From: Chryseobacterium sp. LJ668
GTDB lineage: Bacteria; Bacteroidota; Bacteroidia; Flavobacteriales; Weeksellaceae
Assembly (NCBI RefSeq): GCF_019613955.1
Contig: NZ_CP080443.1
Coordinates: 1,798,001 to 1,862,000 of the forward strand
DNA: 64,000 bases
Direction of reading: 5' to 3'
A program made the position numbers and the translations under genes. Under the pieces are notes generated by a model. That model ran no database searches. It saw nothing but the letters and a program-made list of their open reading frames with translations, and had not been told where the DNA came from. Below, piece by piece: positions 1 through 64,000 of the stretch (the stretch's first letter is position 1; each line of letters starts with the position of its first letter).

Positions 1-873
1 AAAAATCCATATGAAAGAGTTTATTCTGATATTTATGGTGGAACTTATAATTATGCTTATGGAAAACAGGATATAAAATTAGTTTATTGGCCAATAAATA
101 TTTACTTGCTAACACCGTTTCAAATAATTTTTGGAGATTTACGCTATGGTAATATATTTTATCTTATTTCGGGATGTTTAATTTTATTTCTTGCTTTGAA
201 AAGAGATTTGAAGATTTTAAGTATTAGTATAATGTTGGTTTTTACTTGTCCTTACACTTTTTACATGATAAAATATTCTTGGATTGACAGCTTATCATTT
301 CCTTTTTTCTGTTTGTTTTTTGTATCAATCATTTATAGAAAAAAAGCTCTCAGTTTTGTCTTTTTAGGAATTATCATGTCTATGAAACTTTACTTCTTGC
401 CATTGTTGCCATTGGTAGTGGTGTATTATCATAGAGAGTTATCTCTTGCTGAATATTTCAAATATATATTTCTGACTTTTCTATCATTTTTCATTTGTTT
501 TTTACCTTTTTTGATTATCGATAGTAAAAGTTTATTGTATAGTATTGATTATTTTAAAAATTCTAATCCTAGATATGATTCTCTTTCAATAACAGGATAT
601 TTATTTAATAAAGGAATAGATGTATCTAATTTTGCCAATTATTTAACTTTTGTTGCTTTGGCTATTATATATTATATATTTTATAAAAACAGAAATTTTA
701 CACCCCTTTCATTAATAAAATATTTTGTATTGGTTTTGTTCTCGATATTTATATTATCAAAACAAGCTTTTGGCAACTATTATTACAATATCGTATTGCT
801 ATCAATTTGCTACATTATAATCTATATTTATTCATTTAAAGAAAAATCAAAAATTTTATCATATGGAGTGTAA
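1..873 (+). CDS. Polytopic membrane protein, GT-C/GT87-like (5' end outside window)
   Basis: The reading frame is open from base 1, so this is the C-terminal 290 residues of a longer protein. A TTG at 106 could be read as a start, but coding sequence continues upstream of it. The protein is almost entirely hydrophobic, with about seven to eight membrane helices. It has a short polar stretch near the start (YSDIYGGTYNYAYG) and then WPINIYLLTPF, a layout seen in multi-pass GT-C glycosyltransferases of the GT87/DUF2029 kind that use lipid-linked sugars. The overlap with the methyltransferase and glycosyltransferase that follow points to surface-glycan synthesis. The family call is inference: no catalytic aspartate loop is visible because the N-terminus is missing. 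A flippase or polymerase subunit is an alternative. The DNA is visibly more AT-rich than the housekeeping genes further right. Confidence 0.55.
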   Translation, partial: KNPYERVYSDIYGGTYNYAYGKQDIKLVYWPINIYLLTPFQIIFGDLRYGNIFYLISGCLILFLALKRDLKILSISIMLVFTCPYTFYMIKYSWIDSLSFPFFCLFFVSIIYRKKALSFVFLGIIMSMKLYFLPLLPLVVVYYHRELSLAEYFKYIFLTFLSFFICFLPFLIIDSKSLLYSIDYFKNSNPRYDSLSITGYLFNKGIDVSNFANYLTFVALAIIYYIFYKNRNFTPLSLIKYFVLVLFSIFILSKQAFGNYYYNIVLLSICYIIIYIYSFKEKSKILSYGV

Positions 874-1675
874 AATATGTAAAAAACCATCTCATGAAAT
901 TTTTGAGAAAACTGTTTTAACGAAATATCGTGTAAATTATTATCAATGTTCAAATTGTGGTTTTATACAAACCGATGAACCTTTTTGGTTAAAAGAAGCA
1001 TACGAAAATGCTATAACATCCCTAGATATTGGTATTTTAAATCGTAACGATTTTCTTAAGGAAAATGTAAGCAAAATGATAGATTGTCTATTTCCAGAAG
1101 CGCAGTTTTTTTTAGATTTTGCAGGTGGGTATGGTCTTTTTGTAAGAGCAATGAGGGATAAGGGATATAATTTTTATAGACAGGATTTTTACTGTGAAAA
1201 TTTGTTTTCCAAACATTTTGATATTGAAGACCTGAAAGAATCAAATTTTGATTTAGTTACAGCTTTCGAAGTATTTGAGCATTTAGAAAATCCACTCTTG
1301 GAAATTGAAAATATTTTAAAATATTCTCAACATCTCATTTTTTCGACAGACATAATTCCCCAAACAGCATCCCAAATTGAAAATTGGGTATATATTGCTC
1401 CCGAAACCGGACAACATATTGCTTTTTATTCTGAAAAATCTCTGAATATCATTGCTGAAAATTTTGGAAAAAAATATTATAGAAAAAATAATATTCATAT
1501 TTTCACTCCGAAAGTTTTAACTCAAGAACAGACTGATTTTGCCTTGAAAGATATCAAAACATACAAATATTTTTTCGGGTTAAAAGAAAAAGAAATTAAA
1601 AAATTTGATATTTATAGAGAGTCTTATCAGGAAAGAGATTATCTATTCATTAAAGATTTATTAAATTCAAAATAA
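863..1675 (+). CDS. Zinc-ribbon class I SAM-dependent methyltransferase
   Basis: This 270-residue protein has an N-terminal zinc ribbon (Cys3, Cys6, Cys29, Cys32) followed by a Methyltransf_23-type Rossmann domain. The SAM-binding motif I is LDFAGGYGLF at about residue 74, and the post-motif region reads FDLVTAFEVFEHLENP near residue 130. Zinc-ribbon methyltransferases of this layout occur in sugar-nucleotide and polysaccharide clusters, where they modify sugars or cap glycan chains. The start overlaps the preceding membrane-protein gene by 11 bp, so the two are probably translationally coupled, and a GT4 gene follows after 16 bp. The substrate cannot be read from the sequence. Fold confidence is high; a role on a glycan is inference from neighbours. 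Confidence 0.8.
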   Translation: MECKICKKPSHEIFEKTVLTKYRVNYYQCSNCGFIQTDEPFWLKEAYENAITSLDIGILNRNDFLKENVSKMIDCLFPEAQFFLDFAGGYGLFVRAMRDKGYNFYRQDFYCENLFSKHFDIEDLKESNFDLVTAFEVFEHLENPLLEIENILKYSQHLIFSTDIIPQTASQIENWVYIAPETGQHIAFYSEKSLNIIAENFGKKYYRKNNIHIFTPKVLTQEQTDFALKDIKTYKYFFGLKEKEIKKFDIYRESYQERDYLFIKDLLNSK

Positions 1676-1691
1676 TTATTAAAAGTTTTTA

Positions 1692-2933
1692 ATGGATAAA
1701 ATAAAATTAATTTTCGATGTTGAAATAATGGGTAATTCATATAAACAAAATCAAACGGGTATTTACCGAGTTGCGTATGAATTATTTAGTAGGTTTTATA
1801 AGAATAGAGATATTGATTTGGTTTCTGCTAATCATAATTATACTGATAGTAAAGATACTAAATCGAAAATAAGGGAATTTCTATCTGAAAATGGTTTAGA
1901 AGCCGATTTGATCTGTAATAGTGAAAGAAAAAAGTTTGTACCTTTTAGAAAAGAAAAGCCTTTCAGATATTTGTATAAAAAATTGGGTCTTTCTGATTTT
2001 ATGATTACTTATAATGAAACAGAAATTATGGACAGACAAATGATTTATCACTCTGTTTATTATCCCATAAATAAAAGTCTAAATAGTTTTCCCAATGTTA
2101 AAAAAATAGTTACTATTCATGATTTAATTCCAATTTTATATCCACAATACAACGATAATACAAAGATTTTAAAAAAGACTATCAAAAGTTTAGGGAAAAA
2201 CAACTATGCAATATGTGTATCTGAAAATACTAGAAAAGATTTGCTTCTACATGATCCCAGTTTAGATCCAGATAAAATCTTTGTTTCAAAGTTAGCAGCT
2301 TCTCAAGAGATATTTTATCCTTCAGTAGATGAGGATAAAAATATCTCTGTAAAAAAGAAATATAATTTACCGGAGAATTATATACTTAGCCTAAGTACAT
2401 TAGAACCTCGTAAAAATATAGATCATTTGATAAGAACATATATTAAAACAATTATAACTCATAATATTAATGACTTATATCTTGTTTTGGTAGGTTCAAA
2501 AGGATGGCAATATGATAAAATCTTTGAAGAGTACGAAAATGCTAAAGATCTAAAAGATAAAATTATAATTACAGGACGAATTCCTGATGAAGATTTAGCG
2601 GCGGTGTACAGTCAGGCAAATTCATTTTATTATATGTCTCTGTATGAAGGATTTGGATTGCCTCCGTTAGAAGCTATGCAATGTGGTGTACCAACGGTGT
2701 CTTCAAATACATCCTCGTTACCAGAGGTAGTTGGTGATGGGGGAATCCTTCTAGATCCGCGAGATGAAATTACTTTATCTGAAACAATTTTTAAATTTTA
2801 TACAAATGAAGAATTCAAAAAAGAATATGCTAAAAGAGGGTTAGAAAGAGCAAAACAATTTTCTTGGGATAAAACTATTGAAGAGCATATAAGTATTTAT
2901 AATACAATATTACAAATAAATACTGCTTTATAA
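1692..2933 (+). CDS. Glycosyltransferase family 4 (mannosyltransferase-like)
   Basis: This is a 413-residue GT-B fold enzyme. The C-terminal donor-binding half shows the GT4 hallmarks: LSLSTLEPRKN near residue 233, VGSKGW near 266, ITGRIPDEDLAAVYSQA near 295, and the E-x7-E motif EGFGLPPLE near 318 followed by CGVPTVSSNTSSLPEV. This arrangement resembles WbaZ/WbdB-type mannosyltransferases of O-antigen synthesis, but acceptor and sugar cannot be assigned from sequence alone. It is the last of three co-oriented glycan genes. The five GT genes further right point the opposite way, so this gene converges on them across about 96 bp with no clear hairpin. Confidence 0.85.
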   Translation: MDKIKLIFDVEIMGNSYKQNQTGIYRVAYELFSRFYKNRDIDLVSANHNYTDSKDTKSKIREFLSENGLEADLICNSERKKFVPFRKEKPFRYLYKKLGLSDFMITYNETEIMDRQMIYHSVYYPINKSLNSFPNVKKIVTIHDLIPILYPQYNDNTKILKKTIKSLGKNNYAICVSENTRKDLLLHDPSLDPDKIFVSKLAASQEIFYPSVDEDKNISVKKKYNLPENYILSLSTLEPRKNIDHLIRTYIKTIITHNINDLYLVLVGSKGWQYDKIFEEYENAKDLKDKIIITGRIPDEDLAAVYSQANSFYYMSLYEGFGLPPLEAMQCGVPTVSSNTSSLPEVVGDGGILLDPRDEITLSETIFKFYTNEEFKKEYAKRGLERAKQFSWDKTIEEHISIYNTILQINTAL

Positions 2934-3029
2934 ATATACATTAAAATTGAGACTGTTTTTTACTGTGGTTACATTTCCTGCTCTGTTAGAAAATGGGTTT
3001 CCCGGAAAAAAATTGAATTTTCTTCGTGA

Positions 3030-4277
3030 TCACAATGATTTAATAACGGAATCGTACTTATTGATTACAGTATTCCAGGAATAATTTTTTAATACGTAAT
3101 TTTTTGCTTTTGCACCTTCTGTGAGCAAATCTTTGTTATTCTGTTTTAAATAAAACAGGAGAGCTTCCGAGAATTCGCTATTGTTTCTAAAACTTTTACC
3201 TGTGTCACTTTTTTCTATATGAGCATATAAAACTTCACAATTTCTATTCACAATGACAGGAATTTCCATGATCATGGCTTCTAGCGTTATCAATGAGAGG
3301 CTTTCATAAAATGAAGGCATTATGAGTGCGCAGGCATTTTTTAGTAGTGTGTTTTTCAATAAGTCATCCGCAAAACCGGTTAGTATAATGTCATCTGCCT
3401 GCGTTAATTTTTCGTCAAGAGAATTTTTGCCGACCAGCACCAATTTTATATCAGTACATTCTGGATGGTTCTTTTTAAAGTTTCTAAAATACTCAATCAT
3501 CATGACGCAACCTTTGTCTTCAACAATTCTGCCTATATAAATGAAGTATTTTTTAGCCTGAAAATCTTCCGGCAATTGAGTTACAGCCATGTCATAATCA
3601 TCAAACCCAATTCCTGCAATGTCTGATTTTATTTTTTTGCTTTGCGGATACACTTTTTCTACAAAATCTTTTTCCGTCTGCGTATTGTACATGATAAATT
3701 CTGGACAAGAAAACAATTGTGCATATCCATCAAGATAAAATTGAGGTTCGTCGTGTGCCGTAGGAATCAGAATGCTTTTTTCAGCTACTTCTTTAATTCC
3801 AATATTTGTAGGATGGTATAAGTAAGTAAAAAATATAAATGCCCTGTAATTATCTTTTTCTGCTTTTATAAAATCAGTTAAATCAGTAGAAAATGGTCCT
3901 TGCGCTTCGAGCCAGTCAGCAAAAATAAATTTTTTCTTATTGTATTTTATTTTTTTAAAGAGCAGATATGGAAAATTTTTAAGATTTAATTTCTGTCGGC
4001 CATATTTATGCAAGTTACGAACGAATTTGCTAAGCCTGTTAAATTTTTTCAGGTCCTTTTTTAAAGTCTTGAATCTTCTTACTTTGATATCATTGATTAC
4101 TTCAATGCCTTCAGGATAGTAATTATCCCAAAACTGATATTCGACTGCACATGTGGTGATAATTTCAATATCATAGATGGCAGAAAGTTTTTCAGCGAGC
4201 AATCTGGCATGAAGCTCTGCTCCGCCATTGATTTCTAAACCATAACGTTGAACAACAATAGCAATTTTGTCTTTCAT
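3030..4277 (-). CDS. Glycosyltransferase family 4
   Basis: This 415-residue GT-B glycosyltransferase has the N-terminal acceptor-domain loop YGLEINGGAELHARLLAE at residues 13 to 30, a typical GT4 start with the GG-A-E/H nucleotide-sugar region. The C-terminal donor half has FIYIGRIVEDKGCVMMIEYF near 245, LVLVGKNS near 281 and the E-x7-E motif YESLSLITLEAM near 325. It is the promoter-distal gene of the minus-strand run that begins with rocD. It probably builds part of a surface polysaccharide or LPS outer core in the cytoplasm. Donor and linkage are not recognisable. The gene ends about 96 bp from the convergent GT4 gene. Confidence 0.85.
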   Translation of the reverse strand: MKDKIAIVVQRYGLEINGGAELHARLLAEKLSAIYDIEIITTCAVEYQFWDNYYPEGIEVINDIKVRRFKTLKKDLKKFNRLSKFVRNLHKYGRQKLNLKNFPYLLFKKIKYNKKKFIFADWLEAQGPFSTDLTDFIKAEKDNYRAFIFFTYLYHPTNIGIKEVAEKSILIPTAHDEPQFYLDGYAQLFSCPEFIMYNTQTEKDFVEKVYPQSKKIKSDIAGIGFDDYDMAVTQLPEDFQAKKYFIYIGRIVEDKGCVMMIEYFRNFKKNHPECTDIKLVLVGKNSLDEKLTQADDIILTGFADDLLKNTLLKNACALIMPSFYESLSLITLEAMIMEIPVIVNRNCEVLYAHIEKSDTGKSFRNNSEFSEALLFYLKQNNKDLLTEGAKAKNYVLKNYSWNTVINKYDSVIKSL

Positions 4278-4324
4278 ATCAAATAAGCACCGTAATTATT
4301 CTTAATCTTAAAAAAAGTCTTAAA

Positions 4325-5608
4325 TTATTCGCGTCCTTTTATTTTCTTTAAAATATCGTTGACTTTTTTTCTTGCCTTATTATACAATCCTTTTTCCAGA
4401 TATTTCACTCTTTTTTGCAGGATCTTATTATCGCTTTCTAATTTTAGCAACGTGTTTTTTATTTCGTAGTCATCTCTTTCGATCAGAATAGTATTTTCAA
4501 TGATATCCAATCTTTTTTTCATTTTTCTGCCTATTGCATCTAAAGAAAAATAAGTATGAATGTCTTCTTTTGCTCTTTTACCTGTTTCTACAGCGTGTTT
4601 CTGATTTTCAAAAACAAATTTCATCAGCTCTGCAGCATGATCTGTATCTGGTTCAGACCAATAATTATTTTTTGGTAAAACACTAAGATCATAATCATGT
4701 CTGATCAGCTTATATTTTACTAGAAAAGAATTATTAACAGTCATAAAATCAAGATTTCCGGAATAGCCTGTTGCAATTACAGGTTTTCCCAGTGCCATTG
4801 CTTCAGCCATCGTAAGGCCAAAACCTTCTGAACGGTGAAGAGAAACATAGCAGTCTGCAAAGTTCATTAAAGCAAGCAGATCATTTCTTCTTAGCATTTC
4901 TTCTTTATAGATAATGCTTTTATTGCTGCCAATTCTTGTCATCACTTTTTTTCTGGCTTTTGACAGGTGATTGCCCGGAATAGAGGTTTTGATAACAAGC
5001 TTTACTTTATCGTTATCTACACCAAAAGCTTTTTCGTAAGCATCAATTAGAGCAAGTGTGTTTTTTCGTTCAATAAGGCTGTTATAATCGAAAATAAAAA
5101 GGAAATGATAATCTTCTGATGACAGACCAGAATCAAAATTTTTATTGATGTCATCATCATTGATATCAATTGCGTGAGGAATATTGGTGACAGGAATGTC
5201 AGATTTTAACGAAATAGAGTCCAGACAATATCTTGAGCAGGTCCAGATTTCATCGTAATATTTAAAGTATTCTACATATTCATCAGGAAATTCTTCCATT
5301 TCCCATGCCCAATATCCGATATTATATTTGTTTTCGAAAAAGGCCGAAGATTTTTCATTAAAAAAGCTATAAATCGTATCCATGTTTACGTGGACGATAT
5401 TCACCGGATAATCATTGGTATTATCTTCAAAATTCACTGAGTTGTCATTCAGTCTATTACTGAGGTGCATATTAAAGTTAATCGGCTTTGCGGGTATCTT
5501 CATAAGTTCCAAAGCTTTCAGATTATTACGGATAGCCTCTCCAAATCCGATTTCGGCATTGAAAAAACCAGACATATTGACTCCAAAGGTTTTCTTCTTA
5601 TTTTCCAT
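4325..5608 (-). CDS. Glycosyltransferase family 4 with C-terminal coiled coil
   Basis: This 427-residue protein begins FGVNMSGFFNAEIGFGEAIRNNL, a start seen in GT4 enzymes encoded in polysaccharide loci. It shows W-AWEMEEFPDEYVEYF near residue 94 and the donor-site block HRSEGFGLTMAEAMALGKPVIATGYSGN near 258. The last 50 or so residues are charged and heptad-like (LLKLESDNKILQKRVKYLEKGL), suggesting a coiled coil for dimerisation or membrane-edge contact. The start codon lies inside the upstream gene's end (11-bp overlap), so it is probably translated by coupling in the same operon. Substrate unknown. Confidence 0.8.
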   Translation of the reverse strand: MENKKKTFGVNMSGFFNAEIGFGEAIRNNLKALELMKIPAKPINFNMHLSNRLNDNSVNFEDNTNDYPVNIVHVNMDTIYSFFNEKSSAFFENKYNIGYWAWEMEEFPDEYVEYFKYYDEIWTCSRYCLDSISLKSDIPVTNIPHAIDINDDDINKNFDSGLSSEDYHFLFIFDYNSLIERKNTLALIDAYEKAFGVDNDKVKLVIKTSIPGNHLSKARKKVMTRIGSNKSIIYKEEMLRRNDLLALMNFADCYVSLHRSEGFGLTMAEAMALGKPVIATGYSGNLDFMTVNNSFLVKYKLIRHDYDLSVLPKNNYWSEPDTDHAAELMKFVFENQKHAVETGKRAKEDIHTYFSLDAIGRKMKKRLDIIENTILIERDDYEIKNTLLKLESDNKILQKRVKYLEKGLYNKARKKVNDILKKIKGRE

Positions 5609-6602
5609 AATTATCTTTTCTAAAAATTTCTTTCAGTTTATTTTCAAAAACATTTTCCTCATTTAAAACCACATTTTTATAGGTCAAAAATTGTGGGATA
5701 TGCTCAGAATAATTTTCTAATACTTCTTTTATTTTTGATATAATTTCAGGGATTTGACTTTCGCTGAAGTCAAACTTATACTCATCAGGAATCATCAAAT
5801 CTTCATAATATGCTGAAGAACCATTTCTTCCTGAAATAATGCAACAGTCCTGAGATACAGATTCACGAAGCATCTTATCTCGGCCGGGGTTTTCTCCGAA
5901 ATCAACATATAATAAAGATTTTGACATCAGATCTTTGATCTGCTGAGCATTCATATTCTGAATAGGAACCCAATTCAGCTCCGGAGAATTCTTTATAAGT
6001 TGAGAAATTTCTTCTTTTCCTTTTTTAGGATTATATAAAACTTTTTTGTTATTTAAATCTTTCTTGATGACATTTTTATTTTCAGTAAAAGAAGGATTGA
6101 TATAATCACAAACATAATCAATCTGATTGTCAGGAATACCGTGTTTTTTCAGATAAACACTAGATCTGTAAGATTGTGCCCATTGAAAAACATTGGGTAA
6201 ATCCTCAAAATAATACTCTTTATCTGCCTGCTTATAAAATAATTTTGTAAAAAAACTTTGCTTACGAATTCTATATTCCATCAAAATTTTATAAAAATCA
6301 ACACTCAGCCACCAGATTACTTTTTGGCTTAAAGGATATTTTTTAATTAAAAAAGTCATCGATTCGGGAATAATCAAAATTGTATCGGGATGATCTTCAA
6401 CAGAATCTGTTTCCTTTGTTTTGTAAACAGAATAATTGATCGCTTTCGCATTTTTTCTTTTAGGAATATAATGCATAAAAACATTTTCTACTCCGATTTT
6501 ATACAATCTATCAGAAAGCTGGTGCAAAGCTTCCGGTCCGCCGGTAACTTTTTTCGGAGGACAGAAAATGATGATTTTAGAATGGCTTTTATAGGTAATC
6601 AT
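5598..6602 (-). CDS. Putative GT-B glycosyltransferase
   Basis: This 334-residue protein has a GT-B like start (IIIFCPPKKVTGGPEALHQLSDRL; the GGPEALHQL loop resembles the acceptor/donor loop of GT4 enzymes). Near residue 230 there is YVDFGENPGRDKMLRESVSQDCCIISG, where a glutamate-containing helix replaces the usual E-x7-E. It is clearly related to enzymes in glycan clusters but too divergent for a family number by eye. It sits between two glycosyltransferase genes on the minus strand, overlapping the downstream one by 11 bp. A 94-bp AT-rich gap with no obvious hairpin separates it from the upstream gene. Function beyond a sugar transferase is not supported. Confidence 0.6.
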   Translation of the reverse strand: MITYKSHSKIIIFCPPKKVTGGPEALHQLSDRLYKIGVENVFMHYIPKRKNAKAINYSVYKTKETDSVEDHPDTILIIPESMTFLIKKYPLSQKVIWWLSVDFYKILMEYRIRKQSFFTKLFYKQADKEYYFEDLPNVFQWAQSYRSSVYLKKHGIPDNQIDYVCDYINPSFTENKNVIKKDLNNKKVLYNPKKGKEEISQLIKNSPELNWVPIQNMNAQQIKDLMSKSLLYVDFGENPGRDKMLRESVSQDCCIISGRNGSSAYYEDLMIPDEYKFDFSESQIPEIISKIKEVLENYSEHIPQFLTYKNVVLNEENVFENKLKEIFRKDNYGK

Positions 6603-6696
6603 TAAATTTTTTTAGCGAAAAATATTTTTATCATTAAAAGAAAGATGCAATAAAAAAGCAAAAATACGAGAATTAAAAATACTTTTCCAAATAGGA

Positions 6697-7650
6697 TCAG
6701 ATCAACTCTTCAACCCAGTTTTCGATGAGGTATTTTTCAAGAAATTTTTTCGGAACTTTTGTGTAAGGTTTTTCGAAAAATAACTCAGGAATACTGATTT
6801 TTTCTACGTCTTCGATGATATGAATGTTCTCAGGATTATAAAAATCATAATTAATAATATCTGAATTGGTGGTAATCAGCTTTTTATGAAGTCCCAAACT
6901 TTCAAAAACCCTGAAGCTTAAACCTTGCTGTTGAGTTCTGTGTACATCCAGCATGATCTCAGATTCTGCCAGTAGTGCATTGTTTTCTGAAATAGAAAGG
7001 GTAGTTTTTGAAAATTCCAAATACGGATCATTTTCTTTTTTTGAAGTGAAGATAATGATTCTGTAATTGATGTTCAGTTGATGCAAGTACTTTGCGATTT
7101 TTTGAAAGACAGGAAATCTGTTATCCAAAGAGCTGATATTAAAAACTTTGTATATAAATACCTCAGGAATGTGTTCTACATAATTGTAGATGAAATTGGT
7201 CTTAAAAATCAAATTGTATTTTTCACAGTCTTTTTTCTCGAATGAAAAAACTTTATCAAACAGCGTTAAGATCTTTTTTGTTTTCGGATATCTGTTGATG
7301 GAATCACTGATAATTAAAACTGATTTTTCTGACTTTTTGTTGATAGCCTTTATTGTTTCAGGAGACAAAAAATCTGCTTTAATATAAATTGATGTATCAA
7401 TTTTATTTAATTTTTCAATTTCCTTTAGAATTACAGAATTGTAATGCTGATGCTTTAGATTTAAAATTCCTGTATTTTTAGTGAAAAAGTTGAAGATTTT
7501 ATACCCCAGGTTGGGATACTTGTATCTGAAATGATGAAAATTGATATGCTTTACCTCGTGGCCTTTCGCTTCAAGAGCATCAGCGATATATTGGTTAAAA
7601 CCCCAATTATCGTAAGTGATGAGAAGTATGGTTTTTATATCTTTATCCAT
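6697..7650 (-). CDS. Putative glycosyltransferase (CgeB-like)
   Basis: This 317-residue protein starts with ILLITYDNWGFNQYIADALEAKGHEV, a Rossmann-type N-terminus. Near residue 240 it carries DVHRTQQQGLSFRVFESLGLHKKLITTN, which resembles the C-terminal donor region of CgeB-like and related GT-B proteins (the helix F-R-x-F-E-x-L followed by K-x-x-I-T-T-N). No signal peptide or membrane helix is seen, so it is probably cytoplasmic. It follows the GT9 gene by only 9 bp and so belongs to the same transcript as rocD and the other glycan genes. The sugar specificity is unknown and the family assignment is tentative. Confidence 0.6.
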   Translation of the reverse strand: MDKDIKTILLITYDNWGFNQYIADALEAKGHEVKHINFHHFRYKYPNLGYKIFNFFTKNTGILNLKHQHYNSVILKEIEKLNKIDTSIYIKADFLSPETIKAINKKSEKSVLIISDSINRYPKTKKILTLFDKVFSFEKKDCEKYNLIFKTNFIYNYVEHIPEVFIYKVFNISSLDNRFPVFQKIAKYLHQLNINYRIIIFTSKKENDPYLEFSKTTLSISENNALLAESEIMLDVHRTQQQGLSFRVFESLGLHKKLITTNSDIINYDFYNPENIHIIEDVEKISIPELFFEKPYTKVPKKFLEKYLIENWVEELI

Positions 7651-7659
7651 TTTTGCTTA

Positions 7660-8703
7660 CTAATCATTAAGTGCCAGATTCAGGAAATCTTTTAGTTGGT
7701 CTTCAAATAATTCAGGCTTAAAGTCTGAATAATTGCTAGATTCAGGAACAAAATCATTAAGATGCAAAAACTTGTCCATTTTAGGATTGCTGGTCCAAGC
7801 CCAGCCTTTTAATTGTATATGAGGTGCAAAAATCGTAAAAGTAGGGATGTTCAAAGACTTACTCAGGTTGGTGGCACCGCCCTCATTGCCAATCAGACAT
7901 TTACAAAGGCTGGTTACCGCCGCAAATTCCCTGAGATTTTTTGTGTCAAATTCTTTAACGATAGCTTTCTGTGTTATATCAGAAACCATATTCATTAGTT
8001 TTATAAAAAGCTCTTTTTGAAAGGGTAGATAATTACACAATATTTTCGAATCTGGCTGAAATTTAACAATATTGTCGAGCACTTTAGCTATATATTCCAA
8101 AGGATAAGTCTTTTCTTCAGAGCTGCCAAATGTGCTGATCATTACTAAGCTGTCGTCTGTTTTCAACCCGTTTTGTGTAAGAATTTTTTTGGCATTTTCA
8201 AGCTCCTCATCCAAAATATAAGTTTTTGGGAAAATTTCTTGAAATTTAATATCCAAAGGTTCAAGTAATTGCAATCGATGTTCAATGCCTAACGTAGTGT
8301 TATCAGAAATTGCTTTCTGTCGCCTTTTCACGGGATTATTGTAAAAAAACTTCGTGTAGTTTTTAAAAAAGCCAATTCTTTTTTTTGCTCCGGAAAATAA
8401 AGTTAATAATCCGGTATCTATTTTAGAATATAAATCAATAACAATATCAAAATTTTCTCTTCGAATATTTTGCATCATTTGTACAAAATTTTGATCATCC
8501 CAAAAAATGAGATGATCGAGATAGGGGTTACCATACAAAATTTGCTTATGTTTTTCCTCCAAAAGGACGCTTAATTCGGCATCCGGAAATTTCTTTTTCA
8601 ATAAAGGAAAGGTAGTAGAACTAACCAAGATATCACCCATGAATTTTTTCTGAATGATTAAAATCTTTATTTTATCTGCCAAACTCTGTGATTGTTTTTT
8701 CAA
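7660..8703 (-). CDS. Glycosyltransferase family 9 (heptosyltransferase-like)
   Basis: This GT-B protein of about 347 residues resembles ADP-heptose:LPS heptosyltransferases. It has the N-terminal block [28 protein letters not shown], the sugar-donor segment [20 protein letters not shown] near residue 183, and [25 protein letters not shown] near 270, where GT9 proteins usually have G-x-D-[ST]-G. The usual aspartate is replaced here (NEGGAT). No ATG is available before residue 22. The start is TTG, either at 8703 or at 8682; the latter overlaps the rocD stop by 11 bp and fits the family N-terminus better. Probably adds a sugar to LPS core or a surface glycan. Confidence 0.75.
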
Positions 8704-9922
8704 TAATTCTGACGCAGTCTAACAACTGCTCTTCTGTAATTACCAAAGGTGGTGCCAATCTGATGATGTTTCCGTGAGTTGGTTTTGCAAGCAATCCGTT
8801 TTCCTTTAGCTGCAAACATAGATCCCACGCGGTTGAACTTTCTGGTGTATCATTGATTAAGATAGCATTAAGCAAGCCTTTTCCTCTTACTTTGGTGATC
8901 AGATCAGATTTTTCAATCAATTTTTCGATTTCAGATCTGAATATTTGGCCTAATTCTTCTGCTCTTTCAGATAGTTTTTCATCTTCTACAACATCCAAAG
9001 CTGCAATGGCAACTGCACAGGCAATCGGGTTTCCACCGAAAGTAGAACCGTGTTGTCCGGGTTTGATGACATTCATGATCTCGTCATTTGCCAAAACTGC
9101 TGAAACGGGATACATTCCTCCTGAAATAGCTTTCCCCAAAATTAAAATATCCGGCTGCACATTTTCATGATGACAGGCAATCAATCTTCCTGTTCTCGCA
9201 ATTCCGGTTTGTACTTCGTCTGCAATGAAAAGAACATTGTATTTTTTACATAAGTCGGAAGCATTTTTAAGGAAATTTTCGTCCGGAACGTAAACTCCGG
9301 CTTCACCCTGGATAGGTTCAACTAAAAATGCTGCAATATTTTGAGCATCATTTTTTAAAACTTCTTCTAAAGCTGCAAGATCGTTATATGGAATTTTTAC
9401 AAATCCCGGTGTGAAAGGGCCGTAATTTTTATTGGCATCAGGATCATTTGAAAATGACACGATGGTTGTGGTTCTTCCATGGAAATTATTTTCACAAACT
9501 ACAATTTTCGCTGCGTTTTCTTTAATACCTTTTATTTCGTAACTCCATTTTCTGGCTAATTTTACAGCAGTTTCCACAGCCTCAGCACCAGAATTCATTG
9601 GTAAAACTTTATCAAAACCAAAAAGGGTGGTAATTTTTTTTTCGTATTCTCCCAAACTTGAATTGTAAAATGCTCTTGACGTTAACGCTAATTTCTTAGC
9701 CTGATCAACTAAAGCTTCCACAATTTTCGGATGCGAATGACCTTGGTTTACAGCCGAATAAGCTGAAAGGAAATCGTAATATTTCTTGCCTTCAACATCC
9801 CAAACAAATACGCCTTCACCTTTATCTAAAACCACAGGAAGCGGATGGTAATTGTGCGCGCCATGTTTTTCTTCAAGTTCAATAAAATATTGTGAGTTCT
9901 TTATTTGTTCTGCTGTTGACAT
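8672..9922 (-). CDS. rocD: Ornithine--oxo-acid transaminase
   Basis: This is a 416-residue class III PLP aminotransferase that converts ornithine and 2-oxoglutarate to glutamate semialdehyde and glutamate, linking arginine breakdown to proline. Visible landmarks are [19 protein letters not shown] near 48, [18 protein letters not shown] near 107, NNFHGRT near 145, [10 protein letters not shown] near 200, [14 protein letters not shown] near 232 and the PLP lysine in [13 protein letters not shown] near 262. Length matches the family. It heads the minus-strand glycan run and its 3' end overlaps the GT9 gene. The link is probably shared transcription, not shared chemistry. TAACTTTG on the minus strand (9939-9946) could be its -7 box. 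Confidence 0.93.
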
Positions 9923-9976
9923 AAAATTTTGATTTTGGCAAAGTTAATAATTTAATACGAAAAGGGGAACACAAAA

Positions 9977-10001
9977 AAACTGCTCCAAAATGAAGCAGTT
10001 T
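9977..10001 (-). terminator. Rho-independent terminator of accC
   Basis: Arms AAACTGCT and AGCAGTTT pair across a 9-nt loop. On the minus strand the hairpin is followed directly by a run of T, as expected for transcripts coming from accC. It separates the accB-accC unit from rocD. Confidence 0.85.
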
Positions 10002-10024
10002 ATGTTTTTTATAAAAAAATAATC

Positions 10025-11380
10025 TTAGTGATTATCATATTTTTTATCCATCACAAAACTCTCCATGAATTTTGTCGTATAATTTCCTGAAAGATAAGCT
10101 TCATCTTCCATCAACTGTCTGTGGAAAGGAATAGTCGTTTTTACACCTTCTACATAGAATTCTTCCAGAGCACGCTTCATTTTTGCAATTGCTTCTTCAC
10201 GGGTTTGTGCCGTAGTGATTAGTTTTGCAATCATAGAATCGTAGTTAGAAGGAATAGTGTATCCAGAATAAACATGGGTGTCAACTCTTATTCCGTGTCC
10301 GCCGGGAATATTTAATCCGGTGATTTTTCCCGGAGAAGGTCTGAAATCAGCATATGGATCTTCAGCATTAATTCTGCATTCGATCGAGTGTAATTTCGGG
10401 TAGTGGTTGATTCCTGAAATAGGAGTTCCTGCTGCCAAAAGAATCTGCTCTCTGATGAGGTCGTAGTCAATCACCTGCTCAGTAATAGGGTGTTCCACCT
10501 GAATTCTTGTGTTCATTTCCATGAAATAGAAATTTCTGTGTTTGTCAACAAGGAATTCAATCGTTCCTACACCTTCATAACCGATAAATTCTGCCGCCTT
10601 TACTGCTGCTTCACCCATTTTCTCACGAAGTTCGTCAGTCATGAATGGGGAAGGAGTTTCTTCAGTTAATTTCTGGTTTCTTCTCTGTACAGAACAGTCT
10701 CTTTCAGAAAGGTGACAAGCTTTACCAAATTGGTCACCTGCAACCTGAATCTCGATATGTCTGGGCTCTTCAATCAGTTTTTCCATGTACATTCCTCCGT
10801 TTCCGAAGGCTGCAACAGCTTCCTGAATGGCAGATTCCCAATGTTCTTTAAGATCTTCTGCTTTCCAAACAGCTCTCATCCCTTTACCACCACCACCGGC
10901 AGTAGCTTTGATCATTACGGGATATCCTGTTTCTTCTGCTGTTTTTACAGCGTGCTCGTAAGATTCAATTAAACCTTCAGAACCAGGAACGCAAGGTACA
11001 TTTGCTGCTTTCATTGTTGCCTTCGCATTGGCTTTGTCACCCATTCTCTCGATTTGCTCAGGACTTGCACCAATAAATTTGATGCCGTTTTTAGCACAGA
11101 TTCTGGAGAAGTTGGCGTTTTCAGATAAGAAACCGTAACCCGGGTGAATAGCATCAGCATTGGTGATTTCTGCAGCAGCAATAATGCTTGGGATTCTAAG
11201 GTAAGAGTCTTTACTCATCGGCGGGCCGATGCAAACTGCTTCATCAGCAAATCTTACATGAAGACTGTCTTTGTCGGCAGTGGAGTATACCGCAACAGTT
11301 TTGATTCCCATCTCTTTGCACGTACGTAAAATACGCATCGCAATTTCGCCACGATTGGCAATTAATATTTTTTTGAACAT
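10025..11380 (-). CDS. accC: Acetyl-CoA carboxylase, biotin carboxylase subunit
   Basis: This 451-residue enzyme carboxylates the biotin on AccB using ATP and bicarbonate, the first half-reaction of malonyl-CoA synthesis. The N-terminal domain starts [25 protein letters not shown]. The ATP-grasp domain shows the glycine-rich loop [14 protein letters not shown] near residue 160, [12 protein letters not shown] near 208, and the metal/biotin site [16 protein letters not shown] near 285. Length and motifs are normal for bacterial AccC. It lies 93 bp downstream of accB. That gap is an AT-rich tract of repeated AAATTTT units (11387-11430) and two copies of CATCTAAAAT, without a convincing terminator, so the two genes are probably cotranscribed. 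Confidence 0.97.
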
Positions 11381-11473
11381 CCTCTGAAATTTTAAATTTT
11401 AAATTTTGAATTTTAAATTATTTTAAATGAAACAATTTCCATCTAAAATCTATAATCTTTCATCTAAAATTCC

Positions 11474-11956
11474 TTAAGATGGATCTACTAAGAATAATGG
11501 TTGGTCATATTCCACCGGAGAAGAATCGTCTACTAAAATCTTAACAATCTTTCCGCTTACTTCAGATTCGATCTGGTTGAATAATTTCATTGCTTCAATA
11601 ACACAAACTACCTTTCCATTTGATACTTCATCACCTACGTTGATGAAAACATCTTTGTCCGGAGATGGTTTTCTATAGAATGTTCCGATCATTGGAGATT
11701 TAATAGTTACATATTTACTATCATCAGAAGCTGCTACAGGAATTTCTGCAGAAGGTGATACGGCGGCGGGAGCATGTCCCGGAGCTGCCAGCTGAGGAGC
11801 CTGCTGATACATTGCGGGTTGAGAAACATAGCTTACTTCATTGCCTCCAAGCGGAGTTTTAATAGTAATTTCGAAATCTTTAGTCTTGTATTTTACTTCT
11901 GAAACTTCAGCTTTAGATACAAACTTGATAAGATTTTGTATGTCTTTAATGTCCAT
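11474..11956 (-). CDS. accB: Acetyl-CoA carboxylase, biotin carboxyl carrier protein
   Basis: This 160-residue protein carries the biotin that shuttles CO2 between AccC and the carboxyltransferase. The C-terminal biotinyl domain has the canonical EAMK motif, with the biotin-accepting Lys at residue 124. The N-terminal segment MDIKDIQNLIKFVSKA is the usual start of the family, and an Ala/Pro-rich linker (QLAAPGHAPAAVSPSAEIPVA) lies between. A longer frame upstream to 12019 is rejected because it runs through the promoter at 11980-12008. Many bacteria place fabH beside these genes; here rpmF is the next gene upstream, with a terminator between. Confidence 0.95.
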   Translation of the reverse strand: MDIKDIQNLIKFVSKAEVSEVKYKTKDFEITIKTPLGGNEVSYVSQPAMYQQAPQLAAPGHAPAAVSPSAEIPVAASDDSKYVTIKSPMIGTFYRKPSPDKDVFINVGDEVSNGKVVCVIEAMKLFNQIESEVSGKIVKILVDDSSPVEYDQPLFLVDPS

Positions 11957-11979
11957 AAAATTGATATTTGATTTGTCGT

Positions 11980-12008
11980 CAAAGATACCAAAAAAACACA
12001 AAAAGCAA
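11980..12008 (-). promoter_or_regulatory. Bacteroidota-type promoter of accB-accC
   Basis: On the minus strand, TTG (12006-12008), 18 bp, then TATCTTTG (11980-11987). This matches the Bacteroidota consensus and leaves a leader of about 20 nt before the accB ATG at 11956. The upstream box lies just beside the rpmF terminator hairpin. Confidence 0.7.
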
Positions 12009-12010
12009 CA

Positions 12011-12047
12011 AAAAACCACTCATTTTTATTAAAATTGAGTGGTTTTT
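12011..12047 (-). terminator. Terminator of the DUF177-rpmF unit
   Basis: A 12-bp stem (AAAAACCACTCA with TGAGTGGTTTTT) and a 13-nt AT-rich loop, followed on the minus strand by a T run. It lies 34 bp beyond the rpmF stop. Confidence 0.85.
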
Positions 12048-12080
12048 GTATTAAATAGAGATTTTTAAATTAAAAAGCTC

Positions 12081-12287
12081 TTAGTTTTCTTCTGTAGTAG
12101 TTTCTACTGTTTTTTCCAATACTACTTTTCCTCTGTAGTATAATTTTCCTTCATGCCAATGCGCTCTGTGGTACAAGTGCATTTCTCCTGTTGTTGCATC
12201 TTTTGCCAATTGAGGAACTACTGCTTTGTAATGAGTTCTTCTCTTATCTCTTCTTGTAGACGACTGTCTTCTCTTTGGATGTGCCAT
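12081..12287 (-). CDS. rpmF: 50S ribosomal protein L32
   Basis: This 68-residue protein begins [20 protein letters not shown], the conserved N-terminus of bacterial L32, and continues with [20 protein letters not shown]. The four cysteines of zinc-binding L32 variants are absent. The position near residue 35 that usually starts C-x-x-C is [12 protein letters not shown], so this is a C-minus form. It is a structural component of the large ribosomal subunit. It sits 67 bp downstream of the DUF177 gene, the standard bacterial pairing, and ends before a strong terminator. Confidence 0.96.
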
Positions 12288-12354
12288 TTTGTAATAACTT
12301 TTTTAATTTGATGAGCGATGAGATCTTTGCATCATCTCATCATATTATTATTAT

Positions 12355-12876
12355 TTAATTTTTATCTTTTAATTTCTTCAAAGCTTCCCATCTCGGGTCA
12401 ACTTCTTCTTCTTCCTTTTCAATTTCTTTCGGACTGAATTTTTCCAGGATTGCCAAGTCTTCATCACTTATATTAGGTGATATTTTCTTCATGGGTATAG
12501 ATAGTGCAACATTTTCATAAATCAAATGTGCTACGTTGAATGCATGGTCTTTAGCCGGAATAGTGATTACGTCTTCCTCGCTGTCGTCATACTCTTCCCC
12601 GAATTTAACTAAAATACCAACTTCGTTTTCTACAGGGTATGTAAAATTATCGTTTGTAATATCACAAACCAATTCTACAGTTCCGTTTACTTTTACCTCA
12701 AATTCTAAAAATGTAGTGTGCTTATTTAAAAATACTTCTACATCAATATTAGGATTTGTAAATTCCTGTTCAGTTTCGAATAATTGAAAGAACTCTTTAT
12801 TGATCTCAAACCTGAACTCGTGCTTACCGATTTTCAGTCCGGAAAAGCTTATATCGTAGTTTCTTAACTTGTCCAT
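12355..12876 (-). CDS. DUF177/YceD family protein (rRNA accumulation factor)
   Basis: This 173-residue acidic protein of the DUF177/YceD family is nearly always encoded next to rpmF. Family members are linked to 23S rRNA accumulation and ribosome biogenesis. It shows the family segments VNGTVELVCDITNDNFTYPVE and the basic/acidic tail ending DPRWEALKKLKDKN, the conserved D-P-R-W/F-x-x-L C-terminus. The start at 12876 (MDKLRNYDISF) is chosen because the longer frame to 12891 would begin inside the -7 promoter box. Upstream lies a consensus promoter; downstream rpmF is in the same unit. Confidence 0.88.
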   Translation of the reverse strand: MDKLRNYDISFSGLKIGKHEFRFEINKEFFQLFETEQEFTNPNIDVEVFLNKHTTFLEFEVKVNGTVELVCDITNDNFTYPVENEVGILVKFGEEYDDSEEDVITIPAKDHAFNVAHLIYENVALSIPMKKISPNISDEDLAILEKFSPKEIEKEEEEVDPRWEALKKLKDKN

Positions 12877-12888
12877 AAAATGAGTGTG

Positions 12889-12919
12889 CAAAAATATGCA
12901 TTTATTTTAATATTACAAA
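12889..12919 (-). promoter_or_regulatory. Promoter of the DUF177-rpmF unit
   Basis: On the minus strand, TTTG (12916-12919), 19 bp, then TATTTTTG (12889-12896), a full match to the Bacteroidota TTTG/TAnnTTTG consensus. The start codon at 12876 lies 12 bp beyond the -7 box. Confidence 0.75.
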
Positions 12920-12959
12920 TAAAATGTTTAACAAAATTGATATTAATTAGATTTGCGAC

Positions 12960-14051
12960 TTACATATCACTTTCTACAGGAAGATCTTCGTCAATTCCGT
13001 TATCTGAGGGCATTCTTCTCGGCTGAAGGCGATTGCTCATCATTTCTTTATAATCACTTCTGTTATTGAAAATTTTAATAGCCATGAAAATAGCTTCCAT
13101 AAAGCTCTGCTCATCGGCGATATTTTTCCCGGCTATATCATAAGCAACACCATGATCCGGAGAAGTTCTGATAAAGGGAAGTCCTGCTGTATAATTTACC
13201 CCTTCTTCATACGCTAAAGTTTTAAAAGGCGCCAATCCCTGATCGTGGTACATAGCCAAGACCGCATCAAAACTTTGATATTTATTTGGCTGGAAGAAAC
13301 TGTCTGCCGGGAAAGGTCCGAAAGCCAAAATCCCCTGGTCCGAAAGTTCTTTGATGGCCGGCGAAATGATTTCAATCTCTTCATTCCCGATGACGCCGCC
13401 GTCTCCGGAATGAGGGTTCAGACCTAATACTGCAATTTTAGGTTTAGATATAGAGAAATCTTCAATTAAGGTCTGGTTTAAAGCCTTGATTTGCTTTTTT
13501 ATTTTTTCTTTAGAAATATTTTCAGCAACCTGCGAAATAGGAATGTGATGGGTAGAAACAGCAACTTTTAGTCCATCTGTTACCAAAAACATCAAGCCTT
13601 TCTTATTAAATTTTTCTTCAAAATAACCCGTGTGTCCTGCATGTTTAAAGCCCATCTTTACCATTTCGTCTTTATTGATAGGCGCGGTAACCAAGACGTC
13701 AATTTCTCCATTCATCAGAGCTTCCGTGGCAGCTTCCAGCGAATCGATCGCCATTCTGGTAGATTCCTCAGTTGGTTTTCCCAATTCCACATTAGAATTA
13801 TCTTTTACCAAATTAAGCATGTTCAGCTTTCCGTTTTGAGCCTGTGAAGTTTCTGTGATGTAATTAAAATTCAGATTAAGCTTAAAAATATTCTTCTGAT
13901 AAGTAAATAATTTCCCTGAGCCGAAAATAATGGGGGTGAAAAAGTCTGTAATAGTTTTGTCTTTCAGAGATTTCATGATGATTTCCGGGCCGATGCCGTT
14001 GAAGTCACCAATTGAAATTCCTACTCGTACTTTATGGTTTTTTGGGCTCAT
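12960..14051 (-). CDS. pdxA: 4-hydroxythreonine-4-phosphate dehydrogenase
   Basis: This 363-residue NAD-dependent enzyme oxidises 4-phosphohydroxy-threonine in the DXP-dependent route to pyridoxal phosphate. Visible family features are the start VGISIGDFNGIGPEIIMKSL; KMGFKHAGHTGYFEEKF near residue 131 with a metal-binding His; a conserved substrate segment VLGLNPHSGDGGVIGNEE near 208; and AMYHDQGLAPFKTLAYEEGVNYTAGLPFIRTSPDHG near 265 with two further metal-ligand His residues. Length is normal. It is divergent from ribE (49 bp between starts). Its 3' neighbour DUF177 is separately promoted. Confidence 0.95.
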   Translation of the reverse strand: MSPKNHKVRVGISIGDFNGIGPEIIMKSLKDKTITDFFTPIIFGSGKLFTYQKNIFKLNLNFNYITETSQAQNGKLNMLNLVKDNSNVELGKPTEESTRMAIDSLEAATEALMNGEIDVLVTAPINKDEMVKMGFKHAGHTGYFEEKFNKKGLMFLVTDGLKVAVSTHHIPISQVAENISKEKIKKQIKALNQTLIEDFSISKPKIAVLGLNPHSGDGGVIGNEEIEIISPAIKELSDQGILAFGPFPADSFFQPNKYQSFDAVLAMYHDQGLAPFKTLAYEEGVNYTAGLPFIRTSPDHGVAYDIAGKNIADEQSFMEAIFMAIKIFNNRSDYKEMMSNRLQPRRMPSDNGIDEDLPVESDM

Positions 14052-14057
14052 TTTGAT

Positions 14058-14065
14058 TATCTTTG
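14058..14065 (+). promoter_or_regulatory. Candidate -7 element of ribE
   Basis: TATCTTTG, 35 bp before the ribE ATG, in the pdxA-ribE divergent gap. A clean TTTG box at the usual distance is not visible; TTTA at 14031 would give a 23-bp spacer. Confidence 0.4.
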
Positions 14066-14100
14066 AAGATTATAATTTTACAAATTTAGCAAAAAATAAT

Positions 14101-14697
14101 ATGTTCACAGGAATTATTGAAGCGGTAGGAATTATTGAGAAGATTGAAGAAAACGGCAGCAATATTAATTTTACTTTAAGCTGTCCATTTACCCAGGAAT
14201 TAAAAATTGATCAGAGTCTTGCTCATAACGGATGTTGTCTTACCGTGGTGGAAATTACCGGGAGTCAATACGTTGTTACTGCGATCAATGAGACTTTAGA
14301 AAAAACAAATTTGGGAAAATGGGAAACGGGAAGCGTGGTGAATCTTGAGCGCTGCATGATAATGAATGGAAGGCTTGACGGACACATTGTTCAGGGGCAT
14401 GTAGATCAAACCGGCGATATTGTAGATATCGAAAATAAAGATGGCAGCTATTTTGTTACTATACGATATAATTCAGAAGGAGGTTTCGTAACGGTTCCGC
14501 AAGGTTCAATTACTGTAAACGGAATCAGTCTTACCGTTGCCAAGAGTGGCGATTTTCAATTTTCTGTTGCTATAATCCCTTATACATGGGAGTTTACCAA
14601 TATGAAAAATGTTAAGATCGGGGATAGAGTCAACCTTGAATTTGATATTGTTGGTAAGTACATTGCTAAATTAATTAACAGGCAGAATGGCGTTTAA
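14101..14697 (+). CDS. ribE: Riboflavin synthase
   Basis: This 198-residue enzyme dismutates two 6,7-dimethyl-8-ribityllumazine molecules to riboflavin in the last step of the pathway. It is made of two similar lumazine-binding barrels. The first starts MFTGIIEAVGIIEKI (the invariant MFTG-I start) and has LAHNGCCLTVVEI near residue 41. The second begins at HIVQGHVDQTGDIVDIE near 99 and has GSITVNGISLTVAKS near 137. The ATG at 14101 is chosen over the longer upstream frame because MFTGI is the family N-terminus. The last 11 bp overlap the histidine kinase start. Confidence 0.96.
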   Translation: MFTGIIEAVGIIEKIEENGSNINFTLSCPFTQELKIDQSLAHNGCCLTVVEITGSQYVVTAINETLEKTNLGKWETGSVVNLERCMIMNGRLDGHIVQGHVDQTGDIVDIENKDGSYFVTIRYNSEGGFVTVPQGSITVNGISLTVAKSGDFQFSVAIIPYTWEFTNMKNVKIGDRVNLEFDIVGKYIAKLINRQNGV

Positions 14698-16141
14698 TAA
14701 ATATAAAGGGTATAGTTTAAGAAACCGGTTTTTTTTTGGTTTCTTATTCGTCTGTCTTTTAAGTGTTGCGGCATCTTCATTGGTTCCTTATTTTGTTCTG
14801 CGGAACAATGCTCTCCAGCAAAGCAAGATTGATATGCAGGAGAAGACCAATGCGGTAATAAGGTTTTTAGATTATGCAGTAAGCCAGTCGACTACGCAAA
14901 CCAAAGATCTTCCTGTTGTATTAAAGAATAAGATATTCGAGATTGCAGATATCAACCAGCATGATATTATTATTTATGATTTAAATGGAAACTATTTACT
15001 TTCAAATAAAGATAAAAATTTAGTCGATAAGAAAAAGATTCCTATCAATATTGTCAACAAGCTTCTTTCAACTGAGGCAAGATATGATTTTAGGCAGCAT
15101 GATGTTTCTAAAGATGCCGTTTTTACCTCTTCATATTTGCTGCTTAAAAATAATATGCTGGAACCGATCGCAATTATTTATATTCCTTTATATCATAACG
15201 AATCAGCTTATCTGGAAGTTTTACACAAATATGTTATTTATATTCTGATCGTCGATATCTTACTTATTGCTTTCAGTGTCTGGCTAAGCTGGGTTACTTC
15301 CGCGAATCTTGCAAAAAATATCACCAAATTTTCTGATATGATTACCAGGATTACGCTTTTCGAAAACGAGATGCGTCCTATAAAATATTATAAAAATGAT
15401 GAGCTTAATGCCTTGGCAAGAGCATACAATCGTATGATTCTCCAGATTCAGGATCAAAAGGAAAGACTCCGTTTTAAAGCATCTGAGGAGGCGTGGCGTG
15501 AAATGGCAAAACAGGTTGCGCATGAGGTGAAAAATCCTTTGACACCGATGAAATTGACCATTCAGAATTTTGAGAGAAAATTTGATCCGCAAGATCCTAA
15601 TGTAAGCGAAAAGGTTAAGAAATTAAGCAAAACAATGGTCGATCAGATTGATTTAATTGCTACAGTTGCTTCCGCATTTTCTGAATTTGCCAAGCTTCCT
15701 GAAAAAAATAATGAAATCATTAATCTGAATACAGAAATTGATGATATTTTGAGAGTTTTCAATGATGATCAGATCTTCGTTCATTCTAATAAGAGCAATA
15801 TTATGATCAATATGGACAGGATTTATTTGTCCAGAATTATTACAAATTTAGTCACCAATGCAAAACAGGCACAAAGTGACGATCGAGATCTTCTTGTGAA
15901 TGTCGATATCGAACAGCAACAAAGAAGGGTTGTTATTTCAATACAGGATAATGGAGTAGGAATTGCTGAAAATATGTATGACAGAATTTTTGAACCCAAT
16001 TTTACTTCAAAAAACAGCGGAATGGGCTTAGGTTTATCGATGGTGCGGAAAATGGTGGAAGATTACAAAGGACAGATTACTGTAAAATCTGAAGTCGGAA
16101 AAGGCTCTACCTTCATCATTACACTACCTACAAATCTCTAG
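14687..16141 (+). CDS. HAMP-domain sensor histidine kinase (NtrY-like)
   Basis: This 484-residue membrane kinase has TM1 at about residues 14 to 34, an extracytoplasmic sensor of roughly 140 residues, TM2 near 183 to 205, a HAMP linker, HisKA with phospho-accepting His279 in AHEVKNPLTPMKLTIQNFE, and an HATPase domain. The ATPase boxes are N (TNLVTNAKQAQ), G1 (DNGVGI), F (IFEPNFTSK) and G2 (GMGLGLSMV). The H-E-x-K-N-P-L-T-P-M signature is that of NtrY-type kinases. No response regulator is adjacent, so it is an orphan sensor. Its ATG overlaps the ribE end by 11 bp and its stop overlaps the trmN6 GTG by one base, suggesting coupled translation. The signal sensed is unknown. Confidence 0.9.
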   Translation: MAFNKYKGYSLRNRFFFGFLFVCLLSVAASSLVPYFVLRNNALQQSKIDMQEKTNAVIRFLDYAVSQSTTQTKDLPVVLKNKIFEIADINQHDIIIYDLNGNYLLSNKDKNLVDKKKIPINIVNKLLSTEARYDFRQHDVSKDAVFTSSYLLLKNNMLEPIAIIYIPLYHNESAYLEVLHKYVIYILIVDILLIAFSVWLSWVTSANLAKNITKFSDMITRITLFENEMRPIKYYKNDELNALARAYNRMILQIQDQKERLRFKASEEAWREMAKQVAHEVKNPLTPMKLTIQNFERKFDPQDPNVSEKVKKLSKTMVDQIDLIATVASAFSEFAKLPEKNNEIINLNTEIDDILRVFNDDQIFVHSNKSNIMINMDRIYLSRIITNLVTNAKQAQSDDRDLLVNVDIEQQQRRVVISIQDNGVGIAENMYDRIFEPNFTSKNSGMGLGLSMVRKMVEDYKGQITVKSEVGKGSTFIITLPTNL

Positions 16142-16848
16142 TGAAGCCTTTTAAATTTAAAAAATTCGAAATTCAACAATCTGCCAATGTTTTCCGCGTA
16201 GGAACAGATGGTGTTTTACTGGGTGCTTTAGCAAGTGTCGATTTTGCTAACAGCATTTTAGAAATTGGAACCGGAACCGGTTTGATATCTTTAATGCTTG
16301 CTCAAAGAAATTCTAAGGCAAAATTCTTAGGCATTGAAATTAATAAGGAAGCCGTAAATCTCACAAAACTTAATTTTCAAAACTCTCTATTTCATTTAAG
16401 ATTAAACAATGCTCTTCATGATTTTAAAACTTTTGAAACTCATGAAAAATTTGATCTAATTGTTACAAATCCGCCCTATTTTGAGACTTCAGATTCTTCT
16501 AAGGATAAAATTGCCAGACAGAATGTAGAGTTGAATTTTTATCAGCTCATATCAAAATCATCAGAATTGCTTTCAGAAAATGGAGTTTTTTCCGTAATTA
16601 TTCCCTTTGAGGTTGGTGCAGATTTTATTAAAATTGCTAAAGAAAACCAATTGTTTTTAAAGCGAAGAATTAATATTTATGGGATCGAAAATTCAAAAAT
16701 TAAAAGATTAATACTGGAGTTTTCTTCAAATGAAAAAAAATTAGAAGAATCTGATTTTATCATAGAAAAAAGTCCGAGAAAATACTCAGACCAATATCTT
16801 GAACTCACTAACGAGTTTCATGTTTTTAAAAAAGAAGATCGAAATTAG
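16141..16848 (+). CDS. trmN6: tRNA1(Val) (adenine(37)-N6)-methyltransferase
   Basis: This 235-residue class I methyltransferase of the YfiC/TrmN6 type modifies A37 of tRNA-Val. It begins FKFKKFEIQQSANVFRVGTDGVLLGALASV, a conserved family start. SAM motif I is ILEIGTGTGLISLMLAQRN near residue 40, and the N6-adenine catalytic motif is NPPYF at residues 110 to 114. The start is GTG, sharing one base with the kinase stop (TAG/GTG overlap). It is cytoplasmic. An imperfect hairpin (16841-16873) lies between it and convergent ftsE but has no T run. Confidence 0.85.
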   Translation: MKPFKFKKFEIQQSANVFRVGTDGVLLGALASVDFANSILEIGTGTGLISLMLAQRNSKAKFLGIEINKEAVNLTKLNFQNSLFHLRLNNALHDFKTFETHEKFDLIVTNPPYFETSDSSKDKIARQNVELNFYQLISKSSELLSENGVFSVIIPFEVGADFIKIAKENQLFLKRRINIYGIENSKIKRLILEFSSNEKKLEESDFIIEKSPRKYSDQYLELTNEFHVFKKEDRN

Positions 16849-16888
16849 ATTTAGATGTTAGCATCTCAATTTCTTAATCTATTATTTC

Positions 16889-17599
16889 TTATTCAAATAA
16901 CTCAGCAGTATCCAACACAGAAACCTTTCCGTCTTCACATCTGATCGCTTCTCCCGGGAAATTTTGAATCATGTGATAATCATGGGTAGCCATTACTACG
17001 GCAGCTCCGTTATCTGCAGCAACCTGCTTTAGCAAAGTCATGATTTCGTTAGATGTTTCAGGATCTAAATTTCCTGTTGGCTCATCTGCTAAAATCAAAT
17101 CAGGATGATTCAGTAAGGCTCTTGCAATTGCAATACGCTGCTGTTCACCCCCCGAAAGTTCATGAGGCATCTTGTGCTTCTTTCCTTTCATGTTTACACT
17201 CGAAAGTACTTCGTTGATTCGCTCATCCATCTTCGCTTTGTCTTTCCATCCTGTAGCTTCGAGAACGAATTTAAGATTTTTCTCTACCGTTCTGTCAGAA
17301 AGCAGTTGAAAATCCTGGAAAACGATTCCCAGTTTTCTTCGAAGATTGGGGACATCAGACGCTTTCATTTTTGCCAAATCAAATCCCACAACTTCGCCAT
17401 GTCCTGCTACTAAAGGGATGTGCCCATATAATGTTTTCAGAAGTGAGCTTTTTCCGGAACCGGTTTTACCGATAAGATAGCAAAATCTGCCTTTCTTGAT
17501 ATTTAAATTGACATCGGTAAGCACGGTAAAATTTTTCTGGGTAATTTTTGCATGCGTAAGATTGATGATATTGTCTCCGGATATATTGGTATGTGGCAT
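16889..17599 (-). CDS. ftsE: ABC ATPase, cell division protein FtsE-type
   Basis: This 236-residue ABC ATPase shows Walker A GKTGSGKSS near residue 39, Q-loop IVFQDFQLLSDRTVEKNL near 92, signature LSGGEQQRIAIARALLNHP near 143, Walker B LILADEPTGNLDPETS near 164 and an H-loop ATHDYHM near 205. The Q-loop sequence and N-L-D-P-E-T-S are typical of FtsE, the ATPase that with FtsX controls peptidoglycan hydrolases at the septum. No ftsX is adjacent in this window, common in Bacteroidota, so it could also be a LolD/MacB-type ATPase, though the sequence favours FtsE. Confidence 0.85.
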   Translation of the reverse strand: MPHTNISGDNIINLTHAKITQKNFTVLTDVNLNIKKGRFCYLIGKTGSGKSSLLKTLYGHIPLVAGHGEVVGFDLAKMKASDVPNLRRKLGIVFQDFQLLSDRTVEKNLKFVLEATGWKDKAKMDERINEVLSSVNMKGKKHKMPHELSGGEQQRIAIARALLNHPDLILADEPTGNLDPETSNEIMTLLKQVAADNGAAVVMATHDYHMIQNFPGEAIRCEDGKVSVLDTAELFE

Positions 17600-17703
17600 A
17601 AATTCAATTTTTAGAGGCTTTTTCTAAAATATTTTTTCAGATTTTAAAAATAGAAAAAAGAAGCTTTATAAACCTAAAATTTAGGAAAATTTAACAACAA
17701 AAA

Positions 17704-17731
17704 ATGCTTGAAAAAACTTATTTTCAAGCAT
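17704..17731 (-). terminator. Terminator of rpmH
   Basis: A perfect 11-bp stem (ATGCTTGAAAA with TTTTCAAGCAT) with a 6-nt loop. On the minus strand it is followed by TTTTTGTTG. It lies 25 bp past the rpmH stop. Confidence 0.9.
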
Positions 17732-17755
17732 ATTCTGTATATTGTAAGTTAAGAA

Positions 17756-17914
17756 TTATCTCTTAGCTCTTGCAGAACTAACTGTAAGGCTTTTTCTGCC
17801 TTTAGCTCTTCTCGCTGCCAAAACTCTTCTTCCGTTTGGCGTAGACATTCTTTCTCTGAAACCGTGTTTGTTTCTTTTCTTTCTTTCTGATGGCTGGAAT
17901 GTTCTTTTACTCAT
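17756..17914 (-). CDS. rpmH: 50S ribosomal protein L34
   Basis: This 52-residue basic protein begins [20 protein letters not shown] and continues [20 protein letters not shown], the near-invariant L34 sequence, then a short C-terminal extension ([11 protein letters not shown]) typical of Bacteroidota. It is a structural protein of the large ribosomal subunit. It stands alone here: rnpA and yidC, its frequent neighbours elsewhere, are not present. A strong terminator follows. Confidence 0.97.
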
Positions 17915-18084
17915 TACTATATATTTTAGTCGTAATTATCTATTAATTTTCAGGTTGCAAATATATGTATATTTTTATTAAGTGCAAATATTATCTTAAA
18001 TTATTTTGATGAAATATCCCATCAGTAAAATACAAAATCGAATGAGGGAATATACTTTTTAAAGATTCGTCCGCATAAAAACTT

Positions 18085-18092
18085 TATCTTTG
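18085..18092 (+). promoter_or_regulatory. Candidate -7 element of the DHH phosphoesterase gene
   Basis: TATCTTTG on the plus strand, 24 bp before the ATG at 18117. The position where a TTTG box is expected is not a good match, so this is a partial promoter call. Confidence 0.45.
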
Positions 18093-18116
18093 AAGACTAA
18101 AATTTAAAGAAATTCC

Positions 18117-19121
18117 ATGTTTACACCTGCAGAACTTTTAGAGATCAATCAACTTCTTATTCCGGAAAATAAAATCGTAATTCTTACTCATTATAACCCG
18201 GATGGCGATGCCATTGGTTCAAGTTTAGGGCTTAAACATTATCTTCGTGCAAAAGGTATTGAATCTGAAGTGGTAACGCCAAACGATTTCCCTAAGTTTC
18301 TGAAATGGATGCCGGAAGCAAAGAAAAACATCATCGGGGAATACAAAAGAAAAATAGCTTCTGACCTTATTTATGATGCGGATGTGATCTTCTGTTTAGA
18401 TTTTAATTCGCCTGCAAGAATTGGCCTGTTAGGAGACTGGTTAGTGAGAGCGAAGGCAAAAAAAATTCTTATCGATCATCACCAACAGCCGGAAAATTTT
18501 GATTTTGTGTATTCAGATACCGTCATTCCTGCAACATGCCAAATGATTTATCATTTTATTGAGGCCATGGATGATGAAGATTTGGTGAATAAAGAAATTG
18601 CAGAATGTCTTTACACCGGAATTATGACTGATACAGGAGGTTTCCGTTTCAGGTCTACAAGTGCAGCAACGCATAGAATTGTAGCCAATCTAATTGAAAA
18701 GGGAGCAGATCCTTCAGTGATTACTTCCAATACATGGGATACAAATACTGTTTCACGTCTTCATTTACTCGCGCTTGTTTTGGGACGAATCGAAGTGGTA
18801 AATGATGGTACCGTAGCGGTTTTGTCTTTAACCAGAAAAGAGCTCCAGGAATATGGCTTCCAGAAAGGTGATACCGAAGGTTTTGTCAATTACGGATTAA
18901 GCATAGTCGGCGTAAAAATGTCCGCATTTTTTATGGAAGATCTGTATGAAGATTTTATTAAAATTTCTTTCAGAAGTAAAGATGATGTCGATGTAAATCA
19001 GTTCTCAAGAAAGTACTTCAGCGGTGGCGGCCACATCAATGCAGCAGGAGGAAAATCTATGGAATCTTTACCTGAAACAATTGAGACGTTTAAAAAGAGA
19101 TTGATTGATGAGAACTTATAG
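18117..19121 (+). CDS. DHH/DHHA1 phosphoesterase (NrnA-like)
   Basis: This 334-residue DHH-superfamily enzyme resembles NrnA, which degrades short oligoribonucleotides (nanoRNA), and pAp in some species. Metal ligands are visible in HYNPDGDAIGSSLGLKHYL near residue 23, FCLDFN near 95, IDHHQQPENFDF near 118 (the DHH motif) and GIMTDTGGFRFRST near 164. The DHHA1 substrate-binding domain ends with FSGGGHINAAGGKSME near 301. Bacteroidota also have paralogues with c-di-AMP hydrolase activity; without the GdpP-type sensor domains NrnA is the better fit. Cytoplasmic. Monocistronic and convergent with the patatin gene across 18 bp. Confidence 0.87.
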   Translation: MFTPAELLEINQLLIPENKIVILTHYNPDGDAIGSSLGLKHYLRAKGIESEVVTPNDFPKFLKWMPEAKKNIIGEYKRKIASDLIYDADVIFCLDFNSPARIGLLGDWLVRAKAKKILIDHHQQPENFDFVYSDTVIPATCQMIYHFIEAMDDEDLVNKEIAECLYTGIMTDTGGFRFRSTSAATHRIVANLIEKGADPSVITSNTWDTNTVSRLHLLALVLGRIEVVNDGTVAVLSLTRKELQEYGFQKGDTEGFVNYGLSIVGVKMSAFFMEDLYEDFIKISFRSKDDVDVNQFSRKYFSGGGHINAAGGKSMESLPETIETFKKRLIDENL

Positions 19122-19139
19122 TTAATTTTACTAATTAAC

Positions 19140-19931
19140 TCATAACTTCGCATATCCCTTTTTCTCAAGCTCTTGACAGGTGTAATCGTAGACCTCAGAA
19201 AACATATCATCCAGAAATTTCTTATTGAATAAACTGAACTTGGTCATTTTTGGCGGATCTAAAAATATATCACATGATTTTGCTTTAGAATAAACTGATT
19301 TTGCGATCGCAAGATGTAAAATACGGTCAAATTCTTTCATTAAACTCATATTTTCAAGGCTGTCATAGCTGATGGAGTTGACGTGTGAGCCAATCAGGAA
19401 ATCGCATTTGTCAATGATCGGTTCTATCGGTAGATTATCTAAAACTCCGCCGTCAACATACACTTTTTCCCCGATTCTCACGGGCGGTAACACAAACGGA
19501 ACACTTGAAGAGGCCAAAAGCGGCATGAATAATTCACCTTCCGAAAAAAAATCAACAATTCCATGTGTCATTTCTGTAGCCGCAACATAAACCGGAATTT
19601 TTAAAACTTTAAAATCATCTTCAGGAAAGTAATCGTTAAGTAATTTCAGAATAAATTTTGAACTAAATACTCCGTTTTTTGAAAGCTTTAAATAAGAGCG
19701 TGAGAAAAATGTGGTTTTTCTGACGATTTCCATCATTTCATCCGGAGATGTTCCGATGGAGTAGAAGGCTGCAACAATTGATCCGGCGCTGGTTCCGGAA
19801 ATAATTTGCGGCTTCAGATCATATTCTTCCAAGGCTTTCAAAACGGCGATATGTGCAATTCCTCGCATGCCACCGCCGGATAAAGTAAGGCCGATAATCG
19901 GTTTCTTTTTTTTGAAAGAGAATAAACCCAT
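19140..19931 (-). CDS. Patatin-like phospholipase (RssA type)
   Basis: This 263-residue patatin-fold hydrolase has the oxyanion loop LSGGGMRGIAHI near residue 17, the nucleophile elbow GTSAG near 45 (Ser47 region) and the catalytic DGG motif in YVDGGVLDNLP near 166. These are the Ser-Asp dyad features of bacterial patatins such as RssA/YchK. No signal peptide, so it is probably cytoplasmic or a peripheral membrane lipid hydrolase. It directly abuts the alpha/beta hydrolase gene upstream (the ATG touches its stop), suggesting one transcript. Lipid substrate unknown. Confidence 0.85.
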   Translation of the reverse strand: MGLFSFKKKKPIIGLTLSGGGMRGIAHIAVLKALEEYDLKPQIISGTSAGSIVAAFYSIGTSPDEMMEIVRKTTFFSRSYLKLSKNGVFSSKFILKLLNDYFPEDDFKVLKIPVYVAATEMTHGIVDFFSEGELFMPLLASSSVPFVLPPVRIGEKVYVDGGVLDNLPIEPIIDKCDFLIGSHVNSISYDSLENMSLMKEFDRILHLAIAKSVYSKAKSCDIFLDPPKMTKFSLFNKKFLDDMFSEVYDYTCQELEKKGYAKL

Positions 19932-20714
19932 TTAAAATACAAATTTTTTCGGCAAATGATGAAGAAGCTCTGTATTGACAATTTCTGCGCAGATGCTAGG
20001 TTTTTCCCAATGACCATTATGTCCGCAGTCGACAATGTAAGATTTGATATTGGTTCTGTCGGGAAGATGCCCAATGGTCTTTTCCGTTTTTACCGCATTG
20101 TCATGTTTTCCTGCAATTACTACAATTTTTGCCTCTAGGGTTTCTAAAATATGTTTTTTATCGGTCCTCTCTACCATACCTTTCACGCAAGCCAAGGCCC
20201 CGAGATTATTGGTAGAAAGTGCAATCTCCAGAGCTGTTTCTATTTTTCCTTCCAGAACATCTCTTTCATTTTGATTGAATAAATTAGGAATTCCGGCTCT
20301 TACATAATGTGCAAAAGCATCCTTAATGATACGGTAACTTTTGATGCGTTGCTCTTTTTTCTCTTCGTCATCTGCAAAATAGGTTGAAAAAAATAAGGTC
20401 AGACTTTTCAGACTTTCAGGAAATTTTTCAGCGAAGGCCAAAGCAGAGTAGCCCCCCATCGAATGACCGAGTAGATGAATTTTGTCCAGCTCTTCATGGT
20501 CTACAACTTTTTTCACTTCTTCAGCCATCAATTCCATAGTGTGTACGTCTGCTAAAACATCAGACTTCCCGTGACCAGGAAGATCTATTTTTAACAAAGT
20601 AAAGTCTTTTGAAAGATGTACTTCCATATCACTCCAGATGCTTACATTTTCCATAAAACCGTGGAGCAATACTAAAGTTTCTTTCCCTTTGCCTTTCTTT
20701 TCGAAGTTGAGCAT
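19932..20714 (-). CDS. Alpha/beta hydrolase
   Basis: This 260-residue alpha/beta hydrolase has the oxyanion segment LLHGFMENVSIWSDM near residue 16, the nucleophile elbow LGHSMGGYSALAFAEKFP near 84 (GHSMG), an acid residue around VIAGKHDNAV and a catalytic His in DCGHNGHWEKP near 239. The family covers esterases, lactonases and BioH-like carboxylesterases; the substrate is not assignable. No secretion signal. It abuts the patatin gene downstream and starts 9 bp after the lipoprotein gene, so the three may form one minus-strand operon. Confidence 0.82.
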   Translation of the reverse strand: MLNFEKKGKGKETLVLLHGFMENVSIWSDMEVHLSKDFTLLKIDLPGHGKSDVLADVHTMELMAEEVKKVVDHEELDKIHLLGHSMGGYSALAFAEKFPESLKSLTLFFSTYFADDEEKKEQRIKSYRIIKDAFAHYVRAGIPNLFNQNERDVLEGKIETALEIALSTNNLGALACVKGMVERTDKKHILETLEAKIVVIAGKHDNAVKTEKTIGHLPDRTNIKSYIVDCGHNGHWEKPSICAEIVNTELLHHLPKKFVF

Positions 20715-20723
20715 AATTTAAAA

Positions 20724-21251
20724 TTAATATTGAATGTCAATATAATCTACAAAACCCGAACCATTTACCATATCCTGAAGTCTATAGGTTTTTCCGCCAT
20801 CTTTTGACATAAATGTTTTGGTTCCTTTTCTTGTATATAGTTTTCCGTTGTCATTATCAGTAATACTTTGAGTGATTTCTCCTGTAAAATTCATGTGTTT
20901 AGGAGAAACTACCATCATAATTCCTTTTAATGTAACGGAATTTTTACCTGATTTTATATTTCCGGATAGGGTATAATGATCTCGCTCATCTTCAATTCTC
21001 GTGAAATTTACGGAACCTGAATATCTGGGAGAACTGTCATTCTGATAAAAGAATTGGTGGGCTCCATTAAAATCTTTGAAACGGTTTTTGCTGTTTAAAG
21101 CTTTTATACTATCATTGGTTTTTACTCGCTCAGCATTCACAGAGTCTGTGATTTTTGTGCTGTCAGCTTTTTCATCAGCTTTTTGAGATTCTTTTTTAGA
21201 ACAAGAAAATGTGAGAATTCCTGCGATGGCGATCACTAAAGTTTTTTTCAT
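20724..21251 (-). CDS. Hypothetical lipoprotein
   Basis: This 175-residue protein has a lipoprotein signal peptide (MKKTLVIAIAGILTFSCSKKES, lipobox F-S-C at Cys17), then a charged linker of about 35 residues and a beta-rich domain (YSGSVNFTRIEDERDHYTLSGNIKSG). The acylated Cys is followed by S-K-K, not by the S-D-D/E-like export signal described for surface lipoproteins, so a periplasmic-facing location is likely. No domain name is recognised. It starts downstream of a strong terminator. Confidence 0.7.
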   Translation of the reverse strand: MKKTLVIAIAGILTFSCSKKESQKADEKADSTKITDSVNAERVKTNDSIKALNSKNRFKDFNGAHQFFYQNDSSPRYSGSVNFTRIEDERDHYTLSGNIKSGKNSVTLKGIMMVVSPKHMNFTGEITQSITDNDNGKLYTRKGTKTFMSKDGGKTYRLQDMVNGSGFVDYIDIQY

Positions 21252-21286
21252 TAAAAAATAATTATATTCTCAAATGTAAATAAAAA

Positions 21287-21309
21287 AAGAGCATTGTGAA
21301 AATGCTCTT
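21287..21309 (-). terminator. Terminator of the stand-alone exbD
   Basis: A 9-bp stem (AAGAGCATT with AATGCTCTT) with a 5-nt loop, followed on the minus strand by a run of seven T. It starts five bases after the exbD stop, so it closes exbD and isolates the downstream lipoprotein gene. Confidence 0.9.
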
Positions 21310-21313
21310 GCGT

Positions 21314-21838
21314 TTATTTTGTTACGTTTTCGTATACTTTCTTTTCCCAAGGTTTGATGTCGGTAATTCCGTATCTTTCTTTTTTGGAGATTGAAATATT
21401 GTCTAGCACATCTACGAAATTTTTGTAATTGGCCTCATCAGTCGGTTTGATAATTATGGTAAAAATTTCTTTTTTCGGAGCTTTATTGTAAGCCTCAGAA
21501 ATTATTTTCGAAATCTTTACTCCGCTGAAATCTGTTTCTTCCAGATTGTTTTCGGTTAGATCTTTCTCATTGCTTTGATGATAAAAAACTCTGTTATCTT
21601 TTCCGAGAATAAAGGTAACCTGATTTTTATCGCCAATCACTTTATCATTTATTGGAATCGGATTAGGGTCTTTTGCAGGTAACCCCAGATCCATCACGTT
21701 GGGTTTGGTAAAATTGGTAGTAAACATAAAAAAGGTAATCAATAAAAATCCCAAATCAACCATGGGCGTCATGTCGATTCTTATCGGTTTCTTTCTCTGT
21801 CTTCCGCTTTGTTTTTCTTGTGTCATCAATTCAGCCAT
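21314..21838 (-). CDS. ExbD/TolR-family energy transducer subunit, stand-alone
   Basis: This 174-residue protein of the ExbD/TolR family has a short cytoplasmic N-terminus, one membrane helix with the proton-path aspartate in IDMTPMVDLGFLLITFFMF (residues 21 to 39, Asp28), and a periplasmic domain ending KPTDEANYKNFVDVLDNI. It is a close paralogue of the second exbD in the cluster at 36456-37025 (shared DMTPMVDLGFLLITFFMFTT, NVMDLGLPAK, NFVDVLD). No exbB or tonB is adjacent, so it must use a motor encoded elsewhere or form alternative complexes. ATG at 21838; Met5 is an alternative start. Own terminator. Confidence 0.87.
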   Translation of the reverse strand: MAELMTQEKQSGRQRKKPIRIDMTPMVDLGFLLITFFMFTTNFTKPNVMDLGLPAKDPNPIPINDKVIGDKNQVTFILGKDNRVFYHQSNEKDLTENNLEETDFSGVKISKIISEAYNKAPKKEIFTIIIKPTDEANYKNFVDVLDNISISKKERYGITDIKPWEKKVYENVTK

Positions 21839-22002
21839 AGTAGTATTTTTTAATGTTAAACAATTTTTAATAAAGACTGATATATTGTTTCTTAATTATA
21901 AAAATCTATGCAAAGTTTATACCTAAATTTAAGAATTGTTAACTATTTTTCATTTAAATGAAATGTTTCGCATAATTGTGAGTTGAGAATTCAGGCAACA
22001 AA

Positions 22003-22029
22003 AAACTCACATCTTTCCGATGCGAGTTT
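22003..22029 (-). terminator. Terminator of tilS-dsbD
   Basis: An 11-bp stem (AAACTCACATC with GATGCGAGTTT, one G-U pair in RNA) and a 5-nt loop, followed on the minus strand by TTTTTTG. It lies 20 bp past the dsbD stop. Confidence 0.88.
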
Positions 22030-22049
22030 CCATTATTTCGAATGTGAGA

Positions 22050-24113
22050 TTATTGATTCTTTTTATAAAAATTGACTCCGCATTCAAGAAATTTTTTGAA
22101 ATCTTCTTTCGGCATATATCCGGAGACAGGAGCATTGATCACTTTTCCGTCCGGAGTTATTAAAACATAATGCGGCTGAGAATTATTATTAAAATTCACC
22201 TGTTGGAACAAACTCCATCGATCACCAATTGTTTTTACTCTTTTCACTTGTCCTTCACCAAGATCAATTTTGGTTTTCTGATCTTCAGGAAGTTCTTCTT
22301 TGTCATCCACATACAATGAAGCTAAAACAATGTCATTTTGAAGAATGGGTAAAATATCAGGTTCGCTCCAGACAAATTCTTCCATTTTTCTACAGTTTTC
22401 ACAACCATAACCTGTGAAGTCAATCAAGATCGGTTTGTTTTCTTTTTTAGCTAATTCAATGGCGTTAAAGAAATCGTGCTCAGGTTTCATTCCTAAAATT
22501 CCATCTTTTTCATCATGGAAATAACTTACATTCAATGGAGGCAAAATTCCGCTTAATAATTGCATTTTCGGTCTGTCTGCAGGAATTAATCCCTGAATAA
22601 GATAAATTACAAAACCAATTCCTAAAACCCCCAAAACCTTTCTTGTTAAAGAAATTTTTGGTTTTTTATCATCGTGCGGAAATCTGATCAATCCAAATAA
22701 ATATAAAGCTAAGCCAATCCCGACAACGATCCAGATTCCAATGAAAAGTTCTCTTTTAATTAAGAAAGTTTTTGAAACTAAATCTGCTTTTGATAGAAAT
22801 TTTAAAGCTAAAGCCAATTCTATGAAACCTAAAACTACTTTCACGGTATTCATCCAACCTCCCGATTTCGGAAGACTTTGTAAAGCCTGTGGAAATAATG
22901 CTAAAAGTCCAAAAATAATCGCCCATGCCAAACCAAAACCTGTTAAAGCCAATGTTAAAAGTGTCGGGATATGAGATGAACCAGATAAAGATCCTCCCAA
23001 TAAACTTCCCAAAATAGGACCTGTACAGGAGAAAGATACAATCACTAAAGTCAGTGCCATGAAGAAAATACCGATAATTCCTCCCGCTTCCTCGGCTTTT
23101 GAAGATTTGTTCGCAATCGAACTTGGCAGCGAAATATCGTAATATCCGAAGAAGCTTCCCGCAAAGAAAATAAAGATGATGAAAAACACAACATTCAGCC
23201 AGACACTGGTAGAAATTTCGTTGAAAATATTTCCCGCAATTCCGTCAATCAAATGAAAAGGAACACTTAATAAAACAAAAATCATCAAAATGAAAAATCC
23301 GTAGATCAAAGCATCTCTTTTTCCCTTCGCCTTGTTTTGACTTCCTTTTGTAAAGAAAGAAACTGTTAATGGAATCATCGGAAAAACGCAAGGTGTCAGC
23401 AAAGCGATCAATCCGCCAATGAATCCTAAAAATAAATACATCCAATAATTTTCTGATGCTGTAACCGCTTTATTTCCACAGTCTGTCAAAGGTTTTTTGA
23501 AATCGATTGACGCGATTTTTAACTGTTTAGGATCAAGTTTTGAAGTTTCCGTAACAGCAACTTCACTTTTTATTGGATTTTCGACAACAGTTTCCGTAGT
23601 TTTTACAGTATCTTTTATCGCTTCAGTTGGCGCAACAGCATCTTCCGCAACTCCTTTTGGCGTAATTTTTTGGGTGAATTCTAATGTATTCGGAGCGAGG
23701 CAAACTCTGTCATCACAAGTTTGGTAAGTAATTTCAGCTATAACTTCTCCCGGTTTTGTTCCGTCTTTTAATTTGAATTTCTGCTTAAAACCTGCCGAAT
23801 TTGAATAAAAAATAATTTTTCCGCCGAAAGCTTCAGAGAATTCTTCATGCTTTTTTCCAACTTCCTGAAATTTACCGATCAGTTCAATGTTTTTTCCCGA
23901 AACGATGTATTCAGTCGGTATTCCCGTATCTTCCGGAATGTCTCTTGAATAGATATGCCAACCGCTTTCCAAAGTTGCATTCAGAACAGCTTCGTATTGA
24001 TTATTGCCAAGGTCGTTAACAGTGAATTTAAATTTTACAGGATTTTTTATTTGTGCATTGATTCCCGTGAATAAGAACAGGAGAATGAGTAAAAACCAGT
24101 TTTTGAATTTCAT
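22050..24113 (-). CDS. dsbD: Thiol:disulfide interchange protein DsbD
   Basis: This roughly 687-residue inner-membrane protein moves reducing power from cytoplasmic thioredoxin to the periplasm. In order: signal peptide MKFKNWFLLILLFLFTGINAQ; an N-terminal DsbD-alpha domain with the cysteine pair CDDRVC; a Thr/Val-rich linker; eight membrane helices including LLTPCVFPMIPLTVSF and SCTGPILGSLL, which hold the two membrane cysteines; and a C-terminal thioredoxin domain with the active site GCENCRKM. The start at 24113 is chosen because the signal peptide begins there. It leaves a 1-base gap to the tilS stop, indicating coupling; the longer frame to 24158 would overlap tilS. Cytochrome c maturation is a likely client. 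Confidence 0.93.
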   Translation of the reverse strand: MKFKNWFLLILLFLFTGINAQIKNPVKFKFTVNDLGNNQYEAVLNATLESGWHIYSRDIPEDTGIPTEYIVSGKNIELIGKFQEVGKKHEEFSEAFGGKIIFYSNSAGFKQKFKLKDGTKPGEVIAEITYQTCDDRVCLAPNTLEFTQKITPKGVAEDAVAPTEAIKDTVKTTETVVENPIKSEVAVTETSKLDPKQLKIASIDFKKPLTDCGNKAVTASENYWMYLFLGFIGGLIALLTPCVFPMIPLTVSFFTKGSQNKAKGKRDALIYGFFILMIFVLLSVPFHLIDGIAGNIFNEISTSVWLNVVFFIIFIFFAGSFFGYYDISLPSSIANKSSKAEEAGGIIGIFFMALTLVIVSFSCTGPILGSLLGGSLSGSSHIPTLLTLALTGFGLAWAIIFGLLALFPQALQSLPKSGGWMNTVKVVLGFIELALALKFLSKADLVSKTFLIKRELFIGIWIVVGIGLALYLFGLIRFPHDDKKPKISLTRKVLGVLGIGFVIYLIQGLIPADRPKMQLLSGILPPLNVSYFHDEKDGILGMKPEHDFFNAIELAKKENKPILIDFTGYGCENCRKMEEFVWSEPDILPILQNDIVLASLYVDDKEELPEDQKTKIDLGEGQVKRVKTIGDRWSLFQQVNFNNNSQPHYVLITPDGKVINAPVSGYMPKEDFKKFLECGVNFYKKNQ

Positions 24114-24114
24114 T

Positions 24115-25428
24115 TTACTTTTCATTAAAAATTGTGAGAATGTTTTTCGTTTTCTCATCTTTTGCGTAGCGTTTGTCTTGCCTGAAAGGGATAATTCCTA
24201 AAACAGTATTGTTTCCATCTGCCAGAAGCCAAATTTTTTGCTTGGCTAAAATAGACAATTTTTCGTCCTTAAAAAACTTAGAAACCTTCTTTTTTCCCGA
24301 AAAACCAGAGGGATAAAAGACGTCTCCTTCCTCTTTCCTCCTTAATTTCAACGGAAACGTGATTTTTTCTGCATCAAAATCCCAATTGAAAGTTTTATTG
24401 ATTCCTTCGATGGTTGCAATGGTATTTTCGAGATTAATGATGGTTTGGTTTTCAGAAATATCCGATTTTTCGATTAAAATAATCTCATTTGTATTTATCC
24501 ATTGATTTGATGAGATAAAAATCAATTCGCTCCGGTTGATGATGAGCTGAAAATCCTTCGAATAAAAAGAACTTCCCGTTTCAGATTTAAAGATTTTTTT
24601 AATTTCTTCTTCCTTGTCGAAACCGTATTTTTTTAAAATTTCAAATTTCACAAAATCACTTTCAAGATTGAGTTTTTCTTTATCTAAAATTTTATTTTCT
24701 GTGCTTGAAATCGTGATTCTGTTTTCAATTTCTTCAATCTGTTGCTGAACAAAATCTTTGGTCTGATTTAAATATGATAAAGACTTTTTAAAATTCTCCA
24801 AAAAATGATCGTTTGTTTCCAGAAGTTTAGGAACCACTTCGTTTCGGATTTTATTCCTTAAATAATCACTTTTTTTATTAGACAAATCTTCCCGATATTC
24901 AATTTGATTCTTATTGGCGAAATCATAAATTTCATCTTTAGAAAAATGCAAAAGCGGACGCAAAATTTTATTGTCGTTTGCAGGAATTCCACGCAAGCCT
25001 TTAATACCGGAAGCTTTAGATAAATTAATAATAAAAGTTTCAAGCTGATCATTCAGGTGATGTGCTGTCACTAAAAATTCTAAATTTTCTTTTTCTTGAA
25101 TCTGCTTAAAAAACTCATATCGAAGTTCTCTTGCCCAAAGCTGAATAGAATGTTCAGGCTTGCTGTCTTTTTCTGAAACTTCATAAAGATGAAATCTGAT
25201 ATCATGTTCAGAGCAGAAATCTTCCACCACTTTTTGATCCGAATCAGATTCTCGTCCCCGGAGCTTATAATTTATATGCGCAACCTGAAATTTTAAACCA
25301 AGTCCTTGAAACAGAAAAGCTAAAACCATAGAATCTGAACCTCCGCTTACTGCTAAAAGATACGTCTGATTTTCAGGAAATTCAGTGAAATTTTCGAGTT
25401 GTTTTTTGAAGGCCGATTTTTCCAACAT
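24115..25428 (-). CDS. tilS: tRNA(Ile)-lysidine synthase
   Basis: This 437-residue N-type PP-loop ATPase converts C34 of the CAU-anticodon tRNA-Ile to lysidine, changing its decoding from AUG to AUA. The PP-loop SGGSDS lies at residues 28 to 33. VTAHHLNDQLETFIINLSKASGIKGLRGIP, the family signature, starts near 119. A C-terminal TilS substrate-binding domain includes LRRKEEGDVFYPSGFSGKKKVSKFFKDEKLS near 370. Essential in most bacteria. It starts a two-gene unit with dsbD, which begins one base after its stop. Confidence 0.95.
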   Translation of the reverse strand: MLEKSAFKKQLENFTEFPENQTYLLAVSGGSDSMVLAFLFQGLGLKFQVAHINYKLRGRESDSDQKVVEDFCSEHDIRFHLYEVSEKDSKPEHSIQLWARELRYEFFKQIQEKENLEFLVTAHHLNDQLETFIINLSKASGIKGLRGIPANDNKILRPLLHFSKDEIYDFANKNQIEYREDLSNKKSDYLRNKIRNEVVPKLLETNDHFLENFKKSLSYLNQTKDFVQQQIEEIENRITISSTENKILDKEKLNLESDFVKFEILKKYGFDKEEEIKKIFKSETGSSFYSKDFQLIINRSELIFISSNQWINTNEIILIEKSDISENQTIINLENTIATIEGINKTFNWDFDAEKITFPLKLRRKEEGDVFYPSGFSGKKKVSKFFKDEKLSILAKQKIWLLADGNNTVLGIIPFRQDKRYAKDEKTKNILTIFNEK

Positions 25429-25513
25429 GAGGCTTAGAATTCTTTTGCGTAAAGATAAACCATATAATTAAATTGAATTTTCTTAAATTTGGTTCGTCTA
25501 AAAAAGATTATTT

Positions 25514-26347
25514 ATGAAGATTTTTAAAATTTTAGCAGTTTCTGCGATGGTGTTGGGTGTAACATCTTGCGTAAGTAAAAAGCAGTATGACGCATTAAGC
25601 GGCAACTACAAACAGTGTATCGAAAATATTGGCGAAAGACAGAGAGAAATTCAGGATCTGAAAGGTCAGAATTCTACTTTGACCGCGGAAAATAACTTAT
25701 TAAAAAGCCAACATGACGCTTTGAAGTCATCTTTGGATGCGTGTCTTTCTAATACCGGAAAAAGCTCTGCAAATATTGATAAATTGGTAGGAGAGATCAA
25801 TTCTTCCAATATGTATATCAAACAGTTGATCTCTTCTAACGCAAAGAATGACAGCTTGAATTTAGCTTTGTCAAACAAGTTAAAAAGATCTTTGGATAAT
25901 GTAACTGATGATGACGTTCAGGTAAAAGTGCTAAAAGGAGTGGTGATGATTTCGCTTTCAGATAAAATGTTATATAAAGTGGGAGATTACAATGTGCTTC
26001 CGGCCGCTCAGGAAGTTCTGGGTAAAGTGGCAAAAGTGATCAACGATTACGATAAATATTCTGTATTGATCGAAGGTAATACAGATAACGCACCATTAAG
26101 CTCAGCAAACTTACCGCGAGATAACTGGGATCTTTCTGCATTAAGAGGAACTTCGGTTGCAAAAGTATTGCAAAGTCAGTTTGGTGTTGACCCTGCGAGA
26201 ATCACAGCAGGTGGTCGGTCAGAATACAATCCGAAAGCGACCAACATGAGTGTTTCCGGAAGAGCAGAGAATAGAAGAACAGAGATCATTATTATGCCAA
26301 AGCTTGATGAGTTTATGAAATTGATGGATATTACTCCTAAGAAATAA
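25514..26347 (+). CDS. OmpA-family lipoprotein
   Basis: This 277-residue protein has a lipoprotein signal (MKIFKILAVSAMVLGVTSCVSKKQYD; Cys19), a predicted coiled coil at about residues 25 to 115 (heptads such as LKGQNSTLTAENNLLKSQHDALKSSL), and a C-terminal OmpA/MotB peptidoglycan-binding domain from about 150. The binding site is in SVLIEGNTDNAPL, NWDLSALRGTSVAKVLQ, ITAGGRSEYNP and SGRAENRRTEIII, where Asp and Arg contact diaminopimelate. It probably anchors the outer membrane to the cell wall. TAAATTTG at 25484-25491 may be its -7 box. A terminator follows. Confidence 0.92.
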   Translation: MKIFKILAVSAMVLGVTSCVSKKQYDALSGNYKQCIENIGERQREIQDLKGQNSTLTAENNLLKSQHDALKSSLDACLSNTGKSSANIDKLVGEINSSNMYIKQLISSNAKNDSLNLALSNKLKRSLDNVTDDDVQVKVLKGVVMISLSDKMLYKVGDYNVLPAAQEVLGKVAKVINDYDKYSVLIEGNTDNAPLSSANLPRDNWDLSALRGTSVAKVLQSQFGVDPARITAGGRSEYNPKATNMSVSGRAENRRTEIIIMPKLDEFMKLMDITPKK

Positions 26348-26367
26348 TGAATAAAATACTCTAAATC

Positions 26368-26396
26368 AAATCCCGGTAAAATTTTTATCGGGATTT
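26368..26396 (+). terminator. Terminator of the OmpA lipoprotein gene
   Basis: An 8-bp stem (AAATCCCG with CGGGATTT) around an AT-rich 13-nt loop, followed by TTTTTA on the plus strand. It lies 20 bp past the stop. Confidence 0.85.
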
Positions 26397-26548
26397 TTTA
26401 TACAACATCTTTTTAAGTTGTAAAAAGATTCATCTAGTAAAACCATTACACCACATCTGTGTTTCTGCCATATTTCAATTAAATATCGGTGTTGTCAATT
26501 CCTAAAATTATTTATATTTAAGTAAATTTGAACCGTAAAATTATCAAT

Positions 26549-27196
26549 ATGAGCTTTTTTGAAGAAAAAAATTCTGAAATGGACAGGTATCTGGAAAATC
26601 ATGCTTCAGCGGAGCCTGAAATTCTCAGGAAACTGAGAAGAGAAACCTTTCAGAAAACGACTCAGCCACATATGATTTCGGGTTATCAGCAGGGAAGATT
26701 ACTGACCATCATTTCAAAAATCCTACAGCCAAAAAATATTCTTGAAATAGGCACATTTACAGGTTATGCAACACTTTGTATGGCAGAAGGCTTATCAGCA
26801 GACGGGAAACTGATAACTCTGGATGTCAACGAAGACTTAGCGTATCTGCCAAAAAAATATTTTTCAGAAAGTGAATATTCAGGACAGATCAATTTTAAAC
26901 TTCAGGATGCCAAAGATTTTTTAAAAGAGACAGATGAGGTTTTCGATTTGGTTTTTATAGATGCAGATAAAGAAAATTATGCAGAATATTTTAAATTAAT
27001 TAAGCCAAGAACAAAATCAGGTTCTGTGGTCATATTTGATAATGTTCTTTGGTACGGGAAGGTTTTAGAAGAAACCCCGAAACAGAAATCTACGCAGGTT
27101 ATTAAGGAGCTTAATGATTTGGCAGCGAAAGATGACGATTTTGAAAATCTTATTTTACCTTTGCGTGACGGAGTAAATCTGCTTCGCAGGAAATAA
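26549..27196 (+). CDS. Class I SAM-dependent O-methyltransferase (COMT family 3)
   Basis: This 215-residue O-methyltransferase of the caffeoyl-CoA OMT-like family 3 (bacterial TrmR/YrrM-like group) has motif I ILEIGTFTGYATLCMAEGL near residue 66, the metal-binding and catalytic segment FDLVFIDADKENYAEYF near 137, and VVIFDNVLWYGKVL near 161 with a second metal aspartate. YrrM-type members methylate 5-hydroxyuridine in tRNA, so a tRNA substrate is possible, but a small-molecule substrate is not excluded. The ATG at 26549 is preferred over the upstream TTG at 26528, which lies within a TAAATTTG box. It stands alone, cytoplasmic. Confidence 0.83.
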   Translation: MSFFEEKNSEMDRYLENHASAEPEILRKLRRETFQKTTQPHMISGYQQGRLLTIISKILQPKNILEIGTFTGYATLCMAEGLSADGKLITLDVNEDLAYLPKKYFSESEYSGQINFKLQDAKDFLKETDEVFDLVFIDADKENYAEYFKLIKPRTKSGSVVIFDNVLWYGKVLEETPKQKSTQVIKELNDLAAKDDDFENLILPLRDGVNLLRRK

Positions 27197-27274
27197 TTAA
27201 AAGATTTAAATATTAAATAATTGAAAGATTCTTACCTCTAATTTTTTTAATCTTTAAATCATTAATCTTTTAAT
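27196..27274. repeat. AT-rich imperfect inverted repeat
   Basis: Outer arms ATTAAAAGATT (27196-27206) and AATCTTTTAAT (27264-27274) are perfect complements. Inner arms AAAGATT (27224-27230) and AATCTTT (27249-27255) are nested within. It fills the gap between the O-methyltransferase and NlpC/P60 genes and has no T run. Related AAAGATT-rich sequence is seen after the MATE gene (59956-60010). Confidence 0.5.
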
Positions 27275-27282
27275 ATAAATAA

Positions 27283-27999
27283 ATGGATAAAGGAATTTGT
27301 GTTGTGACAGTAGCGCCGGTGCGTGCAGAAAATGCTGACAAAGCAGAAATTGTCACAGAAATATTATTTGGCGAAAGCGCAGATATTTTGGAAGTGAATA
27401 AAAACTGGACCAAAATAAAAATGCATTATGACGGGTACGAAGGCTGGATGGATACCAAACAAATTAAGCCTGTAACCGAAGAATATCTTGCCGGTAGAAA
27501 AGTAACTCTGATTACTGAAGATTTCTCATCTGTTATCACGAATGACGGCCGTACTTTGCTTTCTATGGGTTCTGAAGTAGAATATCCTGCTGTAGCATCG
27601 CGTAGAAGTCATGATTTGCGTGAAAGCATTGCATTGACAGCCAAAGAATTCCGAAATGTTCCTTATCTATGGGGCGGAAAAAGCTTTTTTGCAGTAGACT
27701 GTTCCGGTTTCGTACAGCTGGTCTACAAAATTCACAATGTAAAGCTTCCAAGGGATACCTACCAGCAGGCAGAGGTGGGTAATGTTTTGAGTTTTGTAGA
27801 AGAAAGCCAACCCGGAGATCTTGCATTTTTTGAAAATTCTGAAGGGAAAATTATTCACGTCGGGATCATGCTTGACAATCAGAAAATCATTCACGCTTCG
27901 GGTAAAGTGAGAATCGATACATTAGATTCGACTGGGATCTTCAATAAAGAAATGAATAAGCATACTCATAAATTAAGAGTTATCAAAAGCGTGCTTTGA
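27283..27999 (+). CDS. NlpC/P60 peptidase with N-terminal SH3 domain (YkfC-like)
   Basis: This 238-residue peptidase starts with bacterial SH3-like repeats (ICVVTVAPVRAENADKAEIVTEILFGESADIL, then KNWTKIKMHYDGYEGWMDTKQI). A C40 NlpC/P60 domain follows with the catalytic Cys in AVDCSGFVQLVYK near residue 144, His in IIHVGIML near 190 and a third polar residue in IIHASGKV near 203. The layout matches gamma-D-glutamyl-L-diamino acid endopeptidases such as YkfC, which process murein peptides. No signal peptide is visible, so it may act in the cytoplasm on recycled peptides. The DUF1648 gene begins 2 bp after its stop. Confidence 0.85.
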   Translation: MDKGICVVTVAPVRAENADKAEIVTEILFGESADILEVNKNWTKIKMHYDGYEGWMDTKQIKPVTEEYLAGRKVTLITEDFSSVITNDGRTLLSMGSEVEYPAVASRRSHDLRESIALTAKEFRNVPYLWGGKSFFAVDCSGFVQLVYKIHNVKLPRDTYQQAEVGNVLSFVEESQPGDLAFFENSEGKIIHVGIMLDNQKIIHASGKVRIDTLDSTGIFNKEMNKHTHKLRVIKSVL

Positions 28000-28001
28000 C
28001 G

Positions 28002-28472
28002 ATGAAAACTTCGAGTATACTTTTAGTCATCAATATTCTGCTCCTTATTTTCATATGGGGTTTCACAGGAGTTAATTACGCAGGTTTACCAGAAACTCTT
28101 CCTTCTCATTTTGCAGTTAACGGAACGGTAGACGGAGAAAGCGAAAAGCGGGCAATCTGGTTTTTACCAGGAATCGCAACATTTGTATCCTTACTGCTTG
28201 TCGGTATTCCAAAAAATCCTGATTCACCACTTTTGAATGTTCCGAACAGTTACCGGAATAGAGAAAGTTTAAAGCTTTTTGCGTACAGTATATTACTTTC
28301 AATACTTCTTCTATTATTAGATACTGTAGTTGAAAGTATCCTTATTGCACAAGGTAAATTACGGGAAATGAGCAATGCAGTTTTTGTTTTCTTAGCTCTT
28401 TTATTCGTTGTGATAGGAATACATATTTTCAGAATGCTGAGAGAAAGAAAGTCAGAAACATCTAAAATTTAA
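28002..28472 (+). CDS. DUF1648 domain membrane protein
   Basis: This 156-residue protein has four predicted membrane helices. The region after TM1 reads NYAGLPETLPSHFAVNGTVDGESEKRAIWFLPG, the DUF1648 signature (L-P-x-x-x-P-x-H-F, then D-G). Proteins with this domain are small inner-membrane proteins; some are linked to cell-wall autolysis immunity (SdpI-like), but no function is established here. Start at the ATG 28002; the TTG at 27996 is less likely. It is sandwiched between the NlpC/P60 gene (2-bp gap) and waaA (2-bp gap), probably one operon. Confidence 0.8.
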   Translation: MKTSSILLVINILLLIFIWGFTGVNYAGLPETLPSHFAVNGTVDGESEKRAIWFLPGIATFVSLLLVGIPKNPDSPLLNVPNSYRNRESLKLFAYSILLSILLLLLDTVVESILIAQGKLREMSNAVFVFLALLFVVIGIHIFRMLRERKSETSKI

Positions 28473-28474
28473 AA

Positions 28475-29710
28475 TTGAATTTCATTTACAACATATTCAT
28501 CCATCTTCTCATTTTCGGAATGAAAGTTTTTTCATTATTAAATGATAAAACGAAAAAAGGGGTTAAAGGAAGAAGAGAAACGGTAAGTCGTGTTAAATCT
28601 GTCTTTTTAACTTCAGACAAGGTCATCTGGATGCATGCTGCAAGCTTGGGAGAGTACGAACAAGGTTTACCGGTTTTAGAAAAGCTTAAAGATCATTTTC
28701 CGCAACATAAAATACTAATTACGTTTTTTTCGCCATCGGGGTATGAGAATGTTGTTAAAAAGAAAAATATTGCGGATGTAATCTGTTATCTGCCATTTGA
28801 CACGAAGGAAAATGTAAAAGAATTTATTAGTCACATTAATGTTGAACTATTTTTTACGGTGAAATATGATTACTGGTATAATCTTTTTCAGGAGCTGAAA
28901 AATAAACATGTAAAAATAGTTGTTATTTCGGCATTATTTTATGAAAGTCAATCTTTTTTTACATCTTACGGGAAATGGTTTGTAAAGCAGTTGCAAAAAA
29001 ATGTCGACTGGTTTTTTCATCAAACACAGCATTCTTATTTTCTGGCAAAAAGTGTCGGTTTAAAAAATGCTTCGGTCACAGGAGATACCAGATTTGATCG
29101 TGTAAAACATTTGAAAAACAGGGATAATCATGTCGATTTTATCAGAGAATTTATTGGTGATAAAAAATCAATTGTCTTTGGAAGCTCATGGCAGGCGGAA
29201 GAGAAAATAGCGAGAATGATTTCTGTAAATCAAAATATTAGATTAATCATCGCTCCACACGATCTGAAAAGAGTTGAAAATTTAAAAGAATTATTTCCAG
29301 ACGCAATTCTTTACAGCAATTTAAAAAATTCTCAAACTCTCCAATCCTCAGACTCTCAAACTTTAATCATCGACAGTATCGGGTTGCTTTCAAAATTGTA
29401 TTCTTATGCAGATATTGCGGTAGTTGGTGGTGGTTTTCATGATTCAGGACTGCATAATATTCTTGAGGCAGCGACTTTCGGTGTGCCTGTAATTTTCGGA
29501 TGTCATTACATAAAAAATCCCGAAGCCGATGATTTAATTAAATCTAATGGCGGAAAATCTTTTGAACACGAAAATGAAGCGGCAGAATTTGCTTTAAATT
29601 TATTAAATAATCCAAATATTTTAAAAGAAATGTCTGAAAATGCTGATCGGTTTGTTGCAGAGCAACCCAATTCTTCGGAATTGATTTTAAAGAAAATTCT
29701 GTCACTTTAG
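28475..29710 (+). CDS. waaA: 3-deoxy-D-manno-octulosonic acid transferase
   Basis: This 411-residue GT30 enzyme adds Kdo to lipid IV-A in LPS core synthesis at the inner membrane. The start is TTG: the N-terminal segment MNFIYNIFIHLLIFGMKVFSLLNDKTKKGVKGRRE aligns with the family anchor helix, which would be lost at the next ATG (Met16). The catalytic Glu lies in MHAASLGEYEQGLPVLE near residue 54. Donor-site features are GDTRFDRV near 204, IAPHDLKRVENL near 257, and VVGGGFHDSGLHNILEAATFGVPVIFG near 315, the conserved Kdo-transferase block. The last 9 bp overlap the convergent gene at 29702. Confidence 0.93.
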   Translation: MNFIYNIFIHLLIFGMKVFSLLNDKTKKGVKGRRETVSRVKSVFLTSDKVIWMHAASLGEYEQGLPVLEKLKDHFPQHKILITFFSPSGYENVVKKKNIADVICYLPFDTKENVKEFISHINVELFFTVKYDYWYNLFQELKNKHVKIVVISALFYESQSFFTSYGKWFVKQLQKNVDWFFHQTQHSYFLAKSVGLKNASVTGDTRFDRVKHLKNRDNHVDFIREFIGDKKSIVFGSSWQAEEKIARMISVNQNIRLIIAPHDLKRVENLKELFPDAILYSNLKNSQTLQSSDSQTLIIDSIGLLSKLYSYADIAVVGGGFHDSGLHNILEAATFGVPVIFGCHYIKNPEADDLIKSNGGKSFEHENEAAEFALNLLNNPNILKEMSENADRFVAEQPNSSELILKKILSL

Positions 29711-30328
29711 AAATCCCTGGCTTTTAATATCTTTTATGATCAAATCCAGATGATCAGGAATTTTTTCAATCGTTAACCAGTCAAAATCAAAGCTGTTGTT
29801 GATGCAAAGCTTTTCCAGATATTTATTATCATGAATTTTTGATTCCAGACTTTCTAATATTTCATTCAATTCCATCCAGTAATCTTCGTCAAGTTTTTTT
29901 ATTGAAATAATAGCCTTCAGAAGTTTATTGATCAGATAAATATAAAGTTTGTATATATTGTCAAATCTTTGATTATTAAGTTTATCATTACTTTCTAAAA
30001 TTGAATTGACAAGGTAAAGCTGTAGATAAATATCTCCGAATTTATCGGTTGTAATTTTGACGTGCTCGGTGATTTCTGCACTTATTTTTCTGATCAGAAC
30101 TAAAAAATATTTAGGATTTCCTATATATTTTGATGCTAAAAGAACTCTTTCACTGATCTGTTCTTCCATCTGATTTCGCTTCTGGTCGGTGGTTTCGGTG
30201 TCGATCAGTTCAAAATAAAGTTTTTTTGACAACAGTTTGTCCTTTTTCAGCAAACGGAAAATCAGACGGTCTTTTTCTATGGCAGAAAAATTACTCAATG
30301 CAGTCTTAAATTCTTTTGAATATTCCAT
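29702..30328 (-). CDS. Hypothetical protein, helical
   Basis: This 208-residue protein has no recognised domain. It is rich in charged residues and predicted alpha helices (SAIEKDRLIFRLLKKDKLLSKKLYFELI, then a long helical middle). There is no signal peptide and no cysteine cluster, so it is probably a soluble cytoplasmic protein. It is the downstream partner of the GT2 gene: its start overlaps that stop in a TAATG arrangement, implying coupled translation. Its 3' end overlaps the convergent waaA by 9 bp. Function unknown. Confidence 0.65.
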   Translation of the reverse strand: MEYSKEFKTALSNFSAIEKDRLIFRLLKKDKLLSKKLYFELIDTETTDQKRNQMEEQISERVLLASKYIGNPKYFLVLIRKISAEITEHVKITTDKFGDIYLQLYLVNSILESNDKLNNQRFDNIYKLYIYLINKLLKAIISIKKLDEDYWMELNEILESLESKIHDNKYLEKLCINNSFDFDWLTIEKIPDHLDLIIKDIKSQGFLK

Positions 30329-31080
30329 TAATTAAATATTTTAGAGTACTTTAAAAATCCGTTGATTGCCCAATTGGCAGTATAATACAAAGATTTTAAG
30401 GTAGAAAATTTCATAAAATCTTTATAAACTAAATACTGATCTTTGATGATGTGCTGTTTTTTTCGTGAAACACTTGTTGCATGCATCCTGTACTTTGCCA
30501 TAGTTTTTGGCAGCGGTTTTCCTTCAGGTATTTTTTTAAGTAAATTGAGCCACATGACATGATCTTCACGTTTGCTTCCTTCGGGAAAATACTCTATACC
30601 AACTCTTTTAGAATCGTACATTGATGAGAGTAGAGAAAGCCGGCAGGTTTTTAATAAATTATCAAATGTAACCACTTTATCTGCCTTAAAATCTTCAATT
30701 TTAGGGTCCAGATTTTCATCGCATCTCGCGTAGGTAGAATAAGCAATTTCAGCATTTTCTTTTTTCATAAAAGCAACCATTTCATCAAGAAATTCGGGTT
30801 CCCAAAAATCGTCTGCATCCAGAAATGTTATAAATCTTCCGGTCGCATTTTTTAAAGATACATTTCTGGCGTGTCCTGCGCCTCCGTTTTTTTCAGAGAT
30901 GGTAAGTTTTATTCTTGAGTCATTCAGTTTTTGAATAATTTCCACAGAATCGTCAGTAGATCGGTCATCTGTAATCAGCCATTCCCAATCTGTAAACGTC
31001 TGATTTTGTACAGAGCTAATTGTTTCTTCCAAAAATTTTGAAGAATTATAGCAGGGAGTGATGATGGAAACTTCGGGCAT
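30328..31080 (-). CDS. Glycosyltransferase family 2
   Basis: This 250-residue GT-A fold enzyme has the nucleotide-sugar binding N-terminus VSIITPCYNSSKFLEETISSVQNQTFTDWEWLITDDRSTDDS, the metal-binding D-x-D in FLDADDFWEPEFLDEM near residue 91, and HVMWLNLLKKIPEG near 167. It resembles LPS core and capsule glycosyltransferases of the WcaA/SpsA type. It is separate from the 1-10 kb cluster but lies beside waaA, so a role in LPS core or O-antigen assembly is reasonable. Acceptor and donor unknown. The gene that follows overlaps its stop. Confidence 0.87.
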   Translation of the reverse strand: MPEVSIITPCYNSSKFLEETISSVQNQTFTDWEWLITDDRSTDDSVEIIQKLNDSRIKLTISEKNGGAGHARNVSLKNATGRFITFLDADDFWEPEFLDEMVAFMKKENAEIAYSTYARCDENLDPKIEDFKADKVVTFDNLLKTCRLSLLSSMYDSKRVGIEYFPEGSKREDHVMWLNLLKKIPEGKPLPKTMAKYRMHATSVSRKKQHIIKDQYLVYKDFMKFSTLKSLYYTANWAINGFLKYSKIFN

Positions 31081-31226
31081 TCGGTATTTTTTGCAAATAT
31101 AAGGCTTTGGAAATGGTCGTTAAAAGCTGTATTTGTAAGAAAATGCAAATTATGATTCCAAAATTCAAAAAAAATAGTGGAATTTTAATAAAAAATCATA
31201 ATTTTATGCCTTGAAAAATTTGATCT

Positions 31227-31700
31227 ATGAAGAAATTAGCATTATTATTTGCAGGTTTATCATTAATGGTAGCTACTACCGCATGTAACGATGACGAAGA
31301 TACTGTGCAGGAGTTTCCAATCGTTGGAACCTGGAAGCCGGTTGCAGAAGTGAGAACCCAGATTGATCTTGACGGTGTCGGGTTTTCTGATGAGATTACG
31401 TACACTACATGTCAGCAAGAATCTCGTTGGGTTTTTAACGAAAATGCTACAGGAAAAAGAACAAATAAGGATGAAGCAGGTTCACCTTTGACTTGTACCA
31501 CGATTTCCGAACGTAATTTTACTTACATTTACAATAAGACGGATAAGAATTTCGAAATCAAATATCAGGGAACGGTAGTTTCTGAAAAAGGAAAAATCGT
31601 TGATCTGAATGCAGAAACAATGAACCTGAAGATTGAGGATAATGTGGATCCTACAGTGTACAAAGCAACCACGTACACCTTTAAAAGAATTGCGCAGTAG
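31227..31700 (+). CDS. Lipocalin-like lipoprotein
   Basis: This 157-residue lipoprotein has a signal peptide and lipobox (MKKLALLFAGLSLMVATTACNDDEDT; A-C at Cys20), so it is probably acylated and anchored in the outer membrane. The N-D-D-E after the Cys resembles the acidic export signal described for surface lipoproteins in Bacteroidota. The mature part begins FPIVGTWKPVAEV, the G-x-W opening of lipocalin-like domains (Lipocalin_5/DUF5004 type), and is beta-rich. Ligand unknown. A strong terminator follows. Confidence 0.75.
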   Translation: MKKLALLFAGLSLMVATTACNDDEDTVQEFPIVGTWKPVAEVRTQIDLDGVGFSDEITYTTCQQESRWVFNENATGKRTNKDEAGSPLTCTTISERNFTYIYNKTDKNFEIKYQGTVVSEKGKIVDLNAETMNLKIEDNVDPTVYKATTYTFKRIAQ

Positions 31701-31728
31701 TTTTATCAAACTTACTATTTATTCATAC

Positions 31729-31750
31729 AACTCCAGTTTTTGCTGGAGTT
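31729..31750 (+). terminator. Terminator of the lipocalin-like gene
   Basis: An 8-bp perfect stem (AACTCCAG with CTGGAGTT) and 6-nt loop, then TTTTGTTTTTTT. It lies 28 bp past the stop. Confidence 0.92.
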
Positions 31751-31860
31751 TTTTGTTTTTTTAATTTAAATTTAGTTCAGGACAGGCATTTTAGTCTAGA
31801 TTTTTTTTTGATAAAAAACACTAAATTTGTGAAATCAATATAATTTATACTTTTAAAAGA

Positions 31861-34674
31861 ATGTTTTACGATCATCAGCAGATAGAAAAAAAGTGGCAGA
31901 AATACTGGGAAGACAATCAAACGTACAAGACTTCCGGCTTAACCGATAAACCTAAATTTTACGTCCTTGATATGTTCCCGTATCCATCGGGAGCCGGTCT
32001 TCACGTCGGACATCCGCTGGGATATATTGCTTCGGATATTTATGCGAGATATAAAAGACATCAAGGTTTTAATGTTCTGCATCCTGTGGGTTATGATAGT
32101 TTCGGTCTTCCTGCTGAGCAATACGCAATCCAAACAGGGCAACATCCTGCGGTTACTACTGAACAAAACATTACCAGATACGAGGAGCAACTTAGGAAAA
32201 TTGGTTTTTCATTCGACTGGAGCAGAGAAGTAAGAACTTCGGACGCTTCTTATTATAAATGGACACAGTGGATTTTTATTGAATTGTTCCATTCCTGGTA
32301 TAATAAAGATACAGACAAAGCAGAATCTATCTCAACGTTGATCAAACATTTTGAAGAAAAAGGGACGGAAGGATTAAATGCCAGTCAAAACGATGAACTA
32401 AATTTCACTTCAGAAGAATGGAAAAATGCTTCTGAAATAGATAAAGAAGATGTTTTATTAAATTATCGATTAGCTTACAGAGCAGAAACAACTGTCAATT
32501 GGTGTCCTGCTTTAGGAACAGTTTTAGCCAACGACGAAGTAAAAGACGGAAAATCAGAAAGAGGCGGCTTCCCTGTTTTTCAAAAGAAAATGATGCAGTG
32601 GAGCATGAGAATTTCTGCCTACTCAGAGAGATTGTTGCAGGGTCTTAAAACTTTAGATTGGCCGCAACCTTTGAAAGATTCTCAGGAATACTGGATCGGA
32701 AAATCTCAGGGAGCACAAGTGAAATTTCAGGTAGAAAATCACGAAGAAATTATCGAAGTTTTCACAACAAGACCTGATACTATTTTTGGAGCAACTTTTA
32801 TGGTTTTGGCGCCTGAAAATCCGTTGGTTGAAAATATTACAACTGCAGAACAAAAAGTTGAAGTCGATACTTATATTGAACAAACTTCCAAAAAAACTGA
32901 GCGTGATAGAATGGCGGACGTGAAAAACGTTTCAGGCGCTTTCACGGGAAGTTATGCGATCAATCCGTTCAGCGGAGAAAAGATGCCGATCTATATTTCA
33001 GATTATGTATTGATGGGTTACGGAACGGGAGCTGTGATGGCTGTTCCTGCGCATGACGAGCGCGACCACAGGTTTGCAAAGAAATTTAATTTAGATATTA
33101 AAAAAGTTGTAGAAACAGAAGAAAATATTCACGAAAAATCTTTTGACTCAAAAGATTCGGTTTGTGTCAATTCTGATTTCTTAAACGGCTTAAATTATAA
33201 TGATGCCAAAGCATTGATCATAGATGCTATCGAGAAAAAAGGAATCGGTCACGGTACGACTAATTACAGACAGCGTGATGCGATTTTTTCAAGACAGCGT
33301 TATTGGGGCGAGCCGGTTCCTATTTATTATAAGGAAGGAATGCCTTACACATTGCCAAATTCTGCGTTGCCGTTAGAACTTCCTGAAGTTGAAAAATATT
33401 TACCGACAGAAGACGGCGATCCGCCATTAGGAAATTCAAAAACTTTTGCATGGGATGAGACGAATCAAAAAGTAGTTGCTACAGATTTAATTGATGATCA
33501 AAATGTTTTCCCGTTAGAATTGTCTACCATGCCGGGTTGGGCAGGAAGTTCTTGGTATTTCTTAAGATATATGGATCCGAATAATGATGAGGTTTTTGCT
33601 AAAAAAGAACTGACAGATTATTGGGGACAAGTAGATTTATATATTGGTGGAAGCGAGCACGCAACCGGTCACTTACTGTATTCTCGTTTCTGGAATATGT
33701 TCTTAAAAGACAGAGGATATATTAATCATGATGAGCCTTTCCAGAAGTTGATCAATCAGGGGATGATTTTGGGGATGAGTGCGTTAATTCATAGAATTGA
33801 TGGAATTAATAAAATTGTTTCTAAAAATTTGGCAAGCGAATATCAAACTCAGAAAATCCCGGTTGATATTTCAATGTTGGTTGGAACTACAGATGAAATT
33901 GATGTTAATAAGCTGAAAAATTGGAGACCGGAATTTAGTAATGCTGAATTTATACTAGAAGAAGGAAAATTAATTACTGAAAGGGAAGTCGACAAAATGT
34001 CTAAGAGGACATATAATGTAGTAAATCCAGATGATATCTGTGACGAATACGGAGCAGACGGATTAAGATTGTACGAAATGTTTTTAGGGCCGTTGGAACA
34101 ATCCAAACCTTGGAACATTCAAGGTCTAAGTGGAGTTTACGGTTTTCTGAAAAAATTCTGGAATTTATATTTCAATGGCGATGTTTTCGAAGTTTCAGAC
34201 GAAGAGCCTACAAAAGCAGAATATAAAATTCTTCACACATTAATAAAGAAAGTAATTTTTGATATTGAAAATTTTTCTTTCAATACTTCAGTTTCATCAT
34301 TCATGATCGCTGTCAATGAGTTACAGAAAATAAAGTGCAACAAACGCAATATTTTAGAGCCTTTGGCCGTTATAATTTCCCCTTATGCACCACACATCTG
34401 CGAAGAGGTATGGAATTTGCTTGGTCACAGCGAGTCTATCGAGTTTGAAAAATTCCCTGAGCTCAACGAAGAATATTTAATTGAAGAGGAAATTAATTAT
34501 CCGGTAAGTGTTAACGGTAAGATGAAATTTACAATTTCTCTGTCGGCTCAACTTTCAGCGCAAGAAGTAGAAGTTTTAGTGCTTCAAAATGAGAAAATGA
34601 AAGAGATTTTAGAAGGCAAAGCACCAAAAAAGATTATTGTAGTGCCTAAAAAGATTGTAAATATTGTAATTTAA
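31861..34674 (+). CDS. leuS: Leucyl-tRNA synthetase
   Basis: This 937-residue class Ia synthetase has the HIGH motif as HVGHP near residue 48 (PYPSGAGLHVGHPLGY), a zinc/CP1 region with WCPALGTVLANDEV near 217, and the editing site TTRPDTIFGATFMVLAPENP near 300 with DERDHRFAKKF near 399. The catalytic helix reads YIGGSEHATGHLLYSRFW, and the second signature is KMSKR near 711 where KMSKS is usual. A C-terminal anticodon-binding domain follows. Length is normal for the Bacteroidota form, which carries insertions between the HIGH and KMSKS halves. It is monocistronic between two terminator-like structures. Confidence 0.97.
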   Translation: MFYDHQQIEKKWQKYWEDNQTYKTSGLTDKPKFYVLDMFPYPSGAGLHVGHPLGYIASDIYARYKRHQGFNVLHPVGYDSFGLPAEQYAIQTGQHPAVTTEQNITRYEEQLRKIGFSFDWSREVRTSDASYYKWTQWIFIELFHSWYNKDTDKAESISTLIKHFEEKGTEGLNASQNDELNFTSEEWKNASEIDKEDVLLNYRLAYRAETTVNWCPALGTVLANDEVKDGKSERGGFPVFQKKMMQWSMRISAYSERLLQGLKTLDWPQPLKDSQEYWIGKSQGAQVKFQVENHEEIIEVFTTRPDTIFGATFMVLAPENPLVENITTAEQKVEVDTYIEQTSKKTERDRMADVKNVSGAFTGSYAINPFSGEKMPIYISDYVLMGYGTGAVMAVPAHDERDHRFAKKFNLDIKKVVETEENIHEKSFDSKDSVCVNSDFLNGLNYNDAKALIIDAIEKKGIGHGTTNYRQRDAIFSRQRYWGEPVPIYYKEGMPYTLPNSALPLELPEVEKYLPTEDGDPPLGNSKTFAWDETNQKVVATDLIDDQNVFPLELSTMPGWAGSSWYFLRYMDPNNDEVFAKKELTDYWGQVDLYIGGSEHATGHLLYSRFWNMFLKDRGYINHDEPFQKLINQGMILGMSALIHRIDGINKIVSKNLASEYQTQKIPVDISMLVGTTDEIDVNKLKNWRPEFSNAEFILEEGKLITEREVDKMSKRTYNVVNPDDICDEYGADGLRLYEMFLGPLEQSKPWNIQGLSGVYGFLKKFWNLYFNGDVFEVSDEEPTKAEYKILHTLIKKVIFDIENFSFNTSVSSFMIAVNELQKIKCNKRNILEPLAVIISPYAPHICEEVWNLLGHSESIEFEKFPELNEEYLIEEEINYPVSVNGKMKFTISLSAQLSAQEVEVLVLQNEKMKEILEGKAPKKIIVVPKKIVNIVI

Positions 34675-34699
34675 AACAAATTTAACATTGGCAATTTCA

Positions 34700-34731
34700 A
34701 AAAAATCAACCCCTAATTTTTTTGATTTTTT
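34700..34731 (+). terminator. Weak AT-rich terminator candidate after leuS
   Basis: A 10-bp AT-rich stem (AAAAAATCAA with TTGATTTTTT) followed by TAATG. The stem has only two G-C pairs, so efficiency is doubtful. It is the only hairpin in the 239-bp gap before exbB, which otherwise shows nothing clear. Confidence 0.4.
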
Positions 34732-34913
34732 AATGTAATTTGATTTAATGACAAAAATCAGTAAAATATTTAGATATAATTACAATATCGGAATCGTATT
34801 AAATTTCCGTTATCAAAAAAAGACAAAATGTTTATTTAAGACTATTGCATTTTAAGTTATTTTGCCTTTATTTTACAACTTTAAAATTTTTAAACAATAT
34901 AATTTAGTTAAAT

Positions 34914-35786
34914 ATGGAAATGAATGTTTCAAAAAATGATGAGCAAGTAGTTGCTAAAAAAGCAGGGGGTCTTAATCCGGCTGTAATTATTCCTATTCTA
35001 TTACTTATAGGAATCGGAATTTATTTATTTATTTTTGGTGCACCTGGAAATTTTAAAGATCCAGAACAGTTCAAAGACGCTATCTCAGTAGCTTTTTCTG
35101 ATGTGGAGTCTAAAAATATTGAACCACCAACAGGAGGAATTATTGGAACAATCTACAAAGGTGGATTTATTGTGCCAATTTTGATTACATTCATGATTAC
35201 TGTATTGGTTTTTTCAATTGAAAGATTTTTCATCTTAAGTAAAGCTTCTGGTCAAGGAAATCTGGATAATTTTGTGGTAAGAGTGAGAAGTTTATTAAAT
35301 CAAAATAAAATAGACGAAGCTTTAGAAGAGTGTGATAGACAACAAGGTTCTGTAGGAAATGTGGTGAAGGAAGGTCTTACAACATATAAGGCTCTATCCA
35401 ATGATACCACGCTAAATAAAGAGCAGAAAATGGTTGCTTTGAACAAAGCTATTGAAGAAGCTACTACTCTGGAAATGCCAATGTTAGAAAAAAACATGAT
35501 GATTCTTTCAACTTTGGGTACTGTTGCGACATTAGTGGCATTGTTAGGTACTGTAATTGGGATGATCAAAGCATTTGCTGCATTAGGTGGCGGTGGTGGT
35601 ACCCCAGATGCCGCTGCGCTGTCAACAGGTATTTCTGAAGCTTTGATTAATACGGCGTTAGGTATTGGTACTTCTGCAATTGCGATTATTCTTTATAATT
35701 TCTTTACATCAAAAATTGATGGTTTGACATATAAGATTGATGAGATCGCAATGAGTATTCAGCAGTCTTTTGCTGAATTCAACTAA
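34914..35786 (+). CDS. exbB: MotA/TolQ/ExbB proton channel protein
   Basis: This 290-residue inner-membrane protein has an N-terminal helix (ILLLIGIGIYLFIFGAP, about residues 27 to 43), a periplasmic stretch, a second helix (FIVPILITFMITVLVFSIERFF, near 82 to 103), a long cytoplasmic loop, then two helices with MLEKNMMILSTLGTVATLVALLGTVIGMIKAF and ALINTALGIGTSAIAIILYNFFTSKID. The conserved Thr/Pro/Gly positions of the proton channel are present. It is the channel half of the Ton motor that energises outer-membrane receptors. First gene of a cluster with two exbD genes and tonB. Confidence 0.93.
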   Translation: MEMNVSKNDEQVVAKKAGGLNPAVIIPILLLIGIGIYLFIFGAPGNFKDPEQFKDAISVAFSDVESKNIEPPTGGIIGTIYKGGFIVPILITFMITVLVFSIERFFILSKASGQGNLDNFVVRVRSLLNQNKIDEALEECDRQQGSVGNVVKEGLTTYKALSNDTTLNKEQKMVALNKAIEEATTLEMPMLEKNMMILSTLGTVATLVALLGTVIGMIKAFAALGGGGGTPDAAALSTGISEALINTALGIGTSAIAIILYNFFTSKIDGLTYKIDEIAMSIQQSFAEFN

Positions 35787-35841
35787 GAGTTTATAGCAAT
35801 ATATTTGCATAGTAAAGAGTTTAATTAAAAATATTAAAATA

Positions 35842-36441
35842 ATGGCGAGACTCAAACCAAAAAGACATGGGGTAGTGACGGATATGACGGCGATGTGTGA
35901 CGTTGCATTCCTGCTACTTACGTTTTTTATATTGACCACTCAGTTTAAAAAGCCTGATGTGGAGCAGATCAAACCGCCATCTTCAATCTCAGAAAAATTA
36001 CTTCCTGATGCCAGTTTAATGACTGTCAATGCAACTCCAGAAGGAAAATTTTATTTCCAACCGGTAGAAAATGCAACAGAGAGAGGAAAGCTTTTAGATA
36101 AAATGAGTCAAAAGTATAATATTTCTTTTGATAATAATCAAAAAGCAGCATTTCAAAGAGTTCAGGCAATTGGGGTTCCTATGAACCAGCTAAAAAGTTT
36201 TTTAGATTTGCCAGGAGATGCGCAGAAAAATTATAAAGGTTCTGGGGTTCCCATGGACAGCACAAATACACAATTAACAGATTGGATACAGCAAAGTTTG
36301 AGTGTGAACCCAAAGTATAAATTAGCTATAAAAGGTGATGTAAACACTAAATTTCCAAATGTTAAAAGTTTATTTGAGGGGTTAAGAGATATTGACTTTC
36401 TAAACTTTTGGTTAATAACGTCACAAGAAAAATCTGAATAA
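35842..36441 (+). CDS. exbD: ExbD/TolR family protein, first of two
   Basis: This 199-residue protein has a short basic N-terminus, one membrane helix with the proton-path Asp in VVTDMTAMCDVAFLLLTFFILTTQF (residues 10 to 34, Asp20), and an unusually long periplasmic domain that ends PKYKLAIKGDVNTKFPNVKSLFEGLRDI, the D-x-x-x-x-Y/F-P-x-V segment typical of ExbD/TolR. It differs clearly from the second copy (36456), which has the usual periplasmic fold. Two unequal ExbD subunits are common in Bacteroidota Ton systems and may form a mixed dimer. 55 bp follow exbB. Confidence 0.9.
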   Translation: MARLKPKRHGVVTDMTAMCDVAFLLLTFFILTTQFKKPDVEQIKPPSSISEKLLPDASLMTVNATPEGKFYFQPVENATERGKLLDKMSQKYNISFDNNQKAAFQRVQAIGVPMNQLKSFLDLPGDAQKNYKGSGVPMDSTNTQLTDWIQQSLSVNPKYKLAIKGDVNTKFPNVKSLFEGLRDIDFLNFWLITSQEKSE

Positions 36442-36455
36442 TACGATTGTAAAAA

Positions 36456-37025
36456 ATGGCAGAAGTACAAGTACAGGAAAAGGGCGCTAAAGGCGGTAAG
36501 GTACGCTCCAAGAAGCAAAGTACCCGAGTAGATATGACTCCAATGGTAGATTTAGGTTTTCTTTTGATTACATTCTTTATGTTTACAACAACATTTAGTA
36601 AACCAAATGTAATGGATTTGGGTCTTCCTGCAAAACCTAAAAAGGACCAACCTAAACCCCCTCCAACAGATATTGATTTAACAAATTCAATTACGTTATT
36701 ATTAGGAAAAAATAATAAGATATATTGGCATCAGCAGGATCCAACGTCTTTAAATGACGCAAATCTCAATGAAACTAATTTTGATAGAGAGGGTTTGAGA
36801 GCGATTATTAAACAAGCAAAATCTAAAGCGAAAGATCAAAATAAATTTACTGTGATTATTAAGCCCACAGATGATGCAGTATATAAAAACTTCGTAGATG
36901 TTTTAGATGAAATGGCAATTACAAAAAGCGAGAGATACGGTGTTACCGATCTTAAGCCATATGAAAAAGCTATTTACGATAAAAAAGTAGGGAATTCTGG
37001 TAATCAGGTTCCCGTAACGAAGTAG
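36456..37025 (+). CDS. exbD: ExbD/TolR family protein, second of two
   Basis: This 189-residue protein has a basic N-terminus (KGGKVRSKKQSTRVDMTPMVD), a membrane helix with the conserved Asp in DMTPMVDLGFLLITFFMFTT (about residues 27 to 46), a proline-rich linker (KPKKDQPKPPPTDID), and a periplasmic domain with KPTDDAVYKNFVDVLDEMAITK. It is closely similar to the stand-alone exbD at 21314-21838 (shared helix and NVMDLGLPAK, NFVDVLD), so one probably arose from the other. 14 bp follow the first exbD, 23 bp precede tonB. Confidence 0.92.
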   Translation: MAEVQVQEKGAKGGKVRSKKQSTRVDMTPMVDLGFLLITFFMFTTTFSKPNVMDLGLPAKPKKDQPKPPPTDIDLTNSITLLLGKNNKIYWHQQDPTSLNDANLNETNFDREGLRAIIKQAKSKAKDQNKFTVIIKPTDDAVYKNFVDVLDEMAITKSERYGVTDLKPYEKAIYDKKVGNSGNQVPVTK

Positions 37026-37048
37026 TAAAAACCATTTAAAATATTACA

Positions 37049-37891
37049 ATGGCAGACGAAAATGTGTACAGATCAAATGGATCTCTGGATGAGATTGTAT
37101 TTGAAAATAGAAATAAAGGCTATGGTGCTTATGATTTAAGAAGTAGTTATCCAAGATTACTAACGAAATCTTTTATCATCGGAACATCACTTTTTTTGGT
37201 TGCTGCTTTATCACCTTTCATTTATTCTACTATTAAAAATTTGACTGCGCCTGACAAGGTTGAAGTTAAGTCTGAATTGGTGGAAATTCTTGAAGATGAG
37301 CCAATTATAGAAGAGGTTAAACCTGATGAACCGCCACCTCCTCCGCCACCAAAAGAAGAGGAAAAAATTGAAGTTATTCAAAATGTGGTTCCAGAACCGG
37401 TGAAAATTCCTAAAAATGAAACTCCACCTCCCAAAATTTCGGAACAAATTGATACTAAAACGGGTGTGACTGCACAAGAAGGTGTGAAAACTCCAGCTTA
37501 TACTCCGCCACCACCACCGCCATCTACTGGTACAAAAACTTCAACAGCTGAAGTTAAGCCTCAGGTGAGTGATACTCAGGTTTATAGCGAGGTTGAGCAA
37601 ACTGCTGAATTTCCCGGAGGTATCAATGCTTTTAGAAATAAAGTGTCTGGTAATTTTGATGGTTCAGCAATGAATGGAGATGAAGGTACTGTAAAAGCAG
37701 AAGTAACTTTCGTAGTAGAGAGAGATGGAACAATTACAGATGTAAAAGCTAACGGTAAAAATTCGGATTTTAATTCTGAAGCTGTTAGAACAATTAAGTC
37801 TATTAAAAATAAATGGACTCCTGCAAAAATCAATGGTCAATCTGTTCGTTACAGATTCAGACTTCCGCTAACGATGAATTTTGAAGGTTAA
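37049..37891 (+). CDS. tonB: TonB energy transducer
   Basis: This 280-residue protein has an N-terminal membrane anchor at about residues 38 to 56 (SFIIGTSLFLVAALSPFIY), preceded by NRNKGYGAYDLRSSYPRLLTKS as in Bacteroidota TonB. A long proline/glutamate-rich periplasmic spacer follows (PPPPPPKEEEKIE, PPPKISEQ, TPPPPPPST). The C-terminal TonB domain from about 185 includes VEQTAEFPGGINAF and KAEVTFVVERDGTITDVKA, ending VRYRFRLPLTMNF. It transmits proton-motive force from ExbB/ExbD to TonB-dependent receptors. It ends the first transcription block before a strong terminator. Confidence 0.95.
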   Translation: MADENVYRSNGSLDEIVFENRNKGYGAYDLRSSYPRLLTKSFIIGTSLFLVAALSPFIYSTIKNLTAPDKVEVKSELVEILEDEPIIEEVKPDEPPPPPPPKEEEKIEVIQNVVPEPVKIPKNETPPPKISEQIDTKTGVTAQEGVKTPAYTPPPPPPSTGTKTSTAEVKPQVSDTQVYSEVEQTAEFPGGINAFRNKVSGNFDGSAMNGDEGTVKAEVTFVVERDGTITDVKANGKNSDFNSEAVRTIKSIKNKWTPAKINGQSVRYRFRLPLTMNFEG

Positions 37892-37912
37892 TATTTATCT
37901 TAAATACTATTA

Positions 37913-37940
37913 AAAAAGAGAAGCATTTGCTTCTCTTTTT
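37913..37940 (+). terminator. Terminator after tonB
   Basis: A 12-bp perfect stem (AAAAAGAGAAGC with GCTTCTCTTTTT) with an ATTT loop, then TATTTTTTTT. It lies 21 bp past the tonB stop and overlaps the promoter of the next gene. Confidence 0.92.
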
Positions 37941-37959
37941 ATTTTTTTTAATACTTTTG
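37926..37959 (+). promoter_or_regulatory. Candidate promoter of the small membrane protein gene
   Basis: TTTG (37926-37929), 22 bp, then TACTTTTG (37952-37959), only 4 bp before the ATG. The upstream box lies in the loop and right arm of the tonB terminator. The short leader would make a nearly leaderless transcript. Confidence 0.5.
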
Positions 37960-37963
37960 TTAT

Positions 37964-38161
37964 ATGATGTTTAATTGGTTGTCTTTAGTTACAGGATTAT
38001 TTTATATTGTCTTAGGAGTTGTAATTATTGTTTATAAATTCTTCTTTACGATTCTAGAGCCTGCGGTTGCGTATCCACTTGGTGCTGTAGTTATGCTGTA
38101 TGGCGTATTCAGAATTTGGCGGGCGGTTTCAAAAATTAAAAACACTGGAGACAATGAATAA
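37964..38161 (+). CDS. Small membrane protein, hypothetical
   Basis: This 65-residue protein has two predicted membrane helices (LVTGLFYIVLGVVIIVYKFFF and AVAYPLGAVVMLYGVFRIW) and a short charged tail (RAVSKIKNTGDNE). No domain name is recognised. Its placement between tonB and the PstS-like lipoprotein gene looks like part of the conserved Ton cluster. Its last 8 bp overlap the start of that lipoprotein gene (the stop TAA lies inside the next ORF), so the two are probably cotranslated. Confidence 0.7.
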   Translation: MMFNWLSLVTGLFYIVLGVVIIVYKFFFTILEPAVAYPLGAVVMLYGVFRIWRAVSKIKNTGDNE

Positions 38162-39023
38162 TTTTAAATATACAATTCTATTTTTGGTTCTTACAGTTGT
38201 AAGCTGTTCAAAAAAAGAAGATAAATCCCCATCTTATCATAGAGGTAATCTTACAATTCTGACGGACGAATCTTTTAAAAGTGTAACTGAAGCCTTGGCA
38301 GACGGATATATGATCACCTATCCGGATACGAAAATTAAAGTAATTACAAAAAAAGAAGATCTAGGTTTTTTAGATTTATTAAATGATAAAGCCAGAATTG
38401 CAGTTATGTCAAAAGATTTGTCTGCAGAAGAAGTAAAAGCTTATGAAGAACAGGTAGATCTTAAATTCTTACCTGCAAAATTTGCCGCTGATGCAGTAGT
38501 TTTTGTTGTTCCTAAAAATTCAAGTAGGACAAGCATTACCATGGAAGAGATTTCTCGAGGAATGTTGTCAGAAGATAAAAATTTTATTTTTGATGGGGCA
38601 AATTCAAGTAATCTGAATTTTGTAGCTCAAAAGTTAAAAAAGCTTCCTAAAGATTTAAAATATTCTATTATCCCCGGAAGTACAAATGTCATTGAAGAAT
38701 TAAATAAGTACCCAAGCAAAATCGGTGTGGTAGGGCTCAATACGTTAAGCAGGCCGTACGACAAAAATGCTGAGAAACTAAGAGAGCTTGTCAAAATTTT
38801 ACCGGTTGAAACTAATGGTAAGCTATATTCTGCAAATCTTGAAGGTTTGAGGGAAATGAAATATCCTTTTACAAGAGTCTTATATTTCTTAACCAATGAA
38901 GGGAATTTTAACATTGCTAATGGTTTTATAAGATATTCCTGCACACAACTTGGTCAGATGATCGTAGAGAAAGAAGGCTTGCAGCCGTATAATATTTACA
39001 GGAGGGAAGTGCAAATGCGTTAA
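38154..39023 (+). CDS. PstS-like substrate-binding lipoprotein
   Basis: This 289-residue protein has a lipoprotein signal (FLVLTVVSCSKKEDKSP; Cys17) and a periplasmic-binding-protein-like fold resembling phosphate-binding PstS proteins: RGNLTILTDESFKSVTEALADGYMITYPDTKIKVI, AVVFVVPKNSS near residue 116, and YPFTRVLYFLTNEGNFNIANGFIRYSCTQLGQMIVEKEGLQPYN near the end. No pstCAB genes are present, so it is unlikely to serve a phosphate importer here. This gene conserved between tonB and a TPR gene suggests a Ton-linked role. Start at 38154, overlapping the previous gene by 8 bp; the frame to 38100 would remove the signal peptide. Confidence 0.8.
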   Translation: MNNFKYTILFLVLTVVSCSKKEDKSPSYHRGNLTILTDESFKSVTEALADGYMITYPDTKIKVITKKEDLGFLDLLNDKARIAVMSKDLSAEEVKAYEEQVDLKFLPAKFAADAVVFVVPKNSSRTSITMEEISRGMLSEDKNFIFDGANSSNLNFVAQKLKKLPKDLKYSIIPGSTNVIEELNKYPSKIGVVGLNTLSRPYDKNAEKLRELVKILPVETNGKLYSANLEGLREMKYPFTRVLYFLTNEGNFNIANGFIRYSCTQLGQMIVEKEGLQPYNIYRREVQMR

Positions 39024-39131
39024 ATAATATTAAATTAATCTTAATGCCATAATAATCATTTGTTTTGGTCTGAAAATTGTGGATTAATTTAAGTTCAATT
39101 TAGAAAATATATAATGAAAGATATAATGATT

Positions 39132-40766
39132 ATGAATGTAAAGAAGATTGCTTTTGGGGCAACGGTTGTATTTTTTAGCAATTTTGCAATTGCACAAACG
39201 TTACAAGAAGGTATTAACAGTATCGACAGTGATAAATTTGCTCAGGCAAAAAACAATTTCACTCAGATGATTGCCAAAGAGCCAAAAGCAGAAAATTATT
39301 TCTATTTAGGAAATACATATTTAAGACAATCAGAGCCGGATTTCGCTCAGGCAACTGACAGTTTCAATAAAGGTCTTGCTGCAGACAGTAAAAGTTATTT
39401 AAATAAACTTGGTTTAGCAACAGTTAAATTAGGTAAAGGTGATAAAAGTGCTATTGCTGAAATTCAGAAAATAGTTACAGATTCAAGAGAGAAAGATGCC
39501 GAAGTTCTTTTCAGAGCAGCTGAAGCTTTAACTTTATTTGAAAAGAATAACTCTCCGGATCTGGCAATTCAGTTTTTGAATAAAGCAATTGAGAGAGCGG
39601 CTAAAAAAGAAGTTCCTGCAAATTATTACTATACACTTGGTGATGCTTACAGATTGAAAAAAATTCCTGGTGATGCAATGTCTGCTTATGACAAAGCCTT
39701 GCCTTTGGCTAAAAATAAAGCTTCCGTTTATACGAGAATAGGAACACTTTGGATGGCTGCTCAGCAGTGGCAACAGGCTAAGACGAGTATTGAAAAAGCA
39801 ATTTCTACGGACCCAACATATGCGCCTGCTTATAAAGCTTTAGCGGCTTTCAATATCAAGTATCAGGAAAATGCAAAAGCAACACAGGATCTGATCAACT
39901 ATACAAAATATGCAGATGAAGATCCGTACACTCAATTGGAGATTGCTAAATTGTATTTCACCAATGAAGATTATGCGAACTCAAAAATGATTTTGGATAA
40001 GATTTTTGATAAAGTTAATGATCCTATCAAATTTAAGTTAAGATCATACGTTAACTATGCAGACGGGCAATATGCTGAAGCAAAACAAAATATGGATACC
40101 TTCGTATCACAGGCAGAAAAATCTAGATTACAGCCTGCCGATCAGGGTTTACAAGGTCTTATTGCTGCAGGCTTAGCTAAAACTGAAACAGATGCAGGTA
40201 AAAAGGCTGCTTTGACAACAGAATCTCAACAGAAGATTGCGATTGCAAAAGCTGCGAAAGATGAGACGATGAAATGGGATATGGAATTGGCTAAAATCAG
40301 TGGTGGAGGTGCAGCCTCTCAATCATCCGTTGATGCAGGTCCTACAAGTCCGCAGATTGACGCTTTGAAAAAACAGGTTGCTGCAAATGCACAGGATTCT
40401 GATGCTTTGTATAAATTGGCAACAGCTTATCAGGATGTAAAAAACTGGAATGGTGCGATCCTAACTTGGCAGAAAATGAGTACAATCCTACCTGATTGGG
40501 CTCCTGCTTATTACAGTTTAGGTTACGCTTATCAGCAAGCAACAAATAATGATGCAGCTAAGATTGCTTATGAAAAGTATATTGCCACAGTAAAACCTGC
40601 GGAAATTGAAGCTAATAAGCAGACTTTGGCCTATGCCTACTTTGCGGTTGCGTACTTATCTAAAGATACTGATAAAGTAAAAGCAAAAGATTACGTTGCA
40701 AAATCTCTACAGCTGGATCCTACCTATCAGGATGCGGTAAAATTAAATACAGAAATCAATAAATAA
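39132..40766 (+). CDS. Tetratricopeptide repeat protein, secreted
   Basis: This roughly 544-residue protein has a signal peptide (MNVKKIAFGATVVFFSNFAIAQ, cleaved after A-Q) and is built almost wholly of TPR helices: an N-terminal array (GINSIDSDKFAQAKNNFTQMIAKEPKAENYFYLGNTYL, and further repeats), a Ala/Lys-rich middle (residues about 350 to 410), and a second C-terminal TPR array. TPRs bind partner proteins, so it may be a periplasmic scaffold for the Ton machinery encoded just upstream. The ATG at 39132 is preferred; the ATG at 39114 is 18 bp upstream and in frame. A terminator follows. Confidence 0.85.
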   Translation: MNVKKIAFGATVVFFSNFAIAQTLQEGINSIDSDKFAQAKNNFTQMIAKEPKAENYFYLGNTYLRQSEPDFAQATDSFNKGLAADSKSYLNKLGLATVKLGKGDKSAIAEIQKIVTDSREKDAEVLFRAAEALTLFEKNNSPDLAIQFLNKAIERAAKKEVPANYYYTLGDAYRLKKIPGDAMSAYDKALPLAKNKASVYTRIGTLWMAAQQWQQAKTSIEKAISTDPTYAPAYKALAAFNIKYQENAKATQDLINYTKYADEDPYTQLEIAKLYFTNEDYANSKMILDKIFDKVNDPIKFKLRSYVNYADGQYAEAKQNMDTFVSQAEKSRLQPADQGLQGLIAAGLAKTETDAGKKAALTTESQQKIAIAKAAKDETMKWDMELAKISGGGAASQSSVDAGPTSPQIDALKKQVAANAQDSDALYKLATAYQDVKNWNGAILTWQKMSTILPDWAPAYYSLGYAYQQATNNDAAKIAYEKYIATVKPAEIEANKQTLAYAYFAVAYLSKDTDKVKAKDYVAKSLQLDPTYQDAVKLNTEINK

Positions 40767-40789
40767 TTTGATTTTAAAAAATAACAATT

Positions 40790-40820
40790 AAACTTCCCGA
40801 TCATTTGATTTGGGAAGTTT
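40790..40820 (+). terminator. Terminator of the TPR gene
   Basis: A 9-bp stem (AAACTTCCC with GGGAAGTTT) with a 13-nt loop, then TTATTTT. It lies 23 bp past the stop. The right arm contains the upstream box of the bshB1 promoter. Confidence 0.85.
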
Positions 40821-40841
40821 TTATTTTAAGTCATATATTTG
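40809..40841 (+). promoter_or_regulatory. Promoter of bshB1
   Basis: TTTG (40809-40812), 21 bp, then TATATTTG (40834-40841). The bshB1 ATG is 86 bp downstream, so the transcript has a leader of about 80 nt. No riboswitch fold is apparent in it. Confidence 0.6.
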
Positions 40842-40927
40842 AAACTATGGAAACGTACGAGATTGAAAATTCTGGAATATGATCAAACTTAATGGCGTTA
40901 CATAAGATAATTAAAACTAAAGGATAA

Positions 40928-41647
40928 ATGAAAATAGATATTCTTGCATTCGGTGCGCATCCCGACGACGTTGAGTTAGGTTGTGGAGGAACAATTGCAA
41001 AATTAATTTCAGAGGGTAAAACATGTGTTATTGTCGATCTTACTAAAGGTGAACTTGGCACACGCGGAACAGATGAAACCCGGAAAGAAGAAGCCGCCGC
41101 ATCCGCTAAGATATTGGGTATTGTGGCAAGAGAAAATTTAGGGATGAAAGATGGCTTTCTTCTCAACTCCGAAGAATATCAGATGCGAATCGTAGAAATG
41201 ATCAGGAAATACCGCCCGGAAATCGTTCTGGCGAACGCAATCGATGATAGGCATCCGGATCATGCAAAAGCTGCCAAATTAGTATCGGATGCATGCTTTC
41301 TCGCGGGTTTAAGAAAAATAGAAACCATTTCAAAGGGAGAAACGCAGGATGTATGGAGACCCAAACATATTTTTCACTATATCCAATGGAGAGATATCAA
41401 GCCTGAATTTGTAATCGATATATCAGAGCATCTTGAAAAGAAACTTGAAGCATGCATGGCATATAAAACTCAATTTTATGACCCGTCATCTACAGAACCA
41501 GTAACTCCGATTGCCACAAAAGAATTTTTTGAAAGCCTGACTTATAGAGCACAGGATCTTGGAAGATTGTCAGGAGTAGCCTTTGCAGAGGGCTTTACAA
41601 CAGAAAGATTGATAGCTTTGAAAAATTTTGAAGGATTTGTTTTGTAA
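40928..41647 (+). CDS. bshB1: Bacillithiol biosynthesis deacetylase BshB1
   Basis: This 239-residue zinc-dependent LmbE-family deacetylase removes acetyl from GlcNAc-malate, the second step of bacillithiol synthesis. Zinc ligands are visible in the N-terminal motif AFGAHPDDVELGCGG (His11, Asp14-type) and in DDRHPDHAKAAKL near residue 112. TKGELGTRGTDETRKEEA near 41 is a characteristic family loop. Length matches BshB1. Bacillithiol is the main low-molecular thiol in many Bacteroidota. bshA and bshC are not in this window. The tRNA-His promoter overlaps its stop codon. Confidence 0.92.
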   Translation: MKIDILAFGAHPDDVELGCGGTIAKLISEGKTCVIVDLTKGELGTRGTDETRKEEAAASAKILGIVARENLGMKDGFLLNSEEYQMRIVEMIRKYRPEIVLANAIDDRHPDHAKAAKLVSDACFLAGLRKIETISKGETQDVWRPKHIFHYIQWRDIKPEFVIDISEHLEKKLEACMAYKTQFYDPSSTEPVTPIATKEFFESLTYRAQDLGRLSGVAFAEGFTTERLIALKNFEGFVL

Positions 41648-41670
41648 CTAAAATAAATTTTCTATATTTG
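41641..41670 (+). promoter_or_regulatory. Promoter of tRNA-His
   Basis: TTTG (41641-41644), 18 bp, then TATATTTG (41663-41670), an excellent match to the Bacteroidota promoter. The mature tRNA starts 14 bp after the -7 box. The upstream box lies in the last codons of bshB1. Confidence 0.8.
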
Positions 41671-41683
41671 CACCCACGAAACG

Positions 41684-41757
41684 GTGATTGTAGCTCAGTT
41701 GGTTAGAGCGCCGGATTGTGGTTCCGGAGGTCGGGGGTTCGAGACCCCTCATTCACC
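41684..41757 (+). tRNA. tRNA-His (GTG anticodon)
   Basis: The cloverleaf folds with anticodon stem CCGGA/TCCGG around TTGTGGT, whose anticodon GTG reads His codons. The T arm is GGGGG-TTCGAGA-CCCCT. The acceptor stem GTGATTG pairs with CATTCAC with a T-T mismatch at position 5:68. The base before G1 (41683) is G and the discriminator is C, so a G-1:C73 pair, diagnostic of tRNA-His, can form. CCA is encoded (41758-41760). A hairpin terminator follows. Confidence 0.96.
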
Positions 41758-41765
41758 CCATATTA

Positions 41766-41794
41766 AAAACACATTTTCTTTGAGAATGTGTTTT
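41766..41794 (+). terminator. Terminator of tRNA-His
   Basis: Arms AAAACACATT and AATGTGTTTT form a 10-bp stem with further weak pairing inside, followed by a T run on the plus strand. It starts 6 bp after the encoded CCA. Confidence 0.88.
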
Positions 41795-41806
41795 TTTGCA
41801 TTAAAA

Positions 41807-41826
41807 AAGCATCCGAAAAGATGCTT
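41807..41826 (-). terminator. Terminator of the DUF3276 gene
   Basis: A 7-bp stem (AAGCATC with GATGCTT) and a 6-nt loop. Read on the minus strand it is followed by TTTTTTAA. It serves the minus-strand gene ending at 41854. Confidence 0.85.
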
Positions 41827-41853
41827 GTATTTTTTATCTGGTTTAGATTTGTA

Positions 41854-42189
41854 TTAAACTTCGTCGTCAGAATCGATCGTGAATGTTCTGCTTTTGAAAT
41901 CTTTATCATGCTTTTCAGAGATTACATCTTCTCCCTTTTCATTGATGATAAAATCTGTAGATTCATTAAACATCTCCTGAAAACTCTTAAAATCTTCTTT
42001 ATAAAGATAGATTTTATGCTTCTCAAATGTAGCCTCTCCATTCTCTCCGAAATTCTTTTTGCTTTCGGTAATCGTAAGATAATAATCTCCCGCTTTCGTT
42101 TCCCGCACATCAAAGAAATAAGTTCTTCTTCCTGCTTTTAACACCTTCGTGAAAATTTCATTTTCATGGCGTTCCTTGTATTCACTCAT
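41854..42189 (-). CDS. DUF3276 family PUR-domain protein
   Basis: This 111-residue protein matches the DUF3276/PUR-alpha-like family found across Bacteroidota: FTKVLKAGRRTYFFDVRETKAGDYYLTITESKKNF, then FEKHKIYLYKEDFKSFQEMF, and an acidic tail (TFTIDSDDEV). The PUR fold binds single-stranded nucleic acids, so a role in DNA or RNA binding is likely but not established. No secretion signal. It stands alone between the tRNA-His and an ABC exporter gene, with its own terminator. Confidence 0.88.
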   Translation of the reverse strand: MSEYKERHENEIFTKVLKAGRRTYFFDVRETKAGDYYLTITESKKNFGENGEATFEKHKIYLYKEDFKSFQEMFNESTDFIINEKGEDVISEKHDKDFKSRTFTIDSDDEV

Positions 42190-42290
42190 TGTTAGATATT
42201 TTTTTAAATCTTGTTAAGAACAAATATAAAAGTTTTCTTTTAATCACAAAATTTTTTTTATGATTTATTTAACAATTCCAAAAGAAACGG

Positions 42291-43952
42291 CTAACTGTTT
42301 ACAGAATTGGTAATTTCTGTCAGATTAATGATCTTATCTGCCCTCTGAGCGCTAGATTCTCTGTGCGTTATGATGATAGAAGTCGCATTTTGAATTTTAG
42401 TGTCGATATTCTCTAAAATGTTTTGTTCAGTCTCTGTATCTAAAGCTGATAACGAATCGTCAAAAATGATAATTTTCGGATCTTTTATGAGTGCTCTTGC
42501 TATACATATTCTTTGTTTTTGACCTCCAGAAAGCATGACACCACGTTCTCCAACCATTGTTTTATACTGATCTTTAAACTCTATGATATTTTTGTGAACA
42601 TCTGCGATTTTAGCATATTCAATCACTTTTTCATTTGAGGGATTGTCGACCGAGAAGCCAATATTATGCTCAATCGAATCTGAAAAAAGATAACTTTCCT
42701 GCGGAATATACCCTATAAAATCTCTGTAATTATCGAGATTGTGATCTTTGAGATTTTTTCCATCGATCAAAATTTCTCCTTCTGTCGGGTCAATCAATCT
42801 GCATAAAAGGAGAGCTATCGTAGATTTTCCGCTCCCCGTTTTCCCCATAATGGCCAGAGATTGCCCCGCATTTATTGTGAAGCTTAAATTATCCAATGCT
42901 TTAATTCCGGTGTTCGGGTATATATAAGAAACGTTTCTGAATTCAATATTTCCTTTAATAGGATACTTTTCAAAATTTTCATTAATAACTTCAGATTTTT
43001 TATATAAAAATTCATTGATTCTCTGCATAGAAGCTTCAGCTCTCTGATTGATAGAAGTTACCCAGCCAACCATAGAAAAAGGCCAGATCAGAATATTAAT
43101 ATACATGAAGAAATCTGCAATTTTTCCTACTGTCAATTCTCCTGCAATATACTTTTGTCCGCCAATTAAAATGATAGCAACATTCAGTAGTCCGATTACA
43201 AATAGAATGATCGTAAAAAAATAAGCTTCCGTTTTTGCTAAATCTAGAGCTTTGTCCTGATAGTCCGTAACTTTTTCGCTGTAATTTTTCTTGATATAAC
43301 TTTCTTTAGCGAAAAATTTTACAACCCGTATCCCGGAAAAACTATCCTGTACAAATGTGGAAATACCAGATTGGCTCTTCTGCATGATTTTCGATTTTTT
43401 ATTGATAATCGAGCTTACTTTAAAAATAATATAAGAAAGAATCGGTAATGGAAATAGAGTCCAGACTGTCATTGAAACATCTGTTTTCAGCATATAGATA
43501 CAGGTGATAGTCAACAAAATCACCAGATTCACAATGTACATTACACCGGGACCTAAATACATTCTTACGGCAACAACATCTTCGCTCAGACGATTCATCA
43601 GATCACCTGTTGTTGTAGTTTTATAATCTGTAAGAGATAATTCCTGATAATGTCTGTAGATTTTGTTTTTCAGCTCATATTCTATTCTCCTTGATGCCAC
43701 AATAATCGTCTGTCTCATCATAAAGGTGAAAAATCCGGTAAGAAGTGAGCATCCAACAATAATGGCAACATAAATAAGCACCTGTCGGTTAAAGCCGAGG
43801 CTGCCGTTTTTTGTGAGTTCATCCACAGATTTACCTACAAACTGTACTTTATAAATGTTGAAAAAATTGCTGGCAACGATGAATAGTAACCCCCAAAACA
43901 ATAATATTTTGTGCTTCCAAAAATAAGGGTTTAGAGTTTTTAAAGCTTTCAT
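42291..43952 (-). CDS. ABC exporter, permease-ATPase fusion (MsbA-like)
   Basis: This roughly 553-residue half-transporter has six membrane helices in its first 300 residues and a C-terminal ATPase. The ATPase shows Walker A MGKTGSGKSTIALLL near residue 365, Q-loop FIGYIPQESYLFSDS near 414, signature LSGGQKQRICIARALIKDP near 469 and Walker B IIFDDSLSALD near 492 with H-loop ITHRESS. It belongs to the MsbA/MDR family that flips lipids or exports drugs as homodimers. The ATG at 43952 is preferred over the TTG at 43964. A lipid A flippase role is possible but unproven; divergent nusB lies 90 bp away. Confidence 0.9.
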   Translation of the reverse strand: MKALKTLNPYFWKHKILLFWGLLFIVASNFFNIYKVQFVGKSVDELTKNGSLGFNRQVLIYVAIIVGCSLLTGFFTFMMRQTIIVASRRIEYELKNKIYRHYQELSLTDYKTTTTGDLMNRLSEDVVAVRMYLGPGVMYIVNLVILLTITCIYMLKTDVSMTVWTLFPLPILSYIIFKVSSIINKKSKIMQKSQSGISTFVQDSFSGIRVVKFFAKESYIKKNYSEKVTDYQDKALDLAKTEAYFFTIILFVIGLLNVAIILIGGQKYIAGELTVGKIADFFMYINILIWPFSMVGWVTSINQRAEASMQRINEFLYKKSEVINENFEKYPIKGNIEFRNVSYIYPNTGIKALDNLSFTINAGQSLAIMGKTGSGKSTIALLLCRLIDPTEGEILIDGKNLKDHNLDNYRDFIGYIPQESYLFSDSIEHNIGFSVDNPSNEKVIEYAKIADVHKNIIEFKDQYKTMVGERGVMLSGGQKQRICIARALIKDPKIIIFDDSLSALDTETEQNILENIDTKIQNATSIIITHRESSAQRADKIINLTEITNSVNS

Positions 43953-43992
43953 AAACTTTTGCAAATTTACAAAAATACAGTCATACTACGAG

Positions 43993-44021
43993 TTTCATAA
44001 ATTTTAAATTTTGTATCTTTG
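43993..44021 (+). promoter_or_regulatory. Promoter of nusB
   Basis: TATCTTTG (44014-44021) is an exact -7 box, 21 bp before the nusB ATG. The upstream box is TTTC at 43993-43996, one base off TTTG, with a 17-bp spacer. Confidence 0.6.
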
Positions 44022-44042
44022 CGCCCATAAATAGCTCTTTGA

Positions 44043-44948
44043 ATGTTAGGAAGAAGACAAATCCGTGAAAAAGTAGTAGAAACTGTGTATTCATACTATC
44101 AAAATCCAATAAAATTTGATGTTTTAGAAAAAAACATGTTCTATGGTATAGAGAAAATCTATAATCTCTATGTTTTAGAATTAAATTTTTTAGTTGCTTT
44201 GAAAGGTCTTGCTGAAAATCAAATGGAGATTGGTAAGAATAAGTACTTCAAGACTGATTCTGATATCAATCCCAATCAAAAATTCATCAACAACCAGGTT
44301 TTGATCAAGTTGGAAGAAAATCCAGAAAGACTCTTTTTTTCAAGCCAGCATGCAGATTTGAAATGGGATTTACATGATGATTTTCTTGTAAGAACATTTC
44401 AGAGAATGACAGCAGGAAAGCGTTATCAGGATTTCATGAAAGTTGAAGAGTATTCTTTCATAGAAGATCAGAAGTTCATTGGAAAATTATTTCTGAGATA
44501 TATCGCAGAAAATGAAGATTTTCATGAATATGTAGGTGATAGAGAACTAACCTGGGCAGATGATATTCACATTGCCAATTCAATGGTGCAAAAAACTATT
44601 GGATTCATTAAAGAAGATGGGGACAGCCGTACCTTAATCAAAATGATTAAAGATGAGGAAGATAAGAGCTTCGCCAGTAAATTACTAAGAGATACACTGA
44701 ACAATTGGGAAGCCAATGAAAAAAAGCTTTCTGAAAGACTGGAGAACTGGGATCTCGAAAGAGTTGGCCTGATGGATAAAGTTATTTTAACGATTGCCAT
44801 ATCAGAATTGGACCATTTTCCTTTGACACCTTCCCGAGTTATTATTAATGAGTATATCGAAATTTCAAAGGTTTTTGCAACAGACCGTTCTAATATATTC
44901 ATCAACGGAATTTTAGATAAATATTGTAAAGATTTAAATAGAATATAA
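44043..44948 (+). CDS. nusB: Transcription antitermination factor NusB, long form
   Basis: This 301-residue protein is about twice the size of proteobacterial NusB. The C-terminal 130 or so residues carry the NusB fold (LENWDLERVGLMDKVILTIAISELDHFPLTPSRVIINEYIEISKVFATDRSNIFINGILDKY), while the N-terminal 150 residues are an extension seen in Bacteroidota NusB proteins. NusB with NusE binds boxA RNA to prevent early termination in rRNA operons. It heads a unit with the DUF1573 lipoprotein and yajC. Extension role unknown. Confidence 0.9.
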   Translation: MLGRRQIREKVVETVYSYYQNPIKFDVLEKNMFYGIEKIYNLYVLELNFLVALKGLAENQMEIGKNKYFKTDSDINPNQKFINNQVLIKLEENPERLFFSSQHADLKWDLHDDFLVRTFQRMTAGKRYQDFMKVEEYSFIEDQKFIGKLFLRYIAENEDFHEYVGDRELTWADDIHIANSMVQKTIGFIKEDGDSRTLIKMIKDEEDKSFASKLLRDTLNNWEANEKKLSERLENWDLERVGLMDKVILTIAISELDHFPLTPSRVIINEYIEISKVFATDRSNIFINGILDKYCKDLNRI

Positions 44949-44958
44949 AAAATAAAAA

Positions 44959-45480
44959 ATGAAAAAGACGTTATCGATTATCGCATTGTCGATCATAGGT
45001 TTGGGTTTGGTTTCTTGTAAAAAGGAAGAAAATAAAGAGCTTCAGAATTCGGAAACAATTACACCAGATTCTACAAATACATTGCCGGGAGATTCTTTAC
45101 CTCCAAGAGCGCAAAATAATACTGCTGCAGGAGAAGTTGCCACACCGGCAGTATCTAGTCAGCCGTTGACGACTGTTGCTTTATCAGAAAGTAATTTTGA
45201 TTTTGGTAACATTAAAAAAGGTGATAAAGTAAATCATGTATACGAAGTAACAAACACCGGAACAAATCCTTTGATCATATCAGAAGTTAAGCCAGGATGC
45301 GGATGTACTGCACCTGAGTTTACAAAAGACCCGATTTTACCTGGTAAAAAAGGAAAAATTACTTTAAGCTTCGATTCTTCAAGTTTTGATGGTGCTGTTC
45401 AGAAATATGCAGATGTTTTTGCAAACGTTGAAAAAGCTCCTATTAAATTGACGTTCAACGCAAACATACAACCTAAATAA
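44959..45480 (+). CDS. DUF1573 domain lipoprotein
   Basis: This 173-residue lipoprotein has the signal and lipobox LSIIALSIIGLGLVSCKKEENKE (Cys20), a Ser/Thr/Pro-rich linker of about 50 residues, and a DUF1573 Ig-like domain with the hallmark FDFGNIKKGDKVNHVYEVTNTG, followed by VKPGCGCTAPEF. DUF1573 proteins are widespread secreted or anchored proteins in Bacteroidota; the C-G-C motif may bind metal or form a disulfide, but the function is unknown. It lies 10 bp after nusB and 6 bp before yajC, a conserved order in this group. Confidence 0.88.
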   Translation: MKKTLSIIALSIIGLGLVSCKKEENKELQNSETITPDSTNTLPGDSLPPRAQNNTAAGEVATPAVSSQPLTTVALSESNFDFGNIKKGDKVNHVYEVTNTGTNPLIISEVKPGCGCTAPEFTKDPILPGKKGKITLSFDSSSFDGAVQKYADVFANVEKAPIKLTFNANIQPK

Positions 45481-45486
45481 AAGATT

Positions 45487-45846
45487 ATGTTAACAATATT
45501 TTTACAGTCCGCACCAGCTGGAGGATCTTCTCCGATGATGCTGATTATGATGGGTGTGATGTTTGTTGGGTTTTATTTCCTGATGATCAGACCTCAGATG
45601 AAAAAACAGAAGCAGGAGAAAAAATTCCAGGAAGAGCTGAAAGTTGGGAGCAGAGTAGTACTTACTTCCGGTCTTCATGGGAGAATTTCTCAGATTCAGG
45701 AAGACGGAGTTATCATCGAGACCTTATCCGGGAAATTAAAGTTTGAAAAAGCGGCAATTTCGAGAGAATTTACGGCTGCGAGATTTGGAGATAAAGCTAC
45801 GGCAACTACTGATAAAAAAGAAGTTATCGAAACTGAAAAGAAGTAG
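45487..45846 (+). CDS. yajC: Preprotein translocase accessory subunit YajC
   Basis: This 119-residue protein has one membrane helix near residues 17 to 34 (PMMLIMMGVMFVGFYFLMIRPQMKKQKQEKKF), where the F-Y-F-x-x-I-R-P-Q-x-K-K signature marks YajC. A cytoplasmic domain follows (GSRVVLTSGLHGRISQI). It associates with SecDF-YidC and supports protein export. Last gene of the nusB unit. The stop is 17 bp from a perfect 25-bp hairpin. Confidence 0.95.
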   Translation: MLTIFLQSAPAGGSSPMMLIMMGVMFVGFYFLMIRPQMKKQKQEKKFQEELKVGSRVVLTSGLHGRISQIQEDGVIIETLSGKLKFEKAAISREFTAARFGDKATATTDKKEVIETEKK

Positions 45847-45862
45847 TTTTTAGTTTTAAAAA

Positions 45863-45915
45863 CATATTAAGAATCGGCGCGGTGACCAAAGGTCACCGCG
45901 CCGATTCTTAATATG
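45863..45915. repeat. Perfect 25-bp GC-rich inverted repeat, AAA loop
   Basis: The left arm (45863-45887) and right arm (45891-45915) are exact reverse complements over 25 bp with only AAA between them. The core GAATCGGCGCGGTGACC is strongly GC-rich, unlike the AT-rich surroundings; the outer bases CATATTAA are AT-rich. No T run follows on either strand, so it does not look like an ordinary intrinsic terminator. It occupies most of the gap between yajC and the SDR gene. Confidence 0.9.
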
Positions 45916-45990
45916 CTTATTTTCGCTCCGAATATTCCAATATTAAAATGTTATTATACAGAATCAATTTGTGCTCATAAATACAAAACA

Positions 45991-46022
45991 TTCGCGAAAG
46001 TGATGTTTTAAAAATATCTTTG
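45991..46022 (+). promoter_or_regulatory. Candidate promoter of the SDR gene
   Basis: TATCTTTG at 46015-46022 with TTCG (45991-45994) 20 bp upstream. The -7 box ends 5 bp before the ATG, so transcription would begin at or next to the start codon, giving a leaderless mRNA. Confidence 0.5.
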
Positions 46023-46026
46023 CCCA

Positions 46027-46761
46027 ATGAATGAAAATACAGCAAAAACAGTTCTCATCTTAGGTGCTAATTCTGATGTTGCCAAACAATGTATTTTGCA
46101 ATATCTTAAAAAAGGTTTTTCGGTAACAGCAGCTTCCAGAAACACAGAATCACTCAATAAGTTCATTATCGAGAACAATTTGGATTCAGCAAAAATTTCT
46201 GTTTTATCTTTTGATGCTGAAAATTTCGATGCTCATCAAAAATTTTATGATGAGCTTCAAATAAAACCGCATATTGTAGTTTACTCAGCCGGATTTTTAG
46301 TCGATAATGAAGCAGCTTTAAGAGATTTCAAAGAAGCTAAACAGATGATTACGGTGAATTATATGGGCGGAGTATCTATTTTAAATATTATTGCAACAGA
46401 CGATTCCAATAAAAATCTGGAGAGGATCATCGGTCTGTCCTCACTTTCGGGAGTACGGGGACGAAGAAGCAATTTCGTTTATGGAAGTACAAAAGCGGCT
46501 TTTACAACATATTTGGCAGGCTTGAGACAGGAATTAGCTCAACGAAATATTACGGTCAACGTTTTAATAAGCGGTTATATCAATACGAAAATAAATACAG
46601 GCTTAGAACTCAATAAAACCCTTTTGATGGAACCCGGTTATGTCGCAAAACATATCGTCAATGCCGGAAATTCTTTCTCTATTGTCCCGAATTTTAAATG
46701 GAAAATGATTTATTTTATCTTGAAAATATTGCCGGAAGGTTTGGTGGCCAAGTTGCCTTGA
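46027..46761 (+). CDS. SDR oxidoreductase, DprE2-like
   Basis: This 244-residue short-chain dehydrogenase has the cofactor motif VLILGANSDVAKQCILQYL near residue 10, YSAGFLVDNEAALRDF near 96, and the catalytic S-Y-K set in LSSLSGVRGRRSNFVYGSTKAAFTTYLAGL near 138 (Y-G-S-T-K). The segment S-G-V/E-R-x-R-R-S-N-F-V-Y-G-S-T-K-A is that of DprE2, which with DprE1 epimerises decaprenyl-phosphoribose. The C-terminus is hydrophobic (MIYFILKILPEGLVAKLP), suggesting membrane association and a lipid-linked sugar substrate. No DprE1-like oxidase is adjacent. Convergent with the next gene, zero gap. Confidence 0.8.
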   Translation: MNENTAKTVLILGANSDVAKQCILQYLKKGFSVTAASRNTESLNKFIIENNLDSAKISVLSFDAENFDAHQKFYDELQIKPHIVVYSAGFLVDNEAALRDFKEAKQMITVNYMGGVSILNIIATDDSNKNLERIIGLSSLSGVRGRRSNFVYGSTKAAFTTYLAGLRQELAQRNITVNVLISGYINTKINTGLELNKTLLMEPGYVAKHIVNAGNSFSIVPNFKWKMIYFILKILPEGLVAKLP

Positions 46762-47298
46762 TTAATAATTATCAATCTTTACTTTCTGTAAAGCTAAAGC
46801 AAATATTAAAGTATTATAATTGGCTAAAAGCAAAGGTTGGTTTCCATAATGAGCAAGTTTCAAATCTACTTTAGTATTGTTCAGATAAAAGAAATTTCCA
46901 TAATTTGACATTTCTTCATCTACAAATTTCAATTTAATTAAGTTGTTGATATAGTTCATTAGCATTAATTGTTGAGAACTTGATAGTGAAATTTTTTTAT
47001 TTAATTTTTTCACTTGAATTATTGAGCCTAAAGAATCTCTAATTCCACAATCAGCTCCAAATTTTGTATACGACAATTCTATTTGTTTTTCTAAACGATA
47101 AATTTTTATAAGTTCTTCATGACCGCCCCATTCTCCACAATCAGCAAATTGAGATTTTATAAATATTGTATCCTCATTATTATAGCTTAATATATTGTCA
47201 AACGAATATTTTTCTTTTTGATCTATTTCTTTCACAATTTCTTTATCTGAACAACTGACAAGAAATGATAGAATTAAAATTGAAATAAGAGTTTTCAT
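46762..47298 (-). CDS. Hypothetical lipoprotein
   Basis: This 178-residue protein has a lipoprotein signal (MKTLISILILSFLVSCSDKEIVKEID; Cys16) and is otherwise unrecognised. The mature part contains SQFADCGEWGGHEELIKIYR and KFGADCGIRD, two D-C-G segments that may form a disulfide in the periplasm, and an aromatic, charged C-terminal half. Its stop touches the SDR stop, so the two genes converge with no spacer and no terminator. It starts 28 bp after the ligD 3' end. Function unknown. Confidence 0.65.
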   Translation of the reverse strand: MKTLISILILSFLVSCSDKEIVKEIDQKEKYSFDNILSYNNEDTIFIKSQFADCGEWGGHEELIKIYRLEKQIELSYTKFGADCGIRDSLGSIIQVKKLNKKISLSSSQQLMLMNYINNLIKLKFVDEEMSNYGNFFYLNNTKVDLKLAHYGNQPLLLANYNTLIFALALQKVKIDNY

Positions 47299-47326
47299 TG
47301 ATTGGTTTTATTTCCAAAAGTACAAT

Positions 47327-49213
47327 TTATTCAAGATTCTGCAATAATTCCAACACCTTCATCATATCAATTCCTTTACCCAAAACAGGTTTAAACAAAT
47401 CTCCTTTTTCTTTAATTCTCCCCAAAGCATTATGAATATTAAAATCTGTCGGTTTCATACCTGGTTTTACCTCATCCCATTCTAAAGGCATGGAAACGGA
47501 AGCACCTTCTTTTGGTCTTATACTGTAGACACTTGCTAAAGTCTGACCGGTTCTGTTTTGAAGATAATCTAAATAGATTTTCTTATCGTCTCTTTTTTGC
47601 AGACTTCTTTCTAGAGTGGTAATTTTCGGTAGTTTTTCATTGACATGTTTCATTAAAATGTGAGCGAAATCTTTAACTTGGTCAAAATCGTATTTCCCAC
47701 CCATCGGAATATAAACATGAATTCCCGTACTTCCCGAAGTTTTACAATATCCTTTGATTTTAACTGAATTTAAAACCTCATTCACTTGTAAAGCAGTTTC
47801 TATCACATGATCAAAACTGTTTTTCTTCGAAGGATCAAGATCTAAAACCATAAAATCCGGATGATCAAGATCAGGAAGCGAACTATTCCAGGGATTCAGA
47901 TCAATACAACCTAAATTATTCAGATAAGCCAACGTCGCCTTGTCATTACAGTAAATATAATCGATGTATTTATCATTTGATTCCGAGTAAACCTGCGTGG
48001 TTTTGATCCAATCCGGAATATTGTCACTCGCATCTTTCTGATAGAAACTTTGCTCTTCAATTCCGTTAGGAAAACGGTTTAAAGACAATGGGCGGTTTTT
48101 CAAATGTGGCAAAATATAATCCGCAACAGATTGATAATACTCAACTACGTCGCCTTTTGTAACATCGTCTTTTGGGAAATAAATTTTATCCTGATTTGTC
48201 AATTTTACTTTATGCTTGTTCAATGTGATTTCCTTTTCTTTTTCAGAAATTTCAGTTTTTTTTAATGGTGTTTTGGCTTTCATTTCTTTTGATTTTTCGT
48301 TAATTTGATTCATCTCAATCATCGAGCCTTCGGTTTCTTCAGGATTTTTATCTTCCCGGATGGCTACAAAAACAGGATGGCGGAAAATTCCGTCGTTGGT
48401 AATTTCAGAGTATTTTATTTCGCAGACCAATTCGGGTTTTACCCAAGTTACAGGCATATTAGTTTTTGGTTTCTTTTCAAATGGAGAAGTTTTTACGACC
48501 AATTTCAATAACCTTTGATGAAGAAGATTCAAGGATTCATTATTAAATCCCGTTCCTGTATGTCCGGAATAAATCAGTTCCCCATCAATATATTTTCCCA
48601 AAATCAATGCTCCAAAACCTTCTCTTGAACCGCGTGGTTCAGTAAATCCACAAATAATAACTTCTTCCGTGTTGGTAAATTTTATTTTAAGCCAATCTGA
48701 ATTTCTGCTGTTTTCAATATATAAACTGTCTGCTTTTTTGGCAATCATTCCTTCAAGTTCCATTTTTTTCATCTGATTAAAAAAATCGATGCCTTTTTCG
48801 GGAATATGATCACAATATTTGATGATGTCGGTTTCAATTAAAGCTTCTTTTAAAAGCTCTTTTCTCTGTATTAAAGGTAGTTCTTCGGTCGAATGCCCAT
48901 TGAGCCAAAGCAGATCGAAAACCTGATATGTCAAAGCCAGGTCAGGATTGTCACCTATTTGTTGCAGGAGTTGGAAACTAGGCTTCCCGTGTTCATCATA
49001 TGCGACAATTTCCCCATCCAAAATCATTTTGTATTTTTGGTGACTGAAATCATCGACGACTTTATCGAATTTTGACAGGAAAGAAATCCCGTTTCGGGAA
49101 TAAAATAGAGGTTGTTTATTAGAAAGATCAGCCACGGCTCTGTAGCCGTCCCATTTTATTTCAAAAACCCAGTCTTCGTCATCAAAAGCTTCTTCAGAAA
49201 GCCTGGCCAACAT
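47327..49213 (-). CDS. ligD: DNA ligase D, ligase and polymerase domains (separate frame)
   Basis: As an open frame from ATG at 49213 this encodes 628 residues. The ATP-dependent ligase domain has nucleotidyl-acceptor Lys20 in FEIKWDGYRAVADL, then DGEIVAYD near 66, EGMIAKKADS near 155 and KIKF near 177. The C-terminal LigD primase/polymerase domain, after a Lys/Glu-rich linker (310-345), starts KVKLTNQDKIYFP and has the metal-binding LDLDPSKKNS and GSTGIHVYIPMG. The frame stays open upstream of 49213 and runs through IKPMLA, the usual start of the LigD ligase domain, so the ATG is probably internal. It joins the phosphoesterase ORF by a -1 shift at 49320-49328. Confidence 0.9.
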   Translation of the reverse strand: MLARLSEEAFDDEDWVFEIKWDGYRAVADLSNKQPLFYSRNGISFLSKFDKVVDDFSHQKYKMILDGEIVAYDEHGKPSFQLLQQIGDNPDLALTYQVFDLLWLNGHSTEELPLIQRKELLKEALIETDIIKYCDHIPEKGIDFFNQMKKMELEGMIAKKADSLYIENSRNSDWLKIKFTNTEEVIICGFTEPRGSREGFGALILGKYIDGELIYSGHTGTGFNNESLNLLHQRLLKLVVKTSPFEKKPKTNMPVTWVKPELVCEIKYSEITNDGIFRHPVFVAIREDKNPEETEGSMIEMNQINEKSKEMKAKTPLKKTEISEKEKEITLNKHKVKLTNQDKIYFPKDDVTKGDVVEYYQSVADYILPHLKNRPLSLNRFPNGIEEQSFYQKDASDNIPDWIKTTQVYSESNDKYIDYIYCNDKATLAYLNNLGCIDLNPWNSSLPDLDHPDFMVLDLDPSKKNSFDHVIETALQVNEVLNSVKIKGYCKTSGSTGIHVYIPMGGKYDFDQVKDFAHILMKHVNEKLPKITTLERSLQKRDDKKIYLDYLQNRTGQTLASVYSIRPKEGASVSMPLEWDEVKPGMKPTDFNIHNALGRIKEKGDLFKPVLGKGIDMMKVLELLQNLE

Positions 49214-49290
49214 CGGTTTGATGAATGTCTCAAGTTTCTTTTCGTCTACTAAAGAATTGAATCTTTGAAATTTTGGTTTCGTTTCTGAAG

Positions 49291-49893
49291 TTATGACTTC
49301 TTTTTGGTGCTTTTTAGGCTTTTTTTTTCCTCTAAAAATTTTGTAACCTGAGAATTTTTGGCTGTTTTTTCTTCGGCGTCATAATTTTCTTCGGCAAATT
49401 TATCTTTATGTTTAATTAACAACCATGAATTTCCTTCAGTATTTTTCATTTTTACTAAAGCAAATTCACCCTTGAGTTTTTTGCCATGTAAAATGAATTT
49501 TAATGAACCTGCTTTTAGTTCTTTCAGTAATTCTTTTTCGTCCGAAAGTTTGCTTGTATCGTCCAACGGTTCGTATGTTCCGCTGTCCCAGACTTCCACT
49601 TGTCCGGCTCCGTAATTTCCTTCAGGAATATTTCCTTCAAAATCTTTGTAGTCGTAAGGATGATCTTCAACCATCATCGCAAGACGTTTGTCTTTCGGGT
49701 CTAATGACGGGCCTTTCGGAACGGCCCAGCTTTTCAAAACACCTTCCATTTCCAATCTGAAATCATAATGAAGACGTGACGCAGCATGTCTTTGAATCAC
49801 AAAAATAAGTTTGTCTTCACTTTTTTTTGTTTTTCCTTTGGGTTCGGTGGTTTCATCGAACTTTCGTTTTTCGTTATAATCTTTTAGTGGCAT
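49291..49893 (-). CDS. ligD: LigD 3'-phosphoesterase domain (frame-split from ligase)
   Basis: This 200-residue ORF is the N-terminal phosphoesterase domain of LigD, which trims 3'-phosphate and 3'-ribonucleotide ends before ligation. The signature is FVIQRHAASRLHYDFRLEMEGVLKSWAVPKGPSLDP near residue 29, with MMVEDHPYDYKDFEGNIPEGNYGAGQVEVWDSG near 70; metal-binding His and Asp are present. It ends in a Lys-rich tail (EEKKSLKSTKKKS) where the reading frame leaves the LigD fusion. It starts by overlapping the ku stop by one base (TAATG), a coupled pair. The stop at 49291 is probably not the true protein end. Confidence 0.88.
   Translation of the reverse strand: MPLKDYNEKRKFDETTEPKGKTKKSEDKLIFVIQRHAASRLHYDFRLEMEGVLKSWAVPKGPSLDPKDKRLAMMVEDHPYDYKDFEGNIPEGNYGAGQVEVWDSGTYEPLDDTSKLSDEKELLKELKAGSLKFILHGKKLKGEFALVKMKNTEGNSWLLIKHKDKFAEENYDAEEKTAKNSQVTKFLEEKKSLKSTKKKS
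49320..49328 (-). other. A9 homopolymer at the ligD frame junction
   Basis: Nine consecutive A on the coding (minus) strand, read GAA-AAA-AAA-AGC in the phosphoesterase frame. A -1 shift on A-AAA-AAA, or one extra A, continues as AAG-CCT in the ligase frame and gives an 855-residue fusion. Confidence 0.85.
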
Positions 49894-50678
49894 TACGATG
49901 CATTTTTAGATTTCGGACTATGCAAGCTGGCTTTCAACTGTGCCATAAGGTCTATCACCTTGCCCTGTTTTGCAGGTTCTGCTTTTTTAGCTTTTACACC
50001 TTTTCCTTTTGCTTTTTGTTTGATGATTTTTAGTAAAGATTCAGAATAAGTATCTTGATACATTTCAGGATCAAATTCCTGCGAAAGCTGTTCGATAAGG
50101 CTCACTGCCATTTTTAGTTCGGCAGGTTTTGGAGGTTTTTTAGCAGGAATTTTTAAATCTTTATAATCTCTTATTTCCTGAGAAAAACGTAATCTGTTCA
50201 AAACTAAAACTTCATCATTGTAAGGTCTGATCATCCCAATCGCTTCACTTTCACGAAGCACAAAAGTTCCAACGCCCACCATTTTTGTTTGGGACAAAGC
50301 TTTTAATAAAAGTCTGTAGGCATTTTCTCCATTCTTTTGAGGCTCCAGGAAATAAGGGTTTTCAAAATAAACGCTATCAACTTCAATCTCTTTTACGAAT
50401 TGATCGATTGAAAGTATTTTGCTTTTTTCAGGACTTGCTGCTTGGTAATCTTCGTCTTCAAGAATGATGTATTTATCTTCCATGAGATATCCTTTTACAA
50501 TATTTTCCCACTTGACTTCTTTGCCTGTTTTTTCGTTCACTCTTTTAAATTTAATGTTCGAAAAATCAGACTTGTCGAGCATATCCAAATCGAGTTTGCT
50601 GGTTTCTACAGCAGAATAAATTTTTATAGGAATATTCACTAATCCAAAACCAATGGCACCGTTCCAAATTGCTTTCAT
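49893..50678 (-). CDS. ku: Ku protein (non-homologous end joining)
   Basis: This 261-residue bacterial Ku has the family start MKAIWNGAIGFGLVNIPIKIYSAVE, the core VNEKTGKEVKWENIVKGYLMEDKYIILEDEDY, ENPYFLEPQKNGENAYRLLLKALSQTKMVGVGTFVLRESE and a basic C-terminal tail (KQKAKGKGVKAKKAEPAKQ) used to bind and recruit LigD. Homodimeric Ku rings hold double-strand break ends. The stop overlaps the ligD start by one base, as expected for a two-gene NHEJ system. A 117-bp gap upstream, before the 727-residue gene, shows no clear regulatory signal. Confidence 0.95.
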   Translation of the reverse strand: MKAIWNGAIGFGLVNIPIKIYSAVETSKLDLDMLDKSDFSNIKFKRVNEKTGKEVKWENIVKGYLMEDKYIILEDEDYQAASPEKSKILSIDQFVKEIEVDSVYFENPYFLEPQKNGENAYRLLLKALSQTKMVGVGTFVLRESEAIGMIRPYNDEVLVLNRLRFSQEIRDYKDLKIPAKKPPKPAELKMAVSLIEQLSQEFDPEMYQDTYSESLLKIIKQKAKGKGVKAKKAEPAKQGKVIDLMAQLKASLHSPKSKNAS

Positions 50679-50795
50679 TGTCTTATTTTTTATAAAACTT
50701 GCAATGATTGTGCCGTGAGATAATTGTGTTTTGAGATTAGATTTATTTAAATAACGACTTACTTTCTAAAGTGTTGTGGATGAATGTTTCATCAT

Positions 50796-52979
50796 TCATG
50801 GTTGTATTTTTTCGTTTTCTTTGAGAATTTTTGTTAATTCAATCTCCTCTAAATATTCTTCATAGCTAAATGAAACGATGTCTGAATGTTTTTGCTTCAG
50901 GAGATTTTTGTCAGTTAAAAACTTCATCCAATCCCATCTTCTTTCAGAGGAGTCGCAACCATATATATCTTGTGAATTACACAGTTTATCAGGAAATCCC
51001 AATCGTGTTTTAAATTCTATCTCTAAAAGTTTGATTAGTGAATAAACTTCATTGTCTGTTTTGTAATTTCCGATGTAAGGTTGTATGACATCAAATTTTA
51101 TCAATTCGAATATTTTGTCATAATTTAAAGTTTCATCTGTGTTTTTATAATCGATTTCGGCTTTGTCAAGATAATATTTGTACAAATTTTCTTCTGTATT
51201 TATAGCGTAAATTTTTAAGAAATTTTCTCGTTCCTCTTTGTTTTCAAAATCCTTTATTAGGAAGAAACCAAAATCTTTTTCAAGAAAAGAATACTTGTTT
51301 CGATAAGTGTCTTTGTTGTATTTTATTTTTTCGGCAGCTTTGATTGCATCAGGTATTTGTGAATAATGGATTTTTGAAAAAAGTTTCGAGATATCTCTTT
51401 CGAAATCATCAATTTTGCTTGATGTCATTCGGATTTTATCAATTTCACTTTGGATATCGAATATTTTACCGTCAAAATTAGCATCATTGAATTTTTTGTC
51501 TTCGAAAGGATATTCAAATTTGTCTGACAATACTTTTTTTGCGTTTGCTATTTCAAAATTTATGTCTGGATCATCAGTTTTTAGATTGTTTAAAATCATC
51601 AATGCATCTGGAGAATTCTTGGTAAATTTTATTAAATAATATCTAAAGTTCCCATTAATATTACAATCTTTAAAGAGTTTAGATTTTTTCAGATATAATT
51701 TTAGCTCTTCCGTATCTTTCAAAAGTTGGCTCCAATTTTTAGAATAATAAATATCTGCTATTCTTGAAATTGAGCATTGAAGATTATAATTGTTTTCGTT
51801 TACAATTGTCCAGTATTCTAATGCGGTAATGTCTTTGAATGTAAGTTCCTGTATTAATTTGTCTTCAAGTTTTCGTCTTTCATTAAAAGGCAATTTCGTT
51901 TTTAGTTTTCCAATATCTGATCTTAAGGCTTCGGTTCCAATAAAATCAATTTTGTTTTTTCTACAATATTCGGTCAATAGAGATAACGAAGTCAGAAATT
52001 TAAAAGGTGAAAGTGGTAGAACTTTTTGATTGGTTTGGTTAAAGATATTTTTTTCTTTTTCAAAACTTAATTCATTTACTCTTTTTACATCACTTTGAGA
52101 AAGGTGTATGAAAGAATTTAGGGCAATCGAATCGTTGTCACTAGATAAATTTTCAACCAAAGAATTTATATTGTCGATTTTATTTGGTTGGAGTGATGAG
52201 TTTTCAAAATAATTTTGAGCTACATTCCATTTAAAGTTTGTATAATTTTTTGAAAAATAAATGAGCAAATTGAGAATAGCACTATTGTCAAAATTCATAT
52301 CCCGAGTGTCCCAGACTATATAATCATTTCTTCCGGCAGGTCCGATATCTGTATATGTCAGTAATTTTAAAAGATCGAAAAAATCTTCTTTATTTCTGTT
52401 GAAATTATTGAATTTATCTCTTCGGCGATAAAATTCTTTACAAATTTTTAAAAGACATTCCGGATTATTTTGTTGTATTAAAATAGCAATACCTCCTGCT
52501 TTAATCCAATCTTTACTTAGAATTTCCGTACGTTTGTCAATAAGTTTCTGAATTTTTTCAGCAGGCAATTCTCGAAATTCTATGAAAAATTTTCTCTCGT
52601 AAATTGGTGTTATATAAAATGCTTCTAATTCCGGATAATATTTTATTTTGTCTTTATTCTTGTTTAAAAAAGTAGAATAATTTTGAGCATTTTTTATTTC
52701 TGCTAAGTTAATCGAGGCTTCAGGAAAAATAAAATTTTCTTCAATAGTTCGTTTTGCGAGATAAAATTCTTCGGTTTCGTTATAGTGATGGCCCAGAAAT
52801 TCAGCTAGTTTTTTGGAGCTGTCAAAATAAGGTGCTAATTCATTTAATGCTTTTTTATCACCTTTTTCCAAACGTAATTTTAATTTATAAATACTGCTTT
52901 CAAAGTATTGCCCCTCTGCATCCTGAGAACTGTAAAGATGTAGAATGAGTACAAGAAGTATGGATATTAGTTTTTTCAT
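50796..52979 (-). CDS. Large hypothetical secreted protein
   Basis: This 727-residue protein has a signal peptide (MKKLISILLVLILHLYSSQDAEGQ) and no recognised domain. The sequence is rich in Lys, Asn, Phe and Tyr and looks mainly helical (for example LKLRLEKGDKKALNELAPYFDSSKKLAEFLGHHY), resembling a repeat-type scaffold more than an enzyme. No lipobox is seen. It could be periplasmic or exported. The gene stands alone between ku and aspS; upstream lies the aspS terminator. Composition is somewhat more AT-rich than its neighbours. Function unknown. Confidence 0.7.
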   Translation of the reverse strand: MKKLISILLVLILHLYSSQDAEGQYFESSIYKLKLRLEKGDKKALNELAPYFDSSKKLAEFLGHHYNETEEFYLAKRTIEENFIFPEASINLAEIKNAQNYSTFLNKNKDKIKYYPELEAFYITPIYERKFFIEFRELPAEKIQKLIDKRTEILSKDWIKAGGIAILIQQNNPECLLKICKEFYRRRDKFNNFNRNKEDFFDLLKLLTYTDIGPAGRNDYIVWDTRDMNFDNSAILNLLIYFSKNYTNFKWNVAQNYFENSSLQPNKIDNINSLVENLSSDNDSIALNSFIHLSQSDVKRVNELSFEKEKNIFNQTNQKVLPLSPFKFLTSLSLLTEYCRKNKIDFIGTEALRSDIGKLKTKLPFNERRKLEDKLIQELTFKDITALEYWTIVNENNYNLQCSISRIADIYYSKNWSQLLKDTEELKLYLKKSKLFKDCNINGNFRYYLIKFTKNSPDALMILNNLKTDDPDINFEIANAKKVLSDKFEYPFEDKKFNDANFDGKIFDIQSEIDKIRMTSSKIDDFERDISKLFSKIHYSQIPDAIKAAEKIKYNKDTYRNKYSFLEKDFGFFLIKDFENKEERENFLKIYAINTEENLYKYYLDKAEIDYKNTDETLNYDKIFELIKFDVIQPYIGNYKTDNEVYSLIKLLEIEFKTRLGFPDKLCNSQDIYGCDSSERRWDWMKFLTDKNLLKQKHSDIVSFSYEEYLEEIELTKILKENEKIQP

Positions 52980-52986
52980 AATAAAA

Positions 52987-53009
52987 AAGCGGAGAAAAAA
53001 TCTCCGCTT
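52987..53009 (-). terminator. Terminator of aspS
   Basis: A 9-bp stem (AAGCGGAGA with TCTCCGCTT) with an A5 loop, followed on the minus strand by TTTTTT. It lies 6 bp past the aspS stop and before the 727-residue gene. Confidence 0.92.
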
Positions 53010-53014
53010 CTAAT

Positions 53015-54769
53015 TTATGCTTTTAAATTTAATTTCAATTCCAATTCATCGAGCTGTTCGTTAGCAATTGCGGCCGGCGCGTCGATCATCACATCACGCC
53101 CAGAATTATTCTTAGGAAAAGCGATGTAATCTCTGATCACTTCGTTTCCATCAAGAATGGCTACCAAACGGTCAAATCCGAAAGCCAATCCTCCGTGAGG
53201 CGGAGCTCCGTATTTGAAGGCGTTCATTAAGAACCCAAACTGAGCTTCTGCTTCTTCTTTTGAGAATCCTAATAAATCAAACATTTTAGATTGAAGATCT
53301 CTATCAAAAATTCTGATAGAACCTCCACCAATTTCATTTCCGTTCAATACCATATCGTAAGCATTGGCTCTTGCTTTTCCCGGATCAGTTTCCAGTAAAT
53401 GAATATCTTCCGGTTTTGGAGAGGTGAAAGGGTGGTGCATTGCATGGTAACGTCCGCTTTCTTCGTCAAATTCCAGTAAAGGAAAATCGACAACCCAAAG
53501 TGGTGCGAAAACGTCTCCTTTTCTTAATCCCAAACGGTTTCCAAGCTCCATTCTCAATGCAGAAAGCTGAGTTCTTACTTTGTGCTCGTTTCCGGAAAGA
53601 ATCAACATTAGATCGCCTTCTTTCGCTCCGAATTTTTCGATGATTTTTGCTAAATCTTCCTCACTGTAAAATTTATTCACAGAAGAAGTTTTTACACCAT
53701 CATTCTGGAATTTAACCCATACCATTCCTGATGCTCCGATTTGTGGTCTTTTCACCCAGTCGACAAGCTCATCGATTTGTTTTCTTGTGTAATCTGCGCA
53801 ACCTTCAACATTAATTCCGACAATCAATTCAGCGTCATCAAATATTTTAAAATCCTTTCCTTTTACTAAATCGTCTAATTCTACGAATTCCATTCCGAAA
53901 CGGATATCCGGTTTGTCGTTTCCGTATTTCTGCATTGCATCAGCAAAAGTCATTCTTGGGAAAGTTCCGAATTCCTGACCTGTAATATCTTTGATCAATG
54001 TTTTCGTCATTCCTTCAAACACATTCATTACATCTTCCTGATCTACAAACGCCATTTCGCAATCGATTTGTGTAAATTCCGGCTGTCTGTCGGCTCTTAA
54101 ATCCTCATCGCGGAAACATTTCACGATCTGGAAATATTTATCCATTCCACCGACCATCAACAATTGTTTGAAAGTCTGTGGAGACTGTGGTAATGCGTAA
54201 AATTGCCCCGGATTCATTCTGCTTGGTACAACGAAATCTCTTGCTCCTTCCGGAGTAGATTTGATTAAAACCGGAGTTTCAACCTCGATAAATCCTTCGT
54301 CTGACAGATAATTTCTCACTTTCTGCGCCATTTTGTGACGGAAAATCAGTTTATCTCTTACCGGAGCTCTTCTGATATCCAGATAACGGTATTTCATTCT
54401 TAATTCTTCGCCACCATCCGTTTCGTCCTCAATTGTGAAAGGCGGAAGCTGAGATTCATTAAGAACTTCTAATTTTTCAACTAAAATTTCAATTTCTCCT
54501 GTTGGAATATTGGGGTTCTTGCTTACTCTTTCGATAACTTTTCCTGTCACTTGAATTACAAATTCACGTCCTAATTTTTTTGCATTTTCCATCAATTCCG
54601 CTGAAGAACGGTCTTGATCGAAAACCAACTGAGTAATTCCGTAACGATCCCGAAGATCTATCCAAATCATAAATCCTTTATCACGAATGGTTTGTACCCA
54701 TCCTGAAAGTGTAACTTCCTCATTAAGATTTTTCAGAGACAATTCTCCGTTGGTGTGCGATCGAAACAT
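53015..54769 (-). CDS. aspS: Aspartyl-tRNA synthetase
   Basis: This 584-residue class IIb synthetase has an N-terminal OB anticodon-binding domain ([32 protein letters not shown]), the motif 2 loop [23 protein letters not shown] near residue 216, a bacterial GAD insertion domain (about 290 to 410) and motif 3 [13 protein letters not shown] near 526, plus the AspRS segment [11 protein letters not shown] near 440. Length is typical of bacterial AspRS with the GAD domain. It charges tRNA-Asp (and possibly tRNA-Asn if nondiscriminating). A minus-strand promoter and terminator frame the gene. Confidence 0.97.
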
Positions 54770-54795
54770 AAGTATTTGTTTGAAATTTTCGTTGG

Positions 54796-54829
54796 CAAAG
54801 ATAAGATTTTTAGAGGGTTTAAAAACAAA
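54796..54829 (-). promoter_or_regulatory. Promoter of aspS
   Basis: On the minus strand TTTG (54826-54829), 22 bp, then TATCTTTG (54796-54803), 26 bp before the aspS ATG. The upstream box overlaps the terminator of the ankyrin gene. Confidence 0.6.
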
Positions 54830-54851
54830 AAACTTCCATGAAGGAAGTTTT
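54829..54851 (-). terminator. Terminator of the ankyrin gene
   Basis: A 9-bp stem (AAAACTTCC with GGAAGTTTT) with a 5-nt loop. Read on the minus strand it ends in TTTTTTG. It lies 25 bp past the ankyrin stop. Confidence 0.88.
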
Positions 54852-54876
54852 ATAAAATTATAAATTGTTTAAATTT

Positions 54877-55314
54877 CTATTTCAGCATTGTTGCCACAGC
54901 AGAAAAGTTATATTTTAGTGCATAATCTTTTGCGGAAAGACCATTGGCATCTTTCACATTTTTATCAGCACCCTTTGCTAATAACATTTTCACCATAGTT
55001 GTCTGTCCAAACATTGCAGCATTCATCAATGGGGTAACTCCATCGCAGGCTTTGTTTACATCAGCTTTGTTACTAATTAAAAATTCAGAGATATTCTTTT
55101 TATTATTTAAAGCGCTGTATGAAAGCATTGTGTAAGAAGCATCTTTTACACTCAGACATTTATCATAGTCAGCTTTTGTAAAAGCAGCTTTGAATTTTTG
55201 TATATTATCTGATTGAATAGCCTGTCTCTGTACGCCTGTAACTTGTTGTGCAAAAATAAGATTCGCAAATGCAGAAAATCCTAAAATCACAGAAGTAATA
55301 ATTATTTTTTTCAT
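54877..55314 (-). CDS. Secreted ankyrin-repeat protein
   Basis: This 145-residue protein has a signal peptide (MKKIIITSVILGFSAFANLIFAQ, cut after A-Q) and about three ankyrin repeats: MLSYSALNNKKNISEFLISNKADVNKACDGVTPLMNAAMFGQTTMVKMLLAKGADKNVKDANGLSAKDYALKYN shows the T-P-L-M-x-A-A and L-L-x-K-G-A-D patterns. It is a periplasmic protein-binding module with an unknown partner. It stands alone with its own terminator, 55 bp from the S41 peptidase gene upstream. Confidence 0.85.
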   Translation of the reverse strand: MKKIIITSVILGFSAFANLIFAQQVTGVQRQAIQSDNIQKFKAAFTKADYDKCLSVKDASYTMLSYSALNNKKNISEFLISNKADVNKACDGVTPLMNAAMFGQTTMVKMLLAKGADKNVKDANGLSAKDYALKYNFSAVATMLK

Positions 55315-55369
55315 AAAATTAATTTTTCTAAAGAATATACAAATCTAATAATTTTTTTGATACATTGAC

Positions 55370-57553
55370 TCAATTAGTTATCCAATTTACAGCCTTTTCT
55401 AAAACTTCATCCTGATCTGTTTTTATTCCTTCTATTGTCGGCTTCACTACAATATCCGGAATGATTCCTACACGTTGCGTTTCTTTTCCGTCCGGATAAT
55501 AAATTCCGATCCCGCTGATCATCGTTGAAATATTTCCGGGGAGCATTATTTTTGAGACATTTCCGTCGGCGCCAGACGTTGTGGAACCAAAAACTTTAGC
55601 ATTTGGTGCCGTTCTAAGGCCCATCGTGTGATATTCAGCGCTGCTTTGGGTAGTTTCGTTGATTAAAATGGCAATCTTACCTTTATAATAATTGTTTCCG
55701 GTACCGGGAATTTTGAGGCTTGGTGTAAAAGTAAAAACACCAGGCTGTATATTATTTGTATTGCTAAATTTCACAAATTCAGTACTATTTGGTTTTAATA
55801 ACTTTCCAAGTTTAAATACAACAAAGTCAGACGGATAGCTTCGGAAATCAATCACGAGACCTTTAGTATTTTTAATTTTTTCGAAAATTTCAGGAAGTTT
55901 TTCGGAATCTGCACTTCCCATGTAAAGATAAGCTACGTCGTTATTAAACATTTCGAAAAATTCTTTCTGCTCATCGTTCGCAATTTCTGCGTAAGTGTAA
56001 GTTTTAATCAAGGCACTGTTTTCAATCCCGTCTCTTAGAAATTTAATATGAATAGTTTCGGAATTGCTGCAAAGAAGATTTCTTGCGATTTCTCTCAATT
56101 GCGTTGGGTAATTGGATGCAGCAGTATATTTTAGCTGTTTTTGGATAATACTGTCGATATTTTCACCGTTGACCTCAACGATGATATCACCTTTTTGCAA
56201 TCTGGTCTCTTTGCCTAATTCTTTTTTATAAAAATCAGTTACTATTGCCTTATTTTCTACAAAACTAACCTTAACAGAAGAATATCTTTCTCCAAAATAT
56301 TGATTGACTGCTTTGTTGTTTCCCCAGATATTTGCATGGGTATCATGAATGCGCGCAATAATTTCTAAAGCTGCAAGTGTGTATTCTGACTGGTTTTTTG
56401 CATTAAGGAATTTGGGAATAAACTCCGGAAGCACCTTTTTCCAGTCTTCTTCGATCAGATTTTTGTATGGAAAGTAATATTGAATGATATTCCAATATCT
56501 GTACAGAGACAGCAGGCGAAATCCTTCATCAGGAAAAGACATTTTCTTGTAAGGATTTTCATTTTTAAAATCAGGATTGTTGACTTGGTCAAAAAAATCT
56601 ACATAATAATTTATTTTGGATCTTTTGGCGTATTTTAAATTGAGAAGCAGTTCAGTCAGTTCCTGTGAAAAACCTGAGCTGGTAATCCAATCCAGATCGG
56701 CCTTTATTTTTATATTCTTATCATCAGATACAATTTTTGTTGTTTCAAATTCTCCCAAATTCTTGATCCAGCTGATGTATATTTTATCGTTTTCGGTGAT
56801 GGAATTCCCTTTTAATTTAGGTAAGAGCCTAAAAAGCTCATAATCCCAGTTATAATTTCCTTTGGCGATATTGGGATGATAATATTTAAGATAGCCCCAA
56901 ATTAATCCAAGGTTTTTCAGATTTTCCGTGTTTTTTGCATCTAAATTGATATTGCTGAGTTTAGAACCATCATCAAATTCTTTATCCAGTTCCACTTTTG
57001 CTGGTATTTTCTCAAAAACTTTCGCTTTACTAATATCTCTACCGTCGATACTCACTTTCAGCTCATCAATCCAGATTTTCCCTTTTCCTGCTAAAAGTGC
57101 TCCTAAAACAATTTGCTTTGTATTTTCAGGGGACATTTCAAGCGTTACTTCATATTTTTTCCAAGGGTTTGTACCTTTCAAACCGATTTTTTTCATATTA
57201 TCGAATGCAATCTGAGGATCTATTCTCATCCAAAGACCTGCAAAGCCATTTGATACATTTTCTGTCTTAAGATAACCTGAAAGTTTTATTTTTTTTCCGG
57301 CATAGTTCTCAGGAAGCGTAAAAGCGAGAGCTTTAAAGCCTTTTTCTTCTGTAGATTCTATGGTGGCAGAATATTTTCCTTGCTGTTTTTCGGTGGCATC
57401 TACAGAGATTTTTGCGTTACCATCACCAAAGATGTTCCAGTTTTTCGGGAAATTATTTTCAATGATTTCAAAGTTTAAATTTTCGATCTTTTTCTGCGCC
57501 TGAAAATTAGTAAAGATCAACAATAGGATTAAAATGATACAATGTTTTTTCAT
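55370..57553 (-). CDS. S41 family peptidase with N-terminal binding domain
   Basis: This roughly 727-residue secreted protein has signal peptide MKKHCIILILLLIFTNFQAQ. A beta-sandwich, carbohydrate-binding-like domain (about 25 to 170) follows. Then come a helical region with DEGFRLLSLYRYWNIIQYYFPYKNLIEEDW near 335, a PDZ-like segment (LQKGDIIVEVNGENIDSIIQ) and the C-terminal S41 (tail-specific protease) domain with the catalytic Ser in NETTQSSAEYHTMGLR near 650. The start at 57553 is chosen because the longer frame to 57586 precedes the signal peptide. It probably acts on periplasmic or extracellular peptides. The stop lies 55 bp from the ankyrin gene. Confidence 0.87.
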   Translation of the reverse strand: MKKHCIILILLLIFTNFQAQKKIENLNFEIIENNFPKNWNIFGDGNAKISVDATEKQQGKYSATIESTEEKGFKALAFTLPENYAGKKIKLSGYLKTENVSNGFAGLWMRIDPQIAFDNMKKIGLKGTNPWKKYEVTLEMSPENTKQIVLGALLAGKGKIWIDELKVSIDGRDISKAKVFEKIPAKVELDKEFDDGSKLSNINLDAKNTENLKNLGLIWGYLKYYHPNIAKGNYNWDYELFRLLPKLKGNSITENDKIYISWIKNLGEFETTKIVSDDKNIKIKADLDWITSSGFSQELTELLLNLKYAKRSKINYYVDFFDQVNNPDFKNENPYKKMSFPDEGFRLLSLYRYWNIIQYYFPYKNLIEEDWKKVLPEFIPKFLNAKNQSEYTLAALEIIARIHDTHANIWGNNKAVNQYFGERYSSVKVSFVENKAIVTDFYKKELGKETRLQKGDIIVEVNGENIDSIIQKQLKYTAASNYPTQLREIARNLLCSNSETIHIKFLRDGIENSALIKTYTYAEIANDEQKEFFEMFNNDVAYLYMGSADSEKLPEIFEKIKNTKGLVIDFRSYPSDFVVFKLGKLLKPNSTEFVKFSNTNNIQPGVFTFTPSLKIPGTGNNYYKGKIAILINETTQSSAEYHTMGLRTAPNAKVFGSTTSGADGNVSKIMLPGNISTMISGIGIYYPDGKETQRVGIIPDIVVKPTIEGIKTDQDEVLEKAVNWITN

Positions 57554-57679
57554 GGTTTTAATTTTCACAAACATAAGAGTTATCAAGATTCCATGATAAG
57601 CTGAATTTTTATTTTAAGGAGTTTTATGATGATAAGAGTTTTTTTAACCTCAAATTTTAATTTAAACTGTTAAAAACAA

Positions 57680-57883
57680 TTAAACTTTATATTCTAATAT
57701 GTCTCCCGGCTGACAGTCTAAAGCTTTACAGATCGCATCCAAAGTAGAAAGCTTCACCGCTTTTGCTTTCCCGGTTTTCAAAATAGACAGATTGGCCTGC
57801 GTGATCCCGATTTTTTCTGCAAGTTCCTGCGACTGCATTTTTCTTTTTGCCAGCATGACGTCTACATTAATGATAATCGGCAT
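57680..57883 (-). CDS. XRE-family helix-turn-helix regulator
   Basis: This 67-residue DNA-binding protein is a single Cro/C1-type domain: NVDVMLAKRKMQSQELAEKIGITQANLSILKTGKAKAVKLSTLDAICKALDCQPGDILEY, with the recognition helix in TQANLSILKTGKA. It resembles YozG-type regulators, which are often encoded next to a DUF2975 membrane protein as here. The gene begins 2 bp after the DUF2975 stop, so the two form one unit. The target, probably its own operon, is unknown. Confidence 0.9.
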   Translation of the reverse strand: MPIIINVDVMLAKRKMQSQELAEKIGITQANLSILKTGKAKAVKLSTLDAICKALDCQPGDILEYKV

Positions 57884-57885
57884 AT

Positions 57886-58434
57886 TTATATGGTTAAATC
57901 GTTTTCTGACTGCAAATCGACAGCTTTCTTATAAACCTGAGCAATGATATAAACTACTCCGGCAAATAAAAAGAACCGAAAATTCTCATTACCGGAATCA
58001 AATGAAATTGATAGTTTTCCTGTCACCAATCCGGCAATAAAATTTATTAAAAATGATAAGCAGCCAATGGCCAATGCCAGTTTTGCAATTCTTGAAATTA
58101 AAAAATAAATTTCAATTGAAAAAGGATGATTGAGTTTAATTTTCTGTAAAATTTTTATGACATATCTTAACATGATCAGTTCCATGGTTCCTAAAACGAC
58201 AGAATATACCAATAGAAAAAGTAACCTTCCTTTTTCTAATGACTGAATATTTTTTATGTTCTCATTGCCAATATTTACACTAATTTTTATTTCTTTCATG
58301 CTCCCGATATCAATTCCTAAAATGGTAGCAAAAATCAGCAAAATCAATATAAATAATCCAATGCTTAGAATGATTGTGTAGAGCCAGATAAACAATTTGA
58401 GGATCTCTAGAATTGAAGTAGAATTTTTCTGCAT
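57886..58434 (-). CDS. DUF2975 membrane protein
   Basis: This 182-residue protein has four predicted membrane helices (FIWLYTIILSIGLFILILLIFATILG; LFLLVYSVVLGTMELIML; LALAIGCLSFLINFIAGL; FFLFAGVVYIIAQVY) in the arrangement of the DUF2975 family. Members are frequently paired with a YozG-like XRE regulator, as here (2-bp gap to it). The biological role is not known; a membrane sensor controlling the regulator is a hypothesis. It is transcribed on the minus strand, 126 bp from the divergent MATE gene. Confidence 0.82.
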   Translation of the reverse strand: MQKNSTSILEILKLFIWLYTIILSIGLFILILLIFATILGIDIGSMKEIKISVNIGNENIKNIQSLEKGRLLFLLVYSVVLGTMELIMLRYVIKILQKIKLNHPFSIEIYFLISRIAKLALAIGCLSFLINFIAGLVTGKLSISFDSGNENFRFFLFAGVVYIIAQVYKKAVDLQSENDLTI

Positions 58435-58560
58435 TTTTTTTATGTTTATTATTATTGCAAATCTATAAATATTTATTGTTTTACGATAATTTATAATTGA
58501 AATTTTAATTTAAAAATTTAATGTCTGAATTTGTATTTTTAACCCCGAATAATTTCTCCA

Positions 58561-59955
58561 ATGAAAAGATATTTAGATTTTCTTAAAAAAGCCTTCAGCG
58601 AAGAAGAGACAGATTATACAAAAATAACCATCAGAAGCGCTGTTCTCTTATTAGCCATTCCTATGATGCTGGAAATGGCGATGGAATCTGTGTTTGCTTT
58701 GGTAGATCTTTATTTTGTCGGTCATCTTAAAGAAAGCGGCTTTGCCATTCAGACGGTTGGTCTTACCGAATCTGTTTTGACCATTATTTATTCAATAGCA
58801 ATCGGAATGAGTATGGCTGCAACTGCAGTTGTGGCAAGGAGAATTGGTGAGAAAAACCCTGAACAGGCATCCAGAAGTGCTGCGCAGGTAATTTTTGTTT
58901 CTTTCATTATAACATCGGTTCTAAGTTTAGCCGGAGTAATTTATGCAGAAGAAATCCTGATTTTAATGGGTTCAAAACCTGATGCGGCGGCTTATGGGAA
59001 AGATTTTACTAGAATCATGATGGGAAGCAGTATCATTATCATGCTTTTGTTTTTGATCAACGGAATCTTCAGAGGTGCAGGAAATGCAGCAATTGCCATG
59101 AAAAGTCTTTGGATTGCAAATATTGCCAACATTATTCTCTGTCCGGTCCTGATCAGAGGTTTGGGACCAATCCCTGCAATGGGACTTACCGGAGCTGCTG
59201 TTGCCACAACCATAGGAAGAAGTACCGGTGTTCTGTATCAGTTGTATCATATTTTTATCGCAGATTCTCTGGTGCGGATAAAGGTGTCTTATTTTAAACC
59301 TGATTTTAAACTAATTGCATCTATAGTAAAAATTGCAATACCGGGAATATTTCAGTTTGTGATTGCTTCCTGCAGCTGGATTTTTCTTGCAAAACTGGTT
59401 GCAACAACAGGTGGAGAAGATGCTTCCGCAGGTTACCAGACGGCACTTCGGCTCATGATGTTCTTCATGCTTCCTGCATGGGGACTGAGCAATGCAGCAT
59501 CTACGTTAGTGGGGCAAAATATGGGTGCGGGAGAAATGATCCGAGCGGAACAGTCTGTGATGAAAACAGTAAAGTATAACGTAATTTTTATGCTTTTGGT
59601 AAGTATACTGTTTCTTCTTCTCGGTGATTTTCTGGTAGGGTTTTTCACCGAAGAGAATATTATTAAAAGTTATGCCAAAAATGCTCTTCATATCATGAGC
59701 TTAGGATTTGTTTTTTACGGAATCGGAATGGTGACAATCAACGCTTTCAACGGAGCTGGAGATACTTGGACGCCGACCTGGCTTAATTTTTTTGGATTTT
59801 GGATGTTTCAGATTCCGCTGGCATATGTACTTTCAAAATATATGGAAATGGGGCCAAAAGGGGTTTTTATATCGATACCCGTTGCAGAAACTTTCATTAC
59901 CATTGTCGCATTTATTTTGTTTAAAAAAGGAAAATGGAAAAATGTGAAAGTCTAA
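58561..59955 (+). CDS. MATE family efflux transporter
   Basis: This 464-residue inner-membrane protein has 12 predicted helices in two MATE halves. The first half has IRSAVLLLAIPMMLEMAMESVFALVDLYFVGHL near residue 24 and the second IVKIAIPGIFQFVIASCSWIFLAKLVATTGG near 255. The internal repeats of SIAIGMSMAATAVVARRIGEKNPEQA and GWGLSNAASTLVGQNMGAGEMIRAEQS show the conserved G-x-x-x-A-x-x-V-x-x-x-x-G. MATE proteins export cationic drugs using Na+ or H+ gradients; the substrate is unknown. Monocistronic, divergent from the DUF2975/XRE pair. Confidence 0.93.
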   Translation: MKRYLDFLKKAFSEEETDYTKITIRSAVLLLAIPMMLEMAMESVFALVDLYFVGHLKESGFAIQTVGLTESVLTIIYSIAIGMSMAATAVVARRIGEKNPEQASRSAAQVIFVSFIITSVLSLAGVIYAEEILILMGSKPDAAAYGKDFTRIMMGSSIIIMLLFLINGIFRGAGNAAIAMKSLWIANIANIILCPVLIRGLGPIPAMGLTGAAVATTIGRSTGVLYQLYHIFIADSLVRIKVSYFKPDFKLIASIVKIAIPGIFQFVIASCSWIFLAKLVATTGGEDASAGYQTALRLMMFFMLPAWGLSNAASTLVGQNMGAGEMIRAEQSVMKTVKYNVIFMLLVSILFLLLGDFLVGFFTEENIIKSYAKNALHIMSLGFVFYGIGMVTINAFNGAGDTWTPTWLNFFGFWMFQIPLAYVLSKYMEMGPKGVFISIPVAETFITIVAFILFKKGKWKNVKV

Positions 59956-60045
59956 AGATTTAAATTATAAAACATTTAGCACCATAATCTTTTGAGTTCT
60001 AATTGTTAATCTCTAACTTCGTAGTCAAATAATAAATACATTGCT

Positions 60046-60162
60046 ATGGGAAAAGGAGACAGAAAGTCTAGAAAAGGAAAGATTATTTTAGGAAGCTACG
60101 GAAAGAAAAGACCGAAAAAAGCTTCAAAATCTTATTCTGCTGCAGAAAAAGCAAAAGACTAA
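60046..60162 (+). CDS. 30S ribosomal protein Thx
   Basis: This 38-residue very basic protein, MGKGDRKSRKGKIILGSYGK followed by KRPKKASKSYSAAEKAKD, has the MGKGDRKSRKGKI start of Thx (bS31), a small 30S subunit protein of thermophiles and Bacteroidota. It is short for gene callers. ATG at 60046. It ends 4 bp before a bidirectional terminator. Confidence 0.93.
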   Translation: MGKGDRKSRKGKIILGSYGKKRPKKASKSYSAAEKAKD

Positions 60163-60166
60163 AAAC

Positions 60167-60198
60167 AAAATGACCGAAGAGTACTCTTCGGTCATTTT
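60167..60198. terminator. Bidirectional terminator between thx and DUF937
   Basis: A perfect 32-bp palindrome, with no loop spacer, centred between 60182 and 60183 (core TGACCGAAGAG and CTCTTCGGTCA). On the plus strand it is followed by a T run; on the minus strand the A run 5' of the arm gives the U tract. It serves both convergent genes. Confidence 0.92.
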
Positions 60199-60215
60199 TT
60201 AATTATATTTTAAAA

Positions 60216-60872
60216 TTATTTTCCTCCAAAAAGGCCGCCCAACAAATCACCTATACCGCCACTTTGTTGTTTCTGCTGTTGTCCATTGCTCCCAAGTACA
60301 CTTCCTAAAATATCATTCAGAGGATTTCCGGATTGCGATTGTCCGCCGCCTAGAACACTTCCCAAAATATCATTTAACGGGCTTGATTGCTGCTGCTGAG
60401 CCTGGCTTTGTGCGCCACCCAAAATTCCGCCCAGAAGATCTCCTAAACCGCCCGCTCCTACATTGTTTTGCTGTTTTTCCTTACCTATATATCCCATGAT
60501 CACCGGAGCAAGCATTGCCAGGATCGGCCCGATTTTATCAATCGAAATTCCTGTATTTTGGGATAATTGGTTTTCAACTGTATTTTTCTGATTACCAAAT
60601 ATGTGAGATAGAATAGAACCTCCTTCATCCTGTCTGTTGTCAAGCTGTGAAGTATCGTCTAAAATGCTGCCGTCATGATCTTTGTCCAAAGCATTATTCA
60701 GAGCTTCTGCTTCATTCGCATCCTGAGATTTATTTTTAAGATAAGAAATGACGAGTGGAGTAGCCACCGCCAAGAGGGCGATAATCTGGTTTTTGCTGAT
60801 TCCGAATTTGTTTTCAGCTTGTTCTGCAACCTGGTTCCCTGTGTTTCCTGTCAATAGGTCAATTAAGTTCAT
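60216..60872 (-). CDS. DUF937 family protein
   Basis: This 218-residue protein has the DUF937 pattern: MNLIDLLTGNTGNQVAEQAENKFGISKNQIIALLAVATPLVISYLKNKSQ, then a helical pair around GISIDKIGPILAMLAPVIMGYIGKEKQQ, and a low-complexity Gly/Gln/Ser/Leu tail with repeated N-D-I-L-G-S-V-L-G units ending GDLLGGLFGGK. DUF937 is a conserved family of unknown function. No signal peptide is visible. It is convergent with thx, sharing a bidirectional terminator. Confidence 0.85.
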   Translation of the reverse strand: MNLIDLLTGNTGNQVAEQAENKFGISKNQIIALLAVATPLVISYLKNKSQDANEAEALNNALDKDHDGSILDDTSQLDNRQDEGGSILSHIFGNQKNTVENQLSQNTGISIDKIGPILAMLAPVIMGYIGKEKQQNNVGAGGLGDLLGGILGGAQSQAQQQQSSPLNDILGSVLGGGQSQSGNPLNDILGSVLGSNGQQQKQQSGGIGDLLGGLFGGK

Positions 60873-60982
60873 TGTGTTTTTTTATTTGTTAGTTAACCAA
60901 AGTTATTAAAAAATATTTCACTATCAATTTTTAAATGAATTTTCTTTTAAATTTTAAATCAATTCTGGATTTTAGCTTTATT

Positions 60983-62242
60983 TTACAATTTTCGAATTTC
61001 TTCAAGTGACTGTTTTTTTTTGCGCAGTTCTATAAATTGTCTGGAAGCTTCTTTCATGGCTTCAACATTATCGTTGCATTGTATATGATCTAATGTAAAT
61101 TCTAAACAGCCCACGTTATTATGAAGCCAAGGAAGCATATAATAGCGCAAACCATCTTTGTACAATTTTTCCTGATTAAATTTTTCACCGGCTTCTGTTA
61201 AAGACACAATGTAAAAGCACGACACATAAATTAAAGGAATAAATAAAGGGATAAACTTTAGTTTTTTCAAATGAAACCGATGGGCTAAAATCTTAATTCC
61301 TAATGCTGCAAAAACAATAAATATCAGATAGAAAGGAATGAAATAAACATAATTATCAGAAACAGCATAAAAAGTTGCAAATCCAAAGGTAAATAGAGAT
61401 GCGATGGCAAGAAATAGAAATTCATTTTTAAAGTTTCTATACACATAAATACCACCAGCGACGCAGAATAAAGTAAAAATATGAAAATTATAGATCAAAT
61501 AAAGTATTGATTTTATAACGTCTGTAATCAGATCAAACAAGCTCTGCGAGAAAGTATTATTGATCCAAAGCTCTGTTTTTGAGATGAAAACATACTTAAA
61601 TTCAATATCATTTAGATGGTTTACAAAAAACATTAGGGCAAAAATGAAAAGAAAAGAAGCCAACGACAGTAAAACTTTTTTTCTGTTGTCTCTTAATAGA
61701 TAAAGCAAGACAAAATAAGCAGGGATCAGCATAATATTCTGGATATGAATCCAAAAACTCACGCCCAACAGAATACCAGAGAGTAAAATATTTTTTTGAG
61801 AATTATCTTTAAAAGATCTGATTGAAAAGATAAGAAAGCCAACTACTGCTAATGCATTAAATGCATAAACTTCCACCGTTTCTGCACTGCGCCAAAATGT
61901 AAAGCTCAAGCCAAAAACAAAAGTTGAGGTAACGGCAATCCATTTTTCTGAAATAAATTCCTTTAATAAAATATAGACCAGACTAACTGTGAGAGAAGCA
62001 GGAATTATAGACATGAGACGCATCAGTAAAACGCTGTCTATATTCAGAAATTTTGAGAAAAATATGGGAATGTTAATGTATAAAAAATGCGAAAGAGGTG
62101 TCGCATGAGTTATAAATGTGCAGTTTTCAACATCTAAAACAAATCCAATTGAGTCTCCGAACGATATTTTAGAAAAACTTCCTAGGTAATAAATCAGAAA
62201 AAAAAGTAAAAAAATTAAGAAAGGAATAGTTTTACTTTTCAT
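60983..62242 (-). CDS. DUF2723-like integral membrane protein (GT-C-like)
   Basis: This roughly 419-residue protein has about ten membrane helices and resembles the DUF2723/protein-mannosyltransferase-like GT-C family: the N-terminal loop SFGDSIGFVLDVENCTFITHATPLSHFLY after TM1, and FVFGLSFTFWRSAETVEVYAFNALAV near residue 105, the typical F-W-R-x-A-x-x-x-E-V-Y-x-x-N motif. Such enzymes use polyprenyl-phosphate sugars at the membrane surface. The ATG at 62242 is preferred over the TTG at 62245. It starts 3 bp after the DUF2480 stop, so they are cotranscribed. Confidence 0.78.
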   Translation of the reverse strand: MKSKTIPFLIFLLFFLIYYLGSFSKISFGDSIGFVLDVENCTFITHATPLSHFLYINIPIFFSKFLNIDSVLLMRLMSIIPASLTVSLVYILLKEFISEKWIAVTSTFVFGLSFTFWRSAETVEVYAFNALAVVGFLIFSIRSFKDNSQKNILLSGILLGVSFWIHIQNIMLIPAYFVLLYLLRDNRKKVLLSLASFLFIFALMFFVNHLNDIEFKYVFISKTELWINNTFSQSLFDLITDVIKSILYLIYNFHIFTLFCVAGGIYVYRNFKNEFLFLAIASLFTFGFATFYAVSDNYVYFIPFYLIFIVFAALGIKILAHRFHLKKLKFIPLFIPLIYVSCFYIVSLTEAGEKFNQEKLYKDGLRYYMLPWLHNNVGCLEFTLDHIQCNDNVEAMKEASRQFIELRKKKQSLEEIRKL

Positions 62243-62245
62243 CAA

Positions 62246-62755
62246 TTAATTTTTAAAGATAGGCACATTCGAACAAGCTTCTCCGAACATCAGCGATTTC
62301 ACAATAGGTTTCAGCTGTTCTACCAGTTCGATGTAAGCGTTTTCAGGAATCTCTTTATCCGAACAGCCTTTTACCAGCACTCGTTTCCCTTTTAAATCAT
62401 CAAAATCATACGTCTGAATGGCATTATGCATCAGAAGAACTTCCAGATCTTCCTTATTGCCGTAAATTACTTTTTTGGCAACATCTGTTATTCTTGCCGT
62501 GATCAAAAAATACGCCCACAGCGGAACGATCGCATCTGCAGAATTATATATGTAAACATACTGATCTGCGTAATCATCAGGATTTATCGCTGCTACTTTT
62601 TCTCGGAAATCTTTTTCCTTTAAAATCATTTCCATGTAAAGAAAATCTTTAAGATCAATTCCTGTTCTGATGCCTTTTGGGACCAAATCAGTAAGGTCAA
62701 AATTAATCAATCCGCTGGAGGCAACTTTATTTTTTATTTCAAATTCGTCTGACAT
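62246..62755 (-). CDS. DUF2480 family protein
   Basis: This 169-residue soluble protein matches DUF2480, a small Bacteroidota-restricted family: VASSGLINFDLTDLVPKGIRTGIDLKDFLYMEMILKEKDFREKV and DQYVYIYNSADAIVPLWAYFLITARI, with a C-terminal GKRVLVKGCSDKEIPENAYIELVEQLKPIVKSLMFGEACSNVPIFK. No signal peptide. Two cysteines (in KGCSD and GEACSN) are spaced for possible metal or disulfide use. Function unknown. It precedes the DUF2723-like gene and is divergent from lpxB (104 bp between starts). Confidence 0.85.
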   Translation of the reverse strand: MSDEFEIKNKVASSGLINFDLTDLVPKGIRTGIDLKDFLYMEMILKEKDFREKVAAINPDDYADQYVYIYNSADAIVPLWAYFLITARITDVAKKVIYGNKEDLEVLLMHNAIQTYDFDDLKGKRVLVKGCSDKEIPENAYIELVEQLKPIVKSLMFGEACSNVPIFKN

Positions 62756-62765
62756 TTTTTATCAT

Positions 62766-62773
62766 TATCTTTG
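62766..62773 (+). promoter_or_regulatory. Candidate -7 element of lpxB
   Basis: TATCTTTG in the DUF2480-lpxB divergent gap, 86 bp before the lpxB ATG. A near-match upstream box TTCG lies at 62744-62747 with an 18-bp spacer. Confidence 0.4.
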
Positions 62774-62859
62774 AAGCAAATTTACTCAATTATAATTTGA
62801 ATTTTAATGTTTGAAACGGTCTTTTTAATAGATCATTCATCGCATATCAATTATCATTC

Positions 62860-63966
62860 ATGAAATATTACATTATCGCAGGTGAGGCTTCCGGAGATTT
62901 GCACGGGAGCAATTTAATGAAATCTCTTAAACAGAAAGATGCTAATGCAGAATTTAGATTTTGGGGTGGTGATCTTATGGAAAAACAAGGCGGAACTTTA
63001 GTAAAACATTATCGCGACTTGGCATTCATGGGCTTCTTAGAGGTTGCGATGAATTTAACAACTATTTTAAACAATATTAAATTCTGCAAAAATGATCTTA
63101 GAGACAACAGACCCGATGTTTTAATATTGGTCGATTATCCGGGGTTTAATTTGAGAATTGCAAAATTTGCTAAAGAACTTGGGATCAAGGTTGCGTATTA
63201 TATTTCCCCACAACTTTGGGCCTGGAAAGAAGGCAGGGTAGAAACCATCAAAAAATATGTAGATGAGATGATGGTGATTCTTCCATTTGAAGAAGATTTT
63301 TATCACAAGCATCAGGTAAAATCTCATTTCGTGGGCCATCCTTTGCTTGATGCAATTTCAACGCTGCAAGATATTGATAGTGAAGTATTTAAAATAGAAA
63401 ATAATTTAAACGAAAAAGAAATTATTGCTCTCCTTCCGGGATCCAGAAAGCAGGAAGTTGAAAAAATGCTGGAGATCATGCTTTCGGTAAGGCCTTATTT
63501 TAAAGATTATCAATTCGTTATAGCCGGTGCACCAAGTCTTGAAAAGGATTTTTATCAGAAATATGTTGATGAAAATGTGCATTTTGTTTCTAATAAAACA
63601 TACGATTTGCTGAGGTGTTCTAAAGCTGCACTAGTGACTTCAGGAACTGCAACACTGGAAACTGCACTCCTAAATGTTCCGGAAGTTGTTTGCTACCGGG
63701 GAAGCAAAATTTCTTATGCCATTGCAAAAAGACTCGTCAGACATATCAAATATATTTCGCTTGTCAATCTGATTATGGATCAAGAAGTAGTAAGAGAATT
63801 GATTCAGAATGAATTAAACACAAAAAATCTTGTTAAACAACTCAAATTTTTGCTTGAAGGCGAGACAAGAAATGATATGCTTAAAGCGTATGAAATTTTA
63901 AGAAGCAAGCTTGGCGGGGAAGGTGCGAGCGATAATGCTGCGGATATTATTTTAAAATTAAAATAA
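62860..63966 (+). CDS. lpxB: Lipid-A-disaccharide synthase
   Basis: This 368-residue GT19 enzyme joins UDP-2,3-diacylglucosamine and lipid X to form the lipid A disaccharide at the inner membrane. It starts YYIIAGEASGDLHGSNLMKSL, the LpxB N-terminal signature, then VDYPGFNLRIAKFAKELGIKVAYYISPQLWAWKEGRV near residue 88. The donor-site blocks are HFVGHPLLDAI near 156, LLPGSRKQEVEKML near 191 and ALVTSGTATLETALLNVPEVVCYRGSKISYAIAKRLV near 256. Length is normal. Together with waaA in this window it shows the strain makes Kdo-bearing lipid A. Stop at 63964-63966. Confidence 0.95.
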   Translation: MKYYIIAGEASGDLHGSNLMKSLKQKDANAEFRFWGGDLMEKQGGTLVKHYRDLAFMGFLEVAMNLTTILNNIKFCKNDLRDNRPDVLILVDYPGFNLRIAKFAKELGIKVAYYISPQLWAWKEGRVETIKKYVDEMMVILPFEEDFYHKHQVKSHFVGHPLLDAISTLQDIDSEVFKIENNLNEKEIIALLPGSRKQEVEKMLEIMLSVRPYFKDYQFVIAGAPSLEKDFYQKYVDENVHFVSNKTYDLLRCSKAALVTSGTATLETALLNVPEVVCYRGSKISYAIAKRLVRHIKYISLVNLIMDQEVVRELIQNELNTKNLVKQLKFLLEGETRNDMLKAYEILRSKLGGEGASDNAADIILKLK

Positions 63967-64000
63967 ATTTTTAAGAAATATTTTCTTTTTTTGATTACAT

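Follow-up and report, generated by a model that had tools for sequence, protein, structure and literature searches.

In the window, i.e., the whole stretch of 64,000 nucleotides of Chryseobacterium sp. LJ668 that was analysed, the gene for DNA ligase D (LigD) lies beside ku and is divided over two reading frames, which overlap across a run of nine adenines (A9). The features are as follows, in positions of the window.

49893..50678, minus strand: ku, first gene of the unit, 261 amino acids (open reading frame; Pfam Ku, 1.9e-46; Ku_bact)
49291..49893, minus strand: LigD 3′-phosphoesterase (PE) open reading frame, 200 amino acids, the product of the unshifted frame (LigD_N, 9.5e-46; TIGR02777)
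49329..49331, minus strand: AGG directly 5′ of the A9 tract (the codon before GAA ends in G)
49320..49328, minus strand: A9 tract, read GAA AAA AAA AGC in the PE frame (nine T on the plus strand)
49291..49293, minus strand: TAA terminating the PE frame, 26 bases downstream of A9
47327..49378, minus strand: full extent of the open ligase frame, 683 codons, overlapping the PE frame across the tract (open reading frame)
49214..49288, minus strand: ligase-frame linker from the PE stop to the first ligase Met, constrained at the protein level and free of ATG, GTG, and TTG in this genome
47327..49213, minus strand: LIG-POL open reading frame from the first Met (ATG), 628 amino acids (Pfam PF01068, PF04679, and PF21686; TIGR02776/02778/02779)
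about 49189-48347, minus strand: ATP-dependent ligase domain of LIG-POL (Pfam/NCBIfam)
about 48160-47393, minus strand: primase-polymerase (Prim-Pol) domain of LIG-POL (Pfam/NCBIfam)

The stop codon of ku and the start codon of PE share one base (TAATG), and the unit is therefore ku-PE-LIG-POL. Ku adjoins PE in all 80 named loci compared, with arrangements ranging from a 1-base overlap, found in 63 of them, to a separation of 2 bases. The three domains of LigD, i.e., PE, ATP-dependent ligase, and Prim-Pol, were all identified with Pfam and NCBIfam, split over the two frames. PE matches five solved PE sequences that jointly cover residues 2-184, and, on alignment of PDB chains with the ligase frame, the nearest ligase-domain chains begin at query residues 27-30 and the others at 33-44, next to the Met at residue 31, so that this comparison speaks neither for nor against gene fission. 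In Pseudomonas LigD, the domains are ordered PE-LIG-POL; the present locus has the same three domains in the same order beside ku, as in bacterial LigD acting with Ku, but not as one open frame. The first-pass annotation had described a ligD split at A9 with a -1 offset, a ligase frame open upstream of its ATG to beyond 49360, and a restored protein of 855 residues, the size of a normal LigD. The coordinates and frames were confirmed (A9 at 49320-49328, PE stop at 49291), the ligase frame reaches 49378, and the 191 codons up to the end of the second AAA together with 664 ligase-frame codons yield the 855 residues, in agreement with the open frames of 845-887 amino acids of fused same-family relatives among the matches listed.

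The junction was read in 268 of 270 loci of relatives, the remaining two having no PE match. Of these loci, 187 derive from species-level genomes (the window's own duplicate excluded), and 136 constitute the gene clade of the window, a few being second copies within one genome; clade assignment for L151-L270 rests on approximately 67 ligase residues each. The PE and LIG-POL frames are offset by -1 across A9 or A10 in 130 of the 136 gene-clade loci: 127 carry A9 in one and the same codon phase, and three carry A10, in which the -1 offset is kept because a base beside the tract is substituted to A. One further locus (L122) has A8 and the other offset, and five are fused, three with A10 and two with A9 through small downstream indels; the split is therefore not indispensable. 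The 80 named loci, mostly of Chryseobacterium, comprise 74 split (72 A9, 2 A10) and six fused genes (5 A10, 1 A9), and among the fused genes is that of C. edaphi, at 91% identity the nearest of the named relatives. Furthermore, the ligD copy of Edaphocola flava, 70% identical, is split at A9 and has another codon ahead of the tract. Within the window's genus, at least 144 of 173 genomes have a LigD ligase-polymerase match (E up to 1e-100), nearly all of those listed with approximately 650-693 residues of open frame, and the frame spans 650-651 residues in all seven genomes with a match in the same-family genus g22; in an order-wide sample, 84 of 395 genomes have such a match. The ligD split is thus common across Chryseobacterium.

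Were LIG-POL a gene of its own beginning at the first Met, the 70-80 bases that separate this Met from the PE stop would be noncoding. Selection on this linker was measured as dN/dS in 556 pairs at 5-15% PE divergence, drawn from 132 distinct split loci of the gene clade with a -1 offset and a run of at least nine in place; no -1 locus was dropped for lacking a run, and L098 was left out. In the ligase frame, the dN/dS of the linker is 0.05 (bootstrap 0.04-0.06), as compared with 3.1 and 1.8 for the same linker in the two other frames, 0.04 for the PE domain, 0.09 for the ligase N-terminus, and 0.29 for the dual-coded overlap. The linker is therefore, by inference from this constraint, translated in the ligase frame. 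A start-codon scan found no ATG, GTG, or TTG in the ligase frame before the Met in 105 of the 132 loci and no ATG upstream of the ligase Met in any of them; TTG or GTG, at which translation might begin, precedes this Met in 27 loci, and a start codon at or before the PE stop occurs in only one. Given a linker that is constrained as protein yet lacks start codons in most loci, the ligase frame must usually be reached by way of the PE frame. A hidden start inside the gene, 3′ of GAGG-A9, was also considered and was rejected, as no conserved start codon follows. In a second clade (approximately 62% identity), TAA formed by the T preceding the run and its first two As sets the opening of the ligase frame exactly at the tract; the linker dN/dS there is 0.08 (13 loci).

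The nucleotide sequence of the tract is itself conserved. The PE alignment has 145 conserved codon columns, of which only six show a single codon throughout, and four of these are GAG-GAA-AAA-AAA at the tract; the other two are column 193 (AAA, three codons past the tract) and column 3 (AAA, near the start), and conserved Glu and Lys codons vary elsewhere in the alignment. The codon before GAA of the tract is GAG in 130, AAG in one, and CAG in one of the 132 distinct split loci and always ends in G, although GAA accounts for 81% of Glu codons in this genome; in L149, AAA replaces GAA after a G-ending codon. The AGG beside the tract is a trait of the window's clade and is absent in other clades. 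Furthermore, Lys-Lys-Lys is encoded as A9 in 10 of 152 instances, as against 86.8 expected, in 1.264 Mb of the 3.47 Mb genome, and the 1.10 Mb of predicted coding sense strand in this sample, the window included, contain 28 A9 runs and no longer A run. A9 is strongly avoided elsewhere in the genome, and nine has been reported as a threshold of A/T-run avoidance in a large proportion of bacterial genomes (PMC1088944). Only four runs of A8 or longer in the 1.264 Mb coincide with the end of one long frame and the opening of another long frame out of phase with it. The three sites other than ligD were rejected as examples of the same layout, since an ordinary ATG of the next gene follows within approximately 80 bases of the run. 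A9 at the ligD frame change is more than chance, and, judged from the alignments, the tract itself is under selection.

Three explanations without recoding were weighed against these data. An error of assembly or sequencing, one of the options in the first-pass annotation, would be natural at a homopolymer, and a single genome alone would leave it possible; however, the same A9 and offset recur in more than 100 separate assemblies, and an error is therefore excluded for practical purposes and the split is real. Replication slippage, in which ligD would be phase-variable and toggled between cells by mutation between A9 and A10, is consistent with a run length that differs between species (A8-A12), but the split A9 occurs in 127 of 136 gene-clade loci without mixture (one genome per species), and the rarity of fused A10 (3 of 136) is at odds with the expected ease of back mutation; this explanation is very unlikely. 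A true gene fission, in which LIG-POL would be translated alone from Met 49213 or from a weak start nearby upstream, coupled to termination of PE, agrees with public annotation, in which LIG-POL is mostly a DNA ligase D of 615-645 amino acids and a PE domain appears in only one of the best 120 proteins listed, and with the 27 loci in which TTG or GTG precedes the Met. Against it, the segment before the Met is constrained like the PE domain even though a start codon is missing from it in 105 of 132 loci, and fission with its own start was rejected on these grounds for most loci; moreover, the ligase Met lies 72-84 bases past the PE stop, and the invariant tract would be left unexplained. The first-pass annotation had named separate genes without a conserved A run as the sign of simple fission among relatives, whereas the comparison yielded the opposite, i.e., A9/A10 conserved together with the split, and we consider fission very unlikely.

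Recoding, proposed in the first-pass annotation as either transcriptional slippage or -1 ribosomal frameshifting, with both PE alone and full LigD as products, was thus supported; of the two mechanisms, the sequence evidence leans to slippage. Programmed -1 frameshifting on A_AAA_AAA, of the type found in Escherichia coli dnaX, would produce the full LigD from accurately transcribed mRNA. As inferred from run length and phase, this heptamer is in phase at every A9/A10 split site, so that ribosomal -1 slippage has the signal that it would require; the AGG directly upstream could act as a Shine-Dalgarno-like stimulator, and the tract of Flavobacterium, mostly A_AAA_AAA_AAG, contains the classical slippery heptamer. 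In dnaX, the Shine-Dalgarno-like element is situated approximately 10 bases upstream of the slippery site, whereas AGG abuts the ligD tract and is confined to one clade. RNAalifold detected no consensus RNA structure, and no pairs near the tract, in 24 diverse loci. A7 or A8 would suffice for ribosomes in two of the three phases by our count, yet the tract is at least nine in all distinct split loci counted except one, and L122, L223, and L361, which carry the other offset and not -1, would require another direction. Furthermore, prfB frameshifting is reported to be poor in F. johnsoniae, where Shine-Dalgarno sites are also rarely used in initiation (PMC12421855). Ribosomal frameshifting is hence an unlikely explanation, albeit the most serious of the alternatives.

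The variation in run length and phase bears directly on this choice. The distinct split junctions comprise 129 with A9 in phase 1, 15 with A10 in phase 0, three with A10 in phase 2, two with A10 in phase 1, two with A9 in phase 0, and one with A9 in phase 2 (a locus with a second A9), in addition to one A8 and one A9 with the other offset; split loci therefore have A9 or A10 in all three codon phases. In the second clade, run lengths of A9, A10, and A11 occur among close relatives, and the two frames are related in three different ways. A gene tree (FastTree, 175 rows, many weak branches, L228 left out as the second, broken copy in one genome) implies at least 14 changes between split and fused states, this being the parsimony minimum, with five inside the window's clade and eight inside the rest, while the run is at least nine in 171 of the 175 rows, split and fused. 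Polymerase slippage, which adds or drops As, tolerates such frame flips, and a directional -1 ribosomal shift does not; the retention of a run of at least nine through at least 14 changes of state thus points to slippage by RNA polymerase over directional frameshifting by the ribosome. In a large survey, a direction that is not conserved within transposase families was likewise taken as slippage (PMC3711429). On this comparative evidence, transcriptional slippage is the likely mechanism, well ahead of ribosomal frameshifting.

Accordingly worded as a model, A9 would be a conserved site of RNA polymerase slippage, and one ku-linked ligD would probably yield mostly PE and, in the minority, full LigD; we hold this reading with good confidence. 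RNA polymerase would add or drop As at 49320-49328. The unslipped mRNA, providing most of the output, would be translated into free PE terminating at 49291, and mRNA in which the tract is changed by +1 or -2 would encode the three-domain LigD of approximately 855 residues. PE would trim 3′ ends and LigD with Ku would perform end joining. Since Ku adjoins PE throughout the named loci, the slip would presumably also set the ratio of Ku to LigD. We infer that RNA polymerase and not the ribosome slips, that the products stand in this ratio, and that both are useful to the cell.

Transcriptional slippage in bacterial genes is already known from dnaX, mxiE, tssM, and IS elements. That of Shigella mxiE/spa has been reported from few species. 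The closest counterpart is dnaX of Thermus thermophilus, in which transcriptional slippage at A9 reaches 50%; as in ligD, the A9 lies inside the coding sequence of a multi-domain DNA enzyme and, as predicted for ligD, a short and a long product arise from one gene, although the unslipped mRNA encodes the long product in dnaX and would encode the short product in ligD (PMC1088944). Furthermore, the dnaX products are subunits of one clamp loader, whereas those of ligD would be separate enzymes. In Citrobacter rodentium tssM1 and Shigella mxiE, the full-length protein needs slippage (PMC4256274, PMC1088944); slippage at the A11 of tssM1 gives about 20%, both forms are used, and tssM3 of Y. pseudotuberculosis has the reversed polarity, analogous to fused versus split ligD (PMC4256274). 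The slippage of tssM is described from few species (PMC4256274), whereas the ligD site is common to well over 100 species-level genomes; ligD is also a DNA repair gene, unlike tssM1 and mxiE/spa. The GeneTack recoding clusters were compiled in a search for conserved poly-A frame transitions of the kind seen in ligD, and a term search of the main text of that article returned no LigD (PMC3711429); the terms "ligase" and "LigD" were likewise absent from the 300,000 of 475,107 characters searched in PMC5009743. No report of LigD recoding or slippage was found in the open-access literature searched.

Protein databases mostly list LigD of Chryseobacterium as a shortened ligase. If the slippage reading is true, these entries miss approximately 227 residues, the real enzyme being made by recoding, and programmed slippage would enter bacterial double-strand-break repair. 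The site would then come with well over 100 natural replicas, varying among themselves in run length (A8-A12), phase, and frame, so that the choice between the ribosome and RNA polymerase is directly testable.

In Flavobacterium, ligD is mostly one frame. Of the 24 fused loci (L331-L353 and L355), 23 were read, L353 being left out as the motif was not found. A9 occurs at the same place in the linker in 14 of the 23, in 13 as A_AAA_AAA_AAG and in one ending in AAC; one other locus has A9 elsewhere in the linker, one has A11, and seven of the 23 have no run of at least nine. Ahead of these 14 runs stands a codon that encodes one of five residues and in every case has A in its last position, as against 19-35% A-ending codons for the same residues in the same genes, the A-ending codon being part of the definition of an in-phase A9 and none of the 23 having the same Lys codons without the A. 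The last tract codon is AAG in 13 of 14 loci, whereas 90% of the Lys there is encoded by AAA. After a -1 shift at this A9, translation would terminate within 4-14 codons. These features suggest a reversed version of the same device, albeit not a universal one, in which LigD would be the default. The broader reading, which we hold tentatively and at a little under an even chance, is that the PE-LIG linker of Flavobacteriales LigD is an ancient dual-output slippery site, with slippage of RNA polymerase on at least nine As, in which only the default product flips, being LigD in many Flavobacterium and PE in Chryseobacterium. On this broader reading, a switch set by run length would determine the ratio of Ku to PE to LigD and thus the processing of broken ends, and it would be, to our knowledge, the first case of recoding known from bacterial end joining.

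Release of PE as a free product is plausible, since structures of this complete domain have been solved and short separate PE frames exist in Flavobacterium. Among ten Flavobacterium genomes with a short PE frame, eight show, at the thresholds applied, no Ku and no LigD ligase domain, and the slippage reading, if true, would fit such a use of PE apart from LigD. Of the other two of these ten genomes, G625 carries ligD split at an A12 tract next to ku, and G567 combines the short PE frame with a separate LigD frame of 901 residues.

On the minus strand of the window, the A9 tract at the junction of the phosphoesterase and ligase-polymerase frames of ligD (49320-49328) is directly abutted by a coding AGG at 49329-49331, and the codon preceding the GAA of the tract ends in G in all 132 distinct split loci of the window's own ligD clade with a -1 offset and a run of at least nine. 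This codon is GAG, rarely AAG or CAG, and the G-ending GAG stands there although the usual glutamate codon is GAA. An AGG before the tract was not found in the other clades, and it is possible that this triplet constitutes an additional signal. L122 (genome G102) is the sole locus of this clade in which A8 replaces A9, with an offset that is also different; a second A8 lies four bases past the first, and the phosphoesterase stop falls between both runs. A total of 28 A9 sites are found in 1.10 Mb of predicted coding sequence of the window genome, several of them inside the first eight codons of genes.

In Flavobacterium, A9 is retained at a single linker position in 14 of the 23 fused ligD genes read, as A_AAA_AAA_AAG in 13 and with an AAC ending in one, and the -1 frame at this position reaches a stop after 4-14 codons. 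Short phosphoesterase-only open frames of 186-241 amino acids are present at L354, L356-L360, and in related Flavobacterium genomes; Ku and the LigD ligase domain both went undetected, with the thresholds applied, in eight of the ten Flavobacterium genomes with such a frame that were tested. Furthermore, the ligD of two genomes in the Flavobacterium sample belongs to the second, Chryseobacterium-like type; it is split with A12 in L361 (G625) and fused with A11 in L355 (G551), in the same AGT-A(n) context.

The split ligD of L255 (Flavobacterium G494), whose junction is devoid of a long A run, may be decayed or an error. L098, recorded under another genus name (Edaphocola flava), is a Chryseobacterium-like ligD at 70% identity, in which the same A9 split recurs; this may reflect transfer or contamination. 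Additionally, some genomes (loci L229 and L230, and others among the matches listed) carry an extra, distant ligD of approximately 900 amino acids in a single frame without the tract.
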